The position numbers and the translations under genes were made by a program. The notes beneath the pieces are model-generated. The model had not been told where the DNA came from and searched no databases. It saw only the letters and a list, made by a program, of their open reading frames with translations. Positions 1-64,000 of a stretch of DNA of 64,000 bases are shown here, in pieces (the first letter of the stretch is position 1; the number at the start of each line of letters is the position of its first letter). The stretch lies in the NCBI GenBank assembly GCA_937957915.1, contig CALGNZ010000047.1, forward strand, positions 1 through 64,000, in the 5' to 3' direction. Source of the DNA: an uncultured Granulosicoccaceae bacterium (lineage in GTDB: Bacteria > Pseudomonadota > Gammaproteobacteria > Granulosicoccales > Granulosicoccaceae).

Positions 1-17
1 TTCCTGGATGTCGAAAA

Positions 18-1409
<1,392 letters not shown>

Positions 1410-1465
1410 TTAATCACTTATTAGGTGCTAATTATTTAAAAGTAATCTGTTGTATAACTGCAGTC

Positions 1466-2329
1466 TTATACAGCGGCGGCGCCGCCAACGATCTCGGATA
1501 TTTCCTGAGTAATCGCAGCCTGACGTGCCTTGTTGTAGACCAGTTGCAGGTTATCAATGATGTCGCCAGCGTTGTCAGTGGCACTTTTCATTGCCACCAT
1601 CCTTGCTGCCATCTCACAAGCTGTGTTTTCAACAACCGCCTGATAAACGATAGATTCGATGTAACGCTTCATGAGTTCATCAAGCACTGCTTTGGAATCT
1701 GGCTCGTAGAGGTAATCCCAGTGATGTGACAATCGCTCGTCGGTATCCGGCACTGTAGGTACCAGTTGCTCGACTTTAGGCGCCTGAGTCATGGTATTAA
1801 CGAAGTCGTTTTCTACCAAATACAAACGATCAAGCCGGCCTTCGTCGTAGGCATCCAGCATAACTTTGATGGTGCCGGTGATTTCTGCAAGTTTGGGGGC
1901 ATCACCCAGATCTGACTTTTCTGCCACCACATTACTGCCAAGGCGTTTGAAAAAGCTCTGTGCCTTTTTGCCGATTGTGCAGACATCTATTTCAACGCCG
2001 GCTTCTGAATACTCTTTCATCGAAGCAACTGCTTTTTTGAAAGCATTGATATTCAGACCACCACAAAGTCCACGGTCAGTTGAAACCACGATGTAGCCAA
2101 CACGAGCAACCTCTGTCTTCTCTATTAGATAGGGGTGCTTGTATTCAACGTTACCGGCAGCAAGGTGCCCAACGACATTGCGAATCTTGGTTGCGTAGGG
2201 ACGTGCCGCCTGCATGCGATCCTGCGCTTTGCGCATTTTGCTTGCGGCGACCATTTCCATCGCTTTGGTGATCTTCTGAGTATTTTGAATACTCTTGATC
2301 TTGGTGCGTATCTCTTTAGCGCCAGCCAT
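1466..2329 (-). CDS. atpG: F1Fo ATP synthase subunit gamma
   Basis: Central rotor shaft of F1 (287 aa). The N terminus [20 protein letters not shown] and the C-terminal helix ([19 protein letters not shown]) form the antiparallel coiled coil that turns inside the alpha3beta3 ring. The family signature near the C terminus ([12 protein letters not shown]) is present and the length is typical. It sits between atpA (33 bp upstream) and atpD, the standard order, and is co-transcribed with them on the minus strand. Confidence 0.97.
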
Positions 2330-2362
2330 GTCTTTCTCTCAGAGTTCCGAAAAAACGACTAA

Positions 2363-3904
2363 CTAGTAGACGCCGTTGGCAACAAAGTCATCGATAGCGG
2401 CTTTTATACCGGATTCGATATCGTCGTTGTAGTCGCCCTTCTCGTTAATCTTGTCAAGGATGCCCTGATGACCGGATCGAACATGGGCGTGCAGCCCTTC
2501 TTCAAATGGTACGACTTTGTTGAGTTCAAGATTATCGAGGTATCCTTCATTTGCGGCATAAAGCGAAATAGCCATTTCACCGACATTGAGAGGCGAATAC
2601 TGCTTCTGCTTCATGAGCTCGGTTACCCGCTGGCCACGCTCAAGTTGCTTACGAGTTGCTTCGTCGAGATCAGATGCAAACTGTGCAAATGCCGCGAGTT
2701 CACGATACTGAGCCAGTGCCAGTCGAATACCACCACCGAGTTTCTTAATGATCTTTGTCTGTGCCGCGCCACCTACACGAGACACCGAGAGACCCGCGTT
2801 GATCGCTGGGCGTATACCGGCGTTGAACAGATCGCTCTCGAGGAAGATCTGGCCATCGGTAATTGAAATTACGTTGGTTGGTACGAAGGCCGATACATCA
2901 CCTGCCTGCGTTTCAATGATTGGCAGCGCAGTCAGTGATCCGGTTTTACCTTTTACCCGACCGTTGGTTTCTTTCTCCACGTAAGCTTCACTAACTCGTG
3001 CAGCACGCTCAAGCAAACGCGAGTGAAGGTAGAAAACGTCACCAGGATATGCTTCACGCCCTGGCGGACGACGTAGCAGCAAGGAAACCTGACGATAGCC
3101 CCAAGCCTGTTTGGTCAGGTCATCATAGACGATCAATGCGTCTTCGCCGATATCGCGGAAGTACTCACCCATTGAACAACCGGAATAGGGTGCAATGAAG
3201 TTCATCGCCGCTGATTCAGATGCACCAGCTGCAACAATGATTGTGTTGTCCAGCGCACCATGCTCTTCGAGTTTTGTCACAACGTTAGCAATTGTTGATT
3301 GCTTTTGGCCAACAGCTACGTAGATACATTTAATGCCAGTGTCTTTCTGGTTGATGATCGCATCGATTGCAACCGCTGTTTTACCCGTTTGTCTGTCACC
3401 GATGATCAGTTCGCGCTGACCACGTCCAATTGGCACCATGGAGTCAATAGACTTCAGTCCGGTTTGAACCGGCTGATCTACTGACTTACGCCAAATAACA
3501 CCAGGTGCTACTTTTTCGATTGGTGACGTTTGCTCAGTCGCAACAGGACCTTTGCCATCAATAGGCTCACCCAGTGCATTAACCACTCGGCCAAGAAGCT
3601 GCGGGCCAACAGGTACTTCCAGAATTTTGCCAGTACAACGAACTTTGTCACCTTCAGTGATGTGTCCGTATGAACCCAGAATTACCGCACCTACTGAATC
3701 GCGTTCAAGGTTCAGGGCCAGACCGTAAGTATCGCCAGGGAATTCGATCATTTCGCCGGACATCACGTCAGTCAGACCATGGATACGAACAATACCGTCA
3801 CTGAGGCTTACGATGGTACCTTCGGTGCGCGCCTCTGATGACGCCTCGAAGTTACCTATCCGCTCTTTGATCAGCTCGCTGATTTCAGATGGGTTGAGTT
3901 GCAT
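2363..3904 (-). CDS. atpA: F1Fo ATP synthase subunit alpha
   Basis: Non-catalytic alpha subunit (513 aa), which binds nucleotide at the regulatory sites of the alpha3beta3 hexamer. The N terminus [16 protein letters not shown] is typical. The Walker A segment [13 protein letters not shown] lies near residue 170, and the signature around [17 protein letters not shown] near residue 370. Full length and without irregularity. Placed between atpH and atpG as in other gammaproteobacteria. Confidence 0.98.
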
Positions 3905-3959
3905 TTATGTCGTCCTCTAGATAATTCTGTTCTGGCAAATGTCGGTGTAGTAATACAGC

Positions 3960-4496
3960 TTAAGCGCTGAGGTTACTGCCAAGCTGCTCGAGCTTGCCTT
4001 TTACTGAACCGTCAATTACCACATCGCCCGCTCTAATGATGGCGCCGCCTATCAGCGACTCATCAATCGTGTTGACGATATCAATTTTCTTGTTGAACTT
4101 GCGCTCAAGGGAGGTGGCAAGCTTGGCGCGATAGTTATCATCGAGCGCTATGGCGGAAATGACGGTGGCTTGCAGCGTACCTTCATCTTCGGCTCTGTAT
4201 TCGTCAAACAGGGTTGCGATGGAACCCATCAAACCCAGGCGCCCGTTTTCAGCCAGTAGTCTAACTGCGTTGGCACCTTCGCTATCGAGTTTGTCGCCAG
4301 CGATCTTCTCGATCATTCCGGCTCGCTCGACAGCAGTCGTGTTAGGTTGCTCAAGTACCGTTGCGACATTCTTGTCCGCGACTACCGCAGACAAGAATTT
4401 CAGTCGCTCGGACCAGGCATCAAAGCTTGCGCCTTTTTTTGCTAACTCAAAAATGGCCTTTGCGTAAGGCCGCGCTGCAGTGACGTTCTCTGACAT
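3960..4496 (-). CDS. atpH: F1Fo ATP synthase subunit delta
   Basis: Delta subunit (178 aa), the peripheral-stalk cap that ties the b-subunit dimer to the top of F1. The N terminus SENVTAARPYAKAIFELAKK and the C-terminal block DESLIGGAIIRAGDVVIDGSV, in which IGG-x6-GD-x2-IDGS is the family signature, are both present. It lies 10 bp downstream of atpF and 55 bp upstream of atpA, in conserved order. Confidence 0.97.
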   Translation of the reverse strand: MSENVTAARPYAKAIFELAKKGASFDAWSERLKFLSAVVADKNVATVLEQPNTTAVERAGMIEKIAGDKLDSEGANAVRLLAENGRLGLMGSIATLFDEYRAEDEGTLQATVISAIALDDNYRAKLATSLERKFNKKIDIVNTIDESLIGGAIIRAGDVVIDGSVKGKLEQLGSNLSA

Positions 4497-4506
4497 GAGT
4501 ATGGTC

Positions 4507-4977
4507 CTAGATCTTGGCGATCAAGTCGTCAAGGATGCTGGCGTGAGCATTGGCGTCTACTTCGCGCTTGAGAATTTTCTCAGCACCTGACACCGCAACG
4601 GCAGAAACCTGCTGTCGAAGGCTCTCTCTCGCGCTGACCACTTCCTGCTCAAGTTCAGCCTGAGCGCTGACCTTGAGACGATCGCTTTCGCTGGTAGCAG
4701 TTTTCTTTGCGTCTTCAACGATATCGTTGCCGCGCTTTTGCGCTTGAGACACAATTTCTGCCGCCTGATTGCGTGCTTCGGCAAGAATGGTATCTGCCTC
4801 GGCTTTCGCTTCTTCTTCTGCTTGCGCGCTCTTTTCTGCGGCGGCCAGACCTTCGGCAATAGTTGCCTGTCGCTCACGCATTGCTGCGATCAACGGCGGC
4901 CACACGAACTTCATGCAAAACCACACGAAGCCTGCAAACGCGATTGCCTGTCCGATAAGGGTAAGATTAATATTCAC
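4507..4977 (-). CDS. atpF: F1Fo ATP synthase subunit b
   Basis: Peripheral stalk subunit b (156 aa). One N-terminal transmembrane helix (about residues 5-25, starting [20 protein letters not shown]) is followed by a long charged, alanine-rich helix that dimerises as a coiled coil reaching up to the delta subunit. The length equals that of the enterobacterial protein, and there is a single b gene, not a b/b' pair. Positioned between atpE and atpH. Confidence 0.97.
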
Positions 4978-5021
4978 CCGGTTATCTCCTGCGGTTCGGG
5001 AAGGTTACGAACGAAGTTCGA

Positions 5022-5327
<306 letters not shown>

Positions 5328-5335
5328 TTAAAAAA

Positions 5336-6208
<873 letters not shown>

Positions 6209-6228
6209 TTACAATACTTGGAATTCTT

Positions 6229-6612
6229 TTAGCGATTCGATAGCAAAGGCGTCAGCCAAACTGCCATCTGAACCATGATGAACCCGCCAAATAATGCTGC
6301 AACATTCAGCGTTTTCAGATATTTGAACACTACCGCGAAGATCAATGCGGTCATAACTAGCTTGATTGCCTCACCCGAGTAAAACGCCCGCAATATCATT
6401 TGCGCAGATCTCGCGCCCGAATATTTAAAAGTTCGATAGGCGAAATACAGATTAGGAAGCAAGCTGGCGAGTCCCCCCGCCGCTGCCGACAATGCAGCGT
6501 TTATTCCAAAAGGTAACAAAGCCATTGGGAATATCGCTGCGATCGACAGTTGGATCAATAACAAACGCCGAATAACGGCCATGTGCGGTGAGCGATTTGC
6601 CATCCAGCACAC
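6229..6612 (-). CDS. atpI: ATP synthase accessory protein I
   Basis: Small hydrophobic protein (127 aa at the longest start) with four predicted membrane segments, occupying the atpI position as first gene of the operon. AtpI family members assist c-ring assembly and are poorly conserved, so the assignment rests on position, size and hydrophobic pattern (e.g. GGLASLLPNLYFAYRTF, shared by the family). Met codons at residues 4 and 11 are alternative starts. A strong promoter lies about 70 bp upstream. Confidence 0.85.
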   Translation of the reverse strand: MCWMANRSPHMAVIRRLLLIQLSIAAIFPMALLPFGINAALSAAAGGLASLLPNLYFAYRTFKYSGARSAQMILRAFYSGEAIKLVMTALIFAVVFKYLKTLNVAALFGGFIMVQMAVWLTPLLSNR

Positions 6613-6680
6613 TCCATTACTATATAGACTATTAAATGCGTTCCGTTGCGGTAAAATACAAGCCCTGCAATCGACGCGGG

Positions 6681-6709
6681 AGTATAAAGAGGCACCACTC
6701 AGTGGTCAA
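6681..6709 (-). promoter_or_regulatory. Predicted sigma-70 promoter of the atp operon
   Basis: Reading the minus strand, a -35 box TTGACC (6709-6704) is separated by 17 bp from a -10 box TATACT (6686-6681). This is close to the sigma-70 consensus with ideal spacing. It lies about 70 bp upstream of atpI in the 174-bp space after parB, so it most likely drives the whole ATP synthase operon independently of parAB. Prediction from sequence only. Confidence 0.7.
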
Positions 6710-6786
6710 GTAATATGCCAAATTTACACTTACATTATTGGTAGTACGCGAACTGGAAAATTCGAGATCTCCAGATACGGTACCGC

Positions 6787-7722
6787 TTATTGAATGTGGG
6801 AAAGTATACCGTCGAGTTCATCCAGAGAATTGTAGTCGATCGTCACACTGCCCTTGCTGTTTGCGCCGTGATTAATATTCACCCGCGCCCCAAGTTTGTC
6901 GGACAACTCTGTTTCCAGCGCCTTGATATGACTATTGTAACGAGCATCTGCCGTGCTGACTTTCTTTTTTGCAGTGGCTTTGCCGTGCAACCCCTCCCTG
7001 ACCAGTTTTTCCGTAGCACGCACACTCAGGCCCTCGGCATAAACTTTCATCGCAAGCAGGTGTTGATCAGACGGATCCAGGCTTAGCAATGCTCTGGCGT
7101 GGCCCATCTCAAGCTTCCCTTCTGCCAACAAATTGGCGACACGTTCATCAAGCTCCAGCAGGCGCATCAGGTTGGTGACCGCAGCGCGTGAGCGACCAAC
7201 GGCATCAGCCACGGACTGATGAGTCATTTTAAATTCGTCTTTTAGTCGTTGTAGTGCACGAGCTTCCTCGAGCGGATTGAGATCCTCGCGTTGAATGTTC
7301 TCAATCAGGGTAACCGCCGCCACTGCGCTGTCATCCATTTCGCGAATAATAGCCGGAATTACCTCAAGCCCGGCCAACTGCGCTGCACGCCAGCGCCGCT
7401 CTCCTGCTATTAGCTCATAGCCACCACCGCGCTTTCGCAACAGCACTGGCTGGATCAGGCCCTGCGCGGAAATTGAATCAGCCAGTTCCTGCAGTGCCGT
7501 TTCATCGAAGTGCACTCGAGGTTGGTAAATTCCTCGTGTAATTGCCTCCAGGGGTACCTCACTAACCGCATCTGTGTTTTTTTGCGGGCTCGAGTCCTGA
7601 GACGAGGGATTTTCACCAGCAGGCCCGGCTGTGGCCTCCGGTGCCGCGAGGTCGACGCCTTCCAGCAAGGCACCCAGTCCACGCCCCAGTCCACTTTTTT
7701 TTAATCTCGACAATTTATTCAA
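6787..7722 (-). CDS. parB: Chromosome partition protein ParB
   Basis: CTPase/DNA-binding protein (311 aa) that loads at parS and spreads to form the partition complex used by ParA and by condensin loading. The N terminus has the ParA-interacting stretch KSGLGRGLGALLEG. The CTP-binding region includes GERRWRAAQLAG, and a helix-turn-helix (MTHQSVADAVGRSRAAVTNLMRLL) follows at about residues 170-195. The C-terminal dimerisation region is present. It follows parA by 8 bp. Two parS-like sites lie in recF on the other side of oriC. Confidence 0.96.
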   Translation of the reverse strand: MNKLSRLKKSGLGRGLGALLEGVDLAAPEATAGPAGENPSSQDSSPQKNTDAVSEVPLEAITRGIYQPRVHFDETALQELADSISAQGLIQPVLLRKRGGGYELIAGERRWRAAQLAGLEVIPAIIREMDDSAVAAVTLIENIQREDLNPLEEARALQRLKDEFKMTHQSVADAVGRSRAAVTNLMRLLELDERVANLLAEGKLEMGHARALLSLDPSDQHLLAMKVYAEGLSVRATEKLVREGLHGKATAKKKVSTADARYNSHIKALETELSDKLGARVNINHGANSKGSVTIDYNSLDELDGILSHIQ

Positions 7723-7730
7723 CCCTGCAA

Positions 7731-8606
7731 TTAGACACTGGGGGCGACCCTGTTTTCCGGTTCGGCACCAGGCTCTTTTGGATGTTGTTCCGATTCTGCA
7801 GAACGCTCCTGCTGAGCGCCTTGTTGCAAGGCCGCCTGCCGGCTGACTTCGCGACGAATGATTTCGCCAGCCAGTGCCAGATAGGCTATCGACCCACGTG
7901 ATGATTTGTCATAGTAAACGATTGGCTGACCGAAACTCGGGGCCTCTGCGAGCCGGGTATTACGGGGTATGATGGTTCGGTAGACCTTTGATTCAAAGTG
8001 CTCGATCAACTGGTTCGACACCTCGTGCCCCAATTTTAACCTGCCATCGAACATTGTACGCAGTATACCTTCGATACCCAGTTTCGGATTCACCGATGCC
8101 TGCACCTGCTTGATGGTTCGCAACAGGGAAGATAACCCCTCCAGCGCGTAATACTCGCACTGCATCGGAATCAATACACCCTGCGCTGCAACAAATGCAT
8201 TGAGCGTCAGAACATTGAGCGATGGTGGACAGTCAATATAGATGTATTCATATTTGTCTGACACCTCCGCCAGGGCCTGCGCCAAACGACGCTCACGGCC
8301 GCGCTGGGGCATTAACTGTACTTCAGCGGCCGTGAGGTCAGCATTGCTGGGAAGCACATCGTATTTGACATGCTCTGGCGAGCAGATAGCTTCCTCGCAA
8401 CTGCAACCGCCCAGCAGCACATCACAGACACTCAGTTCAAGGCTTTCTTTTTCTACGCCTGATCCGGTGGTGGCGTTGCCCTGGGGATCCATATCGACCA
8501 GTAGCACACTGCGCTGGGTTTCTCCAAGAGCCGCGGACAGATTGATTGCTGTGGTGGTTTTGCCAACACCACCTTTTTGATTCGCTATCGCTATTACTTT
8601 GGCCAT
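7731..8606 (-). CDS. parA: Chromosome partition ATPase ParA
   Basis: Walker-type ATPase (291 aa) that forms a DNA-bound gradient to segregate origins. The deviant Walker A motif KGGVGKTTTAINL is at residues 10-22, Walker A' is in VLLVDMDPQGN near residue 40, and Walker B is in YIYIDCPPSLN near residue 120. The final ~30 residues (glutamine, glutamate and serine rich, ending PENRVAPSV) extend beyond the usual fold and look disordered. It lies downstream of rsmG and immediately upstream of parB, as in most gammaproteobacterial origin regions. Confidence 0.96.
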   Translation of the reverse strand: MAKVIAIANQKGGVGKTTTAINLSAALGETQRSVLLVDMDPQGNATTGSGVEKESLELSVCDVLLGGCSCEEAICSPEHVKYDVLPSNADLTAAEVQLMPQRGRERRLAQALAEVSDKYEYIYIDCPPSLNVLTLNAFVAAQGVLIPMQCEYYALEGLSSLLRTIKQVQASVNPKLGIEGILRTMFDGRLKLGHEVSNQLIEHFESKVYRTIIPRNTRLAEAPSFGQPIVYYDKSSRGSIAYLALAGEIIRREVSRQAALQQGAQQERSAESEQHPKEPGAEPENRVAPSV

Positions 8607-8659
8607 GGGATTCCCGTTTCGGCGGCCAAACGAATATCGTCAGGTTGCGCCCCGAACGC

Positions 8660-9370
8660 CTAAACTGCGCCCTTTTGCAATATTACTATGTTGCGTTGTG
8701 CGGTTTCACCGGGTACGAACAATTTCTCTGATCTGGTCACAGTAAATTCGCTGCCGTTAGCCAGTTGCACAGATAGGGCACTGATGCCTGGTTCTGTTTC
8801 CAGTGGCTTACCTATCATCGCTACTATTTGACCGTTCGGCGCCAACAGATGTTCTGTTACCTCGCACAGTTTGTCTATCGATGAAAAAGCTCTGGCGACT
8901 ATTATGTCGTACCCCTCTTCTTTTATCAGTGATTCGACACGCGCATGTTTGACGGTAACATTGCCCAGTCCAAGCGAGCTGGCTGCAAACAGCATAAATC
9001 GAGTTTTTTTTAGCACGCTATCGATCAACGTTACATTCAGGTGAGGTTTGATGAGCGCCAGCGGTATACCTGGCAGACCTGCACCCGATCCGACATCGAG
9101 CAGTGTCTGCCCGTGAATGTAGTTTGCGATAGACAGTGAGTCGAGCAAATGACGACCAATCATTTGTTCCGGGTTACGGATAGCGGTCAGGTTGTGAGTT
9201 TTATTCCACTTATGCAGTGTTGTGACATATTGCACCAGTTTTTGCTGGTCAGCCTCTGCCACCACAAGATCCATCTGTGCAAGGCCGCTGGCCAGTTGAA
9301 CCTGCAGCTGCTCACTGTAGCTCGCACCGCTATCCGGCTTTATCATCTCAGGCACGCTTGCCACCAACAA
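8660..9370 (-). CDS. rsmG: 16S rRNA (guanine527-N7)-methyltransferase RsmG
   Basis: SAM-dependent methyltransferase (236 aa) acting on G527 of 16S rRNA (also called GidB). The SAM-binding loop is LLDVGSGAGLPGIPLAL at about residues 90-106, preceded by LTAIRNPEQMIGRHLLDSL. The family block VARAFSSIDKL follows. It starts 6 bp after mnmG ends, so it is co-transcribed with it. A Met at residue 9 is an alternative start. Confidence 0.96.
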   Translation of the reverse strand: MLVASVPEMIKPDSGASYSEQLQVQLASGLAQMDLVVAEADQQKLVQYVTTLHKWNKTHNLTAIRNPEQMIGRHLLDSLSIANYIHGQTLLDVGSGAGLPGIPLALIKPHLNVTLIDSVLKKTRFMLFAASSLGLGNVTVKHARVESLIKEEGYDIIVARAFSSIDKLCEVTEHLLAPNGQIVAMIGKPLETEPGISALSVQLANGSEFTVTRSEKLFVPGETAQRNIVILQKGAV

Positions 9371-9376
9371 ATGGCT

Positions 9377-11272
9377 TTAACCGGCATGAGCCGCACGGGT
9401 CATTTCCTGTTTTTTCAAACTGACCAGTATCAGGGACACTGCCGCAGGAGTGACACCCGGAATTCGCGCCGCCTGACCCACAGTAGCCGGCCGCTGTTCT
9501 ATGAGCTTTTGTTTGACCTCAGACGACAGACCTGACACTTCCTGATAATTGAGTGATGGCGGAATGAGGGTGTCGGTGTTGCGTCGTTGTTTTTCAACTT
9601 CATTGAGTTGTCGGTCAATGTACCCCTGATAGCGGACCTGAATCTCGACTTGCTCGAGCACGGCCGGATCGCTGCAGGTTATGTTCTTTGGAAAAAGCTC
9701 GTGGAGCCCCTCGCAAGACAACTCCGGCCGGCGCAGCAGCTCAAGAGCAGTCTGATCTTTTTGCACCGGCACCTCAAAACGACTGGCAATAGCTTTCGCC
9801 GCATCGCTGTCGGCTTTGACAAACCAGCTGGATAATTCATCGCGAGTTGAATCTATTTGCTCACACTTTTTTGAAAAGCGGACCCAGCGCGGTTCTGCCA
9901 CCAACCCCAGTTGATAGCCACGTTCGGTAAGCCTGAGGTCGGCGTTGTCTTCACGCAGCATCAATCGATATTCAGCACGGCTGGTGAACATTCGATAAGG
10001 CTCCAGTGTGCCGCGAGTAATCAAGTCATCAATTAACACACCGATGTAAGCTTCGTCACGTCGCGGTGTCCAGGGATCTTGGTCCTGTACCTGACGTGCT
10101 GCATTCATCCCTGCAATCAAGCCTTGCGCGGCTGCTTCCTCGTAACCGGTGGTTCCATTGATCTGACCAGCAAAATACAGATTATTAACGAAGCGGGTTT
10201 CAAGGGACGGTTTTAAATCACGCGGGTCGAAAAAATCGTATTCGATCGCGTAGCCTGCGCGTGTGATATGTGCATTCTCAAATCCCTTAATGCTGTGCAC
10301 ATAGTCAATTTGCACCTCAAAAGGCAAACTGGTGGAAATGCCATTGGGATAGACTTCATGGGTATTCAGCCCTTCAGGTTCAATAAAAATCTGATGCGAA
10401 TTACGATCGGCAAAGCGCACGACTTTGTCTTCAATTGACGGGCAGTAACGTGGACCTACACCTTCAATATTGCCGGAGTACATCGCAGACCGATTTAAAT
10501 TACTGCGTATTATCTCGTGGGTTTTCTCATTGGTGTGGGTGATATGACACACCGTTTGCTGTGGATGATCAGCGGTTGACCCAAGATAGGAAAACACCGG
10601 ACGCGGTGTATCTCCAGGTTGTTCTTCGAGTTCGCGGTAATCAATCGTACGATTATCGATGCGTGGCGGCGTACCGGTTTTTAACCGCGCAACGCGAAAT
10701 GGCATGTCGCGCAGACGATCGGCAAGTGCTATAGAGGGCGCATCTCCTGCTCTGCCACCGGATTGTTGTACATCGCCGATATGAATTTTTCCGCCTAAAA
10801 ATGTACCCACTGTCAACACAACAGTGTGACTGCGAAACTGCAAACCAGATTCAGTTACCACACCGCAGCAGCGATCCCCCTCCATGATCAGATCATCGAC
10901 CCCCTGCTGAAAAATTCTTAAATTGGGCTGATTCTCGACAGCTTGTCGAATTGCTGCGCGATAGAGCTGCCGGTCAGCCTGCGCCCGCGTTGCCCGAACC
11001 GCCGGTCCTTTACGCCTGTTGAGCGTGCGGATATGGATACCGGCAGCGTCCGCGGCGATCGCCATTACACCGCCAAGTGCGTCTATTTCCTTAACCAGGT
11101 GGCCCTTGCCAATTCCGCCGATGGCGGGGTTACAACTCATTTGCCCAATCGTTTCAATATTGTGCGTCAGCAGCAAAGTGCTGGCACCGATACGGCTTGA
11201 CGCAAGCGCAGCTTCTGTACCGGCGTGGCCGCCACCAACCACTATTACGTCGTAAAAGTTATCTTTATTCAT
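9377..11272 (-). CDS. mnmG: tRNA uridine-5-carboxymethylaminomethyl modification enzyme MnmG
   Basis: FAD- and folate-dependent enzyme (631 aa, also GidA) that works with MnmE to install the cmnm5 or nm5 group at wobble uridine 34. The N-terminal FAD site is [19 protein letters not shown]. The family signatures around [15 protein letters not shown] (near residue 275) and [17 protein letters not shown] (near residue 370) are present. Normal length. First gene of the mnmG-rsmG-parA-parB run, while its partner mnmE lies 202 bp upstream on the same strand. Confidence 0.97.
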
Positions 11273-11474
11273 ATCGGGATTACCTTACGGGAATCAGCCT
11301 GCGAGTGTCTCTGTTCTTGTCACAATAAATCATTGAGGTCGACAGCGCACTGCACAGTTTTATTGAGTGTACTTCTAATGATGAACAACGATCAGTATTC
11401 GCAGTATAAACTCAACGCTGGCGGCTAACGCCCTCGCAAACCCGAGGACTTGCTTTGGCAGCGAGATCTATCAG

Positions 11475-12809
11475 CTACTTGCCAATACAGAAACGTCCAA
11501 ATATTTCGCCGAGCAAGTCATCACTGCCAAACTCTCCAGTAATCAGATTCAACTGATCCTGAGCCATGCGCAAATCCTCTGCAGCCAATTCGCCAGCACC
11601 CGTTCCGGTTACATGCTCGTTGGCTGACAGCCCAAGTTGGCGGACGGCCTGCAACGCATCAATGTGCCTTCGTCGTGCCATGAAAGCACCTTCCGGCGTC
11701 GACGTAAATCCCGCTACCTGCTTCAAATGCGAGCGCAGCTGATCGATTCCATGGCCGGTTTTGGCAGACAGATAAATCTCGGAAACCAGACTGTCCGGGT
11801 TGGCGATCGGTGGTTCATGCAAATCAGTTTTGTTGAATACCCAGGTAACCGCAATATCGATCGGCAGGCCCTGCAACAGGTCTTTGTCGATACCCTGCCC
11901 CGCCTCTCTGACAGCCAGAATATGATCGGCACTCTCAATTTGCTGACGGGCCCTTCGAATACCTTCCTGTTCTACTTTATCGTGAGTTTCGCGCAACCCT
12001 GCAGTGTCCACGATATGCACTGGCAATCCATCTATAACGATTATTTCTCGCAATAAGTCCCTCGTGGTGCCGGGCACATCTGTGACAATGGCACTGTCTT
12101 CACCGGTGAGGGAATTCAGTAAACTTGATTTACCGACATTCGGTGCACCAACTATAACAACGGTGATGCCATCTCGCATAAGCCTGCCTTCCGTTGCACG
12201 TGACAACAGGCTATCGATAGATTTATTCAGTGCAGTCAGGCGATCAGCCAGCTCGCTATCAGCCAGGAAATCTATTTCTTCTTCCGAAAAATCCAGCGCG
12301 GCTTCAATGTAGACGCGAGCATCGATCAGTTGATCCCTGATTACGGCCACCCCTCTTGAAAACTCACCGCGTAACGATTCAACAGCGGCACGAGCAGCTT
12401 CACGACTATTGCTCTCGATAAGGTCTGCAACGGCTTCTGCCTGTGCAAGATCCATTTTGTTGTTTAAAAAAGCACGCTCGGTGAATTCCCCCGGTCGCGC
12501 CAGTCTTGCGCCTTCTGCAATGACAGTATCGAGGAGTTGATCAAGCACAAATCCGTTGCCATGTGCCTGCAGTTCAAGCACATCTTCGCCGGTATAGGAA
12601 TCGGGACGATTAAAGTAGATCGCAATACCCTGATCTATGGTGTCGCCGTCTTGCCCGTGCAGGTCAAGGTAGTGGGCCTGCCTTGGCTGAAGGTCTTGCC
12701 CTGTTATTGACTTTGCTACCTGTTGCGCAAGCGGGCCACTGACTTTGACAACACCAATGGCCCCCTGCCCGCGCGGTGTTGCCACTGCTGCTATTGTGTC
12801 AGAGGCCAC
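11475..12809 (-). CDS. mnmE: tRNA modification GTPase MnmE
   Basis: GTPase (444 aa, also TrmE), partner of MnmG. The N-terminal folate-binding domain begins with TIAAVATPRGQGAIGVVKVSG. The inserted G domain has G1 GAPNVGKSSLLN near residue 220, G2/G3 in VTDVPGTTRD and VDTAGLRET, and NKTD near residue 335. The C terminus ends FCIGK, retaining the catalytic Cys of the family. Between yidC and mnmG, in conserved order. Confidence 0.97.
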   Translation of the reverse strand: MASDTIAAVATPRGQGAIGVVKVSGPLAQQVAKSITGQDLQPRQAHYLDLHGQDGDTIDQGIAIYFNRPDSYTGEDVLELQAHGNGFVLDQLLDTVIAEGARLARPGEFTERAFLNNKMDLAQAEAVADLIESNSREAARAAVESLRGEFSRGVAVIRDQLIDARVYIEAALDFSEEEIDFLADSELADRLTALNKSIDSLLSRATEGRLMRDGITVVIVGAPNVGKSSLLNSLTGEDSAIVTDVPGTTRDLLREIIVIDGLPVHIVDTAGLRETHDKVEQEGIRRARQQIESADHILAVREAGQGIDKDLLQGLPIDIAVTWVFNKTDLHEPPIANPDSLVSEIYLSAKTGHGIDQLRSHLKQVAGFTSTPEGAFMARRRHIDALQAVRQLGLSANEHVTGTGAGELAAEDLRMAQDQLNLITGEFGSDDLLGEIFGRFCIGK

Positions 12810-12886
12810 GGTTTACTACGGTTCGCCTAAGCAATTCGTACCAAGATTCTTTGGCTGATACAGGTGCAAAACTGTTGCAAACGATG

Positions 12887-14581
12887 TTATTTTTCAGCCA
12901 GAACATGGCGCGTGATGTAGTACTGCTGGGCAATCGACAGCGTGTTATTCACCACCCAGTACAGCACCAGACCCGCCGGGAAGAAGGCAAAAAACACCGT
13001 AAAGATTAACGGCATAAACATAAATACTTTTGCCTGAATCGGGTCAACCGGCGCTGGATTCAATCGTTGCTGAATAAACATTGTCACACCCATAATAACC
13101 GGCAGGACATAGAACTTATCCATCAATGATAAATCCTCAATCCACAAGATCCATGGCGCCTGACGCAATTCAACGCTCTCGAGCAATACCCAGTACAAAG
13201 AGATAAACACAGGTATCTGGACCAGTATCGGCAAACAGCCGCCGAGCGGATTTACCTTTTCCTTTTTATACAAATCCATGGTTGCCTGACCCATCTTGGC
13301 TCGGTCGTCACCGAAGCGCTCTTTCAGAGATGCAAGCTGAGGCTGTAGTTTTCGCATGCGAGCCATCGATCGATAACTTGCTTCGGACAGCTTGTAGAAG
13401 ATCAACTTGATACACATGGTGACGCCAACGATTGCCCAGCCCCAGTTGCCTACCAGGCCGTGAATTTTTTGCAGCAGCCAGAATATGGGTTTCGCTATGA
13501 CCGATAAAAATCCATAGTCGACCGTCAGTTCAAGATGCGGTGCAACTTTGGCCATACGGTCCTGAATTTTGGGTCCGACAAAAAGGCCAGTGGATAATTC
13601 ACCACTCGAGCCATTAGCAACCTTGATCGCCTCAGACTGCATACCAATGATGTAGCGTTGTGGTGAACTCAGTGATTTCGTATAGAACGTGTTGCTTTCC
13701 TCAGGCTGCGGTATCCACGCTCCGAGGAAATAGTGTTCGATGATGGCTGTCCACCCACCGATTGTTGTTTGCGTATTAGTTGGGTCGTCGAAGTCGTCAA
13801 AATCTATTTTGGAGTATCGGTCTTCAGTCGTACTGTAAACACCACCAATGAACGTATAGATAAAACTCTGCGTCTCGTCGTCAGTAACCTGCTTTCGCCT
13901 TAACTGACGATACTGATTGATAGCCACGTCTGAACCGCTGTTGTTACTAATGGCATAGTCAACTTCAATGAAGTATCGATCGCGTTTGAAAATGTAAGTC
14001 TTAATGACCTCAACACCGGTGTCTGACACCCATTTCAGCGGCACGCGAATTTCATCGCTACCATCCGCCAAAGTGTATTCCGTTTGCTCCGCTGTAAATA
14101 CTGAGTGATGCGTGGGCACATCTGCGGTAGTGGATTGCAGGCCGGATTGCGCCACGAAAAAATTGCTCTCTTCGTTGCTCATCAGTACAAACGGATCGTC
14201 CGGAGTTTCAATCGACGTTGGATACTGCACCAGCTTTACGCCGTTAATATCACCACCTTTGGTACCAATAGACACTCTCAATGTATCGGTAACTACCGTG
14301 ATTTGAGTGCCCTGCTCTGCAGTCGATTCGGGTTCTGCAGGCAACGCACTGGTTTGCCCTGTGCTGTCTACACTGGCAGGCGTCGAAGGCAGATCATTGT
14401 TAATACCAGCGGTGCTCTCTGATTGATCAATCAATCCGGCAGTATTACTCGCTGTTTGGCCGGTACTATTGTCTACCGTATTGTTTTGAGGCCTGGGTCC
14501 ATAGTCAATTTGCCAGGATGTCCAGATTTGCAGCAGTAAAAAACCGAGAGCCGCCCAAAGAAGTAGTCGCTGATTGTCCAT
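12887..14581 (-). CDS. yidC: Membrane protein insertase YidC
   Basis: Inner-membrane insertase (564 aa) that inserts and folds membrane proteins, including subunits of the ATP synthase encoded nearby. The N-terminal helix MDNQRLLLWAALGFLLLQIW is followed by a Ser/Thr/Gln-rich linker. The large periplasmic beta domain spans roughly residues 75-350. The conserved membrane core near residues 365-555 includes GNWGWAIVGVTMCIKLIFY and GGCLPILVQIPVFISLYW. Full length. Confidence 0.97.
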   Translation of the reverse strand: MDNQRLLLWAALGFLLLQIWTSWQIDYGPRPQNNTVDNSTGQTASNTAGLIDQSESTAGINNDLPSTPASVDSTGQTSALPAEPESTAEQGTQITVVTDTLRVSIGTKGGDINGVKLVQYPTSIETPDDPFVLMSNEESNFFVAQSGLQSTTADVPTHHSVFTAEQTEYTLADGSDEIRVPLKWVSDTGVEVIKTYIFKRDRYFIEVDYAISNNSGSDVAINQYRQLRRKQVTDDETQSFIYTFIGGVYSTTEDRYSKIDFDDFDDPTNTQTTIGGWTAIIEHYFLGAWIPQPEESNTFYTKSLSSPQRYIIGMQSEAIKVANGSSGELSTGLFVGPKIQDRMAKVAPHLELTVDYGFLSVIAKPIFWLLQKIHGLVGNWGWAIVGVTMCIKLIFYKLSEASYRSMARMRKLQPQLASLKERFGDDRAKMGQATMDLYKKEKVNPLGGCLPILVQIPVFISLYWVLLESVELRQAPWILWIEDLSLMDKFYVLPVIMGVTMFIQQRLNPAPVDPIQAKVFMFMPLIFTVFFAFFPAGLVLYWVVNNTLSIAQQYYITRHVLAEK

Positions 14582-14627
14582 GGTCAGACTCGTTTACCGT
14601 CGTTTTTATTAGAGTTACGTGTATCAA

Positions 14628-15155
14628 TCACTGACATTGCCTGGCGTTGGTAGACCTGCGCGTGTAATCAGGTTCCGGGTTGATGCTCGAATGCTTAAAT
14701 TTCGCTGAGGTCCCGAACTGAGTTTTATTATGCTCACGCCCGAAATTATCAATGACTACGGGTTCTGATAGTGCAGCGTTTGGCCAGCTCGGGTTACGGC
14801 CATACTTATCTATACTCTGCTCAGCGTTGTCTGTGTCAGGTTCACTGTTGGTCACCGGTTGACTACCAGCAAATACCCTTGCAGCCTGATCACCGGTTTG
14901 AAGCGTTACATCAGAATTCTTCGATGGCGCTTCCGGCGGCACTTCCGGCGGCACGGGGTCGTAACCCGAGTCTCCGAATGGATGACATCGTATAATGCGC
15001 TTGAGGCCCAGCCACAAACCACCGACAGCACCGAACCGCTCCACTGCTTCCAGGGTAAATTGCGAGCAGGAAGGATAAAAGCGACAACGCGGGGGCATCA
15101 GCACACTAATAAATCGCTGATAAAAAACGATAATAATAGAAACTACCTGCCGCAT
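14628..15155 (-). CDS. yidD: Membrane protein insertion efficiency factor YidD with a long C-terminal tail
   Basis: Residues 1-70 are a standard YidD: a membrane-binding N terminus, the motif [20 protein letters not shown] with its conserved Cys residues, and the end of the conserved part at [13 protein letters not shown]. Enterobacterial YidD is about 85 aa, whereas this protein is 175 aa. The extra ~100 residues are polar and look disordered: a Pro/Glu stretch PPEVPPEAP, then Asn/Ser-rich sequence. The start overlaps the end of rnpA by 13 bp, implying translational coupling. The open frame continues cleanly from the YidD domain, so the tail appears genuine and is not a frameshift artefact, but I know no function for it. 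Confidence 0.9.
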
Positions 15156-15538
15156 CGTTCAGCAATCCGTGACCATTGTTTGCTTAAACTGGCTTGTAGT
15201 TCCAGAGAACTGGCTTTTGCTGTGCCATCTCTTGGCATCACGACGATATCGACGCATGGCAGTTCCCCATGACGAAATGACTCTCTAACCAGTCTTTTTA
15301 GCCGGCTTCGGTCTACGGATCTTTTCACACGCTTTTTTGCTACAGCCATGCCCAACCGCGCAAAATCAACGGTGTTGTCGCGATAAAGTATTGTCCAGTA
15401 TCGATCGCCTACGCGGTCGTTGCATTCAAACACGCGTTTGAACTGCTCAGACTCAACAAGCCGTTGCTCACGCGTAAAGCACCGCGATTGCCGAAGGTCG
15501 GACCGTTGCTGTTGCTTGTATTTGTCTGGGTGCGACAT
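15143..15538 (-). CDS. rnpA: Ribonuclease P protein component
   Basis: Protein subunit of RNase P (131 aa), which helps the catalytic RNA remove 5' leaders from pre-tRNAs. The RNA-binding signature [20 protein letters not shown] occurs at about residues 75-95, together with [11 protein letters not shown]. The N terminus has about 20 extra basic residues before LTREQRL-type sequence (here [10 protein letters not shown]). It is 81 bp downstream of rpmH and overlaps yidD, the normal rpmH-rnpA-yidD order. Confidence 0.95.
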
Positions 15539-15619
15539 TTGTATCTGGTCGCAGAGTGGCCGATTTTATCGATGTACTCATGGAGCAACAGAAAAAAAGC
15601 CTGCGTTAACAGAATGCGT

Positions 15620-15754
15620 TCAGGCAGAAAGTCTTCTACGGCCTTTCGCTCTTCTTGCCCTGATTACGGCTCTGCCGCCACGAGTTGCCATGCGAGCCCT
15701 GAATCCGTGTGTGCGCTTGCGTCGCAGATTGCTCGGCTGAAATGTTTGTTTCAT
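15620..15754 (-). CDS. rpmH: 50S ribosomal protein L34
   Basis: Small ribosomal protein of 44 codons read by hand from the minus strand. It begins [20 protein letters not shown], continues [19 protein letters not shown] and ends RRLSA. This is the complete L34 pattern ([17 protein letters not shown]-x-GGR). The start ATG is at 15754 and the TGA stop at 15622-15620. It is the last leftward gene before the origin and has its own predicted promoter upstream. Confidence 0.97.
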
Positions 15755-15780
15755 TGGATTTATTACCGGTGTTGATTAAG

Positions 15781-15799
15781 GATGTCTGATACAGACATC
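15781..15799. promoter_or_regulatory. Perfect hairpin in the rpmH leader
   Basis: GATGTCTG-ATA-CAGACATC is an uninterrupted 8-bp inverted repeat with a 3-nt loop. It lies between the predicted rpmH promoter and the rpmH start, so it would form in the 5' untranslated RNA about 27 nt before the start codon. It lacks a T-run, so it is not an obvious terminator. A role in rpmH-rnpA expression or message stability is inference. Confidence 0.5.
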
Positions 15800-15822
15800 A
15801 GGCGGCTAAGCCTAACTGACGG

Positions 15823-15852
15823 ATTATCGCGACAAGTACCCTCTTATGTCAA
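15823..15852 (-). promoter_or_regulatory. Predicted sigma-70 promoter of rpmH-rnpA-yidD
   Basis: On the minus strand a perfect -35 TTGACA (15852-15847) is followed after 18 bp by GATAAT (15828-15823), a near-consensus -10. It is about 70 bp upstream of rpmH, and such a strong promoter fits a ribosomal-protein gene. A DnaA box lies about 30 bp further upstream, between this promoter and dnaA. Confidence 0.7.
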
Positions 15853-15883
15853 TAATTACACTTGCTAATTTCGAGAAATCACT

Positions 15884-15892
15884 TGTGGATAA
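15884..15892 (-). promoter_or_regulatory. DnaA box in the rpmH-dnaA spacer
   Basis: The plus strand reads TGTGGATAA, the exact complement of the consensus DnaA box TTATCCACA. It is the only perfect copy in the 313-bp rpmH-dnaA spacer (15755-16067). The rest of that spacer holds the rpmH promoter and hairpin and presumably the dnaA promoter. A box here would allow DnaA autoregulation of dnaA, a common arrangement. The regulatory role is inference. Confidence 0.75.
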
Positions 15893-16067
15893 CTTTCCCG
15901 AACAGTAATAGACTATTTTCAAAGGTTGTGGTGATCCGGCGAAAAATTTCTCCCGGAGCGCAATGTCTGATCAATAACAGGCAACCCGCATCGTCCACGC
16001 CTAACCGCTGAATTAGCCCATCAAAACTTAAAGCAACCGCTATTTATTAACCGGGGAGTGTCACTCG

Positions 16068-17522
16068 TTGTCGGTCTGGAATCGCTGTCTCTCGCATCTG
16101 TCAAATGAACTAACCCACGAAGAGATGAGTACCTGGGTATTATGTCTGCAACCTCTTGAAACTAATGAAGGTATTAGACTTTTAGCACCAAACAGATTTG
16201 TTCACGACTGGGTCAAAAGCCACTATGCAGAGCGAATCTCAAGCATTGCCAAAAAGCTGGCAGAAACAGAGAGCTACAATGTACTTCTGGACATTGGTAA
16301 TGGCGAGACACCGGCACCGGCGAAACCGGTTGAAAACGATTCGTACACAGAACCGCACCACCGTTCAGCAGTCGACGCCAACCCGCTAAATATCAATACA
16401 GATAACCAGCGAGGAGATTCCGGCTCGTCATCTTATGCCAACCCGGTTGTTGCACGATCTGCACCTGCTCATATAAGACCAGAGCCACGACGGACCGAGC
16501 CATTTAAAACTGCCTTAAACCCGCAGTTTACCTTCGATACCTACGTTGAAGGTAAATCCAATCAGCTTGGACGAGCAGCAGCTGTTCAAATTGGCCAAAA
16601 CCCGGGTACATCCTACAACCCGCTGTTTATCTATGGTGGTGTAGGTCTTGGCAAAACTCATTTAATGCAGGCTGTCGGCAACCTGATGGTTAGCCAGGGT
16701 AAAAAGCGCGTGCAGTACCTGCATTCCGAGCGCTACGTCAGAGAGATGGTGAAATCACTTCAAAATTACACCATTAACGAATTCAAGAAACACTACAGAA
16801 GCCTTGATGCGTTGCTGATAGATGACATCCAGTTCTTTGCCAACAAGGAGCGCACACAGGAGGAGTTTTTTCACACCTTCAATGCTCTGATAGAAGAAGG
16901 CCAGCAAATCATTCTGACCAGTGATCGCTATCCGAAAGAAATAAACGGTGTTGAGGAGCGTCTCAAATCACGTTTTGGCTGGGGACTGACAGTTGCGATT
17001 GAGCCTCCCGAACTGGAAACCCGTGTCGCCATTCTCAACAACAAAGCTGAGCAATCCGGCTATCCACTGCCAGAGGACGTAAGTTTCTTTATTGCCCAGC
17101 GCATAGTTTCAAATGTACGAGAACTTGAAGGCGCTCTGCGCCGGGTGATCGCAAACTCCCAGTTCACGGGTAAGCCGATCACCATTGAATTTGCCAAAAA
17201 AGCGCTGCGCGATCTGCTTGCCGTTCAGGAAAAGCTGATCACTATTGAGAACATCCAGAAAACGGTTTGCGAATACTACAAGGTACGTAGCTCTGAGTTG
17301 CTGTCAAAGAAGCGCAGTCGATCGATAGCACGTCCCCGACAGGTTGCGATGCACCTGTCCAAGACGCTCACCCGCCACAGCCTGCCAGAGATTGGGGAAG
17401 CATTCGGTGGTCGGGACCATACAACCGTTTTGCATGCTCATCGTAAGATTAAAGAGCTGGAACAGTCCGATAACAGAATGGAAGAAGATCTTAAAATGCT
17501 CATGAGGCTGCTATCGCGCTAA
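16068..17522 (+). CDS. dnaA: Chromosomal replication initiator DnaA
   Basis: Origin-binding AAA+ initiator (484 aa). Domain I ([21 protein letters not shown]) is followed by a variable linker at about residues 85-155. The AAA+ domain starts at [22 protein letters not shown], with Walker [17 protein letters not shown] near residue 190 and Walker [10 protein letters not shown] near residue 250. The DNA-binding domain carries the box-recognition signature [15 protein letters not shown] near residue 450. The start is TTG at 16068, chosen because GGGGAG lies 9-14 bp upstream and the N terminus then matches the family. The nearby upstream GTG at 16058 is in another frame. First plus-strand gene after the strand switch. 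Confidence 0.97.
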
Positions 17523-17690
17523 CCAACAGCAGCTAACACAGACTCGCTAAACAGGATGTGTGTAACAGAGCACACTAAACGCAATACAGAGCAAAAAAGA
17601 TCAACACGGAACATTTAAAACCTTTACCTTGTTCTTATGCACTGATTTTTAAGTGAAAAAAGCCTCAAAATAACAAACTGTAGATTACAC

Positions 17691-17699
17691 TGTGGATAA
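17691..17699 (-). promoter_or_regulatory. DnaA box, perfect consensus
   Basis: The plus strand reads TGTGGATAA, exact complement of TTATCCACA. It sits 60 bp left of a second perfect box in opposite orientation, and just left of a partial match (TGTTGGTAA at 17702-17710). Confidence 0.8.
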
Positions 17700-17758
17700 A
17701 TTGTTGGTAACTGTTTAATTACTTTACGCCCACATTGAGAGTCAGTTAAGTCCCATTG

Positions 17759-17767
17759 TTATCCACA
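17759..17767 (+). promoter_or_regulatory. DnaA box, perfect consensus
   Basis: TTATCCACA on the plus strand. It lies at the left border of the AT-rich segment that precedes dnaN, the usual position for the box nearest the DNA-unwinding element. Confidence 0.8.
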
Positions 17768-17901
17768 GGATAATAAGCTGTAAGATCAGGTGTTTTTGAC
17801 AGTAAGTATCTGATTTAAAAATATATTTTTTATAAGTGATGCTTTACGCACAGCGCTTATTAATACAATCTTTTATAGATAAACAAACTATTTATTAAAC
17901 A

Positions 17902-19002
17902 ATGAAATTCTCGATATCCAAACTGGAAATCTTCCCTCCCCTGCAACAGGTAGTTGGAGTGGTTGAGAGAAAGCAGACTCATGAGGTGATGAACAATCTT
18001 CTGTTTGAGATTGAGCCTGATTATTTGCAATTAACCGGTACCGACAATGAAGTGGAGCTACGTACTCGAATACCAATGATTAGCAGCGAGTCAGGTAAAA
18101 CGACCATCCCTGCCAGAAAATTATTTGATATTTGCCGATCACTTCATGATGACGCGCGCCTTGATTTCGATATTGATGGTGACAAGGCAAAAGTAAAATG
18201 TGGAAAAAGCCGGTTTACACTCGCTACTCTGCCGGTTGAAGAGTTTCCAATAATCGATGATTTAACGGATGCAGTAGAAGTAAGCATTCCGCAGAATCAA
18301 CTCGAGCTGGCCATAAAAAGAACATCATTCGCCATGGCTCAGCAAGATGTTCGTTATTACCTTAATGGACTTCTGTTGCAAATCAGCGAAGGCGAACTCT
18401 GCTGCGTAAGCACAGATGGTCATCGACTTGCTCTTCATAGAACTCCGGCTGATGTTGAAACCTCTGAATCGGTATCTTCAATTATTCCTCGTAAGGCGAT
18501 TAATGAATTAGCCAGGCTAATCGGTAGTGACGATAGTCGTATCAGCCTCAGACTTACCAGCAACCATTTGCAGGTGTCACTCGGTTCATTGCAAATGACC
18601 AGCAAGCTAATTGATGGCAAGTTCCCGGACTACGAGAGTGTGATCCCGCTGGACAGCAATAACATTGCATTGGTTGATAGAGAACAGCTTAAGCAGGCTC
18701 TTTCAAGGAGTGCCATTCTAGCTAATGAAACCTACAAAGGTGTTCGTTTAACACTGGAAAAATCTGTACTGGGTATTCAAACCAATAACCCAAGGCACGA
18801 AGAAGCAGAAGATGAATTGGAGATTGATTACAAGGGAGACCCTATAGAAATAGGGTTTAATGTGGTTTATTTACTAGATGCCCTTAATGCAATCGATTCT
18901 GAAACCGCTGAGCTCAACTTGCGTGACAACACCAGCAGTATGGTTATTCATCCTGGTGACAGTAAGCAGAGCACCTATGTGGTAATGCCTATGAAACTCT
19001 AG
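17902..19002 (+). CDS. dnaN: DNA polymerase III beta sliding clamp
   Basis: Ring-shaped processivity clamp (366 aa) that tethers polymerases to DNA. The N terminus MKFSISKLEIFPPLQQVVGVVE and the C terminus ending YVVMPMKL (the family usually ends MPMRL) are typical, and the length matches exactly. Three repeated clamp domains are expected across the protein. Followed after only 2 bp by recF, so the two are co-transcribed. Confidence 0.97.
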   Translation: MKFSISKLEIFPPLQQVVGVVERKQTHEVMNNLLFEIEPDYLQLTGTDNEVELRTRIPMISSESGKTTIPARKLFDICRSLHDDARLDFDIDGDKAKVKCGKSRFTLATLPVEEFPIIDDLTDAVEVSIPQNQLELAIKRTSFAMAQQDVRYYLNGLLLQISEGELCCVSTDGHRLALHRTPADVETSESVSSIIPRKAINELARLIGSDDSRISLRLTSNHLQVSLGSLQMTSKLIDGKFPDYESVIPLDSNNIALVDREQLKQALSRSAILANETYKGVRLTLEKSVLGIQTNNPRHEEAEDELEIDYKGDPIEIGFNVVYLLDALNAIDSETAELNLRDNTSSMVIHPGDSKQSTYVVMPMKL

Positions 19003-19004
19003 AG

Positions 19005-22554
<3,550 letters not shown>

Positions 22555-22604
22555 CTACGCCAGACACCTTTCCTGCCTTATCTGAGTACCCTGCAAAAGC
22601 ACTG

Positions 22605-22630
22605 AGCCGACCGCAAATATGAAGTCGGCT
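22605..22630 (+). terminator. Hairpin downstream of gyrB
   Basis: AGCCGAC (22605-22611) and GTCGGCT (22624-22630) form a 7-bp stem with a 12-nt loop about 50 bp after the gyrB stop. There is no T-run after it, so termination is only a possibility. The rest of the 237-bp gyrB-prlC spacer shows nothing else I recognise. Confidence 0.3.
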
Positions 22631-22791
22631 TAGTCGCTTGAAATACGTAAGCAGACGCAGAACGTATAAGTCGTCTGAATTAAAACAGTTATAGAATTTT
22701 CGCCGCAGCTGGATTTGCTGGGTGATATAACCACTATCTATTTGCCACGTGATTGAGTTAGATTGATCAGTCAACGTATAACGGTGCGTGT

Positions 22792-24837
22792 ATGCAAGAT
22801 ATTTTAGAACTGCCGAAATTTTCAGCTCGAGATTTATCCAACGTTGAAAACGATCTGGACGCTCTTCTGCTGGAAAGTACAGACAGAGTCGCTGAGCTCG
22901 CGCGAACGGAGCACCCTGATTGGAGCAATTTTATTTACGAGCTGGATTTAGTAAGCGACAAAATTCAGCGCTTTTTCTCTCCCATCAGACATCTGAACTC
23001 TGTGATGAACGGCTCTGAGGTTCGTGCTGTATACAACGCCTGTTTACCAAAATTGAGTGGGTGGTTTACCGATTTAGGTCAAAACAGAGATCTCTATGAA
23101 AAAATGGGGCAGCTTAAAGACAGTGAAATTTTTGCGCAACTCGATGGCGGTCAGCAAAAAAGCATTGACGATCAACTACTGGGCTTTCGCCTGGGCGGTG
23201 TAGCACTTGAAGGCGAGGAAAAGAACCGTTTTAAGGAACTGTCACTGGAACTCAGTAATCTTGGAACCCGCTTTCAGGAAAACATCCTCGACTCAACAAG
23301 TGCATGGCACAAGACCGTTAAATCCGCGTCTGATTTGGCGGGTTTTCCACAAAGTTCACTTGAAGGCGCCAGACTCACAGCGCAGGAACATGGCGAGGAG
23401 GGTTATCGCCTGACACTGGATTTTCCGAGTTTTCATGCGGTAATGACCTTTGCCGACGATCGTGAGTTACGTCGGGAGGTATACACCGGCTATATGACTC
23501 GTGCTACTAGCCACACTCCGGACAATACTGATTCTGCTGATAATAAACCGGGTTGGGATAACTCCAGTAATATTGAAAAAATAATTGCGTTTCGAACCGA
23601 GAAGGCAAAGCTGCTGGGCTTCGCGAATTATGCAGAGTATTCGGTGGCCAGTAAAATGGTCGATAGTCCGCAGCAGGTCATCGACTTTATAGAGAATCTA
23701 GCCGCAAGATCGAAGCCCTCCGCAGCTGCTGACTACCAGCAACTGTGCACATTCGCAAAAGATGACTATGGCGTAGATCCGCTGTGTGCTTGGGATATTG
23801 CTTATTACTCCAATAAACTTAAGAAAAAGCTGTTCGATTTTTCTGAGGAAGATCTCAAGCCGTATTTTCCCGCTGATGTTGCAGTTCCCGGACTATTCAA
23901 GGTTACTGGTCGATTATTCGGTCTGCAGATAAGTGAGATAAAAGATGCCGATGTCTGGCATGAAGATGTTTCTGTGTACCAGATAAAAGATGCAAACGGT
24001 ATTATGCGCGGGGCATTTTACATGGACAATTATGCCCGCTCGGAAAAACGCGGCGGTGCATGGATGGATGTCTGTGTGGGCAGGATGAAAAAGAAACACG
24101 GCACACAACTGCCGGTTGCATACCTGACGTGCAATCTGACACCTCCGGTCGGTGATGAACCGGCGTTGCTAACCCATAATGAACTCACTACCTTGTTTCA
24201 TGAGTTTGGACACGGGCTTCACCATATGCTGACAATGGTGGATCACGCCAGCGTAGCCGGAATCAGCGGGGTTGAATGGGATGCAGTGGAATTACCGAGC
24301 CAGTTTTTGGAAAACTGGTGTTGGGAGAGAGAATCGCTTGATCTCGTCAGTGCCCACTATCAAACTGGTGAAAAGCTGCCGCAGGCGCTTTTAGAAAAGG
24401 CGAGGGCGGCAAAAAATTTCCAGTCAGGGATGACAACGGTCAGGCAGCTTGAGTTTGCTCTGTTTGATATGCGGTTACATCTAAGTACCGAAAACCCCGA
24501 TGCTGCAGCGGTGCACGAACTACTCAATTCAGTGAGACACGAAGTAGCTGTTTATCCCGTACCCGAGTTCGTTCGTTTTCAAAACAGCTTTGCACACATT
24601 TTTGCTGGCGGTTACGCCGCAGGATATTTCAGTTACAAGTGGGCGGAAGTTTTGTCTTCTGATGCGTTTTCGCGCTTTGAAGAAGAAGGCATCTTTAACG
24701 AAAAAACCGGCGGTGATTTCCTGCATGCCATTCTGGAAAGAGGCGGCACACAAAAGGCGCTCGAGCTGTTTGTCGAATTTAGAGGTCGTGAGCCTCAAAT
24801 TGATGCGCTGCTGCGCCATAACGGCCTGGCTGCATAA
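22792..24837 (+). CDS. prlC: Oligopeptidase A, M3 family zinc metallopeptidase
   Basis: Cytoplasmic zinc oligopeptidase (681 aa) that degrades short peptides, including cleaved signal peptides. The HEFGH zinc motif is at residues 470-474 (LFHEFGHGLHHML), with the third ligand Glu in GVEWDAVELPSQFLENW about 25 residues on. The substrate-binding C-terminal block AGGYAAGYFSYKWAEVLSSDAF is present. Length and layout match OpdA/PrlC. It follows gyrB by 237 bp and probably has its own promoter. Confidence 0.92.
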   Translation: MQDILELPKFSARDLSNVENDLDALLLESTDRVAELARTEHPDWSNFIYELDLVSDKIQRFFSPIRHLNSVMNGSEVRAVYNACLPKLSGWFTDLGQNRDLYEKMGQLKDSEIFAQLDGGQQKSIDDQLLGFRLGGVALEGEEKNRFKELSLELSNLGTRFQENILDSTSAWHKTVKSASDLAGFPQSSLEGARLTAQEHGEEGYRLTLDFPSFHAVMTFADDRELRREVYTGYMTRATSHTPDNTDSADNKPGWDNSSNIEKIIAFRTEKAKLLGFANYAEYSVASKMVDSPQQVIDFIENLAARSKPSAAADYQQLCTFAKDDYGVDPLCAWDIAYYSNKLKKKLFDFSEEDLKPYFPADVAVPGLFKVTGRLFGLQISEIKDADVWHEDVSVYQIKDANGIMRGAFYMDNYARSEKRGGAWMDVCVGRMKKKHGTQLPVAYLTCNLTPPVGDEPALLTHNELTTLFHEFGHGLHHMLTMVDHASVAGISGVEWDAVELPSQFLENWCWERESLDLVSAHYQTGEKLPQALLEKARAAKNFQSGMTTVRQLEFALFDMRLHLSTENPDAAAVHELLNSVRHEVAVYPVPEFVRFQNSFAHIFAGGYAAGYFSYKWAEVLSSDAFSRFEEEGIFNEKTGGDFLHAILERGGTQKALELFVEFRGREPQIDALLRHNGLAA

Positions 24838-24882
24838 CGCCATAAATCCTGTCTTGTATCTAACTAAGGAGTGCCCATCGCT

Positions 24883-26352
24883 ATGGCGGTAAAGTACCGC
24901 GATCTCAGGGAGTTTATGGCATCGCTCGAATCGCGTGGTGAGCTTAAACGCGTATCAGCTGCGGTTAATCCAAAACTTGAAATGACCGAGATCTGTGACA
25001 GGGTTTTGCGTGCGGGTGGACCTGCAATATTGTTTGAACAACCGGTTGGTAGTGAGGTTCCGGCGCTATGCAATCTCTTTGGCACTGCTGATCGTGTTGC
25101 GTACGGCATGGGGGAAGACAGTGTATCTTCGCTTCGGGAGGTTGGAAAATTACTGGCATTTTTAAAGGAGCCAGACCCACCTAAAGGTTTTCGCGATGCC
25201 TGGCAGACACTGCCAATATTCAAAAAAGTACTGGATATGGCTCCCAAGACGGTGTCATCGGCCGCTTGCCAGCACCAGGTACTCAAGGGCAGTGAGATAG
25301 ATCTGTCGCGTTATCCTATTCAGCATTGTTGGCCGGAAGATGCAGCGCCGCTAATAACCTGGGGCCTTGTTGTTACACGCGGGCCGAACAAGAAACGACA
25401 AAACATGGGAATTTACCGACAGCAGGTAATTGGCCCTGATCGAGTAATTATGCGGTGGTTATCACACCGTGGTGGTGCGCTTGACTTACTGGAGTGGCAA
25501 CACGCGTATCCGGATCAGCCGTTTCCTGTTTCTGTTGTGCTGGGTGCTGATCCGGCGACAATACTGGCAGCTGTCACACCTGTTCCGGATACTTTATCCG
25601 AGCACGCATTTGCCGGTTTGTTACGTGGCAGCAGAACCGAGCTGGTGCGCTGTAAGACCAATGAATTGATGGTTCCTGCGTCTGCGGAAATTGTGTTGGA
25701 GGGCGTAATAAAACCTGGAGACACCGCACCGGAAGGACCCTTTGGCGATCACACCGGTTACTACAATGAAGTTGATGACTTCCCCTGTTTCAGCATTGAG
25801 TGCATAACGGAGCGTGATTCCCCGGTCTATCATTCAACCTATACCGGCAGACCGCCGGATGAGCCAGCCATTCTCGGTGTTGCACTGAATGAGGTATTTG
25901 TTCCTATACTGCAAAAGCAGTTTCCCGAGATCACGGATTTCTATTTGCCTCCGGAAGGGTGTTCGTACCGACTGGCTGTTGTTTCCATGAACAAACAGTA
26001 CCCCGGCCATGCAAAGCGGGTCATGCTGGGTATCTGGTCATTCTTGCGACAATTCATGTACACCAAACTCGTTATTGTCGTTGATGACGACGTCGATGTT
26101 CGAAACTGGGAAGACGTCATATGGGCAATGACAACACGAATGGATCCGCAGCGAGACACCACTGTGTTGGAAAATACGCCGATTGATTATCTCGATTTTG
26201 CTTCGCCAGTATCAGGTCTGGGCTCGAAGATGGGATTCGATGCAACCAATAAATGGCCCGGAGAGACTAATCGGGAATGGGGTACACCGATAGTGATGAC
26301 TGATGTAGTGAAGGAACGCGTTGACGCCATGTGGGATTCACTCGGCTTGTAG
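24883..26352 (+). CDS. ubiD: 4-hydroxy-3-polyprenylbenzoate decarboxylase UbiD
   Basis: Prenylated-FMN dependent decarboxylase (489 aa) of ubiquinone synthesis. It starts [24 protein letters not shown], closely like characterised UbiD. The conserved segments [18 protein letters not shown] and [13 protein letters not shown], which contribute to the cofactor and metal site, are intact. ATG 24883 has AAGGAG 11 bp upstream and matches the family start. A GTG at 24871 is in frame but would overlap the ribosome-binding site. It ends in a bidirectional terminator. The ubiE-ubiJ-ubiB genes lie 25 kb away. Confidence 0.94.
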
Positions 26353-26382
26353 CTAGTGATCGTTTTGACAATTCATTGTGGC

Positions 26383-26412
26383 AAAAAAAAACCGGCTATA
26401 AGCCGGTTTTTT
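26383..26412. terminator. Bidirectional rho-independent terminator
   Basis: AAAACCGGCT-ATA-AGCCGGTTTT is a long perfect stem with an A-run on the left and a T-run on the right, so it can terminate in both directions. It separates convergent ubiD (plus) and the OmpA-like gene (minus). Confidence 0.85.
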
Positions 26413-26431
26413 GAAGTGGATAAAGCCTGGA

Positions 26432-27622
26432 TCAGATATTGGCTGCTGGAATGTTTGGGAAGATCAGCTCGACTCTTCTGTTTTGCAACCGCCCCAGCGG
26501 GTTATCGTTGCCTGCAATCGGGCGCGATTCGCCAAAACCAGTCGCGTTGATACGAGACTCTTCAATGCCTCTGAGTACCAGCTGCGATTTAATCGCTGTA
26601 GCTCGATCAATTGACAGATCATGATTTTCTTCGCTGCTGGCTTCATCGTCAGTGTGCGCTTCGATGTCCAGTGACAAACGCGGATTCCTGTCAAGGAAAC
26701 CAGCCACATTGTCCAAATGTCGGGCGGCTCGTTTGGACCACAATCTGGAGGATCGACCCTCGAAGTACCGATCGCCGAGTGTCAGCGCCATACCTCGACT
26801 GTTTGACCGCGCGTTCATTGCGAGTAACTCGCGATGTAACTGCTTTGCAGACGGCAATGGTTGCTGTTCCTGCTGAACTGACATTGCTGCGGCAATTGCC
26901 GGCTCAGCGGCAATATCGGTTGAACTGGCAGCAGCGGTTTGCTGCGCCATTTCACTCTCTAGTCCGGCTGGATCTGCAGAAATAAGTGGCAAATCGCCAA
27001 TCGGTGCCGCCACGGGTGCAACAGGCGTTGCGTTTGTCTGTGCCTGTGGTGCGGTCAGCGTCTGCGGTGTGTCAATTGTTGCAGACTGAGCCTGTAGCTG
27101 AATCTGCAGTGCCGCCAGTTGTTGAGACAGTGCGGCCAACTGGGCCTCGATGTCACCTTGTGCACCTGCGTAATAGGGTCCACTCATATCAAATGGAGTG
27201 GCGGCTGCCATGGTTGGTTCGATTTCCGGAGGCGGCGGTGCAGCTGCCATCAGCGTCGCTTCACTAAGAAGTGTTTGCTGACCCATCGCTACCTGTAGTT
27301 TGTGGTTTGCCGACAGCGCACGAGCTCGTTGCTGCGCGGTGAGTGTTTTGAGTTGAGCAACCTGTGCTTCATGTTGCACCCACGATACTGGTTTGTACTG
27401 ATCCTGTGCAGTCTGTGCACGTTGCAACTGCCGCTCTGCCATTGCCAGCTCTTCGGCTGCCAGTGCAGAAACCAGTGGATCCTGCGCAATTTCCTGGTAG
27501 GTTTTGGTAGCAGATTCAAGCTCTGGGCTCCAAACCTGCTTTCCGGCACATCCGTTTAAAGACAATGCACCCAACACTACCAGTGAAAGGGTTGATGCCT
27601 TGAGTCGGGTTCTACTTGTCAT
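26432..27622 (-). CDS. OmpA-family lipoprotein with N-terminal DUF4398-type helical region
   Basis: Predicted outer-membrane lipoprotein (396 aa). Signal peptide with lipobox LNGC, lipidated Cys at residue 25. Residues ~30-110 are a helical, Ala/Gln-rich stretch like DUF4398 domains. Residues ~115-270 are Ala/Pro/Gln rich and probably disordered. The C-terminal ~120 residues are an OmpA-like peptidoglycan-binding domain (ALTLGDRYFEGRSS, DIEAHTDDEAS, LGRLQNRRVELIF). ATG 27622 was chosen because it gives a proper lipoprotein signal; an ATG 9 codons earlier is possible. It lies 54 bp downstream of a separate DUF4398 lipoprotein and probably shares its transcript. It likely links the outer membrane to the cell wall. 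Confidence 0.85.
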   Translation of the reverse strand: MTSRTRLKASTLSLVVLGALSLNGCAGKQVWSPELESATKTYQEIAQDPLVSALAAEELAMAERQLQRAQTAQDQYKPVSWVQHEAQVAQLKTLTAQQRARALSANHKLQVAMGQQTLLSEATLMAAAPPPPEIEPTMAAATPFDMSGPYYAGAQGDIEAQLAALSQQLAALQIQLQAQSATIDTPQTLTAPQAQTNATPVAPVAAPIGDLPLISADPAGLESEMAQQTAAASSTDIAAEPAIAAAMSVQQEQQPLPSAKQLHRELLAMNARSNSRGMALTLGDRYFEGRSSRLWSKRAARHLDNVAGFLDRNPRLSLDIEAHTDDEASSEENHDLSIDRATAIKSQLVLRGIEESRINATGFGESRPIAGNDNPLGRLQNRRVELIFPNIPAANI

Positions 27623-27676
27623 TGTTTGATCCACAGTGTTTGGTTCCACAGTTGGTCAGATACGGACTGATGGTAA

Positions 27677-28006
27677 TCAGTCGATTTCCAGGGTCGCCAG
27701 CGCGCCCTCGGCATGTTCCGCTTCACTGATTGCTGCAGCGAGATCAGCTTGAGCCGTCGCAAGCTCCAGCAATTTTTGGGCGCGATTTGCGCGATTGTTT
27801 CTTGCCAGTGTTTGCGCTTTTCGAAAGTTGTCATCTGCTGCCTGGATTTCGTTAGCCGCATAGGTATCGGCACCCGCTACTCTGGCCGCTCGTATTGCAG
27901 AGGCAGCGTGATCCAGATTGGCACCGGTTTGGGGTACAGCACAGGCGCTGAGTATTGCGCATAGTGCAATGATCGCGCCTGACGCCAGAGGGTTAGTTTT
28001 CGACAT
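27677..28006 (-). CDS. DUF4398-type lipoprotein
   Basis: Short lipoprotein (109 aa): MSKTNPLASGAIIALCAILS followed by a lipobox (LSAC, Cys22), then an Ala-rich helical domain of about 85 residues (AADDNFRKAQTLARNNR) of the DUF4398 type. ATG 28006 has AAGGA upstream and gives a clean signal peptide. The open frame extends 68 codons further upstream, but that part looks non-coding. Its helical part resembles the N-terminal region of the OmpA-like neighbour, suggesting duplication or partnership. Function unknown. Confidence 0.8.
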   Translation of the reverse strand: MSKTNPLASGAIIALCAILSACAVPQTGANLDHAASAIRAARVAGADTYAANEIQAADDNFRKAQTLARNNRANRAQKLLELATAQADLAAAISEAEHAEGALATLEID

Positions 28007-28236
28007 GAGGTATCCTTTGCCAATTGAGCAAGTGCAATTTAACTTTGGGTCTGGACCCTCCAATTCCTGTTCCAAATCAATCTTTCGAGGATCCATTTCA
28101 CATTTTGAGAGCGATCGACTGGTTGGTTGACAGAGCAGCAAAAGGCGGGCCGCTTTCCATTTGTCTGAAGTGAGGGTTTTTTGCATCATGTCCGGTGATG
28201 CCAACGTCATATACAGATGTGGAATTGAAGGTAAAT

Positions 28237-29010
28237 TCAGCAGAAGTTTTGGCGTTTGGACTGTACGTAGTTAATCAATTGATTTATCTGCCCCTCATCA
28301 CCCGGTGGGTTTGCCACTGCAATTGCTGCGCTAAAACCTGCGTCGCGTGCCCTGTGCATACAACGTTCACTGTTCGCCACCAGCGGTTTATTAAATAGTT
28401 GTGGGTGCACTCGGCCGGGCAGCAGCGTGATCAAATTATCAAGACCAAGATCACTGCTTACTGACACGATATCGGGATTGGCCAGTTGCCATAGTTCTTC
28501 GGGCGTTTTTGCAGAGTCTGACCCGCTTGGAAGTGTTCTCTCGTAGACCTGTTCGTAGCGTACCCGGGCGCCGAGTTGCTGCAAACTATCTCGTAATGTG
28601 TCGCGGCCACTATCCCCGCGAACAATTATGACCTTCATTTCCGGAACTATAATGGGTGCAAGCAAATCCACTAATGATTCGGAGTTGCCATTCTGGGTTG
28701 GTGCCAGAATTTTTGTATAACCGGCTTTATGCAATGAATTGGCGGTGGCAGTGCCGATTGCCGCTAAGAGGGGGGGACTGTTACGCAAGCCCCCTGTGCG
28801 CAACTGTGCGCCAATGACTGCGTTGACGCTGGTGAAGATAATCAGATCGGCATCGGTCAGTACTGGTTCCTTCGAGGCGAATACAATTTCAATGGTGGGC
28901 AGATGAAAGGCCACACCTCCACGCTCTTCTATACCTTTGATAAACCCCTGAGCCTGATGCTGAGGCCTGGTTACCAGTACTCGTAGGTTCGATAGCGCAG
29001 GCGTGTTCAA
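28237..29010 (-). CDS. hemD: Uroporphyrinogen-III synthase
   Basis: Cyclises hydroxymethylbilane to uroporphyrinogen III (257 aa from the start chosen here). The N-terminal LRVLVTRPQHQAQGFIKGIEERGG and the middle DLIIFTSVNAVIGAQL are typical of this very divergent family, and the gene follows hemC. The TTG at 29010, 8 bp after the hemC stop, gives a family-like N terminus. The longest frame begins at ATG 29058 inside hemC and would add 16 residues. hemX and hemY, which often follow, are absent here. Confidence 0.88.
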   Translation of the reverse strand: MNTPALSNLRVLVTRPQHQAQGFIKGIEERGGVAFHLPTIEIVFASKEPVLTDADLIIFTSVNAVIGAQLRTGGLRNSPPLLAAIGTATANSLHKAGYTKILAPTQNGNSESLVDLLAPIIVPEMKVIIVRGDSGRDTLRDSLQQLGARVRYEQVYERTLPSGSDSAKTPEELWQLANPDIVSVSSDLGLDNLITLLPGRVHPQLFNKPLVANSERCMHRARDAGFSAAIAVANPPGDEGQINQLINYVQSKRQNFC

Positions 29011-29017
29011 TGATCGG

Positions 29018-29935
29018 CTAAGAAAGCGAGCTTGCGATGAGCTGATCAGCGCCGGCATCGATCAGAGATTGCGCAGCGCGAGTGCCTATTTCTACGGCAT
29101 CGTCCCGGTGACCGGACTCTGTTGCACGTAATACCTTGTTGCCGCTCGGGTGGCCTACCAGTGCACGAAGTTCTAATTGATCTCCCCGCAGTGTAGAGAA
29201 ACCTGCAATAGGGGTTTGGCAACTGCCGCCTAGCTTTGCGTTTAACGCACGCTCGCAACGCACTTGAACCGCTGTTTCTTCGTCGTGTAAATTGGCCAGT
29301 ATTCGGTTGACGTCGGTATCGTCGAGGCGGCACTCGATGCCTATTGCACCTTGAGCGCACGCGGGCAGCATTGTTTCGATGTCCAGTTGCAGGGTGATTC
29401 GATCGTGTAAACCCAGTCGAATTAAGCCGGCACTCGCCAGAATAATCGCGTCAAAATCACCGTTATCCAGCTTGCCCAAACGGGTACCGACGTTACCTCG
29501 TAAATCGATGGTGACCAAATGAGGGAATTTTTCAAGAATCTGGCAGCGCCTGCGCAGACTACAGGTGCCGACTTTGGCGCCGGCTGGCAGATCTTGCAGC
29601 GACGAGTAGTTATTTGACACCAGTGCATCGTAGGGATTGCCACGCGATAGAATTTTCGTTACATGCAGACCGGGTGCGTCATCCGCAGGAACATCCTTCA
29701 TCGAATGCACTGCCAGATCAGCCTTGCCTTCGAGCAGTCCGCGTTGTAGTTCTTTGATAAAAAGCCCTTTGCCACCTATTTTGGCGAGCGGCTTATCGAG
29801 TATTTCATCCCCGCGGGTGCTCATCGGTACCAGCGTCGATTCAATGTTGCGATCACCCAGCAGACGTTGCACCTCCTCTGCCTGCCACAGTGCCAGCGGG
29901 CTTTTACGCGTGGCGATTCGCAACGGTTTTGACAT
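29018..29935 (-). CDS. hemC: Porphobilinogen deaminase (hydroxymethylbilane synthase)
   Basis: Polymerises four porphobilinogens (305 aa). The dipyrromethane cofactor Cys is in KLGGSCQTPIAGF near residue 240. The N-terminal RIATRKSPLALWQAEEV and the segments SMKDVPA and GTCSLRRRCQ are present. Normal length. Heads the hemC-hemD operon and is divergent from argH, with 223 bp between the two starts. Confidence 0.96.
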   Translation of the reverse strand: MSKPLRIATRKSPLALWQAEEVQRLLGDRNIESTLVPMSTRGDEILDKPLAKIGGKGLFIKELQRGLLEGKADLAVHSMKDVPADDAPGLHVTKILSRGNPYDALVSNNYSSLQDLPAGAKVGTCSLRRRCQILEKFPHLVTIDLRGNVGTRLGKLDNGDFDAIILASAGLIRLGLHDRITLQLDIETMLPACAQGAIGIECRLDDTDVNRILANLHDEETAVQVRCERALNAKLGGSCQTPIAGFSTLRGDQLELRALVGHPSGNKVLRATESGHRDDAVEIGTRAAQSLIDAGADQLIASSLS

Positions 29936-30158
29936 AAGGTGTTACCTGAAAATGTTGTGGGGCAAAAAGAGGAATGTGCTGCAGGAACTGGCAGGACTGA
30001 TATTATGCACAAAGTCCTCTTCGCCAGTCCTTAGCGGATTATAGAACGCATCCGTCGGCTACAACAGAGTGACATTAAAACGTCAGCGGCAATGTATTGG
30101 ATGTGCACTTGTCAGGCCGATTAGAATCATAAATGCAGATAAACAGCAGAGCAAAACA

Positions 30159-31535
30159 ATGAGCAATAAACTGTGGGGCGGCAGATTCAGTGAGAGTACT
30201 GATCAGTTTGTGCAAACCTTTACCGCATCAGTCACGTTTGATCAGCGTATGGCTCAACAGGACATTGAATGTTCGCGCGCGCACGCCAAAATGCTTGCAA
30301 GTGTCGGCGTGCTGAGTGACGAAGATGTCGACCAAATACTGCAGGGTCTGTCCGAAATCAGCGCTGAGATAGAGTCCGGTGCGTTTGAATGGTCAGTCGA
30401 ACTGGAAGATGTTCACATGAATATCGAGGCTCGACTGACAGACAAAATAGGCGATGCCGGCAAGCGTTTGCACACAGGTCGCTCAAGAAATGATCAGGTT
30501 GCAACGGACATCCGGCTGTACGTTAAAGAGGCAATTGATGCGATTATCGCTCAGGCAAAGCGTCTGCAGCTTGGCATGCTGGAGCTTGCTGAACGAAATG
30601 CAGATGTCATTATGCCCGGTTTTACACACCTGCAATCTGCCCAGCCAGTGACGTTCGGACACCACGTAATGGCCTGGTTCGAGATGATAAGCCGCGATAT
30701 AGACAGGCTCGCGGATTGTCGGCGCCGTTTGAATGTATCTCCGCTGGGGGCCGCGGCCCTGGCTGGCACTTCGTATCCGATTGATAGAGAAATGACCTGC
30801 CAGCTACTCGGCTTTGATCGCGTAGCGCAAAATTCACTGGATGCCGTCAGCGATCGTGATTTCGCGATAGAGTTTTGTGCAGACGCCGCAATTGCAATGA
30901 CGCACTTGTCTCGTATGTCGGAGGAGTTGGTACTTTGGTCATCTTCGCAGTTTGATTTTATTGATCTACCGGATCGGTTTTGCACCGGATCGAGCATCAT
31001 GCCGCAAAAGAAAAATCCCGATGTGCCTGAATTAGTCCGAGGTAAAACCGGGCGCGTAAACGGTCATTTGATCAGTTTGCTCACCCTGATGAAGTCGCAG
31101 CCCCTGGCCTATAACAAAGATAATCAGGAAGATAAGGAGCCGCTGTTTGATGCTGTGGATACGTTGCATGACTGCCTGCGCGCATTTGCTGACATGGTTC
31201 CGGCAATTGGTGTAAAAAAAGAAATTATGTATGCGGCCGCGCGTCAGGGGTTTTCGACAGCAACTGATCTTGCTGACTATCTGGTTCGGCGCGGGCTCGC
31301 ATTTAGAGACAGCCACGAGGTGGTCGGGAATGCCGTGCGTTTTGCAGTAGAGCAGGGCAGAGACCTCAGCGAGTTAACGCTGCAGGAGTTGCAGTCCTTT
31401 AGCAGTGCGATCGAGCAGGATGTTTTCGAAGTGCTGACTCTTGAGGGTTCGGTCAGAAGCCGTAACCACATTGGTGGCACGGCTCCCGAGCAGGTCAGAT
31501 CAGCTATCGAAGTTGCCCGATCGCAACTTGGGTAG
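30159..31535 (+). CDS. argH: Argininosuccinate lyase
   Basis: Last step of arginine synthesis (458 aa): argininosuccinate to arginine and fumarate. It starts [19 protein letters not shown]. The fumarase/lyase superfamily signature [19 protein letters not shown] occurs near residue 280, with [16 protein letters not shown] near residue 110. The start at 30159 is preferred over an in-frame codon 90 bp upstream because it matches the family. Convergent with sthA, 18 bp apart. Confidence 0.97.
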
Positions 31536-31553
31536 ACAACAGCTCTGGTTGAT

Positions 31554-33050
31554 TTAGCCGCCGTTGGCGCTGTTGTCTGACGAACCACTGCCAACATCAT
31601 TCTGATCGATATTCTGCCTGGTGACCTCGCGCAGGCCAGATCGGCGTTCCTGCCATTGAATACGATTCAGGCCATTGAGTGCGGCAACGCGGTATGCCTC
31701 CGCCATGGTCGGGTAGTTAAAGGTGTTTTCGGTAAAGTAAGTAACCCGGTTGCCGGTGCCGGGTTGGCGCATGATTGCCTGACCAATATGAACGATCTCG
31801 GAAGCCTGGTAGCCAAAACAGTGAATACCCAGTATTTCCAGGGTATCGGTATGGAACAGGATTTTAATCATACCCGTGGTCTGCCCGGTTATTTGTGCAC
31901 GAGCAATAGATCGAAACAGCGCCCGTCCCACTTCATAAGGCACCTTTTTCTCGGTGAGCTCTGCTTCGGTATAACCAATTGAGCTGATTTCAGGGTCGGT
32001 GTAGATGCCGGTCGGAATATCGCTAATTAGCTTATTGTCGCAATGACCCTCTCCTATCACAGCGCCCGCAAAACGGCCCTGATCATAGGCGGCACTGGCA
32101 AGACCCGGAGAGCCGACAACATCGCCAACCGCGTAAATATGTGGCACAGAAGATCGATAGTAGTCATCAACCTCAATTTGTTTGCGGTTGTTCACGTTCA
32201 GGTTGGCGTTGTCGAGTTTGAGGCCATCAGTGGCGCCGGAGCGTCCATTCGCCCAAAGCAGTACATCACCTTTGAATCGCTTGCCGCTTTGCAGTGACAA
32301 AACGACACTGTCTTTGTTAGCCTCGACCTTTTTGTAGGTCTCGTTGTTTCTGACAGTGACGCCTATTTCACGAAAGTGGTATCCGAGCGCATCTGTGATT
32401 TCGCCGTCGAGAAACGACAGCAGTCTGTCTCTGGTATTTACCAGATCGACCTTGACGCCAAGTGCGCCAAATATAGAGGCGTATTCGCAACCGATCACAC
32501 CGGCCCCGTAAATAATCACAGATCGTGGCACAAAGTCTATATTCAGGATCGAGTCACTGTCGCAAACCCTGGGGCTGTCAAAGTCGATATCGTCAGGTTG
32601 ATAAGGCAGTGAACCGGTTGCAATAATAAAATTGTCCGCGGTGCAGAGATCTTCTGTGCCATTGCGGTCTGTAATTTTTAGTGTGTTCGCGTCAACAAAA
32701 CAGGCATGGCCCCGAAGCAAATCCACACGATTCCGGAAGTAGAATTCTTCGCGCATGTTCACTTGTTTGTCGATTACCGACTGGGCTGATTTGATCAGCT
32801 CTTGCCAGGTAATATCAACGTGGCCAACGAGTCTTCGAAAAACGGGGTCTGATCGAAAGCGGCTGAGCTGTTGCACTGAATGGCGCAGGGCCTTTGACGG
32901 GATAGTTCCCCAGTGAGTGCAACCACCGCCGACGTCTCTGAAATTCTCAGCAATAGCAACGCGTTGACCACATTTTGCCAGCTTCATCGAGGCACCCTCA
33001 CCAGCGGGTCCCGAACCAATTACTATTGAATCGTATTGTTTTATAGCCAT
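31554..33050 (-). CDS. sthA: Soluble pyridine nucleotide transhydrogenase
   Basis: FAD enzyme (498 aa) that moves reducing equivalents between NADPH and NAD+. The N-terminal FAD site [20 protein letters not shown], the family-specific [19 protein letters not shown] (a single Cys in place of the redox disulfide, as normal for SthA) and the NAD(P) site [19 protein letters not shown] are present. The last ~30 residues (Asn/Ser/Gly rich) are an unusual polar tail beyond the family C terminus. Divergent from nadE. Confidence 0.94.
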
Positions 33051-33262
33051 GTACTAGTTTTACAGTTAACCAGGAATGTTCAAGTTGTGGCGAGCATATG
33101 GGTTTCGGGGCGAAAACGATAGTCGAGCAGGGTGTCCGTTAAGGTCGACATCTGGCGCTGGAAACCTGCCAGGCAGTGCAGTCAATTGCTCTCGGTTTTC
33201 AGCCATTGACTAATTATTCACATAAACCCGGCAATGTTGCATTTACGGGATAGAATATACGC

Positions 33263-35179
33263 ATGAATTATGCAGATCTCGGATACCTTCGTTTAGCGGC
33301 TATCGCGCCACCGGTTCACATTGGCAACCCAGAGGCTAATGCCGGTGAAATTCTCACGCAGTTGCAGCAGCCTGAAATCCGGTCGGCAGCTCTGGTCGCG
33401 TTTCCCGAACTCAGTGTCAGTGGTTACACCTGCGAAGATCTCTTCTTTAATAACGATATGATCGTCGCCTGCGAGCAGGCGCTGGTTTCAATCGCCGCCG
33501 CCAGTACCGAGCAAATTGTGGTGGTAGGGTCGCCATTTCGTTTGCCAGACGGTCGCTTGCTGAATGCGGCTTTTGTGTGTCAGCACGGACAGGTTATTGG
33601 TGTTGTGCCAAAAATATCGAATCCTAACTACGGCGAATTCTACGACAAACGCTGGTTTGTATCCGGCGCCGAGCTCGAACTCTCAGTCGATCATCCGTTG
33701 CTCGGTAACATTTGGGTTGGTACGCAACAGTTGTTCGCTGTTGGCGAGAGTCGGTTTGCGGTCGAAATCTGCGAGGACCTTTGGCACCCGATGCCTCCTT
33801 CCAGCAGCCACGTCCTGGCAGGCGCTGAACTTATTGTTAATCTGTCTGCAAGCCCGGAGTTGGTTGGCAAGGCAGACTATCGACGCGATCTGGTACGTAT
33901 GGCCAGTGCTCAGGGGGTATGTGGTTATTTGTACGTAAGTTGCGGGCCAATGGAGTCTACACGTGATGTGGTTTTTGGTGGCCATCAAATCTATGCAGAG
34001 AATGGCATGCTGATAGGTGAGTCTGACCGATTTGCCATGGATACCTGTAGCTTCTTCGCAGAAACAGACTGGCAAAAGCTTCGACATGATCGCACCCGTA
34101 ACAATACGTTTGCCGCGGCGTCCCGGCCTGTGAATTACCGCACCGCTGGCACTGCCAATCACTACTCGCTGCAGAGTATAGACCGGGTATATCCACCACA
34201 TCCGTTTGTTCCGGATGACGAGGCAGAACTTACAGCGCGAGCCAGTGAAATACTTAAAATTCAGGCGACTGGCCTGGCCCGTCGGGTGCTTGCCTCACAC
34301 GCCCGATCTTTAGTGCTGGGTGTCTCTGGCGGTCTGGACTCTACGCTGGCGTTACTTGTATGTCTGGATACACTGGACATCCTTGGTCGACCGGTCGATG
34401 AGCTGTTAGCGGTTACGATGCCCGGTCCGGCCACCAGCGAGCACACACTCGAAACTGCACGAATACTGGCAGATGTATGCGGTTGTACGTTGCGCGAGAT
34501 CAGTATCGACGCGTCGGTGAAACAGCATCTGCTCGATCTCTCTCACAATGGCAGCCATGATGTAGTTTTTGAAAATGCACAGGCGCGTGAACGAACCCAG
34601 CTTCTTTTTGATATTGCTAACCAGACTGGTGGAATCGTCGTTGGAACCGGTGATCTGTCAGAGCTTGCACTGGGCTGGTGCACGTACAACGCTGACCAGA
34701 TGTCCAGCTACAACGTCAATGTCAGTGTCCCCAAAACGCTGGTTAAGTACCTGTGCCGTTGGTATGCGCAACACCGTGCATCTGAGAAATTTTCAAAAGC
34801 GCTGCTACGAGTGCTTGATACGCCAATATCACCCGAATTGATTCCGTCTGATTCTGACGCCATTGCGCAGGAAACTGAATCAATAATAGGCCCTTATGAG
34901 TTACATGATTTTTTTATCTACCACTACCTGCGCAATGGCTTTGGAGCACGGAAGATTTATACACTTGCTACCACTACCTTTACAGGCCAATACGACGAAG
35001 AATCGATAAAAAAGTGGCTCAGTGTTTTTTATCGACGTTTTTATACTCAGCAATTCAAGCGCAGCACACTGCCCGCAGGGCCAAAAATAGGTAGTGTCAG
35101 CTTATCCCCCAGAGGTGACTGGCGCATGCCCGATGAGGCCGATGTGAGTGCAATTCTTGAGCAAATTGATACTTTTTAG
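33263..35179 (+). CDS. nadE: Glutamine-dependent NAD+ synthetase
   Basis: Two-domain NAD synthetase (638 aa). The N-terminal nitrilase-type glutaminase domain has its catalytic Glu in FPELSVSGYTCEDLFF, a Lys near PKISNPNYGEF and the nucleophilic Cys in EICEDLW. The C-terminal synthetase domain starts near residue 325, with the ATP pyrophosphatase loop LGVSGGLDSTLALLV near residue 355 and GTGDLSELALGWCTYN. Ammonia from glutamine amidates deamido-NAD+. The long two-domain form allows use of glutamine. Own promoter likely in the 212-bp sthA-nadE gap. Confidence 0.95.
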   Translation: MNYADLGYLRLAAIAPPVHIGNPEANAGEILTQLQQPEIRSAALVAFPELSVSGYTCEDLFFNNDMIVACEQALVSIAAASTEQIVVVGSPFRLPDGRLLNAAFVCQHGQVIGVVPKISNPNYGEFYDKRWFVSGAELELSVDHPLLGNIWVGTQQLFAVGESRFAVEICEDLWHPMPPSSSHVLAGAELIVNLSASPELVGKADYRRDLVRMASAQGVCGYLYVSCGPMESTRDVVFGGHQIYAENGMLIGESDRFAMDTCSFFAETDWQKLRHDRTRNNTFAAASRPVNYRTAGTANHYSLQSIDRVYPPHPFVPDDEAELTARASEILKIQATGLARRVLASHARSLVLGVSGGLDSTLALLVCLDTLDILGRPVDELLAVTMPGPATSEHTLETARILADVCGCTLREISIDASVKQHLLDLSHNGSHDVVFENAQARERTQLLFDIANQTGGIVVGTGDLSELALGWCTYNADQMSSYNVNVSVPKTLVKYLCRWYAQHRASEKFSKALLRVLDTPISPELIPSDSDAIAQETESIIGPYELHDFFIYHYLRNGFGARKIYTLATTTFTGQYDEESIKKWLSVFYRRFYTQQFKRSTLPAGPKIGSVSLSPRGDWRMPDEADVSAILEQIDTF

Positions 35180-35278
35180 CTTTTGTTCTTTTCTGTCTTA
35201 TCAGTGTTCGATCAGCTAATTCTATAAGGGACTTGTTTCACACAGAGTCCTGTCTAACCAGGTAATGTGACCAGCCAG

Positions 35279-36406
35279 ATGTCAATATCGATTAACAGTA
35301 AATTTGATGGAGGCAATATTGAGTGCCTCAGTTGCGATTTTGCTGACAATATCAGGTTGCAGATACGCAAGGACAAGGGCGATGAATTTTTCCAATGGTT
35401 TTATTTTCGCCTGAGCGGCGAAGCTAACACCCGCTATACGCTGCACATTGAAAATGCTTCTGCATCATCCTATCCGAGAGGCTGGGAGGGCTACAAAGTA
35501 GTGGCTTCTTTTGACCGACAGCAATGGTTTCGATGTGATACGGAATATGCGAACGGGGTATTGTCGTTTTCTGTAACTTCAACCAGCAATGATGTCTGGT
35601 TTGCCTACTTCACACCGTATTCTATGCACAGGCACGATGATCTGATCGCATCTATGTCGATAAGAGATCGAGTATCAACTGAAGTTATTGGTCAGACGGT
35701 GGACGGTCGGAACATGGATTTGGTGGTAATAGGAAATCCCGATGCGGCGAAAAAGGTCTGGGCAATTGCACGACAACATCCGGGTGAGACTATGGCCGAG
35801 TGGTGGATGGAAGGATTTCTGAAAAAGCTGGTTGACGAGCAAGACCCAGTGTCACGCACATTGCTCGACAATTGTTGTTTCTATGTTGTACCAAACATGA
35901 ATCCAGATGGCAGTGCTAACGGCTATTTGCGTACCAACGCTGCCGGAACCAATCTCAACCGGGAATGGAACAATCCTTCAATGTTGAGCTCGCCGGAAGT
36001 GGCGACTGTGCGGAATCATATGGAAACTACAGGGGTACACTTTTGTCTCGATGTACATGGTGATGAAGCACTGCCTTATAACTTTATTGCGGGTACCGAG
36101 GGTATTGATTCCTGGAACCCGCAGCGTCTGGAATTACAGAATCGGTTTAAAGATACACTTGCCCGGTTAAATCCGGACTTTCAAACCGTTTACGGTTACC
36201 CGGTAGCCGCCGCTGGTACTGCCAATTATGGTATCTGCAGCAGTTATGTTGCGGAACATTTTGGATGCCCTGCATTGACGCTGGAAATGCCTTTTAAAGA
36301 TACCATTGATACACCGGATTATAGATACGGATGGTCTGCGCAGCGTTCGGCTTTGCTGGGTGAGGCCTGTGTCAGTGCCATACTGCAGATTAGTGATGCC
36401 ATCTAA
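35279..36406 (+). CDS. M14-family zinc carboxypeptidase (cytosolic carboxypeptidase-like)
   Basis: Predicted metallocarboxypeptidase (375 aa). An N-terminal beta-sandwich domain (residues ~1-125, starting INSKFDGGNIECL) precedes the M14 domain, the arrangement of the cytosolic carboxypeptidase group. The zinc ligands are probably His167 and Glu170 (HPGE) and His260 (DVHGDE), with catalytic Glu336 (TLEMPFKD). NPDGSANGYLRTN and NLNREWNNP bind the substrate carboxylate. No signal peptide. ATG 35279 was chosen; a GTG four codons upstream is possible. The bacterial substrate is unknown. Confidence 0.88.
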   Translation: MSISINSKFDGGNIECLSCDFADNIRLQIRKDKGDEFFQWFYFRLSGEANTRYTLHIENASASSYPRGWEGYKVVASFDRQQWFRCDTEYANGVLSFSVTSTSNDVWFAYFTPYSMHRHDDLIASMSIRDRVSTEVIGQTVDGRNMDLVVIGNPDAAKKVWAIARQHPGETMAEWWMEGFLKKLVDEQDPVSRTLLDNCCFYVVPNMNPDGSANGYLRTNAAGTNLNREWNNPSMLSSPEVATVRNHMETTGVHFCLDVHGDEALPYNFIAGTEGIDSWNPQRLELQNRFKDTLARLNPDFQTVYGYPVAAAGTANYGICSSYVAEHFGCPALTLEMPFKDTIDTPDYRYGWSAQRSALLGEACVSAILQISDAI

Positions 36407-36429
36407 TCATAAAAAATCACTTGAGGAAA

Positions 36430-37425
36430 TTACGTACAACGCCGTTTGAGTTTACTGGTCACTGTTGAACTGTCACCTAGATCGAAGTCGATTGATCTGT
36501 TTAAATCAGATCCAAACGGGCGATAACCTACCTGTAGCTGTTTGGATCGAGACAGCTTTTTTAAGAGTGTTTTTGACGCTGTGGTGTAAGCGCTGCGATA
36601 GTCGCTGTGCAACTTCCAGTTAAAGGTTTCCTGTGGCCCGGAGTCAAAATTCAGAGTCAGTTGTGTATTCTCTGTACCCAATACCTCGAATGCATCGAAT
36701 CTGATAGTTGCCTGGCCTCGGTCACAATCCAGAATCAATACGGGACGGTAGTAACCTTCACTGGTGTTCTTATACGTGTTGCCCAGTAGCCTTGCCTGAA
36801 AGTCAGTTCCTGCGGTATGAGCTTGTACATTCCAGATTCCAATGTTTGTTAATTGGGAGTTCGCCTCGCTGGCTGGTGTCGACTGGTGGGCTGCAGCGAC
36901 CAGAGGCGCAACATCGGCAAGCGCTGGTTGACTGCTGTTTTCGTTATCTGCCTCAGCGACCTTTTCGTCGTCTGCCATTTTCTGTGTTATAGCGTCAATC
37001 TGGTCTGTGGCTTTTGGCAAAGCCACCAGTCCCGCTAGCACAAGGCAAAGTGAGGCCAGCGCATAAGAAGCAGTATCACGCACTTTCCGTTTGAGCTTCG
37101 CCTTTGCCAAAGGTTTTGAGTAATCTCTTTTGAAGCGTGATTTTCCGATCACCTTACAACTTACACGACCCACGTAAGTAGAGAGCGTAAATTCTTTAGA
37201 GTTGACCAGTCTGTTGTGCGAATGTACAAGCAGATAGCCGATTACTACTGTGCCTGTGAATGAGGCCAAGAGAACGTGCAGCGCGGCATCAGAAAACACA
37301 ATGACGCCAATTAATGTCAATAGAGTAAGAAAAAGGGCCGCATTAACCGAGATGTAAAATAGCCCGGCTGGTCCGAAGAATACGGATAGTAGCGCCTGCT
37401 TGGTCTGTGACTTTTTCAAAAGCAC
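36430..37425 (-). CDS. Uncharacterised membrane protein
   Basis: 331 aa. Residues ~10-70 hold two hydrophobic helices and a third is at about 118-137. A polar Ala/Asp/Glu-rich linker (138-190) follows, then a soluble C-terminal domain (about 190-331) presumably exported. The C-terminal pattern of VLILDCDRGQATIRFDAF, W at FNWKL and the end SIDFDLGD resembles the beta-sandwich region of type VI-associated VasI-like and similar secreted proteins, but that is only a resemblance and no type VI genes are near. Convergent with the M14 gene. Function unknown. Confidence 0.7.
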   Translation of the reverse strand: MLLKKSQTKQALLSVFFGPAGLFYISVNAALFLTLLTLIGVIVFSDAALHVLLASFTGTVVIGYLLVHSHNRLVNSKEFTLSTYVGRVSCKVIGKSRFKRDYSKPLAKAKLKRKVRDTASYALASLCLVLAGLVALPKATDQIDAITQKMADDEKVAEADNENSSQPALADVAPLVAAAHQSTPASEANSQLTNIGIWNVQAHTAGTDFQARLLGNTYKNTSEGYYRPVLILDCDRGQATIRFDAFEVLGTENTQLTLNFDSGPQETFNWKLHSDYRSAYTTASKTLLKKLSRSKQLQVGYRPFGSDLNRSIDFDLGDSSTVTSKLKRRCT

Positions 37426-37711
37426 GTTTCTCCGTATGTCTTGCAGGCGAGGTTTGCGGCTGCCTTGTGTTTTTCTTTACCTCGACATAGGAAAGTATTG
37501 GTCAATTGGTGATGGGATTAGTATTTCGTCAAAGCGGGGTAGCATGAATTCCTGAACGAGGTCTGCGTTGTTATCTGGCGCACCCGGACCCCGTATCACT
37601 AATTGATTTATACCTTCTTACCTGTTTTATATTGTGCAGCATTACGACTGTTAGTAGGCCCATGGAAATTAAGCACCGGCCCCAGGATATCTATTTCTGC
37701 ATCTGACGAGC

Positions 37712-38188
37712 TCAGGCTTTTGCGATATTCTCTATGACTGCCGATGTCAGTTGCTGAAGGTCATGCGGGGTTATTTCTATTTGCAGGCCTCTTTTGCCAC
37801 CACTGATGTAAATCGATTCAAAGTCCAGCGCGCGTCGATCAAGTGCGGTGCGAAGTTGTTTGCGCTGAGCGAGCGGGCTGATTCCGCCCACCACGTAACC
37901 TGTGGCTTTCTCAGCAAGGTTGCTTTCTGCCATTGCGGCTTTTCTGCCATTGACAACGCTTGCCAGTCTTTTTAGGTCAAGCTGATCAGCCACAGCCACA
38001 ATTGCTACTACCGGGTTCCGTTCATCGCCATCTACGGTTGCCAGCAGTGTTTTAAAAACGCGTTTAGTATCCTGTCCTAATGCACTGGCAGCAGCTACCC
38101 CATATCCCCCCTGGGTATCGTCAGCAGCATATTCGCGAAGCTGATAGGTGATTTTCTGTCTATCCAGTAATTTGATTGCTGGCGTCAT
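37712..38188 (-). CDS. ybaK: Cys-tRNA(Pro)/Cys-tRNA(Cys) deacylase YbaK
   Basis: Trans-editing enzyme (158 aa) that hydrolyses Cys-tRNA(Pro) mischarged by prolyl-tRNA synthetase. The family pattern MTPAIKLLDRQKITYQLREY, the catalytic Lys region VFKTLLATVDG and VGGISPLAQRKQLRT are all present, and the length is typical. The catalytic region GKATGYVVGG-type is intact (here EKATGYVVGG). Flanked by spacers of 286 and 335 bp, so it is probably monocistronic. Confidence 0.92.
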   Translation of the reverse strand: MTPAIKLLDRQKITYQLREYAADDTQGGYGVAAASALGQDTKRVFKTLLATVDGDERNPVVAIVAVADQLDLKRLASVVNGRKAAMAESNLAEKATGYVVGGISPLAQRKQLRTALDRRALDFESIYISGGKRGLQIEITPHDLQQLTSAVIENIAKA

Positions 38189-38523
38189 GTCTTCTCTGAG
38201 TAGAATTGCACACTGCTGGTTATTCTCCCTCTAATCATAGAGTTGTGCTTGTGTATTGAAGTTGATTATTTGGTGCAGCTACATTATTGCTAATGCGGCA
38301 TCTATCTCGTTGTACGCCATTGTTGTTGGTAATCAGAGTTATCATAGCAACTGGTAAAGGCATTCTGCCAGGTGAGTAGTGGTATACCGTGTTGAAACTG
38401 TGATTGAACGAGTGGGGTTCATATTACCTATGTTTGGTGGCCCCGAATTCAGCGTTTATTTTATATAATAGTCCGAGACTTGATGGAGGGTGATGTAGGC
38501 ATCGAGGACGCAACGGAGAGTCA
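38189..38523. other. Divergent spacer between ybaK and the protease gene
   Basis: 335 bp without a gene. It contains TATAAT at 38464-38469, a plausible -10 box about 50 bp before the protease start, but no convincing -35 at the right distance. I see no repeat or RNA gene. Confidence 0.4.
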
Positions 38524-40395
38524 ATGTCCAATTTGAAAAAACAATTTTTTCGTTTTTTACGCGGCCGTATCAATTGCCTTGTTATTAGTTTTTTCTTTGT
38601 TTTGCTGCCACCTGTTGCAACGTTCGCTGACCCTGCCAGTTCAGCTTTGGTCCTTACCAATGAGCCCGAACTCGGCGGCCACTCGGACAGCCTGCCAGCA
38701 GACCGGGAAATCCGCGTTACAAACGGTGTGCGAACAACCGTTGGGCAATACCCGTTTTTAACTGCAGTACTTTCCGGCAGACAGGTATCCTTAAGGTTTG
38801 AGGACGGTCCGTCATCGGCGTTGTTTTTCAGTGGCGGTGTGCTCTCAGAGTTCTCAGGCGAGTTGGTTGATTGTGGCTTTGCAATCAATGCTTGTCTTGA
38901 TGTGACAGACAAGGTTTGCTCAATTATTCTCGACTTTCCCGTCGCTGACCATGTGCCATTGACTCCATCACAACAGTTGCAGAATTGCCGACGCGGGGGG
39001 GGAATCGGCGCTGTCTTCAGGCCAAACTCGCGAAACTATACTGAACGGCTTGACCTTTTCGATGGAAATCCCCGGATACCTGCTGTTTATTTAAATGACG
39101 AAGAGGGCTATCAACACTTATTGCTCGCGCTGGCTGAGGGGAAACTCGGCATATCTGCCATTAAAGCAGTCCCGGATACTGCCCTGTGCGGTGGCACCTA
39201 TCTCGGTGGTCGCTGGGTGCTAACAGCCGCTCATTGCGTTGTGCGCAAGCTGGATGATGGTTCCTTTCGCGTCGTCAATGCCAGTGAATTGCTGGTTAAC
39301 GTTGGCGCCTACAATCTCACCGAAGAAAAAATATTCACGCAAGGTGTAGAGCAAATATTGATCAATGACTACCGGATTACCAATGGCTGGGATGAAAATG
39401 ACTATGCACTCGTCAAGCTTGATGCTGACCCGCTGCGCGGTGAGGCAATCAATCTTGCTACTGAAGAAAGCCTGGACTCCCGAGTTGCATCGTCAGAGGC
39501 AGCACTGGTTGTGGGCTGGGGTAGTACCGAAGTGCGAGAACCCCTGTCGCCTGCAACACTTGCAACACCAACCTCGCGTTCACCGTTGGCTGCCACTTTG
39601 CAAATGCAGACCGTACAAAGTTGCCGCACACTATGGCGCGATTTTCTATTGCTGAGTGGTGTTGAAAGAGAAGTACCAGATATTCGCGACATCCATTTGT
39701 GTGCTAGTTCGGAGATTCAACAGGATACCTGCCAGGGAGACAGTGGCGGGCCGCTCATGATCGATGTCAATGGCGAATTGCAGGTTGCGGGAATCACGAG
39801 TTTTGGGCTGGGTTGTGGTGGTTCACTTGGCTTGCCTGCTGTGTACGCCCGTGTACCCGCATTTCGCCAATGGGTGCTGGAAAAAACCGGATTGACACTG
39901 GCTCAGCAAGATGTTCGTGTACTCTCAGCGGATAGTCTGGTTGCACCAACAGCTGGTGGTGGTGGTAGTCTTGGTGGTGAACTGTTGATGCTGCTTGCCG
40001 GATTATGGCTGTCGTTAAAATCCACCAGATATGTACGCAAATTTCCTGTGGTGTTTGTTGCAATTGCTGCGTTATCCGGTTGTGCCGCAGATCAGGAAAA
40101 TGACGGATTTGCTATCGTTGCTGCCGACTCTGCAAACACGACTGAAGCAATTGACGCGGTGTACAACAGCGGTGTTATCAGCGCTGTGGTGGTCAGTACC
40201 GGTTGCACACAGGCGGAGCATTTTCAGATTGTGCAAACCGACAATGTGCAGCGTGCATGTGAGATTGAAATTCGTCGTATTAAACCTGACTTGTGTAAGC
40301 GAGCGGCACAGGCGCATTCCATCAGTATTAACTGGAGTAAGCCTGCAGAATGTGAGAATGTTATCGTTGCTAATCTGCCATTGAGTCGCGATTAG
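38524..40395 (+). CDS. Secreted trypsin-like serine protease with internal GlyGly-CTERM-like segment and C-terminal lipoprotein-like domain
   Basis: 623 aa with an N-terminal signal peptide (residues ~1-36). There is a weak repeat-free region to ~205, then an S1 protease domain with the catalytic triad His237 (TAAHC), Asp293 (NDYALVKL) and Ser407 (CQGDSGGPL). Residues 478-509 form a GGGGSLGG motif, a hydrophobic helix and a basic STRYVRK stretch. This is the anatomy of a GlyGly-CTERM sorting signal, which normally ends the protein. Here the frame continues through a second hydrophobic stretch with a lipobox-like LSGC (Cys520) into a ~100-residue domain with four Cys. Good ribosome-binding site GGAGAG 5 bp before the ATG. 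An internal ATG at 39988 could start a separate 135-aa lipoprotein. Confidence 0.88.
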   Translation: MSNLKKQFFRFLRGRINCLVISFFFVLLPPVATFADPASSALVLTNEPELGGHSDSLPADREIRVTNGVRTTVGQYPFLTAVLSGRQVSLRFEDGPSSALFFSGGVLSEFSGELVDCGFAINACLDVTDKVCSIILDFPVADHVPLTPSQQLQNCRRGGGIGAVFRPNSRNYTERLDLFDGNPRIPAVYLNDEEGYQHLLLALAEGKLGISAIKAVPDTALCGGTYLGGRWVLTAAHCVVRKLDDGSFRVVNASELLVNVGAYNLTEEKIFTQGVEQILINDYRITNGWDENDYALVKLDADPLRGEAINLATEESLDSRVASSEAALVVGWGSTEVREPLSPATLATPTSRSPLAATLQMQTVQSCRTLWRDFLLLSGVEREVPDIRDIHLCASSEIQQDTCQGDSGGPLMIDVNGELQVAGITSFGLGCGGSLGLPAVYARVPAFRQWVLEKTGLTLAQQDVRVLSADSLVAPTAGGGGSLGGELLMLLAGLWLSLKSTRYVRKFPVVFVAIAALSGCAADQENDGFAIVAADSANTTEAIDAVYNSGVISAVVVSTGCTQAEHFQIVQTDNVQRACEIEIRRIKPDLCKRAAQAHSISINWSKPAECENVIVANLPLSRD

Positions 40396-40463
40396 GGTAT
40401 CCAGTCGGAAAGCGTGGTCCTTTCGTTATTGCCCTGTGAACTGTCTGACGCAGCCGTTGGACT

Positions 40464-41165
40464 CTACCTGGGCCGAGTTGTAGTAATCCACTGAGCCAAA
40501 TCTACGATTTCTTCCATCGACAGAGAATGCGCCATGTCGTAGCTCTTCCAATGAACGCTGTAACCGTGATGCAGTAGTGTATCGCGGCTCGCTTGCGCAT
40601 AGCGTTGCTCAATTACGTCATCTCGTTGACCGTGAGCCATAAAAACAGGCGTGTGTTGGTTAGCATCTATTTTTTCACTTTCTATAGTTTCCGTCAGAGG
40701 CAAGTAGGTCGAAAGTGCAATTACGCCGGCTATTTTTGCCTCCAGTCGTACAACTGTGTGCAATACCACAGCACCACCTTGAGAAAAACCGGCGAGCATA
40801 ATATTTTCCGCAGGAACCTCTCGGTCAAGTTCACGTTGTATCAACGTTTTAACCAGATTTGCAGATGCCTGTATACCCTCGCGATCCTGTTCACGTGCTT
40901 TAAAATCCAGTGACGTGATGTCGTACCATGATCGCATTTTCATACCACCATTGATGGTCACAGCCTGAATGGGTGCATTTGGAAAAATAAACCTGCAATG
41001 ATGCACACCCAGCTTTTCAAGCTCTGTTACAACCGGTGCAAAGTCACTACTGTCTGCACCCAGTCCGTGCAACCAGATTATTGACAGAAACGCAGGTGCT
41101 TCATTATTGTCAGTACCTGCGCCGGCTTGCGTGGTCATTTCGAGGCCATCAAAAGTGCTGGTCAT
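40464..41165 (-). CDS. Carboxylesterase/phospholipase family alpha/beta hydrolase
   Basis: Cytoplasmic serine hydrolase (233 aa from ATG 41165; a TTG six codons upstream is in frame). IWLHGLGADSSDF forms the oxyanion region. The nucleophile Ser is in GFSQGGAVVLH, with Asp in GQRDDVI and His in MAHSLSMEE. This is the layout of the EstB/acyl-protein thioesterase group, which hydrolyses short-chain esters. The physiological substrate cannot be told. The 244-bp spacer upstream is shared with divergent lptM. Confidence 0.88.
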   Translation of the reverse strand: MTSTFDGLEMTTQAGAGTDNNEAPAFLSIIWLHGLGADSSDFAPVVTELEKLGVHHCRFIFPNAPIQAVTINGGMKMRSWYDITSLDFKAREQDREGIQASANLVKTLIQRELDREVPAENIMLAGFSQGGAVVLHTVVRLEAKIAGVIALSTYLPLTETIESEKIDANQHTPVFMAHGQRDDVIEQRYAQASRDTLLHHGYSVHWKSYDMAHSLSMEEIVDLAQWITTTRPR

Positions 41166-41427
41166 ATTGTTTACTCGTATCAATTTTTTTTAGCTGGATA
41201 TTCAGCGTGTTTAATCCGGAAGATTAATACAGTTGGCGATGTACATTGCGGCGAAGATTCTGCCACATAAGTATTCTTGCTGTGGCGGAGTTTATACGGA
41301 TAAGGTTCCGGCCTGACGCCAGGCGATGACTGATATACTCACGAGCATGCGGTTGTAGCAGTTCGGGCTGTCTCGGGAGAATCTGCACAAGCGTGCGGTG
41401 ATAGTTGCCAATAAAGGGTGAAAGCAA

Positions 41428-41790
41428 ATGATTAGAAAAGCTGGTCCACTGTTAGTGTGCAGCGTATTGCTTGCAATCGGCGCGTCCTGCGGCTTTAAGT
41501 CAGATCTGTATTTACCTGGTCAGCCACAGGAATTGGGACAATACGATAGTAAAAGTCTGAAAGATCTGGGAGATGAGAAGCTTCGGCAGCTACAAATCCA
41601 GACGGATGGCAATGCACCTGTGTCCCCTGCTGCTTCTGATGATGTCAGTTCTGGCGGTGAAAGTTCTGCCGGTGTAGGCTCGGGTATACCAGTCGACGGT
41701 GTTGTCGTGGAATTGCCAACCGCCGAAGAATTAGTGCAAGACAACTCTGATCAGCCTAAGAAAACTGGCAATGGTGGTGCTGTGCCATAG
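41428..41790 (+). CDS. lptM: LptM-type outer-membrane lipoprotein
   Basis: Small lipoprotein (120 aa) with signal peptide and lipobox ending IGAS-Cys21, directly followed by GFKSDLYLPG. This matches the short conserved motif of LptM/YifL, which mimics LPS binding at the LptD-LptE translocon and helps LptD disulfide maturation. Only the first ~32 residues are family-like. The remaining ~88 residues (Gly/Ser/Val/Asp rich) are longer than in enterobacteria (67 aa in total there) and look disordered. Position before lysA-dapF supports the call. Confidence 0.85.
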   Translation: MIRKAGPLLVCSVLLAIGASCGFKSDLYLPGQPQELGQYDSKSLKDLGDEKLRQLQIQTDGNAPVSPAASDDVSSGGESSAGVGSGIPVDGVVVELPTAEELVQDNSDQPKKTGNGGAVP

Positions 41791-41897
41791 TCGTTTCACT
41801 AATTGACACCGTCGCCTTGTGAACCGGGCGAACTGCTTAGTGTTAACCGCCGGGCTAAATTGCTGTTCTCTATCAATCCGATCTTAGAAACTAATCC

Positions 41898-43160
41898 ATG
41901 AATTCAATGAATCCTGTACATCGAGTACAAGGTGATCTCTTTATCGAAGATGTTTCCTGTGCAAGCCTGGCTAAGCAATATGGAACGCCTCTTTATGTTT
42001 ACTCCCGCAAGGCGATAGAAGCTGCCTGGCGTGCCTATGATTCTGCTCTAAGCACAAGACCCCATCTCGTTTGTTATGCGATGAAAGCAAACTCCAATTT
42101 GGCAGTTCTGGATATTCTGTCGCGGTTAGGCTCCGGTTTCGATATCGTCTCCGTTGGTGAACTGGAGCGAGTAAGAGCAGTTGGCGGCGACATGGCAAAG
42201 GTGGTTTTTTCCGGTGTGGGCAAGCGTCGAGATGAAATGGCAGTGGCGCTTGAAGCAGGCATTCGGTGTTTCAACGTAGAGTCGGAATCTGAAATTCAGG
42301 TTCTCGCTGAAGTTGCATCAGCCCATGGAGTGGTGGCGCCGGTGTCAATCCGCGTAAATCCGGATGTCGATGCCAAAACCCACCCATATATTTCCACCGG
42401 GTTGAAAGAAAACAAATTTGGAATCGAATTTGAGCGTGCCATTGTGGCCTATCAAACCGTAGCTGCCAGTGCCAATTTGTCAGTTGTCGGTATGGATTGT
42501 CATATCGGGTCGCAGCTTACCGATGTCGAGCCCTACACCGATGCGCTGCGCAGACTGATAGCGCTGAGTGATGAACTGGAAACCCTGGGCATCTCTCTGC
42601 ACCATCTGGATCTCGGAGGTGGTCAGGGTATTCGCTATCGCGACGAGGTACCGCTTGATCTATCCGCCTGGGCCAGTGCCATGGATGAAGTCCTTGGCGA
42701 TCGACAATTTGAAATCGTGGTTGAGCCCGGACGCAGCATTGTGGGCAATGCCGGGTTGATGCTGACCACAGTGAACTACCTGAAACATAACGATACCAGG
42801 AATTTTGCCGTTGTTGATGCTGCGATGAATGATCTGATTCGCCCTGCGCTCTACACAGCATGGCAGGATATCGTGCCAGTCAGTGGTGCACATTCTGAAA
42901 CTGCGGAAAAAACATATGATGTTGTTGGTCCTGTGTGTGAAAGTGCCGATTTTCTTGGCAAGGATCGAAAGCTCGAACTCAGGCAAGACGACCTGCTGGC
43001 GGTTCTTTCGGCAGGTGCGTACAGTTTTTGTATGAGTTCAAATTACAACTCAAGGCCACGAGCCGCCGAAGTGATGGTCGATGGCGATACAGCCCATTGT
43101 GTTCGTCAGCGAGAGACTATCGCTTCATTGTTTGACCGTGAGTCCGTCCTGCCAGGCTGA
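41898..43160 (+). CDS. lysA: Diaminopimelate decarboxylase
   Basis: PLP enzyme (420 aa) converting meso-diaminopimelate to lysine. The PLP Lys is in CYAMKANSNLAVL near residue 60. The HIGSQLTDVEPY, GGGQGIRY and VEPGRSIVGNAG segments and the active-site Cys block GPVCESADFLGK are all present. The N terminus MNSMNPVHRVQGDLFIEDVS has an alternative Met at residue 4. It lies between lptM and dapF, whose product makes its substrate, but an 845-bp gap separates it from dapF. Confidence 0.96.
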   Translation: MNSMNPVHRVQGDLFIEDVSCASLAKQYGTPLYVYSRKAIEAAWRAYDSALSTRPHLVCYAMKANSNLAVLDILSRLGSGFDIVSVGELERVRAVGGDMAKVVFSGVGKRRDEMAVALEAGIRCFNVESESEIQVLAEVASAHGVVAPVSIRVNPDVDAKTHPYISTGLKENKFGIEFERAIVAYQTVAASANLSVVGMDCHIGSQLTDVEPYTDALRRLIALSDELETLGISLHHLDLGGGQGIRYRDEVPLDLSAWASAMDEVLGDRQFEIVVEPGRSIVGNAGLMLTTVNYLKHNDTRNFAVVDAAMNDLIRPALYTAWQDIVPVSGAHSETAEKTYDVVGPVCESADFLGKDRKLELRQDDLLAVLSAGAYSFCMSSNYNSRPRAAEVMVDGDTAHCVRQRETIASLFDRESVLPG

Positions 43161-44005
43161 TTGTTTCTGTCGTAGAAGTCTTTCCCTGGCGGCAAAAGCG
43201 AGTCATGCGGCGGATCCTGTTGCAATTCGAGAAAGGGATCTTTTCAAAGAAAGGGATGATGGCTTCACGCGCGCAGCTAGTCTGTTGTTCCGAAAATGAT
43301 CAATAGCTCGCTTTGTCTGTGCGCGTACGCAGTAGCAGGGGTTGCGGACAGCGCTTGTCTGCCCGGAACCAGGGACAACTATAATGCTGATTGCACTATA
43401 TTCTGCTTCCGTCATTCAGGCACTCATCGACAGCATTTGTAATCCGCGCAACCAGGTTGTTTAGCGTTATTCCTATGCTGGATACAGGGCCTAAATGCAC
43501 ACGTTTATGTAGTGACGATTAACAAGGCTTCCCCAGTTAGCCAGAGTTCCACTGATTGTCCGCTCACTTTTATGCAACGGACATCAGTAGCAGCGCTTTT
43601 ATTGTTACCGCTAACACGCGCCTGCAGCCGGTTCCAGGTTTTCACGATGGTCTGACTCGGGCCGATTCCAGATTAACTGCCCGCAAAATCGTATTCGACA
43701 AAATATTGGCAGATTGACTTGTTGATTATGGTACGTCGACTGACTCCAGCAGTTACAGCCTCTTAAATAAACGAAAAATGCTGTGAGGCTGCTGATAAAA
43801 GCAATCTATCGACTACCTTTAGAGGGTGGGGCGACAGACTTTCGGCGAAATCATGTGTCACTTTTGTGTCACAACGCTTGTTGTTTTCTTACAAAAAGTA
43901 AAAAAAACAATAATCTATTCCGCTTAGGTGATTTTTTACTTTAACATTCTGCCCTCATTGCATTACTACTAAACGCTACGTTGAAAAGAGAAGTCATCCC
44001 GTCAA
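43161..44005. other. Unexplained 845-bp spacer between lysA and dapF
   Basis: No recognisable gene on either strand. Only short open frames without family-like sequence occur (for example 43203-43415 minus). Visible structure: an inverted repeat CAGCCTC/GAGGCTG at 43756-43762 and 43785-43791, a direct repeat TGTGTCAC(T/A) around 43855-43872, and an AT-rich final 130 bp that probably carries the dapF promoter. It may be decayed coding sequence or hold a small RNA. Confidence 0.5.
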
Positions 44006-44833
44006 ATGCGTCTTACGTTCACAAAAATGCATGGCCTGGGCAACGACTTCATGGTCATCAATGCGCTGGATAAACCCTTTGCGCTGACCAAAGACGAAAT
44101 ACGCAGGCTGGCGCATCGCCGATTTGGTGTTGGTTTTGACCAAATCTTAATTGTCGAACCGCCAACTGTTGCCGAGGCGGAGTTCGACTATCGAATCTTC
44201 AATGCTGATGGTGGTGAGGTTGAAAATTGCGGAAACGGCGCCCGTTGTTTCGCCCGTTACGTTCGCGAGCAGGGTCTGACCCAAAACCGGGACATAACGG
44301 TCCAGAGCGGAGCCGGTTTGATGCAGCTTACCGTTGAGGATGACCAGCAAGTCACCGTGCGAATGGAGGTGCCGCAATTTGTGCCGGAATCCGTTCCATT
44401 TGTGGCCGACACCGAATCGGCAGTGTACGCAATTGAGGTTGCTGATTCGCAGGTTGAGGCGGGTGTGGTAGCTATCGGCAATCCGCATGTGGTGGTGGTG
44501 GTTGAAGATGTTGAGAATTGTCAGTTCGAATTGCTCGGGCCGGCACTTGAAAGCCATAAGCGTTTTCCAAACAGAGTAAACGCAGGTTTTATGCAACCGC
44601 TTGCTCGTGGCGAGGTCAGGTTAAGAGTTTATGAACGTGGCGTTGGCGAGACGATGGCTTGTGGGACCGGTGCCTGTGCTGCTGTGGTGACAGGTATTAG
44701 ACGCAATTTGCTGGACAGAGAAGTAACAGTACACCTGACAGGCGGAGATCTGCGGGTTAAATGGCCCGACAATAACGAGCCGGTGGCGATGACGGGGCCG
44801 TGTGAAACAGTATACGAAGGCACACTTGAATAA
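44006..44833 (+). CDS. dapF: Diaminopimelate epimerase
   Basis: PLP-independent racemase (275 aa) converting LL- to meso-diaminopimelate. The two catalytic Cys are Cys75 (EVENCGNGARCFA) and one near residue 222 (TMACGTGACAAV). It starts MRLTFTKMHGLGNDFMVINA. Its stop codon overlaps the ATG of the DUF484 gene by one base (TAATG), so the two are translationally coupled. Confidence 0.96.
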   Translation: MRLTFTKMHGLGNDFMVINALDKPFALTKDEIRRLAHRRFGVGFDQILIVEPPTVAEAEFDYRIFNADGGEVENCGNGARCFARYVREQGLTQNRDITVQSGAGLMQLTVEDDQQVTVRMEVPQFVPESVPFVADTESAVYAIEVADSQVEAGVVAIGNPHVVVVVEDVENCQFELLGPALESHKRFPNRVNAGFMQPLARGEVRLRVYERGVGETMACGTGACAAVVTGIRRNLLDREVTVHLTGGDLRVKWPDNNEPVAMTGPCETVYEGTLE

Positions 44834-45570
44834 TGATAGGTCATAAAAAAAGAGCGCTGCAGGAAGATAATCTTTTTAACTACCACGACAGCGACCAACA
44901 GATAGCGGAGTATTTACGCGCGAGTCCGGATTTCTTTGCTCGCAATCCGGATCTACTGCTGGAGATCGAAGTTCCACATCATGAGCGTGGAGCGGTTTCT
45001 TTGGTTGAAAGACGTTTATCGATGCATCGTGAACAATGCAGTGAACTACGCGAGCGCCTGGAAGAGATTGTGGATGTTGCTCAGCAAAACGACAATCTGG
45101 CTGAACTGCTGCATTATTTTTCGATGGGCTTGATTTCCGCAAACTCACTGGGTGACGTACTTCGTTTTACCCAAAGTACCCTGAACAGCAAACTCGATTG
45201 TGAAGAAATGCAGGTATTGCTGTTTGAAAACGAGCTTTTGGAGGCTTGTCTTGATGACGCACCAGCCAGCGTCAGACTGGAAGATGCAGGCTTTGCCCGC
45301 AGCGTTGCCGGATTGCATAGTCGGCGCCCGGTCTATTGCGGACATATGACACAACCACGGTTACGGCAGTTTTTCCCTCGTACCATTCTCAATGTCCGGT
45401 CCGCATCAGTAATCAGGCTGTCGCACACCACTCCGACCTCATCTGTGAATATCGGCTATCTGGCGCTGGCCAGTGAAAACCGTTCACGCTTCGCACCTCA
45501 TATGGGTACTGAATTTCTGGAGCGTTTCGGCTCGCTGCTGAGTGCTCGACTCGCTGTATTTTACGATTGA
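44833..45570 (+). CDS. DUF484 family protein
   Basis: 245 aa, GAF-like fold family found between dapF and xerC in many gammaproteobacteria. IAEYLRASPDFFARNPDLLLEIEVPH and the following GAVSLVERRLSMHREQCSELRERLEE are the family's conserved start. A short coiled coil lies at about residues 60-85. Overlaps dapF by one base. The molecular role is not established; conserved linkage to xerC is the best clue. Confidence 0.9.
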   Translation: MIGHKKRALQEDNLFNYHDSDQQIAEYLRASPDFFARNPDLLLEIEVPHHERGAVSLVERRLSMHREQCSELRERLEEIVDVAQQNDNLAELLHYFSMGLISANSLGDVLRFTQSTLNSKLDCEEMQVLLFENELLEACLDDAPASVRLEDAGFARSVAGLHSRRPVYCGHMTQPRLRQFFPRTILNVRSASVIRLSHTTPTSSVNIGYLALASENRSRFAPHMGTEFLERFGSLLSARLAVFYD

Positions 45571-45641
45571 GTGAGCCACACCCTGTAGGCCTGTAAGCGG
45601 GTAATCTCCTGTAAAAGTCTGAAAACAAGAACAAGCGTCTT

Positions 45642-46598
45642 ATGGCTGTCACTCAAACACAAGCGCTACAAGCAGATGACTCACTGTCGTTTGAATCTTC
45701 TATAGCGGAGTTTTGTAACTATCTGCTGATACAAAAGCGCTACTCGCCGCATACCATCAGCAGTTATCGTCGTGACTTGCAGGAAGTAGCAAAGTCTTTG
45801 CGGGTAATAGATGTTGAAGACTGGTCTGCCGCCAATCCATTTAATATGAGAACCGTTATTGCTCGTCAGCATGGCGACGGGCTGTCCGGTCGCAGTTTGG
45901 CGAGAAGGTTATCTGCAGTTCGTTCACTGTTTAGATATCTCATAAAACAGGGGCGTATCGAGGTAAATCCGGTGGCTGAAGTGCCAGCGCCGAAAGATCA
46001 GCGCGGCTTGCCTGAAACGCTTCAAATAGAAGATATTCAGCGACTTTTTGTGCTGGAAGGTGACGATGTTCTGCTGTTGCGCGATCGTGCTATTTTTGAG
46101 CTTATCTATTCGTCTGGTTTGAGACTGGCGGAAGTGGTACAGCTAAATGTCGACAGCATTGATATGCAGATCGGCCAGGTTCGCGTTATCGGCAAGGGGT
46201 CAAAAACTCGTGTACTACCGGTTGGCAGTCATGCCTTAAACGCGGTTAAAGCCTGGCTGGCCAGGCGCAATGAGTTGATGCGAGCTGGCGGTGATGATGA
46301 CGACGCGTTGTTTATTAGTCGCAGGGGGTCGCGTCTTTCATCGCGAAGCGTGCAACAGCGGCTGAAGGTCCTTGCCCGTCGCACCGGCATTCCGAATAAC
46401 GTTTATCCCCATCTGCTACGACATTCCTTTGCCAGTCATATGCTGGAGTCCAGTGGTGACCTGCGAGCTGTGCAGGAATTGTTGGGTCACGCAGATATCA
46501 GTACCACTCAGGTGTACACTCATCTTGATTTTCAGCATCTGGCGCGGGTGTATGAACGTGCCCATCCACGTGCAACAAAAAAGCGCTCTCAGGAATAA
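45642..46598 (+). CDS. xerC: Tyrosine recombinase XerC
   Basis: Site-specific recombinase (318 aa) that acts with XerD at dif to resolve chromosome dimers. The N-terminal SAM-like core-binding domain (residues ~15-105) is followed by the catalytic domain with Arg161, Lys185, His257, Arg260, His283 and nucleophile Tyr292. The context dapF-DUF484-xerC is the standard chromosomal one, which favours XerC over a phage integrase. Separated from DUF484 by 71 bp and convergent with the next gene. Confidence 0.94.
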   Translation: MAVTQTQALQADDSLSFESSIAEFCNYLLIQKRYSPHTISSYRRDLQEVAKSLRVIDVEDWSAANPFNMRTVIARQHGDGLSGRSLARRLSAVRSLFRYLIKQGRIEVNPVAEVPAPKDQRGLPETLQIEDIQRLFVLEGDDVLLLRDRAIFELIYSSGLRLAEVVQLNVDSIDMQIGQVRVIGKGSKTRVLPVGSHALNAVKAWLARRNELMRAGGDDDDALFISRRGSRLSSRSVQQRLKVLARRTGIPNNVYPHLLRHSFASHMLESSGDLRAVQELLGHADISTTQVYTHLDFQHLARVYERAHPRATKKRSQE

Positions 46599-46686
46599 CC
46601 AGCAACCGCTTTGTGCTTAGACTTTTGCTCCGTCGCGTCGCTCTGGCAACACAGCGATCGTCAGTCATAACTGCGACGAGCCACTA

Positions 46687-48321
46687 TTAGACCGGTTGAA
46701 ATCCGAAGCAATCGAAATTGCCACCTACAGGAAAGTTTTCGACCAGTTTGACAAGCTGGTTATTGCTGGCGTGCCAGATATTAACCCTTTCGCCAATCCG
46801 GTAAAGATGCCTTGCAACCAGTAACATCGGTGGCCGACTGGCGGCAGGGTGTTCGTTCAAAAGCAACGCCTCTGTCGTGTCGTGTGGCGCGCTTGCTGAC
46901 GTCGTTGTTGGTTCTGGTAAATGTCTTGCTGGCGGTGACGTGGTGACAGCAGCAGCGTAGTTGGCCAGTGTCTCGACACCGCAGTGTAAATCGACACGAC
47001 CATCTGACTTAATCCATCGAACGATGCCGATGTGCCAGCTTGAGTTTGCAGATTGATCTGCTATCGAGGGTTCCTGGTGTGCAATCAATTCGCCAACGTT
47101 AATGCGACAATTGCCGTTTCCAGTCCACTTTAAACCGAGTCCGCCCCTGCTGCTGTTTTCGACAATCCATTGCGTACCGTACTGCCGGTTTTGAGCGTGC
47201 GAGGTTCCGCTGCTTTGATTTCCGGCAAACGGGAGTAGCGATGCGTGGATCTCTTTTATGCCAGTCTCGGTATGCAGCTGACTGTGTCTGATTGATCGAG
47301 CATATTGCCGGTTTGCCCGGCCGTCTGCTCCTTTGCGCAGTTGGCTTACCCAGGTATGATCCGGGACACTGGTCTGTTCGGAGACAGACAGCAGATCTTG
47401 CGCATCGTTTCCTTCACTCACCGGCAGACGCTCCAGTAACGGTTCCATGTCAAAGAAGCGCACTTGCTGACCGGGCAGGTATCGGCTGAATTTTGCAACA
47501 CTGGGAGGGTGCGCAGAATCAAGGGCGACACTGTATAGAGAATCACGGTTACGCCCGTCCCTGTTGTTTTTCAGATCCAGAACATCACTATGCCTGCCCA
47601 GCAGGCTGTGCAGCTGCGACAGATAGACTGATGGCAGATGTGAGCCGGCACAAGCGGAAAACGCGCAACATTGACTGTAAAGATGTCTGATCGTTCGCGG
47701 ATTTTCACCGCCGCGCACTTCGGTATCTACGCCCTGCTCTCGTTCTGCACACAAATACAGTGTATTTAGATCGCGCCACAGTTTGTCGGGACAGGGTTGA
47801 TAGCTTTGTGAAATGCGCAAACTGCACTCCGACAAATGCTTCATTGCCTGAAATATCACCGGTAAGCGAAGCTTTCTGGGCAGGTGGCCGCGCCGGCGAA
47901 GCACATCTAACAGGATCACTTTGTAACTTGCCGACAGCTCCTGCAATAGCGTCGTTGCCTGTTCGAAATCGTGTGCAGAAGCAGCGGTGTAGGGCAGGTC
48001 CACGTCGGTGAATCCGGCACTCAGATCTTTTAATGCATCACGCGCCGCAGGCTCAAATAAGCGGGTTATTTGCAGTCGCACCGATGGTGTGTTAACCAGC
48101 CGATTACTGTGTTGCAACGCCCGAATAAGCTCTGGTGCCACAGACTCGCTTTGTACAGCTTCTAATTCAGCAAGGTAATTACCCACTGATGCCGCATCAG
48201 TTGGAAAGCTGCCGGCGGTGGCCGGTCTTTGCTCCGGGACCTGCAGTGCAATATCCTTGTGCGGCCCGCGCAGCCCCGTGCGTTGCCCGATTTTGCTGAT
48301 TGTGTCTTGAACTTTACCCAT
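46687..48321 (-). CDS. Uncharacterised protein with C-terminal PilZ-like domain
   Basis: 544 aa, no signal peptide or membrane helix. Residues ~1-330 are mostly helical with scattered Cys and no recognised motif. From ~375, WIVENSSRGGLGLKWTG, then VGELIAHQEP, SSWHIGIVRWIK and GVETLA form the beta-barrel pattern seen in PilZ-like domains of many proteobacterial proteins. The arginine (RxxxR) c-di-GMP switch is not evident, so ligand binding is uncertain. ATG 48321 has GGGA upstream; ATG 48333 is the longer alternative. It is monocistronic, convergent with xerC and divergent from hslV. A regulatory role is a guess. Confidence 0.7.
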   Translation of the reverse strand: MGKVQDTISKIGQRTGLRGPHKDIALQVPEQRPATAGSFPTDAASVGNYLAELEAVQSESVAPELIRALQHSNRLVNTPSVRLQITRLFEPAARDALKDLSAGFTDVDLPYTAASAHDFEQATTLLQELSASYKVILLDVLRRRGHLPRKLRLPVIFQAMKHLSECSLRISQSYQPCPDKLWRDLNTLYLCAEREQGVDTEVRGGENPRTIRHLYSQCCAFSACAGSHLPSVYLSQLHSLLGRHSDVLDLKNNRDGRNRDSLYSVALDSAHPPSVAKFSRYLPGQQVRFFDMEPLLERLPVSEGNDAQDLLSVSEQTSVPDHTWVSQLRKGADGRANRQYARSIRHSQLHTETGIKEIHASLLPFAGNQSSGTSHAQNRQYGTQWIVENSSRGGLGLKWTGNGNCRINVGELIAHQEPSIADQSANSSWHIGIVRWIKSDGRVDLHCGVETLANYAAAVTTSPPARHLPEPTTTSASAPHDTTEALLLNEHPAASRPPMLLVARHLYRIGERVNIWHASNNQLVKLVENFPVGGNFDCFGFQPV

Positions 48322-48535
48322 ATGTTCCCACATAGTTTTTGAGAGCCTGGTGGTTGTGGGTCCACTGCAGGCGTTGGATTGTATCTCTACAGTGGGCGCT
48401 CATATTGCGCCGGCATTGCCAGGATTTACCCCACTTTTGCTCGCCACTGATCGCCACAATGTTTCTGCATCATGCGGCTAGACCATCCACCAAGTGTAGT
48501 GCAATATGGCCTGCCTGATAAACCGGAGACATCAA

Positions 48536-49087
48536 TTGGAACAATACCGCGGTACCACAATCGTCTCTGTTCGCCGAGGCGCAGAAGTCGTGATTGGCGG
48601 CGATGGTCAGGTAACACTGGGCAACGCAATTATGAAGGGCAATGCCAGAAAAGTACGTCGCTTGTATAAGGATCGAGTGCTGGCAGGCTTCGCCGGCGGT
48701 ACTGCTGATGCATTTACTCTGTTCGAGCGTTTTGAGGGAAAACTCGAAGAATATGGTGGCAACCTGACCCGCGCCGCTGTCGAGATGGCCAAAGACTGGC
48801 GAACTGATCGAATGTTGCGGCGGCTGGAAGCGCTGCTCGCCGTTGCAGACAGTAAAAGCTCACTGGTGATATCAGGTAATGGTGATGTTATTGAGCCGGA
48901 ACACGGGCTCATTGCGATCGGTTCAGGAGGTGATTTCGCCAAGTCTGCAGCACGAGCACTGCTTGAACACACATCGATGGGGGCGACGGATATTGTCAAA
49001 AACAGCCTCAACATAGCCGCGGATATCTGTATATACACCAACAGTAATCTGACGATAGAAACGCTTGAGAGTGAAGACAACTCCTAG
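48536..49087 (+). CDS. hslV: ATP-dependent protease HslVU, peptidase subunit HslV
   Basis: Proteasome-like peptidase (183 aa) that assembles as a double hexamer capped by HslU. The start is TTG at 48536, placed by GGAG 7 bp upstream. It gives MEQYRG followed by TTIVSVRRG, so the catalytic N-terminal Thr would be exposed by removing six residues. GGDGQVTLG, and [17 protein letters not shown] further on, are typical. 90 bp upstream of hslU. Confidence 0.95.
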
Positions 49088-49177
49088 CTCGAAAGAATTG
49101 GCTTCCTGGTACCCGTTAATACCCAGGCTTCCGGTTCCTCCTACTTACTTAAACTCCTACAGCAATCAGGTTCAACA

Positions 49178-50497
49178 ATGTCAACTATGACACCGCGTGA
49201 GATCGTGCAGGAACTCGATAAACATATCGTTGGCCAAAGCGATGCAAAGCGGGCAGTGGCTATTGCGCTGCGCAATCGCTGGCGACGACAACAGGTTGCC
49301 GAAGACTTACGTAACGAAATTACCCCCAAAAATATCTTAATGATTGGACCGACCGGTGTTGGCAAGACGGAGATCTCCAGACGTCTCGCAAAACTTGCGA
49401 ATGCTCCATTCATTAAGGTAGAGGCAACAAAATTTACCGAGGTTGGTTACGTCGGTCGCGATGTGGAGTCCATAGTGCGCGATTTAGTCGATGCGTCAAT
49501 TAAGCAGACTCGCGAAACAGAAATGGAAAAGGTCCGGCATCGGGCGGAGGATGCGGCAGAAGAGAAAATTCTTGATATTTTACTGCGCCCGGCGCAGGGA
49601 GGCAGCGACGATAGTGACTCCGGCACTCGCCAGAAATTTCGCAAGATGCTGCGCGAGAAAAAGCTCGATGACAAGGAAGTTGAAATTGAACTGAGCCAGA
49701 CGCCGGTTGGTGTAGAGATTATGGCACCACCCGGTATGGAAGATATGACTGAACAACTGCAGGGTATGTTTCAGAACATGGGGCGTGAGCGCAAACAAAC
49801 ACGTAAAGTCAAGGTCGCCGATGCATTGCAGTTACTTACAGATGAAGAAGCAGCAACCATGGTTAACGAAGACGAGCTCAAACAGCTCGCTGTGCATGGG
49901 GTGGAACAAAACGGTATTGTTTTTCTCGACGAGATCGACAAAGTCACCAGACGCAGCGACACGCAGGGCAGTGCCGATGTCTCTCGCGAAGGCGTACAAA
50001 GAGACTTGTTGCCGCTGGTCGAAGGCTGCACTGTCAGCACTAAATACGGCATGGTTAAAACAGATCACATACTGTTCATAGCCTCCGGCGCGTTTCACAT
50101 GACCAAACCCTCTGACCTGATACCGGAATTGCAGGGTCGTCTGCCAATTCGCGTTGAACTACAAGCTCTGTCTGTAGAAGATTTTGAACAAATACTGACT
50201 GAGCCCAACGCATCTCTGACAGAACAGTATCGAGCGTTGTTAGGGACCGAGGATGTAACGCTGACTTTTACCGATGACGGGATAAAGAAAATCGCTGAAG
50301 TTGCCTGGCAGGTGAATGAAACGACCGAGAATATCGGGGCCAGACGCCTGCATACGGTGCTTGAGCGCCTGCTCGATGATGCTTCTTTTGATGCATCGGA
50401 TAGTGCTGGTCAGAAAATTGAGGTAGACGCGGAATATGTGTCTCGATACCTCTCTGAGTTGTCTCAGAATGAAGACCTGAGCCGCTATATCCTGTAG
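49178..50497 (+). CDS. hslU: ATP-dependent protease HslVU, ATPase subunit HslU
   Basis: AAA+ unfoldase (439 aa) that feeds substrates to HslV. It starts [20 protein letters not shown]. Walker A is [15 protein letters not shown] near residue 55, the pore-loop region [19 protein letters not shown] is present, and Walker B is [11 protein letters not shown] near residue 250. The C-terminal tail [10 protein letters not shown]-type (NEDLSRYIL), which inserts into HslV, is conserved. It ends 9 bp before the DUF971 gene. Confidence 0.97.
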
Positions 50498-50506
50498 AGT
50501 AAAACG

Positions 50507-50881
50507 ATGGCGAAACCAACAGAAATTAAGTTACACCAGCGTAGCCGAGTGCTCGAGTTACACTTTGACGATGGCTTTGAATGCAATCTGACCTGTGAAT
50601 ATTTGCGTGTGCATTCTCCGTCCGCGGAGGTGAAGGGACACGGTCCGGGTCAGGAGACTCTGCAAGTTGGCAAAGAAGATGTCGGTATCGATCAAATCAT
50701 ACCCACTGGCAATTACGCTATTAAAATCGTGTTTGATGATGGCCATGATTCCGGAATTTTCACCTGGTCGTATTTGCACGAACTCGGCACCGAGTACGAA
50801 GGGTACTGGCAGGAATATCTTGGCAAGCTAGAGGCTGCCGGACACACGCGCAAAGGCTCGGTCGATATCCCCAAGCAATAG
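50507..50881 (+). CDS. DUF971 (gamma-butyrobetaine hydroxylase-like N-terminal) protein
   Basis: 124 aa. The single domain has ELHFDDGFECNLTCEYLRVHSPSAEV and GNYAIKIVFDDGHDSGIFTW, the conserved DUF971 pattern also found at the N terminus of gamma-butyrobetaine hydroxylases. Homologues sit beside hslVU or ubiE in many gammaproteobacteria. It may bind a metal or serve Fe-S related functions, but no role is settled. Probably translated from the hslVU message. Confidence 0.9.
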   Translation: MAKPTEIKLHQRSRVLELHFDDGFECNLTCEYLRVHSPSAEVKGHGPGQETLQVGKEDVGIDQIIPTGNYAIKIVFDDGHDSGIFTWSYLHELGTEYEGYWQEYLGKLEAAGHTRKGSVDIPKQ

Positions 50882-51017
50882 ATTGAGCGTATTACCTGTA
50901 AAACCAGTTTGTTAACTACCGCACTACAGTATTTCAGTTTTAGCGTCCGGTACATCGATGCCGGAAACATCACTGCTGTGCGGTTTGTGACTCATGTCTC
51001 CAGGAGACTGTCCGAGA

Positions 51018-51218
51018 ATGAATGATCTACTGCGGAAGCGATCTTTTGGCCAGCGATTACAATCCATTTCGCTAAATATGAATAACTATTCGCCTCAATC
51101 GATCGGAAACTCTGACTCAAAATCTCACTTCCCCACTACGGCCCTAATTCTCGGAAAGCCTCCTGGCTGCCAGCGTCAACGGCGCCCTGCAGTTGTAATA
51201 GACGGATTAAGACATTGA
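51018..51218 (+). CDS. Possible small gene coupled to ubiE
   Basis: 66-codon frame in the 333-bp space between the DUF971 gene and ubiE. The ATG at 51018 has AGGAG 11 bp upstream, and the TGA stop (51216-51218) overlaps the TTG start of ubiE in a TTGA arrangement, typical of translational coupling. The product is basic and Asn/Ser rich with no recognised family. It could be a leader peptide regulating ubiE or a chance frame. The rest of the spacer shows nothing further. Confidence 0.3.
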
Positions 51219-51958
51219 GCGACAAAACACACTTCGGTTATCGCACTGTTGAGACTGAAGAAAAAGAGAATCTGGTTGGCGCGGTTTTCGACTCCGTAGC
51301 GAAAAAGTACGATGTCATGAATGATTTGATGTCATTCGGTGTACACAGATTGTGGAAGCAGTACACCATCAATCAGACCGGCGTACGCTATGGACAAAGT
51401 GTGCTTGATCTGGCCGGTGGTACCGGAGATCTGGCAGCAAAAATGTCAGAACGTGTCGGCCCGGAGGGTACGGTGATTCTGGCAGATATTAATGAGTCAA
51501 TGTTGTCCGTTGGTCGCGATCGAATGATTGATCAGGGCAGAGTGGAGAATATTCGCTACGCACTCGCCAACGCTGAAGCCCTGCCGTTTGCCGATGGCAG
51601 TTTTGACTGCATTACAATCGCCTTTGGTCTGCGTAACGTCACTGATAAGCAGGCGGCGCTCAACTCAATGTATGCAACGCTGAAGCCGGGTGGCAGGGCG
51701 TTGGTGCTTGAGTTTTCAAAGCCTGTGCTGCCTATACTGAGTAAGGCCTACGACGCGTACTCATTCTCTGCGCTGCCGATGATGGGCAAACTGGTAGCCG
51801 GTGATGCTGACAGCTATCGCTATTTAGCGGAGTCGATTAGACAGCATCCTGATCAGGAAACACTGATGGGAATGATGCAAACCGCCGGGTTTGAACGTTG
51901 TGACTATCACAATTTGACCGGTGGGATCGTCGCGCTGCACAAGGGATTCAAATTCTAG
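51215..51958 (+). CDS. ubiE: Ubiquinone/menaquinone C-methyltransferase UbiE
   Basis: SAM-dependent methyltransferase (247 aa) acting in ubiquinone (and, where present, menaquinone) synthesis. The family signature [21 protein letters not shown] occurs at residues ~30-50, the SAM loop [17 protein letters not shown] near residue 68, and [17 protein letters not shown] downstream. The start is TTG at 51215, matching the usual SDKTHFG-type N terminus. First gene of ubiE-ubiJ-ubiB. Confidence 0.96.
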
Positions 51959-52034
51959 TGTTGTCTAATTCCATTGATCGATCTACCGGAATGATGCTAA
52001 CCATGTTGCTGAGTGACGCGAGAACCATCAGCCA

Positions 52035-52643
52035 ATGAATTCCCTGGTTGTTCTGCCAGTAATGAAAGCAATAGAAGCTGCTTTCAACAGCTATCTTTCC
52101 CTGGACCCGGATGCGCCTCGGTATCTGCAGTCCCTGGTCGGTAAGATTGTACGGGTGGATGTTTCGGGACTTGGAATACAGCTGGTGTTTATCTTTAATC
52201 AGCAGAGGGTTGAGGTTTGCGATGAATTTGCAGCGGAGCCTGATGTAGTGATCCGTGGTGCGCCTGTCACGCTTGCTGCTGTTGCGAGCGGCAGAACAGG
52301 GCTGATGCAATCCGACATTGTGATTAACGGCGATGTGGACACAGCTAATCGCTTCAGCCAACTGTTGGAGCGTATAGATATAGACTGGGAGGAGCATGTC
52401 GCCAGCATAGCCGGTGATAAGTCCGCACACCTGTTAGGTCGCTTTAAGCGTGGAGCTACTGATTGGGTTCAGCAATTCCACAGTGGTATGGAAAGCAACG
52501 TGGCTGACTATCTGCGCGATGAAACGCGTCATTTACCTCATCAATGGGAGATGGATGAGTTTATCGAGGAGGTAGATAATATCCGTGATCGGGTAGATCG
52601 GTTACTGCAAAAAGCACATGCAATGGACGATAGCCAGCAGTGA
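52035..52643 (+). CDS. ubiJ: Ubiquinone biosynthesis accessory factor UbiJ
   Basis: SCP2-domain protein (202 aa) that, with UbiK, supports the soluble complex of late ubiquinone enzymes by binding lipid intermediates. The N-terminal part ([22 protein letters not shown] and [16 protein letters not shown]) is the SCP2 fold, and the C-terminal helix (residues ~165-200) is suited to coiled-coil contacts. Divergent in sequence, but the place between ubiE and ubiB is diagnostic. Overlaps ubiB by 4 bp. Confidence 0.9.
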
Positions 52644-54313
52644 AATGGTTTGAGCGCCTGTCGAGGTTACTGGTTATACAACGAGTGGTATTTCGCTATG
52701 CCATAGATGAGCTCCTGGTAGAGTTAACAGGCTCACATTGGTTGCGCAGCTTGTTTATGCTGTTTCCTGCGCGTTGGCTCAGCAGTGCCAGCAGCAGACA
52801 ACTTCCGCGTGGGCAGAGACTGCGCCAGGCCCTCGAAGAACTGGGGCCAGTGTTCATAAAATTTGGTCAGATGTTATCGACTCGAAGAGATCTTTTCCCC
52901 AGAGATATTTCAGATGAGCTGGCATTACTGCAAGATAAAGTACCCACTTTTTCATCTGAGGATTCCATTCGCACGATTGAGAGTTCACTGGATGCCAGTG
53001 TAGAAACTCTGTTTGCCGACTTTTGCGACGAGCCTATAGCAGCAGCTTCGATAGCACAGGTTCATGCAGCAACTTTGCACAGTGGTGAGCAGGTGGTTGT
53101 AAAAGTGCTGCGGCCCGAAATAGAAGGCATTATCAAACGCGATCTTTCTCTGATGTACCTGTTGGCGTCACTGGTGGCGAGGTTTTGGTCTGAGGGAAAA
53201 AGGCTCCGTCCCACAGAAGTGGTTGGCGAGTATGAAAAGACCATCTACGACGAACTTGATATGCAACGTGAAGCATCTAATGCTGCAGTGCTGCGCAGAA
53301 ACTTCGAGGAGTCAGAAGACCTATACATACCTGAGATCTATTGGGACTACACGCGCGACAAAGTGCTGGTTATGGAGAGAATCGATGGCATTCCAATCTC
53401 CGATATTGAAGCGCTGCGTGCAGTTGGCGTTGATATAAAAAAGTTAGCCGAGCGCGGTGTTAACATCTTTTTTACCCAGGTGTTTCGAGATAATTTTTTT
53501 CACGCCGACATGCATCCCGGCAATATTTTTGTCAGTCGCGAGAACCCTCATGATCCCCGTTATATTGCAGTGGACTTTGGCATAGTCGGTATGCTTACTG
53601 ACGAGGATCGACATTACCTGTCGCAAAATTTACTGGCATTTTTTGATCGAGATTACCGACGCGTCGCTACCCTGCACGTTGATAGTGGCTGGGTGCCTGC
53701 CGATACTCGGGTCGAGGAGTTTGAGTCTTCAATTCGCACGGTATGCGAACCAATTTTCGAAAAACCGCTGGCAGAAATCTCGTTTGGTCAGGTGTTGCTG
53801 CGTCTGTTTCAGACAGCCAGACGTTTTAATATGGAGGTGCAGCCGCAGCTGGTGCTGTTGCAAAAGACCTTATTAAATATCGAAGGTCTGGGACGACAGC
53901 TATACCCGCAACTGGATATCTGGAAAACGGCGCGGCCGATTCTGAAACACTGGATGCTGGAGCAGGCCGGACCACAGGCTGTACTGCGAGAAATACGTCG
54001 TAACATTCCCGAGTGGGGACGAGTACTACCGCAGATGCCTGGACTGGTGCATCAATTTTTGCAATCGGCACAGCCGCCGGTGGTACAGGGCAGCAATCGC
54101 CATCAGGTGGTCAAATCTTCACTGGCTGGCACTAACACACGGGCTATTATTGTGGGGCTTTGCGCTGTCTCGCTTTTTCTCGCTGCAGTACTCGTTATGC
54201 TGCTTGCACCGAGTGAGTTAAGCCGAATTTTCGGTGTTCCGCTTTGGAGTTGGTTGCTGATTGGTTCATCCCTGTACGGCGTCAGACTGTCATTGCAAAT
54301 GACCAGGGACTAA
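52640..54313 (+). CDS. ubiB: Ubiquinone biosynthesis kinase-like protein UbiB
   Basis: Atypical ABC1/ADCK-family ATPase (557 aa) needed for coenzyme Q synthesis. The family-defining [14 protein letters not shown] is at about residues 74-87. A-loop/Lys block and [19 protein letters not shown] (the DFG) follow. Two C-terminal membrane helices (about 490-515 and 530-550) anchor it. The start is GTG in a GTGA overlap with ubiJ. A strong hairpin lies immediately after the stop. Confidence 0.95.
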
Positions 54314-54340
54314 CAGAGCGCCACAGCAGTTGGCGCTCTG
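54314..54340. terminator. Hairpin between convergent ubiB and the next gene
   Basis: CAGAGCGCCA (54314-54323) and TGGCGCTCTG (54331-54340) form a perfect 10-bp stem with a 7-nt loop, starting right after the ubiB stop. Only a weak T-rich tract follows. Symmetry would allow termination from both sides. Confidence 0.6.
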
Positions 54341-54360
54341 AATAATTTCACTGAAAGTGA

Positions 54361-55053
54361 CTAGCGTCCAGTATTCTTTTCCTGCTGCATTTTTTCGGTA
54401 ATCTGCTGGAGTACCATAGCCAATTCTGATTGATGCTGGAAATGAATATGCAGCGGCTCCTCTCTGAACTCTAACTCCTGATCAAGCTCCAGTTTGAACC
54501 GGTAGAGCTGACTATTGAGTTGATACAGACCAGATTCGAAACGAGCAGGTTCTGTTGAAAAGCGCGATACTTGCTTTGAGGGTGATACTGAGGATATGCA
54601 GCCTGGAGTAGTATCTGTAGATTTACTGTCATTGTTTACGACAATTTTTAATGCACCCTTTCCGTCGGCGGACACCTGGCTTGTTTCGCTATCCGCTTCG
54701 TCTGCGTTGTTAATGCGGTCGGTTAGAATCGGGATGTCGGCCAACGCGTCGCCAATCTCCTTGTCGATAATCTGAGTGATCCCATCGGTTTTGCTTTCAG
54801 GTGCTAAGTCCTTCCTGGAGATGTCGTCTAGTGTGGCATCGTTGGCGGCACCTGCCAGATCAGTTCTTATTTGGGCGTCGTTAGACAAGAGTGATCTGAA
54901 CCTGACCATCAGACCAGAGAGCTCTTTCAGCTTCTGGTCAAAATCATCGCGGATCTCCTGCTGAAGATTTGCAATTTCACGGCTAATGCGTCGAGAACCG
55001 TGGTTGTTGTTGACGGTATCTGGCCGAGAATCATCAGAGGATGGTATTGGCAT
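54361..55053 (-). CDS. Uncharacterised polar protein
   Basis: 230 aa from ATG 55053; the frame is open for 34 more codons, but these lack supporting signals. No signal peptide or membrane segment. Predicted pieces: a helical, possibly coiled-coil N-terminal part (residues ~20-55, ISREIANLQQEIRDDFDQKL), an acidic Ser/Asp/Thr-rich middle, and a C-terminal part (~160-230) with FESGLYQLNSQLYRFKLELDQEL. I recognise no family. Convergent with ubiB and divergent from the ammonia-lyase gene. Confidence 0.6.
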   Translation of the reverse strand: MPIPSSDDSRPDTVNNNHGSRRISREIANLQQEIRDDFDQKLKELSGLMVRFRSLLSNDAQIRTDLAGAANDATLDDISRKDLAPESKTDGITQIIDKEIGDALADIPILTDRINNADEADSETSQVSADGKGALKIVVNNDSKSTDTTPGCISSVSPSKQVSRFSTEPARFESGLYQLNSQLYRFKLELDQELEFREEPLHIHFQHQSELAMVLQQITEKMQQEKNTGR

Positions 55054-55310
55054 CGTTGAACCTGATAGAAGTTGATCGTCGCGACAATAAATTCGCGTTT
55101 CAAATCCTATCGGCCACGAATTGTGACGATTGAGTGGCGCGATTCTCGACGACACCTCAACTCAGTTAATGCTCTGATTGAGACAAGTGCGTTAATCCTT
55201 TGACCTTATGTTATAAATTCGACATTAGGAAGACAGCGACAGACGCTGTTGATAATGTCGATCGTCGGCACCGCATACATTATTGTGTGACACATCCTGC
55301 AGGAAACCTT

Positions 55311-56513
55311 ATGTCTATTGAATCTTGTTTTTCTGATGGCGTCTCGTTAAGCGATAGTTGCTCGACGGCTGTGGAAAAAATTGGGTCTTCGTCGCAGCGA
55401 GTGCTGTCAATGGACGATGCCACTGCGGCGCTGGAGGAAATTTCTCAGTGGCCGAATTACCAGCCAACGCCGCTGCTGAAGCTGGACCAACTGGCTCAAC
55501 ACGTTGGTTGCGCTGAAGTTTTATACAAAGATGAGTCTCTGCGCTTTGGCCTTGGCAGCTTTAAAGCGCTTGGCGGCGCCTATGCGGTGCTGCGCCTGGT
55601 CGCCCACGAGTACAAAGCACAACATGGCAAGGCCGTGAGTCTTGCCACTATCCGACAGGGGCAGCTGGCAGACTTTACTAACGCGATGACCATTACCACA
55701 GCGACCGACGGTAATCATGGTCGCTCGGTTGCCTGGGGCGCGCGCAATGCCGGTTGCAACTGCCGTATTTATATTCATCGTGAGGTCAGTGAGGGCCGAA
55801 AACAGGCGATGGAGGCACTGGGTGCAGCAGTCATTCGCATTGATGGTGATTACGATGAATCGGTTCGACACTGTGCAGCTGAGTCGGCCCAAAATGGATG
55901 GCATGTGGTATCCGATACGTCTTATGGTGACTACATGACCGTGCCTCGCGACGTAATGGCTGGTTATACGGTCATTGGGTCTGAGGTACTGCAACAGGCG
56001 GATAGACCGGTTACGCACCTGTTCGTACAGGTGGGGGTGGGTGGACTCGCCGGTGCAGTCGCTGCCCGCTTTTGGCTCGAATACAACGATCAACGCCCAA
56101 CCATTGTACTGGTGGAATCAACCCACGCTGACTGCTGGCTGCAGAGCCTTCGCCAACAAAAGCCGATTGCTGTGTCTATCGACCATGAGACAGTGATGGC
56201 CGGGTTGTCGTGTGGTGAGGTCTCGCTGCTTGCCTGGGAAATTCTGTCTCAATGCGCCGACCACGTGATAACGCTTCCGGATCACGATGTACCGCCTGCC
56301 ATGAAACTTTTTGCCGACGGACAAATGGGCGGCGGAAGTATTGAGGCGGGTGAGTGTGCGGTGCCCGGTGCATTGGCGCTGCTATGCTGCGAGCGCGGCA
56401 GCGCATTGCGCGAGTCTATTGCTATCGGGGAGGATAGCCGGGTTCTGTTGCTGGGTTGTGAGGGAGCAACTGATCCGGTTGTTTACAAACAGCTGTTGGA
56501 ATCGGTCAGTTAA
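55311..56513 (+). CDS. Diaminopropionate ammonia-lyase-like PLP enzyme
   Basis: Fold-type II PLP enzyme (400 aa). PTPLLKLDQLA and KDESLRFGLGSFKALGGAYAV (PLP Lys in SFKALGG), then TDGNHGRSVAWGARNAG and SDTSYGDYMTVP, align with diaminopropionate ammonia-lyase, including both Asp residues known to be catalytic in that enzyme. It would convert 2,3-diaminopropionate to pyruvate and ammonia; a related amino-acid substrate is possible. ATG 55311 has AGGAAA upstream and suits the family length. The frame is open 37 codons further. The next gene begins at the very next base. Confidence 0.82.
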   Translation: MSIESCFSDGVSLSDSCSTAVEKIGSSSQRVLSMDDATAALEEISQWPNYQPTPLLKLDQLAQHVGCAEVLYKDESLRFGLGSFKALGGAYAVLRLVAHEYKAQHGKAVSLATIRQGQLADFTNAMTITTATDGNHGRSVAWGARNAGCNCRIYIHREVSEGRKQAMEALGAAVIRIDGDYDESVRHCAAESAQNGWHVVSDTSYGDYMTVPRDVMAGYTVIGSEVLQQADRPVTHLFVQVGVGGLAGAVAARFWLEYNDQRPTIVLVESTHADCWLQSLRQQKPIAVSIDHETVMAGLSCGEVSLLAWEILSQCADHVITLPDHDVPPAMKLFADGQMGGGSIEAGECAVPGALALLCCERGSALRESIAIGEDSRVLLLGCEGATDPVVYKQLLESVS

Positions 56514-57722
56514 ATGAGCCGCGATCGCGCCCAATCAGACGCTACATCCGTAATCGAGGGCCTTGCTGCACGCGGTTTCAGTGATACCGAATACGCGCAG
56601 CGACTGCAGCGGGTCCAGCGATCAATGCAGAACGGCGATGTTGATCTGTTGCTACTGACAACCGAGCCCGAAATACGTTATTTCAGCGGTTTTTTTACGC
56701 AATTCTGGCAAAGCCCGACCAGGCCCTGGTTTTTACTGGTGCCCGCAGATGGCAAACCCGTTGCGGTTATTCCTGCAATTGGTGAGGCGTGTATGCGCCG
56801 CAGCCTGGTTGACGATATTCGTACATGGTCTTCGCCACATCCACTGGATGATGGCGTGACGCTGTTGTCGGATACGGTTCAGGAGCTTATGGCGGGTAGT
56901 GGAACTATAGGCCTGTTAAAAGGGCGCGAAACTACACTGCGCATGCCGCTAAACGACTATGAAAGGCTACTGATGCATTTGAGTGCCTATCAGATTGTGG
57001 ATGCTACCGGCCTGGTGTCAGCACAAAGACAAATAAAATCGGTTGAAGAAATCGCAAAGATTGAAAGTGCCTGCAGGGTGGCGGGTCGTGCTTTTGAGCA
57101 GTTGCCGTACAATACGATGGCTGGGTCTACCGAGCGTGAAACCTTCAGGCAATTCAAACGCAGCTGTCTCGCTTTTGGTGCTGATGACGTGAGTTACCTT
57201 GTAGGCGCCAGTGCCCCGGGCGGCTACGACGACATCATTTCACCACCTTCAGATCGCCAGTTGTGCGATGGTGATGTGCTCATCCTCGATACTGGCTGTA
57301 TCTATGATGGGTATTTTTGTGACTTTGATCGTAACTTTGCCTTTGGCTTTGTCGATCAAGCGACGGCGTCAGCGTATGCAAAGGTTCATCAGGCACTGGA
57401 GGCTGGCCTTGATGCGGTAAAGCCCGGCATCAGTTGCAGCGAGCTTTTTGAGGTCATGCGGCGAGCATTGGCGCTTGAGGATGCCGGTAGTGTCGGCAGA
57501 CTCGGGCATGGACTGGGCATGCAATTGACTGAGTCTCCGTCCATAACAGCCTTTGATACAACCGTGTTGCAGGCCGGGATGGTGATGACACTAGAGCCAG
57601 GTATGCTCTACGGGGACGGCAGGTTGATGGTGCACGAGGAAAATATTGTTATTGAAGATTCCGGTGCAAGATTGCTGACTCGACGGGCTGATCCCGAAAT
57701 CCCGATAATTGGAAACGGGTGA
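56514..57722 (+). CDS. M24-family Xaa-Pro peptidase-like hydrolase
   Basis: 402 aa, two-domain creatinase/aminopeptidase P fold. The N-terminal domain (to ~170) has VDLLLLTTEPEIRYFSGFFTQ. The C-terminal pita-bread domain carries the metal ligands in LILDTGCIYDGYFCDFDR (two Asp), GRLGHGLGM (His), MTLEPGM (Glu) and VHEENIVIE (Glu). The start abuts the stop of the ammonia-lyase (TAAATG), so the two are one unit. Other M24 members cleave amidino or amide bonds, as in ectoine hydrolase, so the joint substrate may be a diamino-acid derivative rather than a peptide. Confidence 0.85.
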   Translation: MSRDRAQSDATSVIEGLAARGFSDTEYAQRLQRVQRSMQNGDVDLLLLTTEPEIRYFSGFFTQFWQSPTRPWFLLVPADGKPVAVIPAIGEACMRRSLVDDIRTWSSPHPLDDGVTLLSDTVQELMAGSGTIGLLKGRETTLRMPLNDYERLLMHLSAYQIVDATGLVSAQRQIKSVEEIAKIESACRVAGRAFEQLPYNTMAGSTERETFRQFKRSCLAFGADDVSYLVGASAPGGYDDIISPPSDRQLCDGDVLILDTGCIYDGYFCDFDRNFAFGFVDQATASAYAKVHQALEAGLDAVKPGISCSELFEVMRRALALEDAGSVGRLGHGLGMQLTESPSITAFDTTVLQAGMVMTLEPGMLYGDGRLMVHEENIVIEDSGARLLTRRADPEIPIIGNG

Positions 57723-57832
57723 TCAAGCGGGTTCAGTCGAACCCTTATAAAGTTACCGCAACCACACACCGGCAACTAATTACCGTCGAACACTAACCCA
57801 TGGTAAACGGGGTGTCGTAATATAGTGCTCTT

Positions 57833-57928
57833 GGAAGAACGTCCCGATCCGGTGACGGGCCCGGATTTCAAATCCGGTGAGACGCGTCAGACGTGTCTGG
57901 TGGGTTCGACTCCCACGTTCTTCCGCCA
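57833..57928 (+). tRNA. selC: tRNA-Sec (selenocysteine), anticodon TCA
   Basis: 96 nt including encoded CCA. The 8-bp acceptor stem GGAAGAAC/GTTCTTCC is perfect, the T stem is GTGGG/CCCAC, and the anticodon loop is TTTCAAA with TCA at 57868-57870. The extra arm is long, with a 7-bp stem AGACGCG/CGTGTCT including one G-T pair. The 8+5 acceptor/T architecture and long arm are specific to bacterial tRNA-Sec, and the sequence closely resembles enterobacterial selC. It means the organism makes selenoproteins; selA, selB and selD are not in this window. Confidence 0.96.
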
Positions 57929-57946
57929 CTTCTCCTGCCCTCTGGC

Positions 57947-57967
57947 ACTGCGGCTTTTCGCAGTTTT
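57947..57967 (+). terminator. Probable selC terminator
   Basis: ACTGCG-GCTTTT-CGCAGT followed by TTT. A 6-bp stem with a short T-run 18 bp after the CCA end of selC. Confidence 0.5.
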
Positions 57968-58146
57968 GTCAAAACCAACATCAGTGCTGCTTTTCAGTGC
58001 TGTGACCCCTATCGATCAAGAAAAATATCCGGATTTCGCAATGTGCGGGATACGTCACTGCGAGAACAGCCCATGTGGTCAAGTTGTGTGCGCCGGGGTC
58101 GCAACAAGTCAGAGTAGCTTCTCCCATTTCAATGAAGGTGTCGGTT

Positions 58147-58761
58147 ATGGCTCGATCGTCCGATTCGTTTTTTTTACTCGCTCTGTTAAAAGATAAAACT
58201 TTTCAGGCGCGGGAAATTCGACGCGTTATCGCTTTTGCGACGATGTATCTGGTATTGACTACCGTGCTTCTGGGTATTTTTTATAACCAGATGCTCGGTC
58301 AACTTGTGTCTGGAACATCACCGATGCTGTTTGTATCGGAAGACATGCGCATGATCAACGAGCAGATTCCAAGCTTGTCCAGTGTACTGGGCACATGGAT
58401 TCTGGTGATGATGGTTGTCAATGTGGTTGTGACGAGTCTGATCAGCATGTACATCATCCGCAAACTTGGCCAGCCGTTGCTGGCAGTCAAACGAGCTCTG
58501 CGAGAACTCGGTGATGGCAAACTAAATGTGCGACTGCGTGCAGACGACAACGGAGAGTTTGAAGATGTGGTCAAGGCAGTTGATAACGCGGTTGCCAGTA
58601 TCAACAAGCAAATTGCCGCTGCGAAAACCAGTATCGATCAGGTAGCGCACCTGAGAGGCGATGCTGCGAACGCGGAAGAACTCGATTCCTCGCTGACGAA
58701 TTGCAAAGTGGCACTTGATTACTTCATTGTTGCCGATGAAGACGTCGACAAGGCCGCTTAA
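58147..58761 (+). CDS. HAMP-domain membrane protein without output domain
   Basis: 204 aa. Transmembrane helices at about residues 28-48 and 79-104 flank a short ~30-residue periplasmic loop. Residues ~105-157 are a HAMP domain (KLGQPLLAVKRALRELGDGKL, EFEDVVKAVDNAV), followed by a helical tail to 204 with no kinase, cyclase or methyl-accepting domain. ATG 58147 has AAGGTG upstream; ATG 58132 is in frame. 39 bp before a lipoprotein gene, so likely co-transcribed. Function unknown; perhaps a signalling adaptor or sensor missing its effector. Confidence 0.75.
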   Translation: MARSSDSFFLLALLKDKTFQAREIRRVIAFATMYLVLTTVLLGIFYNQMLGQLVSGTSPMLFVSEDMRMINEQIPSLSSVLGTWILVMMVVNVVVTSLISMYIIRKLGQPLLAVKRALRELGDGKLNVRLRADDNGEFEDVVKAVDNAVASINKQIAAAKTSIDQVAHLRGDAANAEELDSSLTNCKVALDYFIVADEDVDKAA

Positions 58762-58800
58762 ACGGACTTCGCTGGAACTTTGCCGCCAGAGGCTCAAGAC

Positions 58801-59865
58801 ATGATGATCGGTAACGTATTGCGTCAACGCCTGCGAACGATGACTCGCCCAGGGTCTTACAAACGCGCGAGTGTGTTGATTGTGTTTGCAGCAGCGACCA
58901 TGATCGGTTGTGAGGGAGGAGAGGAGATCGACGATCAGGACGTCAGTGGTCTTAAGATCTCACTGTCTGACTATCGTTATGGCATGCAGCAGATCGGTAG
59001 CCGCACTCCACAGGTTTTCGAGATTTCAAATGTGGGTGTGGATACTTATCCGATAACTTCGGTGACGGTTGGGGGCGAACATCCAGGTGATTTTGAACTG
59101 GTTGATTTGCCAGATACAACTCTGGAGCCAGGTGATCAGATGGAGATTGAAGTGTCATTTTCGCCGGTCGGTGAAGGACCGCGAACCGGCTCGCTGGATC
59201 TCAACTACGCGGTGATAGCGGGTTTTGGATCGAACACTGTTGAATCAATCTACTACAGCGCAAAAACTGCAGAAGACTCTGGTGATACAGTCGGTGCAGC
59301 GTTTGAATACCGGCGTTATCTCGCGGGTGGAAACAGCACCGACAACCGTGCTCGTGCAATGATTAAGGCCACTTTTCTTGAAGAAGCTGATGTCTATGGC
59401 ACTGGTTCTGACTTCTACATTTATCGTGAAGCGCTGAACCAGCGCGATTCAGGGGATACAGCCGGTGCAATAGAATCACTCCAGGTCCTTCTGGAAGATT
59501 TCCCGGACAGCTACCTTGCGGACGATAGCCAGTACATGATCGCGTACATTAAGCTGGTAGATCTCAATGACTACGAGGCGGCATACAGTGGCATGCAAAC
59601 ACTAATCGATACGCAACCGGACAGTAGCTACGTTGATACTGCGCTTTACAGTCAGGGGCTGGCTCAGTCTGAACTTGGCAATGTTGCGGAAGCAGAAGAG
59701 ATCTTTACCTCTTTGAAAGATCGCCACACGGGCGTCAGGCTCGATCTCTTTGAGATGAGTTACCCGAAAGACAATTATGTGTCTCGACTGTGGTACGACA
59801 AGGCGGAAGAGCAGATCGAAGTGCTGGAAAAAGAAACCGTCAGTTTGATTTCGGACGGGCGTTAG
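58801..59865 (+). CDS. Lipoprotein with ASH/HYDIN-like domain and TPR repeats
   Basis: 354 aa from ATG 58801 (AGAGG 8 bp upstream). The lipobox ends at Cys37 (TMIGC); a start at 58840 would give a more usual 24-residue signal. Residues ~45-135 resemble choice-of-anchor D/ASH-type immunoglobulin folds (VFEISNVGVDTYPITSVTV, PGDFELVD, EIEVSFSPVGEGPRTGSL). Residues ~150-345 are tetratricopeptide-like helices (GDTAGAIESLQVLLEDFPDS, LGNVAEAEEIFTSLKDRH). Probably periplasmic and scaffold-like. Downstream of the HAMP protein and convergent with the phosphotransferase. No characterised homologue known to me. Confidence 0.78.
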   Translation: MMIGNVLRQRLRTMTRPGSYKRASVLIVFAAATMIGCEGGEEIDDQDVSGLKISLSDYRYGMQQIGSRTPQVFEISNVGVDTYPITSVTVGGEHPGDFELVDLPDTTLEPGDQMEIEVSFSPVGEGPRTGSLDLNYAVIAGFGSNTVESIYYSAKTAEDSGDTVGAAFEYRRYLAGGNSTDNRARAMIKATFLEEADVYGTGSDFYIYREALNQRDSGDTAGAIESLQVLLEDFPDSYLADDSQYMIAYIKLVDLNDYEAAYSGMQTLIDTQPDSSYVDTALYSQGLAQSELGNVAEAEEIFTSLKDRHTGVRLDLFEMSYPKDNYVSRLWYDKAEEQIEVLEKETVSLISDGR

Positions 59866-59889
59866 TACGTTACGCGGGGCAGCAATTGA

Positions 59890-60897
59890 TCAGCGGACCC
59901 TGTCGAGAGCGATTCGAGTTTGCAGTCGTGCATAGTTGTTAATTTTTTTATGATCTGGCGACCACCCGGCCAGAAAGCGATGGAAATCGGCCCAGGCGAT
60001 CGAGTAGAGCTCTCGCCATTCCTGTTCAACAGCCAGATAGTCAGCGCCGTCGATGGGAACCGACCGTTGGCTGCATGCATGTTTCAGTAGCTCGAAGTAG
60101 GTATCCAGCAGATGGTCGGCGTTCGCATGGCAGTCGCGATCGCTTAGACAACTGCCTAGAAAGTACGCAACGTCCCTGATTCCGCACCCGCCGCCTGTGT
60201 ATTGAAAGTCGACAGCAGCGACTCCCGGCTGTGAATTTTCCTCTGCAAAACAAAAATTTGCCACTTTGGCATCACCGTGGACCAGTGTTTGATGGCAGCA
60301 CTGGTTCAGCAGTGCGTCCAGTGCTTCTGCATGCTCCTTTAACTCTGCGTCGGCACAGGCACGCCACTCGTGTTGCCTTGTCGCCAGGTGCCAGTAGGTA
60401 CCAACAGGCCAAAGTTTGTCTGATTTGGTATGTAGAAACAGCGCGTGGAATTGCGCTAGCCAGGCCAAACACGCGTTACACTGATCCGGCCGTAGATTAT
60501 TGAATCGATTGGGATAACCGCCATAGTCCAGATCTTCCATGATGATCCATCGCTGCTCGCCGTCCTGTTCGATGGCATAACAAGTGGGTACTTTGCAGCA
60601 ATCGTTGCACAGTTGTGAGTAGTGCTCGTACCAGGATTGTTCTACCTGGTAGGATCGTAACTTACGGTTTACGGATACATCGTTGTGCCACCCGCGCGGG
60701 TGGCTGCCGTCTTGCTGTTGAGGACTGATGTGCTTCACGATAACTGAAGGTACGATTGCCCCATCGAAACTGGCACCGTAGAGATTGACACGATAGATCT
60801 CGCCATATCCACTCCAAAGTGCCTGTATCACCGCACCTTTGCGAACACGGCTGGCCTGAAACGTTTTTTTTATCAGTACCTCGCAGTTTTTATTCAT
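59890..60897 (-). CDS. Aminoglycoside phosphotransferase/ecdysteroid kinase-like protein
   Basis: 335 aa with a protein-kinase-like fold of the APH/CHK type. The N-lobe has VIVKHISPQ (ATP Lys). The catalytic loop is LVHGDAKVANFCF, the metal-binding Asp is in AAVDFQYTGGGCGIRDVAYFLGS, and the hinge has IIMEDLDYGGYP. Such enzymes phosphorylate small hydroxylated molecules (choline, sugars, sterols), and the substrate cannot be told. It has many Cys (12 or more), unusual for the family. Convergent with the TPR lipoprotein. Confidence 0.82.
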   Translation of the reverse strand: MNKNCEVLIKKTFQASRVRKGAVIQALWSGYGEIYRVNLYGASFDGAIVPSVIVKHISPQQQDGSHPRGWHNDVSVNRKLRSYQVEQSWYEHYSQLCNDCCKVPTCYAIEQDGEQRWIIMEDLDYGGYPNRFNNLRPDQCNACLAWLAQFHALFLHTKSDKLWPVGTYWHLATRQHEWRACADAELKEHAEALDALLNQCCHQTLVHGDAKVANFCFAEENSQPGVAAVDFQYTGGGCGIRDVAYFLGSCLSDRDCHANADHLLDTYFELLKHACSQRSVPIDGADYLAVEQEWRELYSIAWADFHRFLAGWSPDHKKINNYARLQTRIALDRVR

Positions 60898-61391
60898 GTA
60901 CGTGATAGGTCCTGGTTTGAGAGATCCTGTTTGCCAGAGTAATCGGCTGCGTTATACCGGACAAAGTTAGTCTGATAGTCTCTAAATATTGCGCCGAAGA
61001 CGCGGCAAAGCAGGCTTGTTCGCTCATCTGCCACCTTTGTCGAGTCACAGATTTTAATTGTTGATCGATACCCGCGAAAACGTAGGTTCACTTTGTTAGC
61101 TGGTTACTGGTTTGGGCGTGCATCACTACGGTACGATTGCGCACCCGTTTGCTGATAATAATGATGACGGTCTGTGTAATTGACGATGCAATCCACTACA
61201 CGTGGACCGAGATGAGTCGCCCTGCACATTTCATAAACAATTCGACGCAATTAGTTTCTGGTTCGGCCCATGGGAAATTTAAAATACTGCGCAACAACTG
61301 GTTCGGCATTGATACCGCCGACAAGTGGTCAGTATGATATTTACTCTTTAGACCAAATCGCGGTCTACATCACTTTCTGTGGGTACATGCG
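60898..61391. other. Non-coding stretch with one weak open frame
   Basis: 494 bp without a convincing gene. A TTG-initiated frame at 61137-61337 (66 codons, ends in TGA) has no recognisable product. It is in frame with the small membrane ORF that begins at 61392, separated by 18 codons and the single TGA at 61335-61337. A 6-bp hairpin TAGACC/GGTCTA lies at 61349-61367, 11 nt after that TGA. Confidence 0.4.
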
Positions 61392-61514
61392 ATGAGCAAT
61401 AGAAAATTCCTTGGTGATCTGGTATCCATATTTTTTGGTATGGTTTTCAAGGTTGTATCCGTGATTATCGCAATTGTTTTTGTGGTCTGGGTTTTTTTGA
61501 ATGCGCCGGTTTAG
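61392..61514 (+). CDS. Possible small single-pass membrane protein
   Basis: 40-codon frame read by hand: MSNRKFLGDLVSIFFGMVFK then a continuous hydrophobic helix VVSVIIAIVFVVWVFLNAPV. The pattern of a few charged residues then about 25 hydrophobic ones is what a small inner-membrane protein looks like. The ribosome-binding site is weak (GTGGG 9 bp upstream). It might be the C-terminal end of a longer broken frame upstream. An imperfect hairpin (GCTCTCC/GGGGAGC near 61551-61572) follows. Confidence 0.4.
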   Translation: MSNRKFLGDLVSIFFGMVFKVVSVIIAIVFVVWVFLNAPV

Positions 61515-61634
61515 CGGTCTCTGAGTTATACCTTCTGGTTTGAATACCCCGCTCTCCACTCTCCACGGGGAGCGCCCAACACCTGACTCGAGTATTGAAT
61601 ATTCGAACCGATTGTAGTCGCTGTAAATCTGTAT

Positions 61635-62351
61635 TTAGTGAATTTCACCAGCCTCTTTTAAGGCGCTCCTGAGTTTCGAGATATCGAAATCCGTTGATTT
61701 TGCCGCGTCCAGGATTTTAGCCTCGCGACGGCTGATGAGTTCAATTGCGGCAGGTAATTTTGTTACAGCATCCGCTGGCACCACTACCGCGCCGTGTTGA
61801 TCCATGTGAATAATCTCACCGCTGCAAACGGTCATATTGTGGACAGTTACTTCAGTACCAAAGCCGGTGACATGAACATGTGCGTGACTGGGGCCGATTC
61901 TGTTTGCCAGTAACTGAAATCCGGTAGCGGCATCTGGAATATCTCGCATCGATCCGTTGGTTACGCACCCGGCAACCCCGAGTCCACGATGAATATGAGT
62001 GTTTACCTCTCCCCAGAATGCGCCAAATCCTGGCGTTGAGTCGAGATCCTGTATCACCACAATGGCAGGTCTCGTTCCATCGGCAACATATTCGTAGTAG
62101 CCGATACGCAGGTCCTTATCATGCTCTGGCGATTTGACTGAGGGGCTGACGGCCCTGATTGTTGCAGTTTTTGCGTAGCCGATGACAGGCGTCAGTGACG
62201 GGTTCAGGCAAACCAGCGGTTCAGTGGTAAAGCCTGTCGCTCGACGCTCGGGGCAAACTAATTCAAGTCCGTTGCAGATCGTGGGAGTGTCCCATTGTGT
62301 CAGTTTTTGCAGATCATCTTCACTGACTGGCAGCTGCGACTTATCAACCAT
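61635..62351 (-). CDS. RraA-family protein (HMG/CHA aldolase-like)
   Basis: 238 aa, RraA/dimethylmenaquinone-methyltransferase-like fold. WDTPTICNGLELV and AGCVTNGSMRDIPDA (the Arg-Asp pair of the active site) fit the class II 4-hydroxy-4-methyl-2-oxoglutarate aldolase group, and HMDQHGAVVVPADAV is typical. Such enzymes split or decarboxylate 2-oxo dicarboxylic acids; RraA proper inhibits RNase E but is shorter (161 aa). ATG 62351 has AGGAGA 8 bp upstream, so the 20 extra codons of the longest frame are not used. Divergent from the dehydrogenase gene, so both may answer to one regulator. Confidence 0.8.
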   Translation of the reverse strand: MVDKSQLPVSEDDLQKLTQWDTPTICNGLELVCPERRATGFTTEPLVCLNPSLTPVIGYAKTATIRAVSPSVKSPEHDKDLRIGYYEYVADGTRPAIVVIQDLDSTPGFGAFWGEVNTHIHRGLGVAGCVTNGSMRDIPDAATGFQLLANRIGPSHAHVHVTGFGTEVTVHNMTVCSGEIIHMDQHGAVVVPADAVTKLPAAIELISRREAKILDAAKSTDFDISKLRSALKEAGEIH

Positions 62352-62809
62352 TTTTATTCTCCTGGATACAATTAGGTCAACTCGCTTAAGGGTTGACATC
62401 AAAGGTGACATCTTGTCAGCTAGGAGTGCGCGGCGGAAGCTTATTTGGCGATTTCCTAATGTGCTGTTACGACATATCTGTGTTTAGTCGAGTTTGCCAT
62501 TTGCTTTGCAACAAGGCAAAAGCTGACAGAAAATAACCATACCGCAGTGTAGGAGAATTCGCGCTGTTGATGGTTCAATCACAAGCTGAGTGCTGCCAGC
62601 TCCTTAACGTTTAGTTGTGCCCCGGTACCATTGAGTATTTTGAGAAAAAAGAAGTATTTTGATAGATCAGCTGCGCTTATGTCTGTCATTATTTATGGCA
62701 CTGGCTGTATACGGCCATTTTGACCGTATTTGATTGTACCGAACCGTCCGTGGCTTTCTCCGTGAAAAATTATGGACATTCACTATAAAAGTAACAGGCT
62801 AAATCTGTC
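62352..62809. other. Divergent regulatory spacer between the RraA-like and dehydrogenase genes
   Basis: 458 bp with no gene. Contains a perfect inverted repeat (62709-62729) about 80 bp before the dehydrogenase start, and AT-rich promoter-like sequence near 62780-62800. Likely holds both divergent promoters. Confidence 0.5.
62709..62729. promoter_or_regulatory. Candidate operator, inverted repeat
   Basis: ATACGG-N9-CCGTAT, two perfect 6-bp half-sites 15 bp centre to centre, in the divergent spacer. The size suits a dimeric regulator such as GntR or LacI types, but no regulator gene is visible in the window. Confidence 0.4.
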
Positions 62810-63775
62810 ATGAAACGCGTAGTGGTTACCGAAAAAATTCATCCGGATGCAGTGGCAATGCTCCAGGCCCGTGACGACTTTGAGGTCGATTTGTTACATG
62901 GCGATTCAGGGAAACTGGCAGAGGCATTGTCTTCAGCCAATGCCGTGCTGGTAAGGACAATGGAGCTGACTGAAAATCTACTGGCGGGCTCAGCAGAGCT
63001 GGAAATAGTCTCCAGACATGGCGTGGGCTGCGACAATATTGCCGTCGATGCCCTGTCTGCTCGTCGTATACCAATGGCAATAGCGGTTGATTCAAACACG
63101 ACATCGGTAGTGGAGCACGTATTAATGATGATGCTGGCTCTCAATAAAGAGGCAATACGCTATGACGCCCTGACGCGTCAGGGCGGGTTTGCTGAACGCG
63201 GCAAGTACAGAACCAGTGAGCTTTTTGGCAAACATGTACTTATTATCGGTTTTGGGCGTATCGGTAAACGTGTGGCACCTGTGTGCAAAGCGTTTGGTAT
63301 GAAGGTGACAGTCGCGGATATCGAGCTTGACCGTACCTTCGCTGACACGATTGGCTGCGACGCTGTTGAAGACTTCAGACCGATACTGCCCGGTGCTGAC
63401 TATGTCACGGTGCATGTTCCGCTTGATGACAGCACTCGAAATATCATTGGCAAACAAGAACTGGAATCCATGCCTGAACATAGTATTTTGATCAATTGTG
63501 CTAGAGGTGGCGTGGTTGACGAGCAGGCTGTGGCTAAAGCCATTGTTGCCGGTGGTATTGCTGGATTTGGCTGTGATGTGTTTTCTACTGAACCGCCGCC
63601 AACTGACCATCCTCTGATGGAATTACCGAATACCATTATCACTCCTCACAATGCCGCAGGCCCTGATGAAAGTATGCGGCGTATGGCAACGTATGCTGCG
63701 CAAAATATTATTAATCATTTTGACGGGGTATTGACACGTGAATTTGTTTTTAACGCTAAGGCACTCGGGCTATGA
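62810..63775 (+). CDS. D-isomer specific 2-hydroxyacid dehydrogenase
   Basis: 321 aa, SerA/GyaR-like NAD-dependent dehydrogenase. The substrate-domain start is MKRVVVTEKIHPDAVAML. The NAD-binding loop IIGFGRIGKRVAPVCKAFGM is near residue 147. Catalytic Arg is in NCARGGVVDE, Glu in DVFSTEPPP and His in ITPHNAAGPDE. It oxidises or reduces a 2-hydroxy/2-oxo acid. It overlaps the next gene in ATGA fashion, so it works with the aldolase in one pathway. The lack of an ACT domain argues against a biosynthetic serine role. Confidence 0.88.
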   Translation: MKRVVVTEKIHPDAVAMLQARDDFEVDLLHGDSGKLAEALSSANAVLVRTMELTENLLAGSAELEIVSRHGVGCDNIAVDALSARRIPMAIAVDSNTTSVVEHVLMMMLALNKEAIRYDALTRQGGFAERGKYRTSELFGKHVLIIGFGRIGKRVAPVCKAFGMKVTVADIELDRTFADTIGCDAVEDFRPILPGADYVTVHVPLDDSTRNIIGKQELESMPEHSILINCARGGVVDEQAVAKAIVAGGIAGFGCDVFSTEPPPTDHPLMELPNTIITPHNAAGPDESMRRMATYAAQNIINHFDGVLTREFVFNAKALGL

Positions 63776-64000
63776 GTATAGAGACCAAGGAGAAAAATAC
63801 TTTGAGTCAACGTGCTGGCCTCCGGCAACGGATGATGGCGCAGGAATTATTGTGCGGTACTTTTATTAAAACTCCGGCACATGAAATTGTAGAAGTTTTA
63901 TCGATGGCTGGACTGGACTTTCTATGTCTTGATGCTGAGCATGCCCCGTTTGATCGGGCTCGCCTCGACGCCTGTCTTGCGGTAGCGCGAGCGCTGGATA
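63772..64000 (+). CDS. HpcH/HpaI-family aldolase, N-terminal part (cut by window edge)
   Basis: First 76 codons only. After MSIETKEKNTLSQRAGLRQR comes ELLCGTFIKTPAHEIVEVLS and MAGLDFLCLDAEHAPFD, the typical start of class II pyruvate aldolases (4-hydroxy-2-oxoheptanedioate aldolase and relatives) with the metal/substrate region EHAP. ATG 63772 overlaps the TGA of the dehydrogenase. Such enzymes release pyruvate (or glyoxylate-type products) from 4-hydroxy-2-oxo acids, fitting a catabolic unit with its neighbours. Confidence 0.85.
   Translation, partial: MSIETKEKNTLSQRAGLRQRMMAQELLCGTFIKTPAHEIVEVLSMAGLDFLCLDAEHAPFDRARLDACLAVARALD

Follow-up and report, generated by a model that had tools for sequence, protein, structure and literature searches.

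Type II (lipoprotein) signals normally lie at the N terminus of a precursor and GlyGly-CTERM tails at the C terminus. The former are handled by Lgt and signal peptidase II, which act on the outer side of the membrane in the lipoprotein pathway. A single gene can also specify two mature envelope proteins, as in the Bradyrhizobium FbcH cytochrome b/c1 precursor, in which an internal signal peptide is cut after membrane insertion. FbcH differs from the fused protease described here in that its signal is of the signal peptidase I type, it lacks a rhombosortase tail, and its products are respiratory subunits.

VesB of Vibrio cholerae is a GlyGly-CTERM S1 protease processed by rhombosortase (TIGR03501/TIGR03902). 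In GlyGly tails the glycines lie outside the membrane and the basic cluster is cytoplasmic (PMC3237569). Rhombosortase acts on the VesB tail at the glycines, and the C terminus created there receives an ethanolamine-containing (phosphoethanolamine-type) modification before export by the type II secretion system (PMC6219818; PMC13393428). Periplasmic build-up of GlyGly-tailed proteases has been proposed to be harmful (PMC13393428). Type II secretion effectors with adjacent membrane-associated chaperone genes include CpaA/CpaB and LipA/LipB (PMC4713064). In Listeria, a secreted protease and a lipoprotein carrying a lipobox (Tim) form the inhibitor-like pair Mtz/Tim (PMC8235301), which is paralleled by the Pseudomonas alkaline protease and its inhibitor (cited in PMC8235301).

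The window, the 64,000-nucleotide stretch of DNA analyzed here, is part of a 5.4-Mb draft genome. An intact 623-codon frame at 38524-40395 encodes a product of 623 aa with the following features:

38524-40395, + strand: fused gene encoding an S1 protease, a GlyGly-like tail and a lipoprotein partner (623 aa)
38524-38628, + strand: predicted N-terminal Sec signal peptide, approximately aa 1-35 (helix 3-27 in the AlphaFold2 model)
38719-39177, + strand: first S1 strand (VTNG), then a PA-like insert, aa 66-218 (from alignment)
39178-39876, + strand: S1 (trypsin) catalytic domain, aa 219-451, matched by Pfam Trypsin over the same residues (E 8e-29)
39955-39978, + strand: GGGGSLGG motif, aa 478-485, proposed rhombosortase site (below TIGR03501 detection)
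39976-40017, + strand: first hydrophobic helix, aa 485-498, GlyGly-CTERM-like, proposed to run out to in
39988-39990, + strand: in-frame ATG (Met489), possible internal start (anti-SD pairing -10.8 kcal/mol; not conserved)
40018-40041, + strand: basic loop KSTRYVRK, aa 499-506, both the basic cluster of the tail and the lipoprotein n-region
40042-40083, + strand: second hydrophobic stretch and lipobox LSGC (517-520), aa 507-520, internal type II signal
40141-40389, + strand: partner domain LIP1, approximately aa 540-622, all-beta, Cys 561/580/591/611

The frame, its coordinates and its motifs (catalytic triad, GGGGSLGG, KSTRYVRK, LSGC and the ATG at 39988) are as given in the initial annotation of this DNA. 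The first 35 or so residues have the basic start, hydrophobic core and small-residue end expected of a Sec signal peptide, and probably act as one. Trypsin is the sole Pfam match above cut-off. The catalytic domain has the S1 fold with a His237, Asp293, Ser407 triad and an Asp189-type pocket (DTCQGDSGG), and Foldseek matches it to factor XIa and kallikrein chains (E ~1e-15). The protease is split by the PA-like insert, which separates its first strand (VTNG/IIGG) from the part containing CGG...TAAHC. The Pfam search gave no PA match for the window protein itself, and a match at this insert was found for one relative only (G044). GlyGly-tailed S1 proteases of Paraglaciecola and Colwellia match the window protein across the insert region (window 38719-39177; L014), and these have neither a LIP1 nor a LIP2 neighbor. 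In the same genus, the locus is ordered as carboxypeptidase-like gene, tRNA_edit protein, protease with or without partner, Abhydrolase_2 esterase, small LptM-like lipoprotein and lysA-like decarboxylase.

The window protein shares with VesB the Sec signal, the S1 domain, and a Gly-rich motif, hydrophobic helix and basic cluster in the order typical of GlyGly-CTERM tails, and its genome also encodes rhombosortase and type II secretion genes. In contrast to VesB, the tail is internal, with 138 residues downstream of GGGGSLGG that include a lipoprotein signal and a folded domain; the tail also falls below TIGR03501. No match of the window tail to this model (NCBIfam GlyGly_CTERM) was obtained even at E <= 10, let alone at the curated cut-off, and the tail is therefore described here as GlyGly-CTERM-like rather than as a certified member. 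A default-threshold search of the window's own genome likewise returned no TIGR03501 match, although the default is uninformative for a model of 22 positions. The window tail has a Glu just inside the helix. The search for a rhombosortase proposed in the initial annotation was positive: one protein exceeds the curated cut-off (143 bits; cut-off 84) and is encoded on the same contig as the fused gene (G000:C47:107959-108414). The type II secretin GspD is encoded in this genome as well. Of two laboratory strains, Shewanella oneidensis MR-1 has rhombosortase and type II secretion, and the control genome of E. coli K-12 contains no rhombosortase scoring over the cut-off. Three more rhomboid-like proteins score below the rhombosortase cut-off (G000:C51:3557-3937, C16:90023-90403 and C140:10451-10894).

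The second signal, KSTRYVRK-FPVVFVAIAALSGC, has the three elements of a type II lipoprotein signal, namely a basic n-region, a hydrophobic core and a lipobox whose Cys is at +1. It occupies aa 499-520 of the 623-aa frame and would be N-terminal only if translation started at 39988. As the tail lacks both the terminal position and the model score, and the lipoprotein signal lacks the N-terminal position, neither is classed as a canonical member; we argue below that both nevertheless work like canonical members. An AlphaFold2 model of the fused protein (37 alignment rows; mean pLDDT 79) places two helices at the junction, 485-499 and 509-517, followed by a confident all-beta domain at ~540-622 (pLDDT mostly 84-97). 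Foldseek searches with the full fused-protein model matched the protease alone.

The C-terminal domain defines a family, LIP1, with the signature S-x-G-C-T...F...R...D-x-C-[KR] and invariant G, C, R, D, C and N residues. Of its four cysteines (561, 580, 591 and 611 in window numbering), 561 and 591 are invariant across the family. Neither Pfam nor NCBIfam contains a family that LIP1 matches above cut-off. In the PDB it has no sequence match, and its best fold match there has an E of 0.5 (Foldseek); the domain alone gave no fold match to viral models. Within the bacterial family, 24 of the 48 genomes encode it, at 26 loci in all, and a sample of 369 genomes from the class yielded 10 with the domain, the window genome included. 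An S1 protease adjoins or is fused with LIP1 at 24/26 loci within the bacterial family and at 7/10 class loci outside it, and one of the three others is cut by a contig end. Loci without S1 pairing are G062:C199, G023, G103 and G239, together with G243 (contig end). Nearly all the paired proteases have a Gly-rich, hydrophobic and basic C-terminal tail. Many LIP1 proteins have a lipobox, and some have a plain signal peptide without one.

The initial annotation suggested looking for homologues in which the protease stops behind the basic cluster and a gene of its own encodes the lipoprotein. Such pairs, with the two genes adjacent, were found (G002, G012, G209, Vibrio metschnikovii and others). 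The named LIP1 neighbors obtained by scanning the collection with a protease alignment are not an unbiased sample. Most separate pairs overlap or lie a few bases apart. In Vibrio metschnikovii CIP 69.14 the gene of a GlyGly-CTERM S1 protease, with a tail over the TIGR03501 cut-off, overlaps that of a LIP1 lipoprotein by 4 nt (L178 3812-5071, 5068-5427). Judged from these relatives, the fused gene arose naturally from a module of two genes, one for a GlyGly-tailed S1 protease that is secreted or at the surface and one for a dedicated lipoprotein partner.

LIP1 fusions occur in five genomes of two families: G000 (the window genome), G001 and G007 in one genus, and G044 and G318 in another family. 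Searching from the fused protease of G032 exposed a second lipoprotein family, LIP2, with no detectable sequence relatedness to LIP1. In the bacterial family LIP2 is found at 17 loci, all with an S1 protease adjacent or fused; the five fusions are those of G032, G024, G025, G026 and G057. LIP2 was not found in the 369 sampled class genomes, in a search run without a positive control. The G032 fusion (L018 1132-2979) has a degenerate Gly motif, FGLGSADH.

The basic loop, hydrophobic stretch and intact lipobox are present in 10/10 fusions, the lipoboxes being LSGC, LAGC, LSAC, LTGC and LGGC with LIP1, and LAGC, STGC, LTGC, VSAC and VSGC with LIP2. Linker shuffles produced this combination of basic cluster, hydrophobic stretch and lipobox in 0.4-0.8% of trials. 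In G007 the same three arginines serve the cluster of the tail and the lipoprotein n-region. Fusions with both signals span protein identities down to ~30%. Between the fused genes of G044 and G318 the partner domain has a dN/dS of ~0.32 (at dS ~1.05), and is therefore still under purifying selection after fusion. The initial annotation saw its idea threatened if most homologues were the same uninterrupted fusion, with neither the ATG at 39988 nor the lipobox conserved. In most homologues the protease and the lipoprotein are instead encoded by separate genes, and every fusion has retained its lipobox; the ATG is not conserved. On a tree of 13 proteases of the LIP1 set the fused state needs four changes, at least three of which are forced by well-supported branches, and on a tree of 17 LIP2 domains it needs two, in both cases with the direction (fusion or fission) left unproved. 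G008, the closest relative of the fused G007, has a normal tail end (SRRRVLPAL followed by the stop codon) directly before a convergent gene, and has lost its partner.

Our preferred reading, to which we assign a probability of about 0.55, is that the gene encodes one polyprotein that forms a helical membrane hairpin, with signal peptidase II cutting at Cys520 and rhombosortase probably cutting at the glycines, to give an anchored protease and a lipoprotein partner. A single chain would be made, and its N-terminal signal peptide would export the protease. The GlyGly helix would then act as a stop-transfer segment running out to in, and the basic loop KSTRYVRK would remain cytoplasmic, where it could serve both signals. 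The former lipoprotein signal peptide would recross the membrane from in to out, making the junction a hairpin and placing the lipobox and partner outside, within reach of Lgt and signal peptidase II. We assume that an internal type II signal can be processed after a stop-transfer helix. After Lgt, signal peptidase II would cut before Cys520 and free the partner as an ordinary lipoprotein, and rhombosortase would probably cut at the glycines, after which the protease would proceed to lipid attachment and type II secretion. In the periplasm, the partner may act on the protease, either by inhibiting it or by serving as a secretion chaperone tethered to the membrane. Such a doubly cut hairpin would explain why no fusion has lost its lipobox even though the signal is no longer N-terminal. 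Release of the two parts by cleavage was one of two options raised in the initial annotation, and the separate-gene relatives and the rhombosortase on the same contig make it the favored one, with both cuts predicted from sequence.

The open-access papers searched contained no precedent for an internal lipobox or for signal peptidase II cutting a bacterial polyprotein, and no described case of a GlyGly tail fused to a lipoprotein. At slightly below even odds, we tentatively propose that the fusions represent a recurring bacterial polyprotein with one shared hairpin, from which two different intramembrane proteases release the two products (rhombosortase at the GlyGly motif, signal peptidase II at the internal lipobox), and that LIP1 and LIP2 are two undescribed families of GlyGly-S1 partners, one reaching Vibrio.

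It is also conceivable, if unlikely, that the product is a stable single protein in which the uncut hairpin serves as a common membrane anchor for protease and partner and no more than one of the two cuts takes place. The lipobox and basic loop common to all ten fusions would be needless for a mere anchor, and rhombosortase is present over cut-off in nine of the ten fusion genomes. The Gly motif is weak or below the model cut-off in most fusions; at E <= 0.3, TIGR03501 matches 1/10 fused tails compared with 8/29 unfused tails, and the fused G007 tail scores 13.9 bits against a cut-off of 15.5, compared with 18.4 for its unfused sister G008. No rhombosortase was detected in the LIP2-fusion genome G032 (94% complete), and the glycine cut therefore cannot be universal. 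The degenerate Gly motif of G032 suggests that the sorting cut was lost there and the lipobox kept.

Rather less probable is dual translation, the other option of the initial annotation, in which the long protein from 38524 and, by an internal start at the ATG at 39988, a separate 135-aa lipoprotein precursor are made from the same mRNA. The ATG is in frame, and the codons after it specify a basic n-region, a hydrophobic core and a lipobox. Its predicted anti-SD pairing of -10.8 kcal/mol, stronger than the -6.6 kcal/mol of the annotated start, is reached by 1.5% of 263 internal ATGs in the long ORFs of the window. This pairing stems from GGT GGT GAA, however, codons that also spell Gly-Gly-Glu. 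Among the LIP1 fusions, an ATG is present in G000, G007 and G044, pairing at only -1.5 and -0.3 kcal/mol in the latter two, and G001 and G318 have none in the sorting helix. Some LIP2 fusions (G025 and G026) contain an ATG in frame whose pairing is fairly strong, and an internal start may apply to these. Both signals would in any event remain on the full-length product. The ATG at 39988 may thus add some product in the window genome, where the predicted strong Shine-Dalgarno pairing holds; as a general mechanism of LIP1 fusions an internal start is not supported.

Since neighboring pairs overlap or lie only a few bases apart in many relatives, loss of a stop codon or a single indel would suffice to join them, and the junction could be no more than a tolerable read-through. 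This is very improbable given that several lineages have fusions, which involve two unrelated partners, that the signals persist in fusions with as little as ~30% protein identity, and that the partner domain is under purifying selection. An assembly or sequencing artefact is hardly credible even though the genomes are mostly metagenome-assembled or draft, as the fusion is seen in ten independent genomes and with two partner families, and G057 is assembled as a single contig.

The gene associations point to a LIP1 and LIP2 function that bears on the protease, and the fusions strongly indicate that the partners function together with it. Protease and partner distances are correlated (36 pairs; Mantel r 0.42, with 0/5000 permutations as high), a correlation for which shared ancestry alone could suffice. 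Given this correlated divergence, and since two unrelated small envelope proteins pair with the same kind of protease, the partner probably acts on the protease. As in CpaA/CpaB and LipA/LipB, the gene of a secreted hydrolase adjoins that of a putative membrane-tethered periplasmic partner. LIP1 and LIP2 differ from those chaperones in that they have no detectable match among known families, are often lipid-anchored and are here fused to the effector; they lie beside the effector, but the anchor is a lipobox and not a transmembrane helix, and some LIP1 proteins lack the lipobox. In the Mtz/Tim and Pseudomonas alkaline protease pairs, too, the gene of a secreted protease adjoins that of a small envelope protein. 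Those proteases are metzincins and not S1 enzymes, however, their genes are separate, and their partners have other folds. We give chaperone and inhibitor roles about equal weight. Close relatives that have the protease and no partner (G008, G010, G006 and G003) indicate that the partner is dispensable, and its loss in several such relatives argues against an absolute requirement, including for secretion. The invariant Cys-[Lys/Arg] of LIP1 was considered as a canonical P1 for Asp189 trypsins and set aside, as the G044/G318/G209 group (and L168) has Gly189 while LIP1 keeps Cys-Arg/Lys.

Genes that have repeatedly joined a GlyGly tail to a type II signal, and kept both, are a natural experiment on whether the two processing enzymes each depend on a chain end. 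GlyGly-tailed proteases also gain two candidate dedicated partners that are unnamed in the family libraries searched.

In G103 and G239 (L120 3243-3614; L121 1254-1625) LIP1 is found without a protease, beside the gene of a secreted 321-aa protein (CLWVSSY...). This protein has a tandem relative in G103, and both genomes encode rhombosortase; a client other than the protease is possible for these LIP1 proteins. In G030 and G031 (L156 1110-4146; L157 1336-4300) the LIP2 gene has a GlyGly-tailed S1 protease gene on either side, the two in tandem, as though a single LIP2 partner served both.
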